From a virus: a stretch of 31,404 nt of DNA. Shown here one piece after another: positions 1 to 31,404 of the stretch. Location: positions 1 through 31,404 of IMG/VR virus record IMGVR_UViG_3300030329_000327. One strand, 5' to 3'. The stretch's first letter is position 1. Each line of letters opens with the position of its first letter. The notes beneath the pieces were generated by a model. It made no database searches and had not been told where the DNA came from. It saw only the letters and a list, made by a program, of their open reading frames with translations. The translations under genes and the position numbers were made by a program.

Positions 1-37
1 CAATATTTAAATTACCGTTGTATGTTTGTTTGCTCAT
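1..37 (-). CDS. Start of a small hypothetical protein, cut by the window edge
   Basis: An ATG at 37-35 opens a frame of twelve codons (MSKQTYNGNLNI) plus one base before the window ends. It begins five bases after the stop of the large tail gene, and a weak purine stretch (TTAGG) precedes it. If the sequence is circular, the leftover G joins the GC at 31404-31403 to make a glycine codon. The frame then continues without a stop to 31124, giving a 105-residue protein. The product is not recognised. It is polar and rich in Lys, Asn and Tyr, has no predicted membrane segment, and lies between two tail-type genes, so a small tail or virion role is plausible. Confidence 0.6.
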   Translation of the reverse strand, partial: MSKQTYNGNLNI

Positions 38-42
38 AATTA

Positions 43-3000
43 TTAACCTAAAATTAAATTTACCAACGCAACAACTGTTATTACATTTACAATAGGATCG
101 TTTCTCAAACTTCCATCTGGGTTATATTTTGTCATTCTCTCAATAAAACCATCATCACTAAATTGTGTAGGTGCTATTATATAATTAACTGTTTTCACTA
201 TATCGTTAACGTTTATAATACCATCTCTGGTTGCATCAAAATACGGTATTTGTATGCCACTATCAACTGTAGCATTTGGGTTAAAATTCCAGTTAGGTAT
301 TTGTGTAATACCATCATTAAAAAAATTATTAGTATTAAATTCTTCTCTGTTTCCACGCACAACATATTCTACATCTGGAATATCAAACCCATGATCACCA
401 TCAGTTCCTAAATAATGTAATTGGTATGCTTTAATGCTAATACCATCAGCAGCAACGTTAGTTTCCATAATTACCCACAACGGATAAATTGGCTGCTCAT
501 TTAAAAAATCTACTTTACTGTAATCTATGTTAAATATTTTTTCACCATTTATTAACGGTATATGAATTTTATCGCCAACTTCTAAATTGATATAACTTAA
601 AGGTAATTTTAAATTAACAATATTATGCTGATTGCAATTATTCATCACTGTATACTTTGCAAAATTTTCAACTGTTTGTTTATCTGTATGATATTTTAAT
701 TCTATATCTCGGTGACCATCTATTTCATTAATATTATAATTTGTGTAACCTGATACAGACCATTCAGGAAAGATTTGATTAACAGATTCTTCTAATACAT
801 TGTTATACTTTTCAATACCGTAATCATATCTGTAAAACATTTTAACTGATGTAATTAGATCTTCACGTTTTGTTTGTTCAAATTTATAACTTAATATATC
901 ATCTATGTTAATAATTTTGTCAATATCATTATAACTGTATGATTCTTTAATATTTAATAAACTAAACTTTCCATCTGATGTAAATTTTGGATATGATTTT
1001 GATTCTTTTAAAATATCTTCAATTAATTTTTTACCTTCTGTTTTTTTATTTACAGAGAAACCCATGTTCCAGTTTGTATGTATTTGTCTTGATTCTTCTA
1101 TTGAATTAATATCAAACTGATTGTAATCTGGTGTAATAATATCTTCACCAGCGACTTCACTGTCAACCAATTTACCAAATTCCATCTCATTTGTTATTAT
1201 ATTCATTACAATATCTGACGGTTTTCTAATTACACCGTCAGTTAATGTTTGTGGTGGTTCTTCTTCACCTTGACTTAATGCACCTGCAAAATTTAAAATC
1301 TCATTTTCTAAATCACCAATAAATATACCTACGTTTTGTAAATATGATATGTTGTGAATTTGAGGAACTGTTTGAGCAAAAGAATTAAAATCACTTTCTG
1401 ACCAACTATTCCACCCAAACGTCGGTGTTATTACATCAAAAATAGTTTTATTTATTGAGTAAATTAAACTATCATAATAAACGTAAAAATTTTCTATCCA
1501 ATCGTCAAAATCATTGTTAGGTAAATCGTTCCAATTATTACCAGTCATATAATTGTTAAAAAGATTGTTTACTGTATATTGCTCAGGACCATTTTCTGTA
1601 AGCCATGATATAATTAGGTCGTTATTTTCTAAGTATTCACTATCTCTTTGATATAAATATTCTAAAATCTTAGCAAACAAACACTTCATAAAATTTTCAT
1701 TAAAATAAAATTCTTGATATAAGAATTTTAAACTATTTGTAATTTCACCTTCATCCCAAGTAATCCCAGATCCAGTCAGAATAAACAATGCCTCTACTTC
1801 TAAATCTAAATTATCAAGTAAAACAAATGGTGAACACATAACTTTCCATATATAATCAGACCATAATGTTAACAATTTAGTCATCGCTGAATCATCGTAA
1901 GAATTTAAAGGAGCGTAAAAATTTAAAACTTGTATTAAAAATTCTTCAAAAGTTATCTGCTCTATATCTTCGTTGTTTAATATAATATCTTCATACATTG
2001 GATAGTATTCATCATTTAGCCAATTATTAGGGTTTGAAAAAATGTTAGTAAAAGTGTCTTGACAGTATGTTTTTTGGTACAATTCCATACCACCGTAGGA
2101 ACTATACATAACTTGACCCCAACCGTTTGCTTGATTTTGTTTTGTTGCACACGCAGAAAACAACGTCCACATTGCGTTTAACATATCTTCTTCACTTGGC
2201 AACTGTCCATCTGGTCCTGATATTATTTCGTTTAAACTTAAGTTAATTAATTCTTCCTGTTCTTCTGGAACTGTGTATTGTTCAGTAAAAAAATTATTTT
2301 TTCTACCGACAATAGAAGCGTAAATTTCTTCGTTTTGTAAATCTTCAACTAAAACAGAATGTAAAAAACCGATATTGTTCATCTCTAACCCTTGTTGATA
2401 ATTATGGTATAAAGACCAGTGTGGTGGAAAGTAATCAAACACAACAATATTGTCATGTGCATCTGCTTCATTTGAAGTCTGTCTATCGACTGCACCTTGA
2501 TCACCGTAGTATGTGCCATTAATTTTAATAATATCGTTATTATAATTTATACCGTTTGATGATCCAGCGTTTGAACCCCAGTAGTTTGACGACCCTGCTT
2601 CTGCCTCAGTTCTATTTAAAGCGATAGGAGCCTCTCTGTAAGTATTAGGTTGTGGAAGTTGACTTAAGTTTTGCGAGGCAACGCTGCCATCATCTAAATT
2701 TAAATCTTCTGCGATACTAATTTGTTCATCTGTATAAAACAGAATACGTGCTAACTGTCCCTGATATCTGTTCCTCTGTGTTACGTTAATTCCAGTACCT
2801 AATAAAGAAAGATCTGGAATTATTTTATCACGCCACATATCAATATTAACAGGTGCAACAAAAAAACCAGTTTGAGTTATTGCAGGTTCAGTTATTAGTG
2901 TAAGGTTTGGCGTAGTTCCGTCTTCTGATTGATATAATTTCCAGTCGCACATTAAAAAAGTATTACCTGACCAAGTTTCGTTTAATTCTAAATTTAATAA

Positions 3001-4212
3001 CTTATCGCTTACACCTTCTGTTAGTTTTAATAAAATCCACCGACCTTTACCCATTGATCCAGAACTGTTGTTAAAATATTTTAGACCTGTATTAAAATTA
3101 CTCTCATAATTATTACTAATAACATTATCTTCTGCTCTGTGCCAATTTTTAGGAAAGCCACCGTTATTATTAACTGTTTCTGAGTTTAAAAATTCGTCAT
3201 CTGTGACTGTTCCTATGTCTGCACCTGCTATATCGAAAACTGTGCCATCTGCTGCTTCTACACTTTGAACCATTCTCTGAAAAAAACCTTTTTGTGACCA
3301 AAGTTTAAAAATTTGATTCGCATCTACAGAATGTAAGTCAGGTATTAAATAATCAGTTGAATAAAAGTTGTTAGAATAGAGTTCAATTTTAGAATTTTTT
3401 TGACCTTGCTGGTAAACTGTAAAATCATCATGATCTAAAATAATATAATCTTCATCTCTTTTAACATAAAGACAATACGGTTTATCTGTCGGTGTTTTTT
3501 CGTGAAGTTTTGGAATTTTAGCAGTTTTGTAGTGACTTGAAGTTGGGTGGAAGTCAAGGTTTAATTCCATTATTCTGTCAGATGTAGTTTCTAAAGCAGG
3601 TAAAACGAACGCTTTATCAACTTTACCAAATGTCATCGGAACAGTTAGATCACTATCTCTGTAATTAGATAAAAGCCTTTCTCTAATATTAATATCTAAT
3701 TTATCAACTGACAAATAAGGTACTGTTTTATTTGCAATTTTAATCTGCGTTTTATCTTCTGCTGTAATTTCAATAGTTTTATCATTGTGTTTAATTCTAC
3801 TAATTTCACCTCTGTAAATTAAAGCACAATCGTAATCGCTTCCTTCTTCTTCAATATTAATAACATTAGTAGTTGGCGATTTGTAAAATAAATATAAATT
3901 TTTACTTATTAAATTACTTTCTAATTTGTTAGTTAATCTATTATTTAAATCATAATAGTTATACAAAACGCAACGAAGTCTGTTTATTTTTAATTTCTTA
4001 CTATCGTAATCGTTAGATATTTTAACGTTTGATACTTTGCTTATAGAATTAACAAAACTGATTAAATTTCCACTATTATCAAGCACTTCTTCTTGATCCT
4101 GAGAAAATGCACTTAAAATATTATTTTGATTATCAGTTATAACTATTAGAGGTTTTAATGATTGTGAAGTTCCTACTAAATCATTTAAAAAATATTTAGA
4201 GTAATTTCTCAT
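43..4212 (-). CDS. Large tail hub / tail-tip protein with dockerin-like C-terminus
   Basis: This 1389-residue protein is encoded directly after the tape measure. The two genes share one base (TAATG), the usual place for the tail-tip or baseplate hub of a long-tailed phage. The first 200 residues look like a compact beta-rich adaptor containing YRGEISRI and VPMTFGKVDK. A later part (about residues 1070-1260) contains INIDDILSYKFEQTKRED and LPLSYINLEVGDKIHIP, a style seen in tail hub proteins. The middle is acidic, Asn-rich and low in recognisable motifs. The last 67 residues hold a dockerin-like calcium-loop repeat (DATRDGIINVNDIVKTVN, near 1326) and a second, degenerate copy ending VNVITVVALVNLIL. 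Role as hub or host-recognition protein is inferred from position and style. Confidence 0.7.
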   Translation of the reverse strand: MRNYSKYFLNDLVGTSQSLKPLIVITDNQNNILSAFSQDQEEVLDNSGNLISFVNSISKVSNVKISNDYDSKKLKINRLRCVLYNYYDLNNRLTNKLESNLISKNLYLFYKSPTTNVINIEEEGSDYDCALIYRGEISRIKHNDKTIEITAEDKTQIKIANKTVPYLSVDKLDINIRERLLSNYRDSDLTVPMTFGKVDKAFVLPALETTSDRIMELNLDFHPTSSHYKTAKIPKLHEKTPTDKPYCLYVKRDEDYIILDHDDFTVYQQGQKNSKIELYSNNFYSTDYLIPDLHSVDANQIFKLWSQKGFFQRMVQSVEAADGTVFDIAGADIGTVTDDEFLNSETVNNNGGFPKNWHRAEDNVISNNYESNFNTGLKYFNNSSGSMGKGRWILLKLTEGVSDKLLNLELNETWSGNTFLMCDWKLYQSEDGTTPNLTLITEPAITQTGFFVAPVNIDMWRDKIIPDLSLLGTGINVTQRNRYQGQLARILFYTDEQISIAEDLNLDDGSVASQNLSQLPQPNTYREAPIALNRTEAEAGSSNYWGSNAGSSNGINYNNDIIKINGTYYGDQGAVDRQTSNEADAHDNIVVFDYFPPHWSLYHNYQQGLEMNNIGFLHSVLVEDLQNEEIYASIVGRKNNFFTEQYTVPEEQEELINLSLNEIISGPDGQLPSEEDMLNAMWTLFSACATKQNQANGWGQVMYSSYGGMELYQKTYCQDTFTNIFSNPNNWLNDEYYPMYEDIILNNEDIEQITFEEFLIQVLNFYAPLNSYDDSAMTKLLTLWSDYIWKVMCSPFVLLDNLDLEVEALFILTGSGITWDEGEITNSLKFLYQEFYFNENFMKCLFAKILEYLYQRDSEYLENNDLIISWLTENGPEQYTVNNLFNNYMTGNNWNDLPNNDFDDWIENFYVYYDSLIYSINKTIFDVITPTFGWNSWSESDFNSFAQTVPQIHNISYLQNVGIFIGDLENEILNFAGALSQGEEEPPQTLTDGVIRKPSDIVMNIITNEMEFGKLVDSEVAGEDIITPDYNQFDINSIEESRQIHTNWNMGFSVNKKTEGKKLIEDILKESKSYPKFTSDGKFSLLNIKESYSYNDIDKIINIDDILSYKFEQTKREDLITSVKMFYRYDYGIEKYNNVLEESVNQIFPEWSVSGYTNYNINEIDGHRDIELKYHTDKQTVENFAKYTVMNNCNQHNIVNLKLPLSYINLEVGDKIHIPLINGEKIFNIDYSKVDFLNEQPIYPLWVIMETNVAADGISIKAYQLHYLGTDGDHGFDIPDVEYVVRGNREEFNTNNFFNDGITQIPNWNFNPNATVDSGIQIPYFDATRDGIINVNDIVKTVNYIIAPTQFSDDGFIERMTKYNPDGSLRNDPIVNVITVVALVNLILG

Positions 4213-6224
4213 TAAAGTCCCATATTCTCACCAAGTCTTAAACCTTCTCTTATTTGAGGTATAACCTGATCTTCGATAAATGATTCATGTAAAACGTTTC
4301 CACTTATATTTAAAACAATCCCTTGATCTCCTTGTGGACCTTCTATGTTAGGGTCAACCAATGGCGTAACTTGAACACGCTCAGGTCCTGAACCTTCACC
4401 AACCATCATCATCTCTGGTCCTGATGTAATAAAGTCTGCACCGTATTGTGCTTGTCTAATACTATCAACTCTCGCCATACCTGCTCCGACTGCTGCTGCT
4501 GCTGCTGCTGCACCTAAAATATTACCAAAAGGTGCTGGAAACGCTTGTGAGAATTTTTTAAACTGTTCTTGTGCTGATTCATAAGTTGAAGCAATAGTTG
4601 TTGCAATCGCTGCTGCTTTGTATATTTTTTTATACTTTGCATTTGCGTCAGCCATAACTTTTAAATCTGCAACCATCTGATTGGCACCATCCATACCTGC
4701 TTTTTTCTGCTCATCAGTCATTTTAACAACAGCCTCACCTGAATCTTTAGATGAATTTTTAGCACCGTCAAATCTTTTTTTAGTGCTTTTTTCTACATTC
4801 TCATTAACTTCAATAATTTGATCACCAGCCTCTGACCAAATATCAACAAGTGCATCGCTGAACTGTTGAAACGTATCCATGTCGTCCTCGTCATCTGTTC
4901 CCATGAACATACTGGATAGCATATCCATTATCTCGCTACTGTCTTGCATATCTACAATCGCTTGTCTTGCGTTTGCTTGATCTTCTACAAGTTTGTCCAT
5001 TGCTTCTTTATTTTTATTAGTAAGTTTTTCTGTATCAATAAAATCTAACTCTATTGTTTCAAAATTAGTTCCTAGTGCTGCGTTTGATGCTTCTATAACT
5101 TCGTTAACAACAGCCAAAATTCCCTTACCTATTCCGATGTAATAATTTTGCACAAACACACCCATTCTCTCAAATATCTGTCTGGTTTTTAACACAAAAA
5201 TATCCCACATAGATCCTAAATCAAAAATTAAAAGTTCTAAAGCATTACCAACAGGTGTCCACAAATCTGCTGCGACAAATATTATAGCGTCAATTATTTT
5301 TTTAAGTCCTTCAAATAAAAAGTTAATTGTTTTAGGAATTACGTTACCCATAGCGTCAGGTATGATATCCATCGCTAATCTAACAGTTTCACCAAACGCT
5401 TCCCATATAGCAGAAAAATTACTACCTAGATTAGCCATTGTAGCGTTCCAGTTTATATTCTGAGAGAAGTCTATTGTATCAGTTATACCATCTGCTAAAC
5501 CTTGAAAACCGTCCAACGCTTTACTAATAAAACCCTCTGATGCTGCACCTATTTTAGTCCCCATGTCCTCAAATGTTGCACCAAGCCTTGACATTTTATC
5601 AGCAGTAGTGAGTTGTTCTTCACCTAAGTCGTCAACCATCTTACCAGCGACTGCCAATACTTCGTTATTAAAAGCAATTTTACGTTCTTGATCTGACAGT
5701 TGGTCTTTTGACTTACCGATGCTTTTAGCATACTTCTCGTAAGCATCTTCAGTGTTTACCATAATTCCAAGATTATCTAACATCAGTTTAGATTGTCGTC
5801 CCATACCAGTAGTTAAACTTTCCAGAGCAGATGTAGTGTCAACACCTATTGCTTGACCTAATCTTTGTGCAGTATCAAATAATTTCGCCATCTCGTCATC
5901 TGATTTCACCACACCGAGCATCATTGCATTGTTTGCTTGTGTCATTAAATCAAGTTTCGATACAGTTCCGTCAGTTGCTTGTTGTAATTTTTTAAATGAA
6001 TTTTCTGTAAAGCCTATTTTGGAACCCATCGCATCAAACGCTCGTTCAACACCTTGTAATTTAGCACTGTCTTTTACTATTCTATTCATTCCAGTTACTA
6101 AACCTTTAGCAGCAAAAAACGCTGCACCCATTTTTAAAGCAGTTGTGCCTATACCTTTTAACGCTTTCTGTGCTTTACCTGCACCTTTGACGCTGACTTG
6201 TATTATTTCTTTATTTACTGCCAT
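4212..6224 (-). CDS. Tail tape measure protein
   Basis: This 670-residue protein follows the frameshifted tail chaperone pair and precedes the tail hub gene, the standard place for a tape measure. It sets tail length and is threaded through the tail tube. The first 200 residues match the conserved front of tape-measure proteins: a basic N-terminus, a hydrophobic stretch (LKMGAAFFAAKGLVTGM), then helices with LGQAIGVDTTSALESLTTGM. Hydrophobic segments in the middle (about 280-370) are typical. Near the end there is an alanine run coded by a GCA triplet repeat at 4490-4510, followed by a Gly/Pro-rich tail. At 670 residues it would predict a tail on the order of 100 nm, using the usual relation of about 1.5 angstroms per residue. 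Confidence 0.88.
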   Translation of the reverse strand: MAVNKEIIQVSVKGAGKAQKALKGIGTTALKMGAAFFAAKGLVTGMNRIVKDSAKLQGVERAFDAMGSKIGFTENSFKKLQQATDGTVSKLDLMTQANNAMMLGVVKSDDEMAKLFDTAQRLGQAIGVDTTSALESLTTGMGRQSKLMLDNLGIMVNTEDAYEKYAKSIGKSKDQLSDQERKIAFNNEVLAVAGKMVDDLGEEQLTTADKMSRLGATFEDMGTKIGAASEGFISKALDGFQGLADGITDTIDFSQNINWNATMANLGSNFSAIWEAFGETVRLAMDIIPDAMGNVIPKTINFLFEGLKKIIDAIIFVAADLWTPVGNALELLIFDLGSMWDIFVLKTRQIFERMGVFVQNYYIGIGKGILAVVNEVIEASNAALGTNFETIELDFIDTEKLTNKNKEAMDKLVEDQANARQAIVDMQDSSEIMDMLSSMFMGTDDEDDMDTFQQFSDALVDIWSEAGDQIIEVNENVEKSTKKRFDGAKNSSKDSGEAVVKMTDEQKKAGMDGANQMVADLKVMADANAKYKKIYKAAAIATTIASTYESAQEQFKKFSQAFPAPFGNILGAAAAAAAVGAGMARVDSIRQAQYGADFITSGPEMMMVGEGSGPERVQVTPLVDPNIEGPQGDQGIVLNISGNVLHESFIEDQVIPQIREGLRLGENMGL

Positions 6225-6911
6225 TTTTATCCTCGATTAAATTTTGTTTGTTGTTGTTATATTCTTTTTCTATAACCATAAAATCCTCAAATATTTTTGC
6301 AGGGGTTTCATCTAAAGAAGGGTAAGGAGGACAATTAAATGTTTTGCAGTAGTTGTATTTTTTAATAGTCATTTGTGCCTCTTTATTTAAAAGTTCAGAA
6401 GTATTGCAGAAGAAAAAATGTTCTGAATATAATATCTCTGCAACTTTATCTTCTTGAACTTTAGAAGTATTGTCGTAACATTTTATTAATTCCAGATATA
6501 CGTCATTAATACTTCTAAAATTTACATAACTTCTGGTAGTTGGTGATAATGCTCTGTAGGGGTAAACAAAGCCATTATCACCGTTATTTTTTATACCTTT
6601 AATTGAAACCCAGATATTTATTAAAAATATTACGTTTTCAATTTTTTTTTATTTGCGTTTTCTATTATGACAGAACTCATTTGTACTAATTCTTCCAGTG
6701 AATAAGAATTTAATTCTTCATCAGAATAATTTGTACAGTCTTGAATTATAGAGAGCCAAAAAGAAAAACTTTTTTTAATTTCTGGATCCATAACTTTGTC
6801 ATTAAGTTCTGCTCGTTCTTGAAGATTAAGTTCTAAAACTTCAATCTCAAACGCTTTAAAACTATGTCCTTGATTTTTATCAGGACATACTTTTAACTTT
6901 ACTTTCTTCAT
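6211..6911 (-). CDS. Tail assembly chaperone, long form made by -1 frameshift (GT-like)
   Basis: The stretch 6225-6629 has no ATG-started ORF, but a long frame overlaps the end of the 93-residue chaperone in the -1 register. A slip at the nine adenines at 6650-6642 (minus-strand AAT AAA AAA AAA TTG) continues IENVIF for 143 codons to a TAA at 6213-6211, just inside the tape measure gene. The fusion would be about 233 residues: 90 shared plus 143 new. The added part contains YRALSPTTRSYVNF and, near its end, PPYPSLDETPAKIFEDF, and ends in a charged Asn/Lys-rich tail. This matches the lambda G/GT arrangement, where the minor long form binds the tape measure and recruits tail-tube subunits. The frame was read codon by codon. 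Slippage itself is inferred. Confidence 0.8.
6630..6911 (-). CDS. Tail assembly chaperone, short form (G-like)
   Basis: This 93-residue protein is encoded between the tail tube gene and the tape measure, where lambda-like phages keep their tail assembly chaperone. A strong ribosome-binding site (GGAAGGGAGAAGT) precedes its ATG. It is a small acidic helical protein: an N-terminal beta-like piece (KKVKLKVCPDKNQGHSF), then helices around QERAELNDKVMDPEIKKSF and SLEELVQMSSVIIENAN. It ends LKT four codons after the A-run where the long form shifts frame. In lambda the short form is made in large excess over the long form. The assignment rests on position, size and the -1 reading frame that follows it. 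Confidence 0.75.
   Translation of the reverse strand: MKKVKLKVCPDKNQGHSFKAFEIEVLELNLQERAELNDKVMDPEIKKSFSFWLSIIQDCTNYSDEELNSYSLEELVQMSSVIIENANKKKLKT
6642..6650 (-). promoter_or_regulatory. Slippery A9 tract for -1 frameshift
   Basis: Nine consecutive adenines on the minus strand span codons AAA AAA AAA followed by TTG. They contain a perfect A AAA AAA slippery heptamer. The zero frame stops four codons later, and the -1 frame stays open for 143 codons. RNA polymerase slippage on the same run is an alternative mechanism. I did not identify a convincing stimulatory hairpin just downstream. Confidence 0.75.
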
Positions 6912-6945
6912 ACTTCTCCCTTCCAGTCGCCAAACTGATTATTTA

Positions 6946-7938
6946 TTAATCTGCTACTGTATTAATAAGAATTACGTTACTAGATGTTGATGCTGAATTA
7001 TAAGTGAATCTCAACGGTATCGTTTGCTTCCAACCATCGTCATCCATACTTATACCTGCTTCATCAACAAATACTTTATCACCGTTTATTCTATATACTG
7101 TTGTATCAAGGTCTAAAACCATACCAGCCTCATTATCAATAGCATCATCAACTTCACCATCTCTTTTACAAGTTAAATTACCTGTTACTTCATAAGCACC
7201 AACACTGTAACCCATAGGTCTAAAATCATTATCAGGATCGTGTGCAATTCTATTTACTGGTCTTGCTATTGCAACATCAAAGCCATACAATAACAAATCT
7301 TCACCATCTAATGTTGTTGTTTGTAGATCGTGCATATTGAATACAGTTGTTTGTGATGTTAGTGTAGTTTCTGTACCACTTAATGATAATGCTGCTTCTG
7401 TTGGTTTGTAACCAGTAACAAATGTAGCAGTTCCCATTACAACCCCACCATTGCTTCCAATGTCACCAGTTAATGTTAAACCAGTGCATAAACACGAAGT
7501 AAAATACATATCAACAGCCTCGCCATCGTGTGCAGCGTTTTCAAATAATAAAGTTACTGGAACAGCATTTGACGCTCCATGCTTATACGAAGTTACAGCA
7601 GGTGCAGAGCCAACCAACGCATTTGCACCATCACCGTCACCATATAATGCCAAACAAATACGATTAATTGCTTGTGCTGTTGCATGGAATGTCATCGAAA
7701 CCTCCCACATAACATCGTGCTTTTGCCACTTAACCATATCATCTGACTGTGCCATTCCACCAACACCAACTCTTGATGGTGCTACGCTTAAAGTATGTTT
7801 CTTAATATCGCTAAACGAAAAGTCAGTGACAGGCATTGTTGTAAATGCTGTATCAGTAGGGGTCGTACCCATTGTTGCCTCTGTTATTATTTTAACAGCG
7901 ACGTTATTTTTTGATTGAAATGTTGCACTTTTAGCCAT
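6946..7938 (-). CDS. Major tail tube protein
   Basis: This 330-residue protein is encoded immediately upstream of the tail chaperone pair. It is rich in Thr, Ala, Gly and Asp, with alternating beta-like stretches and no membrane segment. The N-terminus (MAKSATFQSKNNVAVKIITE, then MGTTPTDTAFTTMPVTDFSF) is the style of tail-tube proteins of long-tailed phages. The C-terminus (WKQTIPLRFTYNSASTSSN) resembles a strand that packs between subunits. The start shares one base with the stop of the small gene before it (TAATG). The role as the stacked ring subunit of the tail comes from gene order, size and composition. Specific family membership was not proven from the sequence alone. Confidence 0.75.
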   Translation of the reverse strand: MAKSATFQSKNNVAVKIITEATMGTTPTDTAFTTMPVTDFSFSDIKKHTLSVAPSRVGVGGMAQSDDMVKWQKHDVMWEVSMTFHATAQAINRICLALYGDGDGANALVGSAPAVTSYKHGASNAVPVTLLFENAAHDGEAVDMYFTSCLCTGLTLTGDIGSNGGVVMGTATFVTGYKPTEAALSLSGTETTLTSQTTVFNMHDLQTTTLDGEDLLLYGFDVAIARPVNRIAHDPDNDFRPMGYSVGAYEVTGNLTCKRDGEVDDAIDNEAGMVLDLDTTVYRINGDKVFVDEAGISMDDDGWKQTIPLRFTYNSASTSSNVILINTVAD

Positions 7939-8123
7939 TACTTCTTACCTCCTTTGGTATTTTTTATTTCTATTAAATGATCTTTTAAACCTTCAGGAAT
8001 ATCGCCTTTTATTTCTATCTCTAAACCTTCCATTAATTTAATATGTTTAGACGCAGAACTTAAAGACAAATAATTCTCTGTATTGTCTAATTTTTTATAA
8101 CTTGCTTTTGCTTTAATTTTCAT
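7938..8123 (-). CDS. Small hypothetical protein of the tail region
   Basis: This 61-residue lysine-rich protein lies between the tail-terminator-like gene and the tail tube gene. It starts with KIKAKASYKKLD and continues with an amphipathic stretch (SSASKHIKLMEGLEIEIKGD) that could form a small beta domain. It ends in NTKGGKK. Its stop overlaps the tail tube start by one base (TAATG), and the purine-rich AAGAGGAT upstream of its own ATG is rather far away. The position suggests a tail accessory or assembly protein, but no family is recognised. Confidence 0.65.
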   Translation of the reverse strand: MKIKAKASYKKLDNTENYLSLSSASKHIKLMEGLEIEIKGDIPEGLKDHLIEIKNTKGGKK

Positions 8124-8142
8124 AGTTTAATTTATCCTCTTG

Positions 8143-8586
8143 TTATCCTAAATTGCTCAAATGTTCGCAGGACATAGTCCACCCTGCAATAAAGTAATCT
8201 TCATACTTCTCATCATCTTCATCTTCTACATTAAATTCTAAATCACCAACCATAATATTGTAAGCAACTGTTGAATCTGCTAACGATAAAGTTGGATTAT
8301 CGTGGATCAACGCCTCTAAAATACTAACTTGATTTAAAACATAATTCTGAAATTGTTGATTTTTTCTTTTAATAAAATAATACTTTAATTCCATGTTAAA
8401 AGTTCGATGTTCTGAAAACCTTGTAACATCACCTTGATCTGAGCCAGTAGGTATAATTCTTATAAATTGATTACCTTTTATTTCACTATCCCAATCGCTG
8501 TAAACAGGACACTTCATCTCTGCTCTAATTTTACTCATTAAAGCAGTTAAAACATTCTTCCATACATTTGTATAAGTTACTGACAT
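8143..8586 (-). CDS. Tail terminator / tail completion-like protein
   Basis: This 147-residue protein lies between the head-tail connector gene and the tail tube gene, where phages usually encode the tail terminator. The N-terminal half reads as helix then strand (VWKNVLTALMSKIRAEMKCPVY, then NQFIRIIPTGSDQ). A central beta stretch follows (FNMELKYYFIKRKN), then a helix (QNYVLNQVSILEALIHDNP), and the end is acidic (FNVEDEDDEKYEDYFIAGW). This alternation resembles the small tail-terminator fold. Its start overlaps the stop of the connector gene by one base. The assignment depends mainly on gene order and size. Confidence 0.55.
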   Translation of the reverse strand: MSVTYTNVWKNVLTALMSKIRAEMKCPVYSDWDSEIKGNQFIRIIPTGSDQGDVTRFSEHRTFNMELKYYFIKRKNQQFQNYVLNQVSILEALIHDNPTLSLADSTVAYNIMVGDLEFNVEDEDDEKYEDYFIAGWTMSCEHLSNLG

Positions 8587-9569
8587 TACCTTGTCATCTC
8601 GATACTTGCGTTACTTTTATTAGTTTGCTTTACACCTTTGTCATAAACTTCAATATACCACGTAGAATTATCGTTTGTTGTTGATCCCTGCCACCTTCCA
8701 TACAAACCACCGTATATATGCTGTAAGCCACCTGTGACAATTTCAGGAGTTGTAGTTCCACCTTCTAATTTGTCATCTGATAAATAACTTACTACAAACT
8801 TAGCAGTTCCGTATGCTCCAGCAGTTGTAGTGACTACTTTTAATAGATCATATCTTTCACCACTATAATCACCTGATAATTCTATTAAGTCCATATTGTT
8901 AATATTTAAACGTGCTAATATTTTACCGTTTCTATCATTTGCGTCTATTTCAGAAGATAATTTATAAACACCGTCATTTAGTTTATCAATAATACCAGTT
9001 CTATCTTCATTGGTTACTAAACTGTGAAAGTAATCAGCCTCTTCACTTGCACCTTCTTTTGCTCGTATTAAATTTGCTGCTGCAATATAACAAGTCGCTT
9101 TTATTATTATCGCATCATATTCTTCACTTATTGAAATAGGTGTGGTGTCAATATCCACCTGTTTTGATTTTTGTATAGGTGTTGAATATCTTGCATCTAT
9201 GTAATTGTGTAATTCTAATGAAGCATCTACTAACGTTTGTTCTAAAAAAGTTGTAAAGTCTACGCCTACTTCAAACACTTGTTCATTAACTGTTGTAGAA
9301 GAATAATTACTGTTATAGTATTCTACTTGATTTGTAGCAGAATTATAAAACCACTCACCGTTACTATCCACATCTCCTGATGTTGATTGTGCTGCTGCTA
9401 ATTCTTCACCATTTACAAACAACTGCGAAACATAACCACTGTCCCTAAACAAATGTAAATTACCAGATGTTAATGTAGGAAAGATTTGCAATTTAGAATC
9501 AAAATCACTAACCCTGTTAAAATATTTAGTTAAATCTTCTATACTTGCGTATGTAAAATTACTTGCCAT
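8586..9569 (-). CDS. Head-tail connector / adaptor-like protein
   Basis: This 327-residue protein begins with a helix-forming segment (YASIEDLTKYFNRVSDFD). It later contains LVDASLELHNYIDARYSTPI, the pattern of HK97 gp6 / SPP1 gp15-type adaptors that form a ring under the portal. A helical region follows (DAIIIKATCYIAAANLIRAKEG). It is longer than the usual adaptor of 100-170 residues. The extra N-terminal insert (LHLFRDSGYVSQLFVNGEEL) and the C-terminal part after residue 215 look like added beta domains. An AAGGATG ribosome-binding site lies inside the end of the preceding small gene, which overlaps by 11 bases. Confidence is moderate because the recognisable part is only the middle. Confidence 0.55.
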   Translation of the reverse strand: MASNFTYASIEDLTKYFNRVSDFDSKLQIFPTLTSGNLHLFRDSGYVSQLFVNGEELAAAQSTSGDVDSNGEWFYNSATNQVEYYNSNYSSTTVNEQVFEVGVDFTTFLEQTLVDASLELHNYIDARYSTPIQKSKQVDIDTTPISISEEYDAIIIKATCYIAAANLIRAKEGASEEADYFHSLVTNEDRTGIIDKLNDGVYKLSSEIDANDRNGKILARLNINNMDLIELSGDYSGERYDLLKVVTTTAGAYGTAKFVVSYLSDDKLEGGTTTPEIVTGGLQHIYGGLYGRWQGSTTNDNSTWYIEVYDKGVKQTNKSNASIEMTR

Positions 9570-9705
9570 TTAAATCATCCTTCTTTTTTTTTAGATCTTC
9601 AGCCATTTTTTTAATTATAAATTCTCTTTGATACTTTGGTAGTTTTAGAAGTGCGTCCCAATCTATTTTTTTTCTTACCTTTTTGTTTGATTTTTTTTCT
9701 TCCAT
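9559..9705 (-). CDS. Small charged helical protein, possibly shifted part of a broken gene
   Basis: This 48-residue frame (MEEKKSNKKVRKK, then IDWDALLKLPKYQREF and IIKKMAEDLKKKK) reads like a real charged helical protein. It overlaps the following connector gene by 11 bases. Its own ATG lacks a good ribosome-binding site: the strong GGAGG upstream serves an ATG at 9721 in another frame. Removing one base from the T8 run at 9691-9698 would fuse the 9721 start to this frame. The result would be one 53-residue protein (MPKRSYGRKKSNKKV and onward). The gene may therefore be translated by a +1 shift or RNA-polymerase slippage, or the run may hold a sequencing error. Confidence 0.5.
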   Translation of the reverse strand: MEEKKSNKKVRKKIDWDALLKLPKYQREFIIKKMAEDLKKKKDDLNGK

Positions 9706-9721
9706 AACTTCTTTTAGGCAT
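9611..9721 (-). CDS. Very basic 36-residue ORF with strong RBS overlapping the next small gene
   Basis: The ATG at 9721 has one of the best ribosome-binding sites in the window (AAAGGAGGAGCA). It lies 15 bases after the stop of the 596-residue structural gene. The frame gives MPKRSYGRKKIKQKGKKKNR and ends IYN, with about half of the residues Lys or Arg. After the first ten codons it overlaps the 48-residue frame in another register. It could be a genuine tiny basic protein, but more likely the first ten codons are the true N-terminus of the 48-residue frame, with the rest an out-of-frame tail past the poly-A run. Confidence 0.4.
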   Translation of the reverse strand: MPKRSYGRKKIKQKGKKKNRLGRTSKTTKVSKRIYN

Positions 9722-9735
9722 TGCTCCTCCTTTGT

Positions 9736-11526
9736 TTATCCTAATAATAATACTTCTACTTTACCGTCTTGCTTTCCGTTCACGCTTCTTGCTCCTATTT
9801 GCTGTATTGAATTATAACCATTTGCAGTATAATTTACACCTCCTGCGTGTGCAGATAAAGTTTCAGCATACACTTTAAATTCTGCGTTTGGTAAATGATT
9901 AAAAGAACAGTGACCTTTTGCGTAATTAATTTTACCAACAACGTTACCATTGTGCGTTAAATTTCCATTACCGTCATCAATTAAAAAAGCACTTGTGTTT
10001 TGTATAGTTTTATTTGATACAGGGTCCTCTAAAGTTTCTTTTTCTAACGTTGTTTTTGGACCATATACAATCGTAACTGCTGCATCGCTTAATGAAGAAC
10101 CTGTTGGTGTTCCTTTTAAAATTGGTATCGATGAGCCATCTTTTGCTGGAAACCTACCAACACCAAAAGGTGTAGTTCCTGTTGTGTTTCCTATACCAAC
10201 AATAGTGCCACTGTGATTAGAATGTGATTCAACTCTAATATCACCGTTATGTAATCGTATAGAAACTTTTTTATTATATAACCCAGAAGAAGCATCGTAA
10301 AACTTTTCATCAAATATCGCCTGAATTTTTGGTATAACTGCACTTCCTGAACCAGCAAATGTTGTATCAGATGAATCTGTTGTAAATGCTATTGCTTGTT
10401 CTGCATCTGTAGCACCAAAACCATTTGCTTGGAAGTCATCAACTACTATTGTAAAAGTATAAGTTGTAGAGGCTGTTAGTCCTGTTTCGTCACTTGCTTT
10501 TATATTTTCTAAACCCCAATCTAAAAAACCACCATTAGTGTAAAAAGGTCCTATTGCAACAGAACCTGGTACTACTCCTTTAATTTTCTCATCTGCAGTT
10601 CTTCCATAAGTAAAAAAACCACCTTTTTGTGAAAAATTACCGTTCTGATCTGTCATACATCTACCATTGTTAAACTTTAGATGTTCGTTTCCAAAAAAGA
10701 AATACAACTGATCGTTGTCATCATGTGCAGCAGCAGTAGAACCTAATAAACCTCTCTTCACTGTTAGCCTGTTTGCTGATTTGTTTTCTACTTCCATTAC
10801 TTCACTGTCTATCATAATTAAATCACCAATTTCAAACCAACTCCCATCATCTACATCAATATCTAGTTCATCGATGTCAACTGCTTCATTAGTTAAAATT
10901 CCAGAACCACTCATGTAAGTGGATCCACTAAAAGCATTTATCGCTCTGTATTCGTTACCACTGTTAATATCTTTGGGTTCTTTAGCAACGTAACCTGCTG
11001 CTGAATTTGCTGCTGATTCTGGTGTTGCTGCTGAATAAGGTGAATAATTAATTAATCTAACAGTTGGTAAGTAAATAAAGTCACCTGCTGGAAGCAGGAA
11101 AGACTGCCATCTATAAACTGTTGCATCTGATGTGCCTTCAGGCTGCACATCTATACTATTTACAATATCTGTTGTTGTGTCTGATGTGCCATCTGCTCCA
11201 CCATCATTAATCCAATCAACTGTTTTAATTGCAATTTCTAAAGCAGTTAATCCTACATTTTTAATTAACAAAACTTTTGAATTATGAACTGTAAGAGCAG
11301 ACAAATCTTTACTAAATGATGATAAAGTTATAAAAGAATCTGTTGTATCAACATCTTGTATAATTCCAGATTTATTTGTATAATTTTTTTCAGAAGTGCA
11401 AAGATAATCACCATCTGGCGTTCTGATTTGTAGTTCTACGTTTGATAATTTTGGCGATTGTCTAGTTGAATTTAACCTGTTTAAATTTGTAGGTCTTTTT
11501 CGTAAATTGTTAGAACCGTAACTCAT
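9736..11526 (-). CDS. Large structural protein, probably virion surface or tail fibre-associated
   Basis: This 596-residue protein is rich in Gly, Asn, Ser and Thr and has no membrane segment. Its N-terminus is basic (SYGSNNLRKRPTNLNRLN). Beta-rich stretches dominate, with acidic patches such as AVDIDELDIDVDDGSWFEIG followed by LIMIDSEVMEVENKSANRL. That piece resembles a small domain found in many phage structural proteins, where GD(L/Y)(I/L) is followed by EVM.V. It lies downstream of two fibre-like genes and upstream of the head-tail connector. I infer a virion protein, perhaps a fibre, decoration or neck protein, but cannot name a family. Confidence 0.55.
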   Translation of the reverse strand: MSYGSNNLRKRPTNLNRLNSTRQSPKLSNVELQIRTPDGDYLCTSEKNYTNKSGIIQDVDTTDSFITLSSFSKDLSALTVHNSKVLLIKNVGLTALEIAIKTVDWINDGGADGTSDTTTDIVNSIDVQPEGTSDATVYRWQSFLLPAGDFIYLPTVRLINYSPYSAATPESAANSAAGYVAKEPKDINSGNEYRAINAFSGSTYMSGSGILTNEAVDIDELDIDVDDGSWFEIGDLIMIDSEVMEVENKSANRLTVKRGLLGSTAAAHDDNDQLYFFFGNEHLKFNNGRCMTDQNGNFSQKGGFFTYGRTADEKIKGVVPGSVAIGPFYTNGGFLDWGLENIKASDETGLTASTTYTFTIVVDDFQANGFGATDAEQAIAFTTDSSDTTFAGSGSAVIPKIQAIFDEKFYDASSGLYNKKVSIRLHNGDIRVESHSNHSGTIVGIGNTTGTTPFGVGRFPAKDGSSIPILKGTPTGSSLSDAAVTIVYGPKTTLEKETLEDPVSNKTIQNTSAFLIDDGNGNLTHNGNVVGKINYAKGHCSFNHLPNAEFKVYAETLSAHAGGVNYTANGYNSIQQIGARSVNGKQDGKVEVLLLG

Positions 11527-11536
11527 AAATCTGCTC

Positions 11537-12322
11537 CTATGTTAAATGATATTTAATTGTAATATTAATTGTGTAATCTGAATTTGTGCCATCTTGTCTA
11601 AATGTAGCGAGTATGACTTTACCCCCTGTAACTGCTGCACTATTTATAGTCCATTCTGTTAAATATGCTTGTTCACTACCAGCATTAGTAACATCTGAAT
11701 TGTTTGCTAAAACAACGCCTTCAGTCAATGCTGATGTGCTTCCAGAAGTAAAAGTATAAGACATTAAGTGCATCCTTGTTGTATCGCCACTTGCTGCATC
11801 TGCACCTTCTATTGAATAAACTGCATCTATGGAGATGTTTTCAGGAACATACCACATACAAGATGTTAAAGTTGATGCTCTTTGATTGTTTGAATTTGCT
11901 GTTGTAAATGTTGTATCAGGGTCAGTACCAGTTCCAATATTTAAAGGATATAAACTTGTTGGATAATTTCCATTTTTAAATGGTATAGCAACGTGTGTAT
12001 TTGCAGCAAGTATTGATGAATCGTGTGGTGATATTCCAAAATAAGCATACTGCGTATTAACGTGATTCCCTAATGCTTTTACTTGATCATTAGAAGTATC
12101 TACGTTAAATTTTTCTGCATTGTCTTGATTCACTACGATAAATGCTGATGTATTATTTTGTGTTGATGAAACTTTTAAATTTTTATTTGATACTAGTAGA
12201 GAACTAGAAGTTCCATTACCACTTTTAATTCTTCTCGCATTATGATCTAACCCAGTATTAGAATTATCAACGTATAATAAATCTTTGTATGTATCTTTTG
12301 GTGTTTTCCCTGTTAAACTCAT
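11537..12322 (-). CDS. Fibre-like structural protein
   Basis: This 261-residue protein has an N-terminal segment typical of trimeric fibre proteins of environmental phages: KTPKDTYKDLLYVDNSNTGL, then RRIKSGNGTSSSLLVSNKN, and a strand repeat ending AEKFNVDTSNDQVKALG. The C-terminal 160 residues look like a compact beta-sandwich (AYFGISPHDSSILAANTHVA, then MWYVPENISIDAVYSIEGAD, ending YTINITIKYHLT). Such knobs often mediate adsorption. An AT-rich spacer with an 18-base palindrome precedes it. The fibre role is inferred from composition and from the neighbouring 368-residue gene, which ends in a similar domain (MTVRFVAPPSGCVEVMIQIY). Confidence 0.6.
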   Translation of the reverse strand: MSLTGKTPKDTYKDLLYVDNSNTGLDHNARRIKSGNGTSSSLLVSNKNLKVSSTQNNTSAFIVVNQDNAEKFNVDTSNDQVKALGNHVNTQYAYFGISPHDSSILAANTHVAIPFKNGNYPTSLYPLNIGTGTDPDTTFTTANSNNQRASTLTSCMWYVPENISIDAVYSIEGADAASGDTTRMHLMSYTFTSGSTSALTEGVVLANNSDVTNAGSEQAYLTEWTINSAAVTGGKVILATFRQDGTNSDYTINITIKYHLT

Positions 12323-12337
12323 AAATTTATCCTGAAT

Positions 12338-12355
12338 TTTATATTATAATATAAA
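12338..12355. repeat. 18-base perfect AT palindrome in the spacer between two fibre genes
   Basis: The sequence TTTATATTATAATATAAA is its own reverse complement. It lies in the 65-base spacer between the 368-residue and 261-residue genes, 16 to 33 bases upstream of the latter's ATG. It contains TATAAT-like hexamers on both strands, but I find no -35 element at proper spacing. The spacer also holds a 6-base inverted repeat (ATTTGT at 12361-12366 and ACAAAT at 12377-12382). A promoter, a weak terminator or chance in AT-rich DNA are all possible. Confidence 0.4.
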
Positions 12356-12387
12356 CTAATATTTGTATTTTTAAACACAAATTTTAA

Positions 12388-13494
12388 TTAATCGTATTCT
12401 GCAAAATCACTCGTCGCTTCTGGTAGTGCTGTTACTTTCATAATAAAATCACCATATCTTCCTGATGCATTGCCACCCCAATTTAAAAAGGCACTTGTTG
12501 CATTTGTTTTTGCACCAAGCCAGTAGTTATAAGTATCACCTGCTGTTAGTCCTGTGATAGTCCAGTAGTGCTGCACCATCTCATCATCATTTTCATCTGG
12601 CATCCTGTGCAGATGTTCATACTGCACACCTATTGTGTTGTATGTTGCATTATCAGATAAACCAAAATATAAAAATCTGTTTGATGTAGAAGCATTTGCA
12701 TAAATTTGTATCATAACTTCTACGCAACCACTCGGTGGTGCTACAAATCTTACCGTCATTGCACTGTTAGGAACTGCAAAAGATGTTGTCAAAGTATAAC
12801 TTGCATGGATTACATCTTCTCCGATAAGCCTATAACCAAGTATCATACCAGCGTATGCACTGTTTGCTACACTAAACTGTGTCCCTGCTTTCCTTGCAAT
12901 AAATTTACCTGTATGTGAATCTAATATTAAATCACCGTCAACGTCAATGCTTAAGTCTGCATCTGATCCTGCTGCATCAGTTGTAGTTAAACTTGTTACA
13001 CCATTAGTTGTAGTCGATAAAGCACTAAAATCATCAGTGCTACCTATTGTTCCATAAATTGTTAAAGTTCCTACACTTGTATTTATTTTGGCAGAAGTTG
13101 AACCGTTATCCTGAATAAATATATCTCCACCATTTGCATCTAAAGTTAAATCAGTATCGACATCTAATGTTAAATTACCTGCTGCAACTATTTTATCCAG
13201 TGAAGATATAGTTAAGTCCCCACTTGAATATGTTACATCTGATAGTTCATTTAGTGCCGATGCACCCCCTGATCCTGAATCATCAGGTTCAGTTGATACA
13301 TCTATACCGTTAACTTTTAAAGAACCTTTTACATCAACTGTGTCTTCTGATATTTGAATTGGTGTGCTTTTATCGCTAACTTTTAAAGTTTTTAAATTAG
13401 ATTCTAAATTACTATCTGTTTCTAATTGAACAACATTCTTTCTCTTTTTTTCAAAAATGTTTTTTAAACTAGATATAATTTCAGATAATCTCAT
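12388..13494 (-). CDS. Fibre-like structural protein with beta-repeat region
   Basis: This 368-residue protein has a basic N-terminus (LSEIISSLKNIFEKKRKN), then a region of short beta repeats containing LTLDVDTDLTLDANGGDIFI and later LSIDVDGDLILDSHTGKF. That pattern is typical of long marine phage fibre or capsid-fibre proteins and their beta-helical shafts. The C-terminal 170 residues (from MILGYRLIGEDVIHASYTLT) look like a globular beta-sandwich with aromatic residues (HYWTITGLTAGDTYNYWLG). It is the first of the fibre block after the lysis cassette. A four-base gap separates its ATG from the stop of the small membrane protein upstream. Host-binding or surface fibre is the likely role, inferred from composition. 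Confidence 0.6.
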   Translation of the reverse strand: MRLSEIISSLKNIFEKKRKNVVQLETDSNLESNLKTLKVSDKSTPIQISEDTVDVKGSLKVNGIDVSTEPDDSGSGGASALNELSDVTYSSGDLTISSLDKIVAAGNLTLDVDTDLTLDANGGDIFIQDNGSTSAKINTSVGTLTIYGTIGSTDDFSALSTTTNGVTSLTTTDAAGSDADLSIDVDGDLILDSHTGKFIARKAGTQFSVANSAYAGMILGYRLIGEDVIHASYTLTTSFAVPNSAMTVRFVAPPSGCVEVMIQIYANASTSNRFLYFGLSDNATYNTIGVQYEHLHRMPDENDDEMVQHYWTITGLTAGDTYNYWLGAKTNATSAFLNWGGNASGRYGDFIMKVTALPEATSDFAEYD

Positions 13495-13497
13495 TTA

Positions 13498-13776
13498 TTA
13501 TTTATCGCTTTTTAAGCCTTCAATAAAACCCTGCACTGCTGCACCGACTGTATTGTCAACTAAATCAATAAAATACGGTTCTATTGTTGCGTTCCACAAT
13601 TTCTTTGTTAACTTCCATTTGCTAAGACCTAAAGTCATCGCTGCACCTATCCAGTATGCACCTGCTTTTACCCAACTGTAAATATCTTCGTTAGGTATTC
13701 TTTTTAAAAGCCATAAAGCCAAACCACCTGTTGTGCCACCCACCATTAAATTTAAATTATTCATTAAAAAATCCAT
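13498..13776 (-). CDS. Small membrane protein, holin-like
   Basis: This 92-residue protein has two likely membrane segments, about residues 10-27 (LMVGGTTGGLALWLLKRI) and 35-52 (WVKAGAYWIGAAMTLGLS). They are separated by a short charged loop (PNEDIY) and followed by an amphipathic C-terminal part ending IEGLKSDK. Two closely spaced membrane segments with a charged tail is a common holin design. It is encoded in the same cassette as the lysozyme and two other small membrane or coiled-coil proteins. Which of the three is the actual holin cannot be decided here. No signal peptide or lipobox is seen. Confidence 0.5.
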   Translation of the reverse strand: MDFLMNNLNLMVGGTTGGLALWLLKRIPNEDIYSWVKAGAYWIGAAMTLGLSKWKLTKKLWNATIEPYFIDLVDNTVGAAVQGFIEGLKSDK

Positions 13777-13777
13777 A

Positions 13778-13978
13778 TTATTGTAACTCCTCTTTGTTTG
13801 TAGTTATTAATTTAATACCATTAAAAAATACTTCCAATACTTCAAGTCTTGAATCTAACTCGCTGTATGATTCTTCTTTAAATACAGGAGGATGTGAATC
13901 TTTTTCTAATTTATCCAACCGAGCGTGTAGTTCATGAATTGACAGTTGCACATCTTTTAATGTATCTTCTATACTCAT
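13778..13978 (-). CDS. Small coiled-coil protein of the lysis region
   Basis: This 66-residue soluble protein is predicted to be almost entirely helical, with heptad-like hydrophobic spacing in two stretches (MSIEDTLKDVQLSIHELHAR, then LDSRLEVLEVFFNGIKLI) separated by SHPPVFKEE. Its start shares one base with the preceding stop (TAATG). One base separates its own stop from the start of the holin-like gene. Its N-terminal part resembles the coiled coil of the 72-residue neighbour, so it may pair with it. The function is unknown. A lysis-accessory role is inferred from location only. Confidence 0.6.
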   Translation of the reverse strand: MSIEDTLKDVQLSIHELHARLDKLEKDSHPPVFKEESYSELDSRLEVLEVFFNGIKLITTNKEELQ

Positions 13979-14196
13979 TATTGTTTAATCCCTAACCAAG
14001 CCAACAATACACCAATTATAGCGTATAAAGTAATACCTATTGACTTAATTCCAGTAATATTATTTTCTGCTGTTCTTAATCTACCGTTTATTTTTTCTAA
14101 ATGCTTATTGTTTTCATTTACTTTATCTTTGATGTGTTCTATATCGCCCACCATTTTAGTTAATTGTAAAGTAATATCTCTTTCAAAATCTGTCAT
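13978..14196 (-). CDS. XhlA-like small membrane protein with coiled coil
   Basis: This 72-residue protein has an N-terminal coiled coil (residues about 5-48, with HIKDKVNENNKHLEKINGRL) and a single C-terminal membrane segment (about 50-69, IGITLYAIIGVLLAWLG). That layout is the hallmark of XhlA-type hemolysin/holin-associated proteins. In Bacillus prophages XhlA works with a holin to lyse the cell. The ATG follows the TAG of the DUF2589-like gene directly. The product ends IKQ. The family call rests on architecture, not on a specific motif. Confidence 0.6.
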   Translation of the reverse strand: MTDFERDITLQLTKMVGDIEHIKDKVNENNKHLEKINGRLRTAENNITGIKSIGITLYAIIGVLLAWLGIKQ

Positions 14197-14649
14197 CTAT
14201 GGTATTTGTTTAATTAAATTATTATTTAATCTAACTACACCTTCTGGTGGCTCTGCACCTTCAAATGTAATCTCTAAATTTGCGTAATTATTTCTTGTTG
14301 GAAGAATTGAAGCACCTAGATCTGCATCTATTGCTCCAGCGTCTTCTTTACAAAATATGCCACCACCCACTCTTGATTTTCTTTTACCAAATTTATTTAA
14401 CCTAACTTTTAAACTCATTTTAAGTTCTTTAATTTTAATAGAACCCTGAGGAGCAAGAGTGACCAGTGGCACGTTAATTTCTTTACCATCTACTATCATT
14501 TTCATACACTTAGGCGTTCCATCTTCATTAATGTATTTACTTAACGCTTCAATGTGTTGATTTTCTGCTAAAGATTGTGCCTGAACAACTGCATCGTACA
14601 AACCTTTAGTTAAATGATCTAAAAAATTACCTTGTTTAACTTTAGCCAT
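14197..14649 (-). CDS. DUF2589-like protein, diverged paralogue
   Basis: This is a 150-residue protein if it starts at MAKVKQ. That ATG overlaps the upstream stop by eight bases (ATGGCTAA), more plausible than the longer frame starting 30 bases earlier inside the neighbour. It shares the layout of the gene upstream: a helix at the front (KGLYDAVVQAQSLAENQHIE), then VPLVTLAPQGSIKIKELKM and SLKVRL at residues 60-84. These line up with VPLLSIINIPSLCVDEIGIN and FDMEV of the partner. The end is beta-like (YANLEITFEGAEPPEGVVRL). DUF2589 proteins have no settled function. The two probably act together, perhaps as hetero-oligomers. Confidence 0.6.
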   Translation of the reverse strand: MAKVKQGNFLDHLTKGLYDAVVQAQSLAENQHIEALSKYINEDGTPKCMKMIVDGKEINVPLVTLAPQGSIKIKELKMSLKVRLNKFGKRKSRVGGGIFCKEDAGAIDADLGASILPTRNNYANLEITFEGAEPPEGVVRLNNNLIKQIP

Positions 14650-15178
14650 CAGTTGCTGGTGCCGATTTCTGTTTTCCAATACTATTATTTAACATATCTA
14701 AAACCTTCATTAATCCCTCTGGTTTTTCTTGTTTGCCTTTTACTGCAACTGTGTATTTAGCAGAAGTATCTGACTTTCTACTATTTTCTGAATGATGTGA
14801 AACTTTACCTTCAAATTTAGCACTCCAGCAACCCCAGCCAACTGACGCACTTGCAGTAGCACTAGTATCAGTTGAAGATTTACTTGCTGTTTGTGTTGAT
14901 ACTTCCATGTCAAAGTTAATACCAATTTCATCTACACATAAACTTGGTATGTTTATTATAGATAATAAAGGCACATCTAAAGCCACGCTTTCTGATCCGT
15001 CCTCGTATTTAAAAGCAACTGACTTTGTATTACCATCTTTATCCATACCAACCTCTTGAATAAATGAAGCAGTTGTTGCTGCCAATGTTTTCTGACCTTC
15101 TGCTGCTGCAACTAATGGTGCAGATATTAACTGTTCTATTGGTAAGCCAGTAAACTGATTTGCTATTTCGTTTGCCAT
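14642..15178 (-). CDS. DUF2589 family protein
   Basis: This 178-residue protein shows the DUF2589 signature in order: GLPIEQLISAPLVAAAEGQK (11-30), then TTASFIQEVGMDKDG (35-49) and VPLLSIINIPSLCVDEIGIN (69-88) with FDMEV. A Ser/Thr-rich low-complexity stretch follows (SKSSTDTSATASASVG), then a histidine-containing strand (FEGKVSHHSENSRKSD). The C-terminus continues helically into MKVLDMLNNSI. DUF2589 occurs in bacteria and some mobile elements and is of unknown function. Finding two in tandem inside a phage lysis region is unusual. It is flanked upstream by a holin-like gene and downstream by its diverged paralogue. The family call comes from recognition of these conserved blocks. Confidence 0.7.
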   Translation of the reverse strand: MANEIANQFTGLPIEQLISAPLVAAAEGQKTLAATTASFIQEVGMDKDGNTKSVAFKYEDGSESVALDVPLLSIINIPSLCVDEIGINFDMEVSTQTASKSSTDTSATASASVGWGCWSAKFEGKVSHHSENSRKSDTSAKYTVAVKGKQEKPEGLMKVLDMLNNSIGKQKSAPATDG

Positions 15179-15186
15179 TCTAACTC

Positions 15187-15495
15187 CTAGTATTTTTTAT
15201 TTTCGTTACGTTCTTGCATACGCAAAAATTTGTCTTTTAAGCCATTACCACTTAAACTTGCAATAACTTCAACTAAAGTTTTATAACTGTTTTCTAAACC
15301 TTTCTGTTCCAACTGCATTTTTTTCTGCTGATCTATTAATTTAATAATAATACCTTCAACTCTTGTAAATGATTCACGTAATTCTTTTTGTAATTCATCT
15401 TGTATAAACTTGTTCTGCTTTTGAATAAACCACCAAAAAGCAGCAGCGACTACAATAGGAACTCCATACTGTTCTAACAATACTAACCAATCCAT
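15187..15495 (-). CDS. Small membrane protein with coiled coil, holin-like
   Basis: This 102-residue protein has one N-terminal membrane segment (about residues 9-26, QYGVPIVVAAAFWWFIQK). A charged coiled coil follows (residues 30-75: DELQKELRESFTRVEGIIIK, then LIDQQKKMQLEQKGLENSYK). The tail is basic (ERNENKKY). That design matches BhlA/UviB-type holin-like proteins of phages and plasmids. Its start shares one base with the phosphoesterase stop (TAATG). With the lysozyme 1.2 kb upstream and the XhlA-like and two-segment proteins downstream, it is a candidate holin. There is no signal peptide cleavage site and no lipobox. Confidence 0.6.
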   Translation of the reverse strand: MDWLVLLEQYGVPIVVAAAFWWFIQKQNKFIQDELQKELRESFTRVEGIIIKLIDQQKKMQLEQKGLENSYKTLVEVIASLSGNGLKDKFLRMQERNENKKY

Positions 15496-16679
15496 TAAAC
15501 TACCACCTTAAAGATAGTAGTTCCCTGATTAATTTTATCACTTGATTTAGCATTATAAGATTCAAGGGATTGTTCAATATTATAACCAGTTCCGTAATTT
15601 TGTAGATCAATTTTAATACCATCTCTGTTACCGTTATTGTAAAATATGTAGCAGTTTTGTGATGCTCTTCCAGATAGATTAAGTGCCTTCTCTGAATAAT
15701 CGTTAGCACCTACCATTGAGGAACTTCTGGAATAATTATCACCCACTCTTGCTGAATGAATGTGTCCAAAAATAACGTAATCAATTTTAGTGCCTCTCAT
15801 TCTATACCTTCCAATCATTTGGTTTATAGAAGATTCAATTCCTGTTCTTTTAACTGCTCCGTTGCCATGCAGCACTAACAAATTCTGACCTGCAACTTCT
15901 ACAACAACTTCTGTTGGATCACCGTCTATAAATTTAATATCTGTATCTTTAAATAAATATCTTAATGTTTGAAATATTGTGTAGTCATAATTATCAGTAG
16001 CGATTAAAGTTGACCAACCCCAATCTTTTTTTACCCTAGATTCATTACCTGTTACCATACATACAGAAACGTTAAAATTACTGTTTAAATCGATGATTAC
16101 TTGTTGAAGTATATCTACTGCTAAAAATGTTGCTTTTGCTCTATTTGTAGCCATTTGTAGCAATTCATCTAAACGTCTGTCACTATTCAGGAGGTCGCCT
16201 GATTGAACCATTAAAACGTTTGTGATCCCCATCGCTTTAAAGTATGTAGTTGCGTTTTCAACAAACAACTTACATCTTGCAGAAGCAACTGTAAAATCGT
16301 ATTTATTATGTTCTAAGTTAACCAGTTCGTTAAAATGCACATCGCTAAATTGAATAACACCAACTGCACTTTTATCTTCTTTATGCTTTACTATAAATTT
16401 CGATAACTTATATTTGTCAAAAATCTTTACTAACCTTTTACTGTATTTAGATACTGCGTTTTCTACTCTTGCGTATTCTCTAAATGATTTACGCTCAATT
16501 CTATTTAAATCTTGTGCTGATTGTTTTTGTTTTGCTAGTCGTACGTTTTCTTTTACTAACTCTAGGTTTTCAATAGGATACGCACTTCTGCAACCACACA
16601 CCTTACATTCATACCTTTGTTTGTCGTCAAAATACCCTGATTTAATTAATTTATCAGAGTGGCAATTTGGACAAAACAT
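15495..16679 (-). CDS. Zinc-ribbon calcineurin-like metallophosphoesterase
   Basis: This 394-residue protein has an N-terminal zinc ribbon with CPNC at 3-6 and CKVC at 25-28. A basic helical linker follows, then a calcineurin-like phosphoesterase core. The metal-binding motifs are present in order: FSDVHF (D113, H115), SGDLLNSD (D162), TGNESR (around N212), LHGNGA (H271) and FGHIHSA (H306, H308). The usual GNHE is here GNES, so the catalytic histidine after Asn is replaced by Glu; this may alter activity. Possible substrates are nucleic acid or nucleotides. Similar phage proteins are sometimes annotated as DNA repair exonuclease-like. Its location between lysozyme and holin-like gene is odd for such an enzyme. 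It starts four bases after the lysozyme stop. Confidence 0.75.
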   Translation of the reverse strand: MFCPNCHSDKLIKSGYFDDKQRYECKVCGCRSAYPIENLELVKENVRLAKQKQSAQDLNRIERKSFREYARVENAVSKYSKRLVKIFDKYKLSKFIVKHKEDKSAVGVIQFSDVHFNELVNLEHNKYDFTVASARCKLFVENATTYFKAMGITNVLMVQSGDLLNSDRRLDELLQMATNRAKATFLAVDILQQVIIDLNSNFNVSVCMVTGNESRVKKDWGWSTLIATDNYDYTIFQTLRYLFKDTDIKFIDGDPTEVVVEVAGQNLLVLHGNGAVKRTGIESSINQMIGRYRMRGTKIDYVIFGHIHSARVGDNYSRSSSMVGANDYSEKALNLSGRASQNCYIFYNNGNRDGIKIDLQNYGTGYNIEQSLESYNAKSSDKINQGTTIFKVVV

Positions 16680-16682
16680 ATA

Positions 16683-17090
16683 CTATACAACTCTCCTCAT
16701 TCTATCGCTGAGTTCTTTTGCACGTCTTGGAGTATCAGTTCTCGCCCACTTGCTGTCTAACATCTCAGTTGCTGCACCACTGTAATCTTTATTTGCTAGG
16801 AGGAAGATTGTTTTTTTAAATTTGCTAAAAGCAGTAACGCCTAATTGATAGTTCATATTCATTACAATATTTTGGACTTCTTTAGGTGCAGGTAAAAACC
16901 AGTCATACTTATCAGCGAGGACATACTTTAAGTTAGATAATTCTTCTTCTAACCATTCAGTTGCTTGTTCTTCGGTAACTTTTAAATACTTGATCCTTTG
17001 ACCGTAGCCAATAGTATCAAATCCTGCTGTGCATTTATAAACAACAGGACTAAAGCCTTCGTGCTTTTTAATGTCATCTATTAAGGACAT
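16683..17090 (-). CDS. GH24 lysozyme-type endolysin
   Basis: This 135-residue protein has the catalytic signature of T4/P22-type lysozymes: E11 in KKHEGF, C20 in YKCTAG and T26 in FDTIGYG, an E-8-(D/C)-5-T pattern with Cys at the middle position as in some phage endolysins. NMNYQLGVTAFSKFKKT follows in the second lobe, and the length (135) is somewhat short for the family. It would cut the glycan backbone of peptidoglycan. There is no signal peptide or SAR anchor, so it needs a holin. Its ATG comes just after the stop of the 65-residue gene. The neighbouring small membrane proteins downstream fit a lysis cassette. Confidence 0.88.
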   Translation of the reverse strand: MSLIDDIKKHEGFSPVVYKCTAGFDTIGYGQRIKYLKVTEEQATEWLEEELSNLKYVLADKYDWFLPAPKEVQNIVMNMNYQLGVTAFSKFKKTIFLLANKDYSGAATEMLDSKWARTDTPRRAKELSDRMRRVV

Positions 17091-17093
17091 TTA

Positions 17094-17291
17094 TTAATCA
17101 CTTGTTTCTATTATAACAATAGTAAAAACTTTTGAGCCAAATTTTGTGCAACTATGTGATACCTTAGCAGGTGTAGTATCTAAATCATCAATATAATCCT
17201 GTATATCTTCTGCTAATGTTCCATCTGCATCGCCATCTGCACTTACAATTTTATCATCATTATGTAGAAAACTTTTAACTTTGATAGCCAT
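17094..17291 (-). CDS. Small hypothetical protein
   Basis: This 65-residue acidic protein reads MAIKVKSFLHNDDKIVSADG, then a Asp-rich stretch (DADGTLAEDIQDYIDDLD) and a beta-like C-terminus (KVFTIVIIETSD). Its start shares one base with the stop of the 51-residue gene (TAATG). The end is four bases before the lysozyme start. No family is recognised. The location just after the major capsid transcript suggests a small capsid or accessory protein, but nothing in the sequence proves it. Confidence 0.65.
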   Translation of the reverse strand: MAIKVKSFLHNDDKIVSADGDADGTLAEDIQDYIDDLDTTPAKVSHSCTKFGSKVFTIVIIETSD

Positions 17292-17446
17292 TATTTACCC
17301 ACCTTACTTTTAACTTTTTTAGATTTTAATTTTTTGATTTTGTTTCCATTTGCATCACATTCTACAAATCTTTCTTTTAAACTATTTATATCATGATTTG
17401 AATTTGCTTCTATTATAACACCGTTAGGTTTTTTAAAATATTTCAT
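17291..17446 (-). CDS. Small lysine-rich hypothetical protein after the capsid gene
   Basis: This 51-residue frame starts at ATG 17446, after a good ribosome-binding site (CTGGAG, seven-base spacing). It reads MKYFKKPNGVIIEANSNHDI, then a basic tail containing KIKKLKSKKVKSK. It overlaps the next gene by one base (TAATG). Small proteins starting MKYFK and lying directly behind the major capsid gene are common in marine phages. That makes it likely to be real, though the role (perhaps head stabilisation) is unknown. The start lies 17 bases after the strong hairpin at 17463-17491. Confidence 0.65.
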   Translation of the reverse strand: MKYFKKPNGVIIEANSNHDINSLKERFVECDANGNKIKKLKSKKVKSKVGK

Positions 17447-17462
17447 AATTTCTCCAGTTTAA

Positions 17463-17491
17463 GTAGGGTGGTAATCCGACTACCACCCTAC
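17463..17491 (-). terminator. Strong hairpin behind the major capsid gene
   Basis: An 11-base perfect inverted repeat (GTAGGGTGGTA and TACCACCCTAC, loop of seven) lies 21 bases past the capsid stop. It is by far the most GC-rich hairpin in the region. On the minus strand only a short TT follows, so it is not a classical intrinsic terminator. It may act as a partial terminator or as an mRNA 3'-end stabiliser that raises capsid expression over the downstream genes. Confidence 0.65.
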
Positions 17492-17511
17492 ATTGCGATT
17501 GTTGTTATTTA

Positions 17512-18405
17512 TTAAGATACATCTGTTAAAATATAAACACCAAAAGCGTCTTTTATTTCAACTTCACCCCAGAAACCAACAGCAACATATTCTGTCGCTC
17601 TTTTTGAAGCATCTCTCTGAGATTCCAATCTGAACAATCCTTCAGATCCTATACCTAATCCAACAGCACCTTTACTAAATGCAAACCCTGCTGCATCACC
17701 ACCTGAACCAACGTTTTCATTTATTTGGTCAGACCAGTAAACATCAAAACCAGCAAATGAGCCAAGCATACCTGTTTGCATTGCTTCCTCACCTTTAGCA
17801 CCTAACAAAGATAAAGGTTTTGCATTTGATCCAGTTACTGCTGCATCATTAGTTAAAGAGATTAAGCCTTTAGGACCCCACATTTGTTTTGCTGATAAAA
17901 CTAAATTGTAAGGAAACGGAGCACCTGCACTTCTTAACTGACGCATTGAACCAAAGATATGTGATAATGCTAACGCAGTACCTGCTGATGATTCAGTTTG
18001 TGAAAAACCTGTTCCTAATGCAGTTAAATCTGCATCAAGTTTAGCAGCAACAGCGTTACCTAAAATAGCACCTGTGTTTCCTACTAAGTCATCAGCAGAA
18101 CCCATACGTGCTAAATCAGTCACATCTGCTCTAATTATATGTTCACCAACTGTTGCAGATCTAGCAGCAGTCGTGATTGATGTAATTGTAGATGTGTCTG
18201 CACCTTCAGCGTCATCACTGTTTGTTCTTACAGCAGATGAAGCCACTTTAGTATAATCTGGAAATTGAACTGTGTTTGCACCTTTGACTGCTTGTACTGA
18301 AGTAACCAGAGGAAGCATCACGTTTGTTTTGTTAAAAGCAATAACAGCGTCGCCGATTATTTTACCTAATCCACCTGCTGCTACTGATGTAGTTGTTATA
18401 GCCAT
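17512..18405 (-). CDS. Major capsid protein
   Basis: This 297-residue protein follows the scaffold gene and has the style of HK97-fold major capsid proteins. The N-terminal arm contains GGLGKIIGDAVIAFNKTNVM, then VTSVQAVKGANTVQFPDYTK. The middle has ARSATVGEHIIRADVTDLAR, AVAAKLDADLTALG, and a likely P-domain strand (YNLVLSAKQMWGPKGLISLT). The end is KRATEYVAVGFWGEVEIKDA. The length is within the usual 280-400 range, with no cleavage site evident. A good ribosome-binding site (AAGAGG, six-base spacing) and hairpins on both sides support strong, separately regulated expression. This is the only candidate for the main head subunit in the window. Confidence 0.85.
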   Translation of the reverse strand: MAITTTSVAAGGLGKIIGDAVIAFNKTNVMLPLVTSVQAVKGANTVQFPDYTKVASSAVRTNSDDAEGADTSTITSITTAARSATVGEHIIRADVTDLARMGSADDLVGNTGAILGNAVAAKLDADLTALGTGFSQTESSAGTALALSHIFGSMRQLRSAGAPFPYNLVLSAKQMWGPKGLISLTNDAAVTGSNAKPLSLLGAKGEEAMQTGMLGSFAGFDVYWSDQINENVGSGGDAAGFAFSKGAVGLGIGSEGLFRLESQRDASKRATEYVAVGFWGEVEIKDAFGVYILTDVS

Positions 18406-18421
18406 TGTAACCTCTTAATAA

Positions 18422-18464
18422 AACACTCTTTCAACTGCTCTACTGAGCCTTCATTTTGAGTGTT
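18422..18464 (-). promoter_or_regulatory. Inverted repeat in the leader of the capsid gene
   Basis: AACACTC (18422-18428) and GAGTGTT (18458-18464) can form a seven-base outer stem. An inner stem, GCTC (18437-18440) with GAGC (18445-18448), sits inside. On the minus strand GTGTTTTATT follows the outer stem. It could be a weak terminator of the scaffold transcript or a 5' mRNA structure before the capsid start. The evidence is structural only. Confidence 0.4.
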
Positions 18465-18465
18465 G

Positions 18466-18735
18466 TTAATTTTTATTTTTATAAGGTTTTTTTAATGTGC
18501 CTTTACCCCAACCACCAAACAAACCAATAGTAGAAGAAGTTAACGACTTGCCTTCTGAATTTCTTGTTGCTCTACTTTCCATCTCGTCAATATATTCATC
18601 GTAAGTCATTCTTCCGTTTTTATATTTGACATCAACATCGCCATCTTCACGAGGCGTTAATTCCATGTCATTGTTTGGATCAAAATCTACGTTACCTATT
18701 TTAGAATGTTTTTTAATCTTCTGCTGTGTAGCCAA
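18466..18735 (-). CDS. Small hypothetical protein starting at TTG inside the scaffold gene
   Basis: This frame runs 89 codons from a TTG at 18735 to a stop at 18466. It overlaps the end of the scaffold gene by 23 bases. An AAGGA with seven-base spacing precedes the TTG, better than any other start in this frame. The reading upstream of it is just the scaffold gene in another frame. The product begins ATQQKIKKHSKIGNVDFDPN, has an acidic middle (MTYDEYIDEMESRATRNSEG) and a Gly/Lys-rich end (IGLFGGWGKGTLKKPYKNKN). It lies between scaffold and capsid, where head decoration or protease-like helpers often occur, but no family is recognised. Confidence 0.6.
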   Translation of the reverse strand: MATQQKIKKHSKIGNVDFDPNNDMELTPREDGDVDVKYKNGRMTYDEYIDEMESRATRNSEGKSLTSSTIGLFGGWGKGTLKKPYKNKN

Positions 18736-19303
18736 TTTTGAATCCTTGTTGATTTGTAATTGAGTTTGCTTTCTCATACCCTGCTGGATCTTTAGTCGCC
18801 CACTCAGCATAAGAATCAAAACCACCAAAGTCACCTGCTTTACCAGTTGTGGCTCTTGCAGATGAAGTAGATGGAGCATTTACATTATTTGTTACCTTAC
18901 TTACATACGTTTCTAATTTGTTCAAATCTTGTAAGCCTTCTGCAATAGATTTGTCAGTGTCATCAGTTAGTTTAGACATTAGAGATTCACGCTTATCAAC
19001 TTGATATTGCTGCCATTGCTCTGACGCAGTTTTAAACTCGTTTCTTTCTTTAGTAACAATATCTAGTGCTTCTTTTAACTTTCCATCTTCTACTAACTTT
19101 GCTTCTGCTTTAGATTTGTTATCTGCTGCCATTTTATCTAACTGTGCCTGAAGTTTACCAATTTCGTTAGCCATCTCGTTTTTACTGGCTACAACTTCTT
19201 GGAACCTATCGTAAGGGACATTTTTATTACTAGTTTCTGTACTAGGATTTGTTTCAGTATTCTCATTACTGTTTGTTTGAACTTCTGTTTTTTCTTCTGA
19301 CAT
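18713..19303 (-). CDS. Capsid scaffolding protein
   Basis: This 196-residue protein is encoded just upstream of the major capsid gene. It has the hallmarks of phage scaffolds. The N-terminus is acidic and low-complexity (MSEEKTEVQTNSNENTETNP). A long charged coiled coil follows (FQEVVASKNEMANEIGKLQA and onward to about residue 110). The C-terminus is disordered. Scaffolds guide capsid assembly and leave before DNA packaging. A GGAG ribosome-binding site precedes the ATG. It overlaps the next small gene by 23 bases. Upstream lies an 82-base AT-rich spacer in which I see no convincing promoter. Confidence 0.75.
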   Translation of the reverse strand: MSEEKTEVQTNSNENTETNPSTETSNKNVPYDRFQEVVASKNEMANEIGKLQAQLDKMAADNKSKAEAKLVEDGKLKEALDIVTKERNEFKTASEQWQQYQVDKRESLMSKLTDDTDKSIAEGLQDLNKLETYVSKVTNNVNAPSTSSARATTGKAGDFGGFDSYAEWATKDPAGYEKANSITNQQGFKIGYTAED

Positions 19304-19385
19304 TTTTACTCCTTAAGTGGATATTTATTGAAAAATCTTACTACTAATATAGTTTAATTTAGATATTATAAAAGAATTAATTTTA

Positions 19386-19853
19386 TTATAACTTTTTACC
19401 TTTGTGTATTCTTTTTGTAGGTTTTGAATTAATCCTAATCCATTTATTAAACTCTGTTTTTATAAATTTAGAAACAACTGTTGGCACTGGCTTATCTTTA
19501 GAAGTTAAAGCACCTTTTTTCTTTTTTCTCTTTCTCAAACTTGCAACTCGATCACCCATCGTTGGGTAACCAAATTCAAACCCTGTTCTGCTTGGTTTTA
19601 AAAACCCTTCAAAATCACGCATGGTATCAGATGTTAAAACAGCAGTGACATCATCAGAGAAATCATTTGCTTGTCTTTTAAACTTCTGACCTTCTTTTGC
19701 TGCTTTGTAATCTGGATCATATTTACCACCCCACCACTTTGTTCCATAAACGTTATGACCTTCATCAAAAATATAATTTTGATATAACGTTCTTGCATCT
19801 CTGCCTAATTCTGACCAAAACCTTTTACTTGCAAACGCTTTTTTTTTAATCAT
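19386..19853 (-). CDS. Conserved head/neck-type hypothetical protein
   Basis: This 155-residue basic protein lies between the MuF-type head protein and the scaffold gene. Its N-terminal half (ASKRFWSELGRDARTLYQNY, then GTKWWGGKYDPDYKAAKEGQ) is rich in aromatic residues and may be a small globular domain. The C-terminus is a Lys/Arg-rich tail (SLRKRKKKKGALTSK) that could bind DNA. Its start overlaps the previous gene by eight bases. The position suggests a head or neck protein. It recalls Mu gpG-like virion morphogenesis proteins only loosely, so I do not name a family. Confidence 0.55.
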   Translation of the reverse strand: MIKKKAFASKRFWSELGRDARTLYQNYIFDEGHNVYGTKWWGGKYDPDYKAAKEGQKFKRQANDFSDDVTAVLTSDTMRDFEGFLKPSRTGFEFGYPTMGDRVASLRKRKKKKGALTSKDKPVPTVVSKFIKTEFNKWIRINSKPTKRIHKGKKL

Positions 19854-20337
19854 CTTCTAATAATGCTCCTGCTTTGTTTGGGTTATAAAACCGTTTAGCA
19901 TATTTAACTCTCTTACCTATTGATTGCCATTTATGTCTGCAATTATAACCACCACCTGTTAATAAAACGTTTCTTCCAAAATTGTTAATAATTTCTTTTT
20001 GAGTTAATGGCTCTGTGCTACCCATTTTTAAACATTCGTTTCTTGTTCTGTCATCTATTGGTCCAATATAAGCGTATAAAGTATCTGCTGGTTCTTGCTG
20101 CATAATTCCATACGTTACTGACCTTGAATAGTTAGCCATCGCAGTTGCTACGATAGTTTCTAATTGATCACCTGTTAATGTTTTAGATAAAATGTTTGCA
20201 AGTATATCTTCTTCACTTAACCCAGCAAAAACACCAAACGCAACTTCTTGTTTTATTTGTGCAGCCAAGTATGGTAAATAAGTTTCCCAGACATTTATAT
20301 CGTAAAAGATTAGTGCTTGTAATTGTTCTTCAGTCAT
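19846..20337 (-). CDS. MuF-type minor head protein, C-terminal half of a split gene
   Basis: This 163-residue protein carries the C-terminal signature of phage Mu F / SPP1 gp7-type minor head proteins. DDRTRNEC is at 95-102 and GGYNCRHKW at 129-137, with the paired Cys and His typical of this domain. In most relatives it is the end of a longer protein whose N-terminal helices bind the portal. Here those helices seem to be supplied by the separate 82-residue gene upstream, which overlaps by eight bases (ATGACTGA). Both parts look intact, and there is no run of bases at the junction that would suggest sequencing error. Confidence 0.75.
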   Translation of the reverse strand: MTEEQLQALIFYDINVWETYLPYLAAQIKQEVAFGVFAGLSEEDILANILSKTLTGDQLETIVATAMANYSRSVTYGIMQQEPADTLYAYIGPIDDRTRNECLKMGSTEPLTQKEIINNFGRNVLLTGGGYNCRHKWQSIGKRVKYAKRFYNPNKAGALLEDD

Positions 20338-20578
20338 TATTTATAGGTGGCTTTATTGCTTTTAAAATTTCAAGGTGACCTTTTGTATATTCTTTTTTAA
20401 TATCTATAAATTTCTTTTTTAGTAATTCACCCAGATCTAAATCGTTCAATGAATTTATAAGTTCATCTTCACCGACTTTATCTTTTGTTTTGTATAAATC
20501 TTTTACAATTTTAGTTAAACCAGTTTCATACATGGTGCCGATTTTTTTAGCAGTTTTATCTAGTTTATCAATATCCAT
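20330..20578 (-). CDS. MuF-associated N-terminal head protein, split partner
   Basis: This 82-residue helical protein (MDIDKLDKTAKKIGTMYETG, then LTKIVKDLYKTKDKVGEDEL) looks like the N-terminal part of MuF-type head proteins. It ends IKAIKPPINND-like, just where the next gene begins in the +1 frame. Its start shares one base with the previous stop (TAATG), so the three head genes are translationally coupled. In the family the N-terminal helices contact the portal, and here they may form a separate subunit that binds the 163-residue protein. Confidence 0.6.
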   Translation of the reverse strand: MDIDKLDKTAKKIGTMYETGLTKIVKDLYKTKDKVGEDELINSLNDLDLGELLKKKFIDIKKEYTKGHLEILKAIKPPINND

Positions 20579-20865
20579 TACAATATATCAGAAACCTTTT
20601 TACTTTTCTCCCACATCTTGCAACTCCAGTATCTTGCTTTAGTTTTATCTTTTGCTGTTGAACATTTATGTCTTGCTCTAAATGATTTACGCTTTGCATC
20701 GCTTTGTCTTTTTATTGATAAATTAGGATCACCAAACATAACTTTTTTAATTTTATCACCTGCTTGAACGTAAACTTTAAATTTTTTTCTACCATATCCT
20801 GCCTCACCTTTACTGATTCTGCTAGGTTTATTTAAAGTTACTTTTTTACCTTGATACTCTGCCAT
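20578..20865 (-). CDS. Conserved small basic phage protein next to the portal
   Basis: This 95-residue basic protein has a well-spaced conserved core: VTLNKPSRISKGEAGYGRKK (9-28), VMFGDPNLSIKRQSDAKRKS (42-61) and FRARHKCSTAKDKTKARYWS (62-81), ending in CKMW. The pattern FRARH-C, then RYWSCKMW, recurs in many environmental phage genomes, usually near head genes. I recognise it as a widespread phage family of unknown function. The Cys/His pairs could bind a metal. Its start overlaps the portal stop by one base. Confidence 0.65.
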   Translation of the reverse strand: MAEYQGKKVTLNKPSRISKGEAGYGRKKFKVYVQAGDKIKKVMFGDPNLSIKRQSDAKRKSFRARHKCSTAKDKTKARYWSCKMWEKSKKVSDIL

Positions 20866-22217
20866 TATTCAGAAGGTGTGTTTAATATATCTAAAAGAGG
20901 ATTACCTGAAGGTTGCTCTTCTATGTCATCAACTTCTGTTGCCTGTCTGTCAAACAAATAATCCTGTGCTTCTTCTCTTGTTAAATCAGGATTCTTTTGC
21001 ATCATTATGTCAGCCAGATCAATTAAACCTTTTGATAATTCCCAGTCCCACTTTTCACGCTGCTCTTTATCTGATAATACTTCTACTGTTTCGCTATAAT
21101 CTACATCTTCTAAATCACCAGCGTCTTTACCATCTTCAACTGCTATAATTAATCGTTCTAAATCAAACAGTTTAAATTCTATATCACGCCACCTAGTAAT
21201 ATCTGACTTACGATCATCTGTTAACTCAATGTTTCTCATACGAAGTGCAACGCCTGATTCAGCCTGTGTGTTTCCTTCAACGAAGCCTGTCGGTAAATGA
21301 TAGTTCTGTGCTAACATTTTATAACTGCTCGTAATAGAAGCATCAAGTGCAGGTATTGCATTAGGTGGTGAAACGATTGATATGCTGCCATCAACACCTA
21401 AATAGTTTATTTTATCTTGTCCGATTGCCATTGTGTCTTTATCTATTCCAGCACCATTAACAAACAAATATCCAAACGATTGAAACATAACGTTAGCGTT
21501 TTTGTTAGTTTCTGCTACATTGATTGCGAGGTTACTTGTAATTAAATCATTAGAAGCATTTGTATCTAAATAACTAAATTCAGGTTTACCGTTTCTAAAA
21601 CATTCAACAAAAGGTAATCTTCCATAAGGATTAACCATGTCTGGATTATCTTCCTGTGTATATTTCTTACCATTCCTGTCAAATATAAAGTGACTTTCTT
21701 TATCCCAGTAAGCAAATTGTTCAGGTGTGTCATCTAGCACTGTTGATTTCATAGTTATCGGATAAACTATCGCTTCAGGTTTTAGTGGATCTTCACCAAA
21801 CATTGGTTCATAATCTGTTATAATATCATATTCAATACAACCGTAACCATCGTCTTTAATTCTCCAACATGGTTTTAAAAGAACAGCGTCCAGCAGATTT
21901 GTCATTCGTTCCAATCTTTGCAACTTTAAATCTTTTTCAACAAAATAATCAACTACATCTTCGTTAGTATAAGTTCTAATTGGAGGCTGCATATATACTA
22001 AACTGACTCTGTCTATTATTCTCTTTGTAATATTAACGTTTCCTGCAACTATTTTAGACATTGTTGATTCACTAAAATATTCAGAAGTGTAATCAATAGT
22101 ATCGCCATTATAGTAATCTAACGCTTCATACCTTGACCTCTTCCACTTATTCTTCCTCTGTTGATTAATGTCCCACCTAGACATTAAGACTGTAAGTTCT
22201 GACATATTTGGTATCAT
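20865..22217 (-). CDS. Portal protein
   Basis: This 450-residue protein follows the large terminase with a 4-base overlap (ATGA). It has features of SPP1/HK97-type portals: an N-terminal helical region (RWDINQQRKNKWKRSRYEAL, DYYNG), a core with VNITKRIIDRVSLVYMQPPI, and a later NYHLPTGFVEGNTQAESGVA that is typical of the region before the crown. It forms the dodecameric ring at the head vertex where DNA enters, and the terminase docks on it. The acidic C-terminus (QATEVDDIEEQPSG) looks flexible. Its length is usual for the family (430-520). Confidence 0.88.
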   Translation of the reverse strand: MIPNMSELTVLMSRWDINQQRKNKWKRSRYEALDYYNGDTIDYTSEYFSESTMSKIVAGNVNITKRIIDRVSLVYMQPPIRTYTNEDVVDYFVEKDLKLQRLERMTNLLDAVLLKPCWRIKDDGYGCIEYDIITDYEPMFGEDPLKPEAIVYPITMKSTVLDDTPEQFAYWDKESHFIFDRNGKKYTQEDNPDMVNPYGRLPFVECFRNGKPEFSYLDTNASNDLITSNLAINVAETNKNANVMFQSFGYLFVNGAGIDKDTMAIGQDKINYLGVDGSISIVSPPNAIPALDASITSSYKMLAQNYHLPTGFVEGNTQAESGVALRMRNIELTDDRKSDITRWRDIEFKLFDLERLIIAVEDGKDAGDLEDVDYSETVEVLSDKEQREKWDWELSKGLIDLADIMMQKNPDLTREEAQDYLFDRQATEVDDIEEQPSGNPLLDILNTPSE

Positions 22218-23503
22218 CTTTCTGCTACTCCTATCATTGCTTTAACTGTTGGGTGTTTAAAATCTACATAATAACCAAGTGCGTCAGAGATATGCGACAG
22301 TTCAGAATTTGATGTTTTATCAATTTCTCTAGTGCCTTCTTTGTTGACGACTTGTTCTAAATCTCGTATTAAATGTTTACAACTTGGATCTATAATTAAG
22401 TTACCTTTACTTAAATTGTTGTTCATGCTGTTAACCCTATTTATTACTAGTGGGTTTATATGCCTAACATTTACAATAAAGTTTGCTTTCTGGATAATTT
22501 GAATATCTGAATACCTCGAGGAAGAGTGCCTCGCTGCACCTGTTGCGTCTGGATAAGCGTAGTATTTATTGTTTGGATATTTTCTTTTAATTGTTTCCAT
22601 CATACGCTCTGTTAGCAGATCACCACTACCGTCTTGTGTTAATAATATCTCATCGATTACTTGTATTTGAGGTTTATGTGGCTGTTCCTGTATGATACAC
22701 GCAGCCATTGGTGAAACATTGAAGTCGACACCCACTTGTATTGGTAAGTTGGGATTGTAGTTACATTTTCTGATATTTTTTTCTCTTGTGAAGCCATTAT
22801 AAGTTGTCCCTTTTTGTAAGTTTACAAACTTTCCTTCCAGATATGCCTGTAATAAATTTTCGTCGTAATTTTCTTTTAATGATTCGATGTATGATTTTGG
22901 AAGATATGGATTATCTTCTGTCTTTCCATGCACTAGATATTTATTAGGTGAAGACTTATTTACTAGAAAGTCATGTGCAAATTTAAAACCTTCAGGCGTT
23001 GTTGTCATAAACAGTTCTGCTTCTTCACAACCTCTTAATCTTCCAAGTGCTTTATTAACTGCAAGTTCTGCGTTCTTTTTAGATTCCACATCTATTTCAT
23101 CAATATAACAGAAGGTGTAATTGCTGCCTACTATTTTATGTGCTTGATTTGTAACATATATTTTTACATCACCAAACAAAGTTTTAAATTTATGTTGAGC
23201 AATATTGTAATCGTATGGTATGCCACATTTTTCTAGCAATAAACTAAAAGGTTCTACAAACACTTCTTCTGCTAAAGAATAAGTTGGATATAATATTAAT
23301 CCGTTAGATTTGTTTAAAGTTGGGTTTTGTAAATTCACTAAAGACATCAGGCACTTTGTTAAGCCAACTTTTGTCTTTCCTGATCCAAAGCCTCCCACTA
23401 ATGCTGAAACCCTTGCTGTTGGGTTTCCTCTTTTAGTTAAAAAATCCCACTGATGTGGAAAGTAATTCTCTTTTTTTAATATTGGATTATTATAAGTCTT
23501 CAA
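22214..23503 (-). CDS. terL: Terminase large subunit
   Basis: This 429-residue ATPase-nuclease drives DNA packaging into the head. Walker A is GGFGSGKT (37-44), Walker B is CYIDEID (D135, E136) and the coupling motif is TTTPEG (167-172). The C-terminal RNase H-like nuclease shows VGVDFN (D260), YPDATG (D319) and HISDALGY (D407), the three acidic residues that bind metal. All motifs are intact and the length is usual. The gene overlaps the small terminase by 14 bases and the portal by four. Such conserved motifs make it one of the most certain calls here. Confidence 0.95.
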   Translation of the reverse strand: MKTYNNPILKKENYFPHQWDFLTKRGNPTARVSALVGGFGSGKTKVGLTKCLMSLVNLQNPTLNKSNGLILYPTYSLAEEVFVEPFSLLLEKCGIPYDYNIAQHKFKTLFGDVKIYVTNQAHKIVGSNYTFCYIDEIDVESKKNAELAVNKALGRLRGCEEAELFMTTTPEGFKFAHDFLVNKSSPNKYLVHGKTEDNPYLPKSYIESLKENYDENLLQAYLEGKFVNLQKGTTYNGFTREKNIRKCNYNPNLPIQVGVDFNVSPMAACIIQEQPHKPQIQVIDEILLTQDGSGDLLTERMMETIKRKYPNNKYYAYPDATGAARHSSSRYSDIQIIQKANFIVNVRHINPLVINRVNSMNNNLSKGNLIIDPSCKHLIRDLEQVVNKEGTREIDKTSNSELSHISDALGYYVDFKHPTVKAMIGVAER

Positions 23504-23801
23504 GTTCTATTTTATCAAATGGTTTTACAAGTTCAACTTCCTGTCTATCTGTTTGTCCTAATAATTGCTTACCAAGCCACACTAACATTGTATGACTTCC
23601 GTTCTCTGCTGCTTTCCATTGTAGTTGTCGTAATCTGATTTTACCTTTGTCCCTGCCTTTTGTCAGAAATTCGGAATAACTTTTACGTATTAAGGATTCA
23701 TCGCAACCAAAAAAAGAAGCGATTTCAATATTTGTGCAACCAAATGAAGCAAGTTTTTCAATTTGTTTAGTATCGATGTTATATTTTTTAGGTCTTGCCA
23801 C
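23490..23801 (-). CDS. terS: Terminase small subunit
   Basis: This 103-residue protein recognises phage DNA and hands it to the large terminase. The true start is most likely GTG at 23801, giving VARPKKYNIDTKQIEKL. The family often begins with ARPKKY, and the GTG comes one base after the stop of the Mom-like gene. The longer frame reaching back to 23846 would overlap that gene. A helix-turn-helix is seen at about residues 15-45 (KLASFGCTNIEIASFFGCDE and SLIRKSY), then a helical oligomerisation region (RQLQWKAAENGSHTMLVWLG). It is acidic at the end (FDKIELEDL). There is no clear ribosome-binding site, so coupling to the upstream stop is likely. Confidence 0.85.
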   Translation of the reverse strand: MARPKKYNIDTKQIEKLASFGCTNIEIASFFGCDESLIRKSYSEFLTKGRDKGKIRLRQLQWKAAENGSHTMLVWLGKQLLGQTDRQEVELVKPFDKIELEDL

Positions 23802-23802
23802 T

Positions 23803-24591
23803 TTAATTGGAGCGTTGAGGTAGGTATTGCACCTCCTCTTCCACACTGGTAGTGTGACGTGCTACTTTTACACCATCAACGCCTAGTTTTTTACCTTTAT
23901 ACATTGCGATACCTAATTCTTTTAATTTTTTAAATGGAATTATCGGAACAGTTAAATCTTTCTTTTTTTCTTTATCTATAAAATAAACATACCTTAATTG
24001 ATAACCTTCTAATGGTTTGTAACCTGCTTCTTTAAATATTTTCATACTTGAAGCACCTTTAAATTTTTTAGATTGATGTGAAGTCATAGAAGGCACTACT
24101 ACTTTTTTTGCGTTAAAGCCTAACCTCAATGATATATCAGTTGCTACTTCTCCGTTAGGTGCCTCCCATATTGTTGTGTTCTTTTTAATGTTTGTTAAAT
24201 AAAAGCCTGACGCTCTATATATTGTACCGTCCCCACATTGACAACAATCAGAAAACGACAAGATCCACTTTATTTGTGGAGCGTTTTTTTTTATCAATTT
24301 GATTGATATAGCGATACATCTGCTTTCTGCATTTTTAGGAAGCACATCATCAAAAGCCATTCTGTTTAATTCTAACATCTCGTTCCACCCAGTGCCTTTT
24401 ACTAAACCGATTGTTCTTCGTTTATCTAATGGTGATCCGTAAGACATTACTCCATGAAGAACACCTTTATAAAATGCACCAAAATGTAATCTACTGTTTG
24501 GAACAACTTTACCAGAATAGTGATATTTTTTTACAAATTCATTTGCTAGTTTTGCAGGGATAACTTTTAACCGTATATCTTTAACCTTCAT
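23803..24591 (-). CDS. Mom-like DNA modification protein
   Basis: This 262-residue protein is read from the ATG at 24591 (MKVKDIRLKVIPAKLANEFV). The frame extends upstream to 24648, but that part lies inside the ParB-like gene. It matches the Mu Mom family: an acetyltransferase-like fold with KYHYSGKVVPNSRLHFGAFY at 22-41, KGTGWNEMLELNRMAF around 65-80 and SFSDCCQCGDGTIYRASGFY at 112-131. Mu Mom converts adenine in DNA to a carbamoylmethyl form, which protects phage DNA from host restriction. The conserved blocks are present, but I cannot verify the catalytic residues against a structure. The gene lies directly before the terminases, as in several phages with Mom-like genes. Confidence 0.75.
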   Translation of the reverse strand: MKVKDIRLKVIPAKLANEFVKKYHYSGKVVPNSRLHFGAFYKGVLHGVMSYGSPLDKRRTIGLVKGTGWNEMLELNRMAFDDVLPKNAESRCIAISIKLIKKNAPQIKWILSFSDCCQCGDGTIYRASGFYLTNIKKNTTIWEAPNGEVATDISLRLGFNAKKVVVPSMTSHQSKKFKGASSMKIFKEAGYKPLEGYQLRYVYFIDKEKKKDLTVPIIPFKKLKELGIAMYKGKKLGVDGVKVARHTTSVEEEVQYLPQRSN

Positions 24592-25174
24592 AACTGTTAC
24601 AGATCCACCAGATTGCGTTACCGTTGCTATTCTCATTACCTGTTTCACTAAAGTCGTTTTTCTTTGCTTTTTTTAATGCTGCTTCAACTACCTCATATTG
24701 TTCATCAGATAAAGTGAATGTTATTTGTCTAAATGGTTCTTTATCGCCATCAGGTAGTGAAAATTCTTCATCATAGTCGTTGTCAAATAATTTTAAATCT
24801 TCATCTGTGAAACCCCAGTCCATCAAATCGTTAAAGTCAAATAAATTTGCTAAAATATCGTAATCCCATTCACCTACGTTTTTATTTAATCTAATATTTA
24901 ACTCTTTTTCTTTATCTAATGACAAATCAATTTCTATACATGGCACTTCTTTGTAATTTAAATCTTTTGCTACTTTTATTCTTTGATGACCACCGATAAT
25001 TATATTTTTTCTATCTTTATTTTTGTTTATAATTACTGGATCAACAAAACCAAAACGCAACAGTGATTCTTTTATGTTTTCGTATTGGTCTTTTTTTAAT
25101 TGTCGTGGGTTATATTCAGCAGAAATTAAATCATTAATATCTTTTTTAATAATATTTTGTGTCTTTTTTTGCAT
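24581..25174 (-). CDS. ParB-like nuclease-domain protein
   Basis: This 197-residue protein has the ParB/Srx fold signature: YNPRQ at 21-25, LLRFGFVDPVIIN around 38-50 and GGHQRIKVAK at 61-70, the nucleotide-binding loop. A helical and acidic part follows (DLMDWGFTDEDLKLFDND). ParB-domain proteins in phages bind DNA, hydrolyse CTP or nick DNA, and are often coded beside DNA methyltransferases or modification genes. It is encoded just before the Mom-like gene, with an 11-base overlap, so it may guide or regulate DNA modification. The start has little ribosome-binding site. A 46-base AT-rich spacer separates it from the RusA-like gene. Confidence 0.75.
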   Translation of the reverse strand: MQKKTQNIIKKDINDLISAEYNPRQLKKDQYENIKESLLRFGFVDPVIINKNKDRKNIIIGGHQRIKVAKDLNYKEVPCIEIDLSLDKEKELNIRLNKNVGEWDYDILANLFDFNDLMDWGFTDEDLKLFDNDYDEEFSLPDGDKEPFRQITFTLSDEQYEVVEAALKKAKKNDFSETGNENSNGNAIWWICNSYEG

Positions 25175-25220
25175 ATATCAGTTACATAATATAATACAAT
25201 AAAACTATTTTAAAAATATT

Positions 25221-25580
25221 TTATGATTTTTCACGTATAATAATTGTTTCAAATTTTTTACTTTTATGCTGCTCAACTTTTAAATCTAAATATTTTGGTG
25301 CATCGTCCCAGATAAGTTTTTCATCAGAACAAGCGTCCAGTAATTGTTTGCAGCCACCATATAAATTATCTAAATCTAATAATCGAGTTCTGTAACTTAT
25401 TATTGTTAATTTGAATTTCTCGCCTACTTCTGCTTCTCTTACTTTTTTTAATTTCATTTGATTACGAACAAATAGTGCCCAGATTTTTTTACATTGTCTT
25501 TTAACAGCCCAGTGCTTACGATCAAGTTGGTTTCTTGATTCCACTTTATGTGGTAAAGTTAGTATGTCGCTTTTATTCAT
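25221..25580 (-). CDS. RusA-like Holliday junction resolvase
   Basis: This 119-residue protein has the acidic residues expected of RusA endonucleases: LDLDN (D69, D71), LLDAC (D82) and WDDAPKYL (D92, D93), with basic surface patches in the N-terminal half. RusA dimers cut four-way junctions made during recombination and replication, and many phages use it to resolve branches before packaging. The length is usual (about 120). Its start overlaps the previous gene by eight bases (ATGAATAA). An AT-rich stretch with an AAAATATTTT palindrome lies just past its stop. Confidence 0.8.
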   Translation of the reverse strand: MNKSDILTLPHKVESRNQLDRKHWAVKRQCKKIWALFVRNQMKLKKVREAEVGEKFKLTIISYRTRLLDLDNLYGGCKQLLDACSDEKLIWDDAPKYLDLKVEQHKSKKFETIIIREKS

Positions 25581-26076
25581 TTATTCTCCTACAAAAAGTT
25601 AATGTGTAATATTGTTTCACTTTCCAAAAATCTACGTCCTGCCATTCAAAAAATTTTAAACTTGCTTTCTGGTTTCCTAAAAATTTAACAAACCAATAAT
25701 GCGTAACCAGTTTGTTTGTGTTTCTATGAGCGTCATGGTTAACCCTGTATTCATTTACTGTTTTTGGTATTCCTTTTACGTCAATGTAAAAATTTTCATC
25801 AGGGTATTCAATTACAAGATCAGCATCTGGAACTGGTTGTATGTCTATAAATGGACTCGCTGTATATTTTATATTATTTTTTACTAAAAAATGTCGAGCA
25901 ATTAATTCTGCTAAAATTCCAGAAACAGAAACCCAGTGTTCTCTGTTACCTCTATATTTGTCAGAGCCTTCTTTATATACATTACTAGATAATTCACTTC
26001 TAATAACTGCAAGTTTCTGAGAAATATCTTCGTATTTTTTAGGGTATGTTATTGTTCCATCAAATATCCAACTCAT
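25573..26076 (-). CDS. PD-(D/E)XK nuclease-like protein
   Basis: This 167-residue protein has a likely nuclease core: helix with GILAELIAR (E57), then DADLVIEYPDENFYIDVKG with D86, D99 and K101. That is the D-x-K variant of the PD-(D/E)XK motif. Such proteins cut DNA or act as restriction-like or repair nucleases. The rest (YKEGSDKYRGNREHW and the Trp/Phe-rich end) is not family-specific. It is encoded between a small zinc protein and a RusA-like resolvase, so recombination or host-DNA degradation is plausible. Start by ATG one base after the upstream stop. Confidence 0.6.
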   Translation of the reverse strand: MSWIFDGTITYPKKYEDISQKLAVIRSELSSNVYKEGSDKYRGNREHWVSVSGILAELIARHFLVKNNIKYTASPFIDIQPVPDADLVIEYPDENFYIDVKGIPKTVNEYRVNHDAHRNTNKLVTHYWFVKFLGNQKASLKFFEWQDVDFWKVKQYYTLTFCRRINE

Positions 26077-26077
26077 G

Positions 26078-26269
26078 TTAAAACCACTTACTTTCTTTTA
26101 GTGCTTGTTTTCTCTTTGCATTATGTTTATCTGATAATTTTTTTATGCACTTTTTACATTGACCATATTTAATACCGTTGTAAACTTTTTGATTTTTAAC
26201 AGTTAATTCAACGTTGCACTTAGTGCAGTTTTTTTTATCTTTTTGTTTTCTAATTGGAAGCGTAATCAT
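26078..26269 (-). CDS. Small zinc-ribbon protein, basic
   Basis: This 63-residue protein, read from the ATG at 26269 (MITLPIRKQKDKK), has CTKC and CKKC separated by about 19 residues, a typical zinc ribbon. The rest is very basic (KLSDKHNAKRKQALKESKWF), so it probably binds nucleic acid. A TTG nine bases upstream is a possible alternative start. It overlaps the preceding 49-residue gene by 20 bases. Such small ribbons in phage replication regions often resemble HNH-adjacent or regulator proteins, but no catalytic residues are seen. Confidence 0.6.
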   Translation of the reverse strand: MITLPIRKQKDKKNCTKCNVELTVKNQKVYNGIKYGQCKKCIKKLSDKHNAKRKQALKESKWF

Positions 26270-26399
26270 TTTTTTCAAAAGATGTGTTATCTCTGCAATG
26301 TGAACACAAACCTATCGGTTCATCTTGATCATCTTGTATATCATATAACGGACTTGCATAGCAGCAAACGCTCAACCATTCATTATCATCATATAACAT
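26250..26399 (-). CDS. Small cysteine-rich protein, likely zinc-binding
   Basis: This 49-residue frame starts at an ATG sharing one base with the methyltransferase stop (TAATG) and ends within the next zinc-ribbon gene. It reads MLYDDNEWLSVCCYASPLYD, then IGLCSHCRDNTSFEK. The paired CC and CSHC spaced by about 20 residues form a likely zinc ribbon of the kind seen in small phage proteins. It is acidic, unlike its basic neighbour. Function is unknown. It may help DNA replication or modification given its neighbours. Confidence 0.6.
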   Translation of the reverse strand: MLYDDNEWLSVCCYASPLYDIQDDQDEPIGLCSHCRDNTSFEKNDYASN

Positions 26400-26935
26400 T
26401 ATATGTCCTCCAGTTTTATTTTATTAATTTCTAAACCAAAACTATCCCAGCCTTCTCTTTTTTGTCTTGCAAATAATTCTACATAATTAGGGTAACTTAC
26501 TTTTTCGATATATTCATACATTTGTAAAGGTTTTGTTGAATGTTTTGTTCTCTTTGCATTTATTAAAGTTGTAGCCTGTTGTCTTTTACCGTTTAATATT
26601 TTGTAAGGTAGTTTTCCTTTAATTCCAAACAAACAGTGTTCCGTTTGTCCTCTAAAATATTGTCCTAACCCAAATCTGTCTTTACACCAAGTAATTGTAG
26701 TTACATACCTAAAGTTCCACTCTTCCATAACTTTTAAACCATCTTTTAAAAAATTATTTGTAACCCATAAATAAAGGTGGCAGTTATTGTCTGCTATTTT
26801 TTCAATAAAAGTTTTTAATTTAATTATATCTTTAGTTTTCATTACTGGGTAATGTTTATCTGCACCTCTTTTTATTTTACCACCACCTATTTCAGACCAC
26901 GCAGGATCTGCGTATATTGTTTTATACTTTTTCAA
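26399..26935 (-). CDS. MT-A70 family adenine methyltransferase
   Basis: This 178-residue protein has the MT-A70 catalytic motif DPAW at 10-13 (usually DPPW) near its N-terminus. LYLWVTNNFLKDGLKVMEEW follows, then TITWCKDRFGLGQYFRGQTE and HCLFGIKGKLP. The SAM-binding region near the end (KPLQMYEYIEKVSYPNYVEL, FARQKREGWDSFGLE) is typical of the family. It would transfer a methyl group to N6 of adenine in DNA. The length is short but normal for phage members. It overlaps the replication gene by 14 bases. Protection from restriction or control of replication is inferred. Confidence 0.85.
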   Translation of the reverse strand: MKKYKTIYADPAWSEIGGGKIKRGADKHYPVMKTKDIIKLKTFIEKIADNNCHLYLWVTNNFLKDGLKVMEEWNFRYVTTITWCKDRFGLGQYFRGQTEHCLFGIKGKLPYKILNGKRQQATTLINAKRTKHSTKPLQMYEYIEKVSYPNYVELFARQKREGWDSFGLEINKIKLEDI

Positions 26936-27722
26936 TTTTTCTCTGTGTTAATAATTTTGCTCCACAACACCTGCTGTCTTCTTTTGCTGGAAACTTATAA
27001 AAATCTGATTCATTGCATTTATCGCAGTAACCAATTCTATTATAACCAGTTGCATCTAATTTAAACTCTTCGTTTTTATATTTAGTCGCTGGTTTCCACT
27101 CTTGTTGGTTTCTTACCCATCTTTCTAATCTTCTCTTTATATCAAACGTTTTCTGCATCTCATACTTCATTTTAGTGCCACCCATATTTCTCTCAGTCCA
27201 ATAATTACAAAAGTCATCTATAACTTCAGGAGCAACCATAGGTGTAAATTTTATACCCTCAGCCAAAACTAAATTTATAAATTTTTGCTCTTTATCTACA
27301 TTATTTATTTTATTGTCATTATTGTTTGTTTCTGCACCTGTTTTATTTGTATTCTTTTTGCGTTTTGTATGCGTTTTATCTGCGTTTCTCAAACCTTGTA
27401 ACTCTAAATAATTTATAATAGTTATCTGTGTTGATATTGAATTAGTTTCTACTTTTATCATACTGTCAGTTTCTAGCAACTTCAGGAAGCCACGAAGTTT
27501 TGCAGAACTCCAGTTAAAAGTTAACATCAACTTTTTTTGCGATGTTATAAAACTACCTGTTTTTACTTTTATTAATTGGTTACCTATAACAACTTTATTT
27601 GGTTTATGGTTTGCACTTAAAAGCATAAAAACAAAAGCCTCAAACCTGCTGTAAGATCTACCTCTCGATAATATAGGATTATCTAAAATTTTTCTGTGCA
27701 ATGATATCCACCCTTTATTCAT
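26922..27722 (-). CDS. Replisome organiser-like replication protein with zinc finger
   Basis: This 266-residue protein has the N-terminal winged-helix layout of phage replisome organisers: GWISLHRKILDNPILSRG, RFEAFVFMLLSANHKPNK, GSFITSQKKLMLTFNWSSAK and a C-terminal extension. A polar linker (KKNTNKTGAETNNNDNK) leads to a second helical domain (VIDDFCNYWTERNMGGTKMK). It ends in a zinc finger with C233, C236, C252 and C253. It probably opens the origin and recruits the host helicase, as the phage encodes no helicase or polymerase that I recognise. It overlaps the regulator gene by four bases. Confidence 0.75.
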   Translation of the reverse strand: MNKGWISLHRKILDNPILSRGRSYSRFEAFVFMLLSANHKPNKVVIGNQLIKVKTGSFITSQKKLMLTFNWSSAKLRGFLKLLETDSMIKVETNSISTQITIINYLELQGLRNADKTHTKRKKNTNKTGAETNNNDNKINNVDKEQKFINLVLAEGIKFTPMVAPEVIDDFCNYWTERNMGGTKMKYEMQKTFDIKRRLERWVRNQQEWKPATKYKNEEFKLDATGYNRIGYCDKCNESDFYKFPAKEDSRCCGAKLLTQRKIEKV

Positions 27723-27901
27723 AACTGAACTCCTGTTATATTTTTAATCATTACCCTGTGCTTTCTTGATGGTTTGTGTTTGCGATCAAGCCAACCTTTT
27801 ACTGCTGCTGGACTTACATTGCATTGTCTTGCTAAATATGACATCGTTCTCTCATTAATTTTTAACCAGTTTTTTAATTCTATAATTGTGTCGAAACACA
27901 T
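27719..27901 (-). CDS. Small helix-turn-helix regulator, Cro-like
   Basis: This 60-residue protein is almost entirely a helix-turn-helix: ELKNWLKINERTMSYLARQC, then NVSPAAVKGWLDRKHKPSRK. The recognition helix is likely AAVKGWLDRK. It is close to Cro/XRE-type or small phage regulators. It is encoded directly before the replication protein (4-base overlap), so it probably controls early or replication genes. Its start has one of the strongest ribosome-binding sites here (AAAGGAGGTATT), which sits inside a hairpin at 27904-27930. No matching repressor or integrase is seen, so lysogeny is not indicated. Confidence 0.75.
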   Translation of the reverse strand: MCFDTIIELKNWLKINERTMSYLARQCNVSPAAVKGWLDRKHKPSRKHRVMIKNITGVQL

Positions 27902-27903
27902 AA

Positions 27904-27930
27904 TACCTCCTTTGTTTATGGAAGGAGGTA
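27904..27930 (-). promoter_or_regulatory. Hairpin covering the ribosome-binding site of the regulator gene
   Basis: TACCTCCTT (27904-27912) and AAGGAGGTA (27922-27930) are perfect nine-base arms around a nine-base loop. On the minus-strand mRNA the downstream arm is the full ribosome-binding site of the regulator gene, and the upstream arm is its exact complement, an anti-Shine-Dalgarno. The folded state would block translation. Nearby GTGGCTG (27931-27937) and CAGCCAC (27969-27975), and GTAAC with GTTAC (27965-27969), can form further stems upstream. Confidence 0.7.
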
Positions 27931-27993
27931 GTGGCTGCTTGAGTAACTTACGTTGTGGATGTGGGTTACAGCCACCACCCCCTGTGTTATCAT
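27916..27993 (-). CDS. Possible 25-codon leader ORF ending in the hairpin loop
   Basis: An ATG at 27993, eight bases past the SpoVG-like gene's stop, opens 25 codons (MITQGVVAVTHIHNVSYSSS, then HYLLP). The stop TAA lies in the loop of the hairpin at 27904-27930. There is no good ribosome-binding site, so it could only be read by ribosomes that reinitiate after the SpoVG-like gene. A ribosome finishing here would sit on the anti-Shine-Dalgarno arm and free the regulator's start site. It may also be chance. Confidence 0.25.
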   Translation of the reverse strand: MITQGVVAVTHIHNVSYSSSHYLLP

Positions 27994-28000
27994 CTACGCA

Positions 28001-28333
28001 CTAAAATGGCACACCTTCATCTTTATCAGCATAATTGTTTGAGTTTTTAATTCTATCTACTTCAGACATTCCACCAATCATTCTTTTAGGCTGCACATCG
28101 CCTTTCTCGTATGCTTTTAAAGCAACTTTTTCAATTTCTGCTTTAGTTTCTTTTGCAGCATAAACAGTGTCGTTGTATTCACCTTCTTTATTTTGCTGCG
28201 ATGGCATTGCAACAAATAAACCGTTTATACCTTCTACTAATTTCAGACCTTTAATAGTTAAGCCACTAACTTCAAGATCAAAAAACGCTTTTAATTTACC
28301 CCAACTGCCTGTTTTCATTCTTGTTATCTTCAT
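28001..28333 (-). CDS. SpoVG-like nucleic-acid-binding protein with SSB-type tip
   Basis: This 110-residue protein matches SpoVG: MKITRMKTGSWGKLKAFFDL, LKLVEGINGLFVAMPSQQNK and EGEYNDTVYAAKETKAEIEK, with the conserved GLFVAMPS core. Bacterial SpoVG binds DNA and RNA and acts as a regulator. Here the C-terminus adds a polar linker (about residues 84-104) and ends DEGVPF, very like the acidic tip of SSB proteins (DDxPF) that recruits repair and replication enzymes. It overlaps the annealing-type gene upstream by four bases (ATGA). I infer that it may replace or aid SSB in phage replication or recombination. Confidence 0.75.
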   Translation of the reverse strand: MKITRMKTGSWGKLKAFFDLEVSGLTIKGLKLVEGINGLFVAMPSQQNKEGEYNDTVYAAKETKAEIEKVALKAYEKGDVQPKRMIGGMSEVDRIKNSNNYADKDEGVPF

Positions 28334-28722
28334 TTAACCTCCTGTTTTTTAAAATCATCAGCCTCTACTTCACTGTATATTCCATATTGATACGCATTTA
28401 TTAACTTTAAAACACACCTATCAATTCCACGTTTTTCTGCCATTGATCCGTAGTAATTGTTTTTGCTATTTCTGTTATCTGCTTCACCTACTGATGTAAC
28501 ATTATCAATTACACTACCTTCTTTATCTTCTTTAACCATTGTAATTAAAAATCTACAACTTGTTTCAGATTGATAAATAGGTTCTATTCTGGACAATTTA
28601 ATGTTTTCAATTAGTGCAATTTTAGTAATTGCATCATGCGTAAGTATCCAATTATCGTGGCACTTCCAAACATCTACTTTACCGTCTAACTTATATTTTT
28701 TACCTAGTTCAGCGATTGTCAT
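28330..28722 (-). CDS. Conserved phage protein, possible single-strand annealing protein
   Basis: This 130-residue protein has WILTHDAITKIALIENIKLS near the front, a beta-rich middle (SCRFLITMVKEDKEGSVIDN), then SKNNYYGSMAEKRGIDRCVL and KLINAYQYGIYSEVEADDFK. A helix with AEKRxxDRxxLKL after a GEAD-type strand is reminiscent of the end of RAD52/Sak-type annealing proteins, and such genes often lie next to an SSB. The next gene encodes the SpoVG-like protein with an SSB-type tip, which fits. The similarity is a pattern only, not proof. A strong ribosome-binding site (AGGAGGAAG) precedes the ATG. Confidence 0.5.
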   Translation of the reverse strand: MTIAELGKKYKLDGKVDVWKCHDNWILTHDAITKIALIENIKLSRIEPIYQSETSCRFLITMVKEDKEGSVIDNVTSVGEADNRNSKNNYYGSMAEKRGIDRCVLKLINAYQYGIYSEVEADDFKKQEVK

Positions 28723-28740
28723 TCTTCCTCCTTTTTGACT

Positions 28741-28911
28741 TTACCATTCTTTGTTGTTTTCACTTTCTATAAATTCAGACCACTGCTTCCTGAATCTAAA
28801 AGGTTTCTCTACTACATCTATGATCATGTCAGCGTCATATTCTTTATCTTCAACTAACCACTTTAAAAAGAATATAAACTGATAAGAATCTACACGTTCC
28901 ATTATACCCAT
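28741..28911 (-). CDS. Small hypothetical early protein (56 residues)
   Basis: This frame begins at an ATG that shares one base with the previous stop (TAATG). It reads MGIMERVDSYQFIFFLKWLV, then EDKEYDADMIIDVVEKPFRF and RKQWSEFIESENNKEW. It is acidic and mostly helical, with aromatic residues but no membrane segment. The stop lies 18 bases before the next gene. No family is recognised. Small early phage proteins of this sort often bind host proteins, but nothing here proves it. Confidence 0.6.
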   Translation of the reverse strand: MGIMERVDSYQFIFFLKWLVEDKEYDADMIIDVVEKPFRFRKQWSEFIESENNKEW

Positions 28912-29084
28912 TATACAGCCTCTCTTTCTAAAGCGTAGGCTCTATAACCTTTAAAATTTAAAGCGATGTGTATTATCGTTTTATCTATCTTTGCTACTAT
29001 TTTTGTGTCAGTAATAAAATATCCATCATAGAAGTTAACATCTAAGCCTAAATCTTTTAAAAATGCTTTAATTTTTTTATTCAT
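28911..29084 (-). CDS. Small hypothetical early protein (57 residues)
   Basis: This frame starts at an ATG overlapping the LPD29-like gene's stop by one base and ends overlapping the next start by one base. It reads MNKKIKAFLKDLGLDVNFYD, then GYFITDTKIVAKIDKTIIHI and ALNFKGYRAYALEREAV. It is basic at the front, beta-rich in the middle and has no membrane segment. The product is not recognised. The double coupling to both neighbours suggests it is a genuine gene of this early block. Confidence 0.6.
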   Translation of the reverse strand: MNKKIKAFLKDLGLDVNFYDGYFITDTKIVAKIDKTIIHIALNFKGYRAYALEREAV

Positions 29085-29557
29085 TATTTAACCTCCATGT
29101 TGTGGTATTCATTAAATTGTTTGGTCCCATATTTAAAATCATGGTTTACAAACACATATTTAGCAGTGAAATCAATATTATCAGTTTCTACATTATCAGC
29201 AGTTACTATAACTAAATCAAAGTTTATAGTTTCACCTTTGTGGTATTCGTAAATATCTTCCATTCCGTTAAATGATCCTGCTGCAAATAAAGCCTGAACA
29301 TCGCCTTTTATTAATTTAAATATATCAGCAGATATTGAAGTAGGATCTACATATACTCTTAATGAACTACCACCTGTATATGATTCTGTTGCTACTTGAA
29401 TGTTTGTGTTATATTTTTGTTTTATATATTGCTTACATACTTTAGAAACTCCACCCATTCTTGTGTAATAAGAATGTCCGTTATTCCATGATACTAATGG
29501 TATGTTTTTGAATTTGTATCCATTCCATGTAAAATCTGCTTTTTTAGTTTTCTTCAT
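29084..29557 (-). CDS. LPD29-like early protein
   Basis: This 157-residue protein resembles the Large Polyvalent protein-associated Domain 29: GVSKVCKQYIKQKYNTNIQV at 36-55, ATESYTGGSSLRVYVDPTSI at 56-75 and FAAGSFNGMEDIYEYHKGET at 91-110, with the characteristic F(D/N)GM.D.YEY. LPD29 is usually part of very large proteins of plasmids and phages that are injected with DNA or act early, and its role is unknown. Here it stands alone. An identical TAGGAGTAACAATGAA leader is shared with the gene upstream, suggesting that the two were copied or are co-regulated. Confidence 0.55.
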   Translation of the reverse strand: MKKTKKADFTWNGYKFKNIPLVSWNNGHSYYTRMGGVSKVCKQYIKQKYNTNIQVATESYTGGSSLRVYVDPTSISADIFKLIKGDVQALFAAGSFNGMEDIYEYHKGETINFDLVIVTADNVETDNIDFTAKYVFVNHDFKYGTKQFNEYHNMEVK

Positions 29558-29565
29558 TGTTACTC

Positions 29566-29868
29566 CTATTTACTTAATTTATCTTTTAACCAATTCAAGT
29601 CAGTCGAACTTACCCAAAATTCTCTGTCAGCACCACCAACCCAAAAGAACAAAGTTCCGTTTTTTCTAACTTCAACAAATTGGTTTCCATTATTAGAAGT
29701 AAAAGTTTCACCGTTTTGTGCTTTAGCAACCACTCTCAAAACCCAGCCTTTTGTTTCTGTATTTAAAAATAATTCTCTATCAGCACCACCAACCCATAAT
29801 CTAAAGTGTCCTGAATCTAATTTATCTAAAAATAAGTTTCCAGTGTTTTCTGTTTGTATTGCTTTCAT
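29566..29868 (-). CDS. Early protein with duplicated WVGGADRE module
   Basis: This 100-residue protein consists of two related halves: LDSGHFRLWVGGADRELFLN (17-36) and VRKNGTLFFWVGGADREFWV (67-86), each followed by a polar piece and Trp. WVGGADRE is identical in both, and the DNA is nearly so at 29624-29650 and 29775-29800. It is the first gene after the gene-free control region, with a strong AGGAG site, so it is likely among the earliest expressed. Each half could be a small beta-hairpin domain. Function is unknown. Confidence 0.65.
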   Translation of the reverse strand: MKAIQTENTGNLFLDKLDSGHFRLWVGGADRELFLNTETKGWVLRVVAKAQNGETFTSNNGNQFVEVRKNGTLFFWVGGADREFWVSSTDLNWLKDKLSK

Positions 29869-30053
29869 TGTTACTCCTAATAATTTTTTGTTTTTCCATT
29901 TATAGCATCGTTGCTATGTGTGTAGTTTAGGGTTAATTTACTTTATTACAAACATTTTTTTTAAGTTTTTAAAAATAATTATAATAAAAGAATACAAGAA
30001 TCCCTTTTAAAAAGAGATTCCTGTGGCGTTTAGTCTGTGAGGGAGAAGAAGTT
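29869..30053 (-). promoter_or_regulatory. Main control region, no gene seen
   Basis: This 185-base AT-rich stretch is the longest without a gene. It holds the terminator-like hairpin at 29996-30022 and the operator-like inverted repeat ATAGCA-TCGT-TGCTAT at 29902-29917. A TATAAA hexamer (minus strand, 29904-29899) overlaps that repeat. A second TATAAT lies at 29983-29978. Neither has a recognisable -35 at proper spacing. It is the likely site for the early promoter, and perhaps the origin, since all genes to the left begin downstream of it. Confidence 0.45.
29996..30022 (-). terminator. Candidate intrinsic terminator after the late tail genes
   Basis: AAGAATCCC (29996-30004) and GAGATTCCT (30014-30022) pair over nine positions, two of them G-T wobbles on the mRNA. 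The loop is TTTTAAAAA. On the minus strand it is followed by a T-rich tail (GTATTCTTTTATTATAATTA). It lies about 30 bases past the stop of the 355-residue gene, the last in the tail block, so it would end the late transcript. Confidence 0.5.
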
Positions 30054-31121
30054 TTAAATTTGTTCTATTAATTTTAGGCGTATATTATATAAATTAGGCG
30101 TTTTTTGAACTATCTTGTAATCTTTATCCATACGAACGATTGCAAAGCCTTCACTTGATTCTACGTCTTTGTCTAATTGTAAAACCATTGGTAAGTGCCC
30201 ACCAAGCGTTCTGTGAACAACTTTTGTATAAAAATCGATACCGTTATTAATTGTGTATTCACTGTTACCAAAAGAATCAGTTGTATGGTTGCTTTTTGCT
30301 TGAAAACCACGTGTATTAGTAAAAGGATATTGAGGCATCACATTCTCTGGTGCTAAACTGTCAAAACTTATAGACCAAGTCCTTCTACCTGTTCTTCTGC
30401 TAAAATTGTTGGCAATTTCAACGTTTGGTGAAGAAAGACCAAACGGTTCGTTGATCCAGTTATTTGTTTTATTCCAATTCATTGTAGAAATTGTTTTACC
30501 AGAAATAGTTTCTTTTTTCTTAATTCCATAATCGACAGTAAGCGATTCGTTTATGTTAGCGTTATGTGGAAAGTCAAAGTAAGAACCCCACGCTAAAGAA
30601 CCAATTTTTAAAGATGCGTCTAAATTTTCAACACTTAATTGTAATCTAAAAATATTGTGATTAGAAAACGCAACTGGATTACTTGATAACTGGCTTATGC
30701 TAAAACCATCGTATGCAGGAGGCGATTGACCGACTATTGAATTTTTAATATAATTAGAATTAATTACTTGTGCGTCTTGATAATTTTGTCGCATAATATA
30801 CGGTGTAGAATAAACGTTAGCACTTGCAAAATTATGACCTAATACCATGTAATAGTTAAAGTCCCATAATTTGTTTACTCTCATATCTGTTGTATCGCTT
30901 AATGGTGAAACCCTGTAATTTAACTGAATTGCAGTACTATCAGTTTCTGGAACAGATATTGTTTTTGACGGATCTAATTGTATTAATTGAATTAATTGTT
31001 CATCTGATAATACTTCACCATCTGCTGCGTATTGATCTAATGCTCCGACTGCATATTGAAACAGTGGATAAGAAACATAAAGTCGTGGCTGCGTTGCTAA
31101 TTGATAGTATGATTGTGACAT
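30054..31121 (-). CDS. Conserved tail-region structural protein
   Basis: This 355-residue protein is rich in Asn, Ser, Tyr and aromatic residues and has no membrane segment. It begins MSQSYYQLATQPRLYVSYPL and continues FQYAVGALDQYAADGEVLSD. The middle (FRLQLSVENLDASLKIGSLA, WGSYFDFPHN) and the last third (RRTGRRTWSISFDSLAPENV, VVHRTLGGHLPMVLQLDKD) look like beta-rich virion domains. If the genome is circular, it is the second gene after the tail hub and the last of the late block. I infer a tail tip, fibre or other virion protein. It is not recognised as a named family. Confidence 0.6.
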   Translation of the reverse strand: MSQSYYQLATQPRLYVSYPLFQYAVGALDQYAADGEVLSDEQLIQLIQLDPSKTISVPETDSTAIQLNYRVSPLSDTTDMRVNKLWDFNYYMVLGHNFASANVYSTPYIMRQNYQDAQVINSNYIKNSIVGQSPPAYDGFSISQLSSNPVAFSNHNIFRLQLSVENLDASLKIGSLAWGSYFDFPHNANINESLTVDYGIKKKETISGKTISTMNWNKTNNWINEPFGLSSPNVEIANNFSRRTGRRTWSISFDSLAPENVMPQYPFTNTRGFQAKSNHTTDSFGNSEYTINNGIDFYTKVVHRTLGGHLPMVLQLDKDVESSEGFAIVRMDKDYKIVQKTPNLYNIRLKLIEQI

Positions 31122-31123
31122 AT

Positions 31124-31404
31124 TTATTTATTCCTAATTTCTTTAATTGTTGTATAACTTTTATTTTCTTTATCGTATGATGTTTTCTTATACTGATAAT
31201 TATATTTTTTATTATTACCGTCAAAACTTAAGTCTTGCCAATTTCTTGTATTATCCTCCCACTTACCTTTTAAAGTGTTATATAATTCCAGCGATAACTT
31301 ATTTATGTATAAATTATAGGATTTTAATTCTTTTGTTATAACTTTACATTTAGTAATTAATGCTTTACCTTTATATGTAAACAAATCAGTTAAATTGTTA
31401 GTGC
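31124..31404 (-). CDS. Rest of the small hypothetical protein cut by the window edge
   Basis: The frame ending at 31124 is open through the right edge of the window. A TTG at 31384 could start it, but codons upstream to 31404 (TNNLTD before the TTG) remain open and no ribosome-binding site is seen there. Joined across the ends, the start at 37 leads through Gly into this frame for a 105-residue protein that ends TIKEIRNK. The product (LFTYKGKALITKCKVITKEL, then KGKWEDNTRNWQDLSF and DGNNKKYNYQYKKTSYDK) is basic, Tyr-rich and beta-like. Its function is unknown. It lies between the tail hub and another tail-type gene. Confidence 0.6.
   Translation of the reverse strand, partial: TNNLTDLFTYKGKALITKCKVITKELKSYNLYINKLSLELYNTLKGKWEDNTRNWQDLSFDGNNKKYNYQYKKTSYDKENKSYTTIKEIRNK

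Follow-up and report, generated by a model that had tools for sequence, protein, structure and literature searches.

A SpoVG-family protein with an SSB-type tip fills the place of SSB in a group of marine phages

Introduction

Can the C-terminal tip of the single-stranded DNA-binding protein SSB be borne by a protein of another fold? The tip is usually regarded as inseparable from SSB. The question is raised by one gene of the window, the whole stretch of 31,404 nucleotides of viral DNA analysed here (IMG/VR record IMGVR_UViG_3300030329_000327). A first-pass annotation of this sequence had read the gene as coding for a SpoVG core followed by a polar linker and the ending DEGVPF, had noticed replication and recombination genes around it and no ordinary SSB, and had proposed that SpoVG may have been converted into the ssDNA-binding protein of the phage. 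The SSB tip is described as a docking hub for bacterial DNA replication and repair (PMC10018359).

Results

A SpoVG core with an SSB-type end

The gene, the parts of its product and its neighbours in the replication and recombination module are the following:

28001..28333 (-), SpoVG-family protein with SSB-type tip, 110 aa (open reading frame list; Pfam PF04026, E 2.6e-15; AlphaFold core like the SpoVG crystal structures 2i9z, 2ia9 and 2i9x)
28103..28333 (-), SpoVG core, residues 1-77 (Pfam match at residues 2-77; pLDDT)
28022..28102 (-), polar linker, residues 78-104, predicted disordered (low pLDDT; length varies among homologues)
28004..28021 (-), SSB-Ct-like tip DEGVPF, residues 105-110 (sequence; kept in relatives)
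28338..28343 (-), Shine-Dalgarno AGGAGG of the SpoVG gene (sequence)
28330..28722 (-), annealer-like protein of 130 aa, probably a single-strand annealing protein of RAD52 fold (AlphaFold pLDDT 87.9; VIA-align)
27719..27901 (-), small HTH protein between SpoVG and the loader (weak HTH/repressor matches)
26922..27722 (-), DnaD-like helicase loader, same module (PHROG 2514, E 1.9e-27)
25221..25580 (-), RusA-like protein, same module (weak match to PHROG 4632, E 0.002)

The open reading frame is real and lies on the minus strand, where an ATGA at 28330-28333, with AGGAGG ahead of it, makes the start of SpoVG overlap the stop of the annealer gene. The SpoVG core read in the first-pass annotation is borne out by Pfam, the protein scoring 56.8 bits against PF04026 (cut-off 29.6), and the annealer-like gene, the RusA-like gene (a weak match) and the DnaD-like loader that had been seen around it are all present. 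In the AlphaFold model the mean pLDDT is 92-95 over residues 1-70 and 85 over residues 71-80, and it is 46-53 over residues 81-110, that is, a linker and tail predicted to be disordered like those of SSB. With this model, the top 10 rows of Foldseek are all SpoVG (2i9z, 2ia9 and 2i9x; TMt 0.66-0.78), and SpoVG crystal structures are the only confident fold matches in the PDB. No OB fold was found, SpoVG being the only family matched in Pfam and in the confident PDB rows, and the protein therefore stands outside the SSB family: by fold it is an ordinary member of its own.

The window protein thus shares its core sequence and fold with chromosomal SpoVG (PF04026; Bacillus subtilis, Staphylococcus epidermidis, Listeria), and differs from bacterial SSB (PF00436), which has an OB fold where ours has the SpoVG fold. 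Its likeness to SSB lies in the end, an acidic-hydrophobic-PF tip on a disordered linker (DDDIPF in Escherichia coli). DEGVPF does follow the polar linker, at residues 105-110, and an acidic tip ending in PF is kept across the clade. No further open reading frame of at least 60 aa in the whole window has an acidic-PF ending. Among the 47 members of our phage SpoVG alignment (A3), 46 match the SpoVG profile at E<=0.01 and 45 match PHROG 27338, a family labelled 'unknown function'.

The tip is conserved among viral SpoVG

A scan of viral contigs with the window SpoVG as single protein returned no relative. Relatives were retrieved by patterns of core peptides that exclude the tip; to build the set, SpoVG alignments were run twice against viral sequences and once against genomes, duplicate proteins being counted once. 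In the first six relatives, invariance is limited to positions of the core and to the final PF, and the linkers differ; among homologues, linker length ranges from a few to about 50 residues while the last residues stay constant. Far from being absent from all close relatives, the tip is found as a P[FWY] ending, mostly after acidic residues, in 54 of 71 distinct closed viral SpoVG proteins, and in 53 of the 65 viral rows that a quick tree places in the clade of the window. It is absent from chromosomal SpoVG outside Neomarinimicrobiota: none of 23 such rows (Omnitrophota, Archaeoglobi, Oscillospiraceae, Calditrichota, Ignavibacteriota) has it, and neither does any of eight from INPHARED. The motif [WF]xK...FFD is likewise common in the clade and was seen in 0/32 of the chromosomal and INPHARED rows counted outside it.

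We further examined 29 whole phage records, the window and 28 retrieved ones, in which only 5 of 2159 other open reading frames (at least 60 aa) are tipped. Set against 54/71 for viral SpoVG, this argues that DEGVPF is not a chance ending. SpoVG is tipped in 21 of the 29 records, 18 of which contain no other tipped open reading frame and three of which contain a second one. In the remaining eight records SpoVG is tipless, and since no alternative tipped open reading frame was found in six of these, some of these phages do without. The other two (G099 and G108) each encode a tipped protein of 209 aa ending DTPDNEAIPF (L383:4423-5052, minus strand, in G099, and the same in G108), which weakly matches PHROG 11717 (E 0.006); as one member of our annealer alignment matches this PHROG at 4e-31, the tip may in these two phages sit on the annealer itself.

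INPHARED yielded few SpoVG matches; the eight that we examined closely are all tipless, and several are plainly bacterial chromosome. Judged by eye from their neighbours, the 'phage' records L004 and L006-L009 look like bacterial chromosome, and counts of spoVG in phage collections may therefore be inflated.

Tipped SpoVG and SSB-type proteins alternate beside the annealer

The annealer-like protein of the window has no Pfam match. The core of its AlphaFold model is alpha-beta-beta-beta-alpha, and in VIA-align its best eight rows are all RAD52/Mgm101 (Z 7.0-7.5, all below 8, over 99-104 residues), with Sak of phage 80a at Z 6.0. Foldseek with this model gave nothing at E<=0.001, so that the RAD52 fold, which is seen in VIA-align rows only, is probable rather than proven.

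Using the annealer as bait, we took 80 of 232 loci, with 68 distinct annealers among the matches listed; six had less than 1.5 kb of downstream sequence and were left out. At the 62 loci counted among the matches listed, the annealer has within 3 kb a tipped SpoVG in seven cases, another tipped protein in 52, neither in three and both in none (Fisher p 2e-7, without phylogenetic correction). When the loci found through SpoVG are added (seven dropped; the annealer side again being the matches listed), the 91 loci divide into 32 with tipped SpoVG, four with tipless SpoVG, 52 with another tipped protein and three with neither, and again none has both.

The tipped proteins other than SpoVG fall into several mutually unrelated clusters. 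One occupant of the slot, DUF3127, corresponds to PHROG 4932 (E 3e-26) and another to PHROG 7364 (E 8e-16), both of which carry the label 'single strand DNA binding protein'; like the window SpoVG they are small tipped proteins, from other sequence families. In the cultured Pelagibacter phage EXVC031P Hodr, it is a canonical SSB, ending EPTEDVPF, that overlaps the annealer gene, in the very position held by SpoVG in the window. The claim that the window has no ordinary SSB holds, and more widely: canonical ssb (PF00436) is above the Pfam cut-off in 0/33 SpoVG phage records, the window record included, and a single match below it, in G093, contains an internal stop. Because tipped SpoVG and SSB-type proteins alternate at the annealer, because an SSB sits there in Hodr and because PF00436 is absent, we conclude that SpoVG fills the place of SSB in a group of marine phages. 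The proposal that SpoVG is the ssDNA-binding protein of the phage finds good genomic support in the kept tip, the mutual exclusivity at the annealer and the absence of canonical SSB, and may well be right.

In one record (G084; loci L036/L117), two annealer-like proteins occur together with a tipped SpoVG and a further tipped protein, an SSB of the PHROG 7364 type.

The same tip on Neomarinimicrobiota chromosomes

An earlier scan of genome contigs with a SpoVG alignment (A1) had found nothing. The scan with the phage alignment A3 gave 58 loci, 33 of which (L166-L198) are of Neomarinimicrobiota (SAR406) type: 30 are titled Neomarinimicrobiota or Marinimicrobia, L168 and L191 'bacterium', and L174 'FCB group bacterium'. 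SpoVG is tipped in all 33, often as DDDIPF, and all 33 fall within the clade of the window in the quick tree. Three lie on contigs titled chromosome (CP070638, CP070787, CP070656), and ten loci examined gene by gene have mostly cell genes as neighbours, including in most cases genes that we take from their translations to be succinate dehydrogenase-like; L196 and L197 look mobile. As the same tip is found on chromosomal SpoVG of Neomarinimicrobiota, tipped SpoVG is not a phage peculiarity, and the part of the first-pass proposal that made the conversion a phage trait is not supported.

SpoVG is far from universal in the phylum, being present in only five of 61 genomes sampled from the phylum to which one SpoVG-bearing genome belongs. 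Phage and Neomarinimicrobiota SpoVG interleave within one clade of the quick tree, which suggests that the phages infect Neomarinimicrobiota. A provirus search with the annealer, run without a positive control, did not find it in 32 Neomarinimicrobiota genomes.

In the Neomarinimicrobiota genome G004, a DnaD-like loader of 304 aa (L368:541-1455, plus strand; PHROG 7498, E 1e-4) also ends DDDIPF, a third tip bearer beside SSB and SpoVG.

Canonical SSB has lost its tip in some SpoVG-bearing genomes

The idea that Neomarinimicrobiota lack canonical SSB proved wrong: it is present in each of the first 15 SpoVG-bearing genomes and in 16 of 17 further ones, making 31. The main SSB is tipped in 19 of them, and SpoVG is therefore not simply the SSB of the cell. 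In the other 12 it ends right behind the OB domain:

Genomes with tipless main SSB: G005, G010, G011, G013, G014, G115, G120-G123, G128, G129

A shifted tip, sought in any frame within 240 bases past the stop, was found at none of these 12 genes. The gene order behind them is common to all, a small open reading frame coming next, followed in most genomes by an open reading frame that we read as queF-like. G005 has a second, tipped copy of SSB on a short contig. SpoVG-bearing and SpoVG-negative genomes alike can carry a second, tipless SSB paralogue.

For comparison, SSB was sought in 43 of the 61 phylum genomes; of the others, G001 and G009 had already been covered and G063-G078 were left out. 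Forty of the 43 have no SpoVG; 38 of these have a main SSB, and it is tipped in 38/38. A tipless main SSB is thus found in 12/31 SpoVG-bearing against 0/38 SpoVG-negative genomes (Fisher p 2e-5, uncorrected for relatedness). In a tree of main SSBs, from which secondary paralogues and the SSBs L249 and L250 of other phyla were left out, all tipless rows fall in one clade of 22 rows; three changes explain them at best, and since the starred branches force only one, the tip may have been lost in a single event.

We also searched 32 genomes with a strict tip pattern (about [DE][DE][DE], hydrophobic, P, F, stop), which misses tips that have fewer acidic residues or a valine. Each genome has at least one true match and the reversed pattern gave none. 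The 12 genomes without a tipped SSB, that is 11 with tipless SSB and G116, where SSB was not found, have exactly one strict match each, and it is the end of SpoVG. Among genomes with tipless or undetected SSB, RecO is kept in 11/13 and PriA in 8/13.

Discussion

By its tip, the window SpoVG very probably works like SSB. We favour, with a probability of roughly 0.6, the reading in which tipped SpoVG is a SpoVG-fold stand-in for SSB that would coat ssDNA and dock partners through its tip, and would be a second tip bearer where it is chromosomal. The beta-sheet core would bind single-stranded nucleic acid, as expected from its Listeria relative, described as binding ssDNA with a Kd of 1.2 uM and no sequence preference, and as not binding dsDNA (PMC4959528). 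The flexible linker would leave the C-terminal end free, and the tip could then dock onto readers of the SSB tail, such as the RAD52-fold annealer of the phage and host proteins like RecO and PriA. In the phage, SpoVG would coat ssDNA and would recruit and load the annealer during recombination-dependent replication.

We propose this coating and loading by analogy, because Listeria SpoVG binds ssDNA and because the SSB tip of phage HK620 loads the annealer Sak4. The six C-terminal residues of HK620 SSB are reported to be required to recruit and stimulate Sak4, and their removal to lower Sak4 recombineering 10-fold and to abolish the loading of Sak4 on coated ssDNA (PMC5928155). The two systems resemble each other in having neighbouring genes for an annealer and for a tipped ssDNA-binding protein (in our case predicted), and differ in that HK620 pairs a bona fide SSB with a RecA-like annealer, where the window phage has a SpoVG fold and a RAD52-like annealer. 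That an unrelated, non-OB fold can bind ssDNA is reported for the winged-helix Sul7s of Sulfolobus, which are archaeal and of yet another fold (PMC8998557).

On Neomarinimicrobiota chromosomes, the SSB tip would have a second bearer in tipped SpoVG, and in the group of genomes whose canonical SSB has lost its own it is probably SpoVG that supplies it. What surprised us most is this chromosomal side, in which the tip has apparently passed from SSB to SpoVG. A more ambitious version, to which we give slightly less than even chances, is that the SSB hub is split in a SAR406 clade of mostly small genomes, SSB contributing the OB domain and SpoVG the only strict tip, and that their phages, or those of their relatives, use tipped SpoVG alone as SSB.

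Several other readings have to be weighed. SpoVG could be a regulator that binds nucleic acid, probably RNA, and whose tip displaces host SSB from its partners or stations SpoVG at forks, with no SSB-like coating of ssDNA. The description of Listeria SpoVG as RNA-binding and only weakly ssDNA-binding (PMC4959528) speaks for such a decoy, as does the tipped SSB retained by 19 of the 31 SpoVG-bearing genomes. However, exclusivity with SSB-type proteins at the annealer fits a take-over better than a competition, and so does the confinement of tipless main SSBs to genomes with a tipped SpoVG, and we consider a decoy unlikely. Rather less likely still is a mixed complex of SpoVG and SSB on the ssDNA of Neomarinimicrobiota, with OB domains from SSB and tips from SpoVG, in which phages would borrow host SSB through their SpoVG: the same genome does encode both a tipped SpoVG and a tipless SSB in which the OB domain is retained, but the spoVG and ssb loci lie apart and nothing indicates contact between the two proteins.

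It is also conceivable that phages acquired spoVG as a sporulation or host-physiology gene, an auxiliary metabolic gene whose C-terminus is incidental. This is in keeping with how marine and gut phage spoVG is treated, being listed with the sporulation auxiliary metabolic genes of viruses of marine oxygen-minimum zones (PMC8940887) and among the sporulation genes of gut phages (PMC10294663). Yet in the window spoVG lies within a replication and recombination module and overlaps the annealer gene, its tip is conserved, and tipped SpoVG replaces SSB-type genes. Moreover, Neomarinimicrobiota are not known to form spores. We regard this reading as very improbable. Acidic tails are common among small phage proteins, but a PF ending due to chance or to the composition of such disordered tails is refuted for the SpoVG family as a whole by the tip counts, with so few other open reading frames of the same records tipped, and by the empty reversed-pattern control, and can hardly be the explanation.

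In the open-access literature searched, no title or passage was found that links SpoVG to the SSB tip. If the stand-in reading is true, a tip bearer without OB fold replaces SSB in phages and apparently relieves the SSB of the cell of its tip, and the hub function of SSB would be movable between folds. It would also provide a testable function for phage spoVG, at present classed with the sporulation genes of marine viromes (PMC8940887), and PHROG 27338 would gain a working label.

Other features of the window

Three further features of the window deserve mention:

23803-25174 (-), DNA modification protein resembling Mom (PF25680, E 4e-52), which overlaps a ParB_N protein and adjoins the terminase genes
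14197-15178 (-), a pair of DUF2589 proteins (E 6e-33 and 6e-12) that overlap each other
29566-29868 (-), protein of 100 aa, internally repetitive around WVGGADRE
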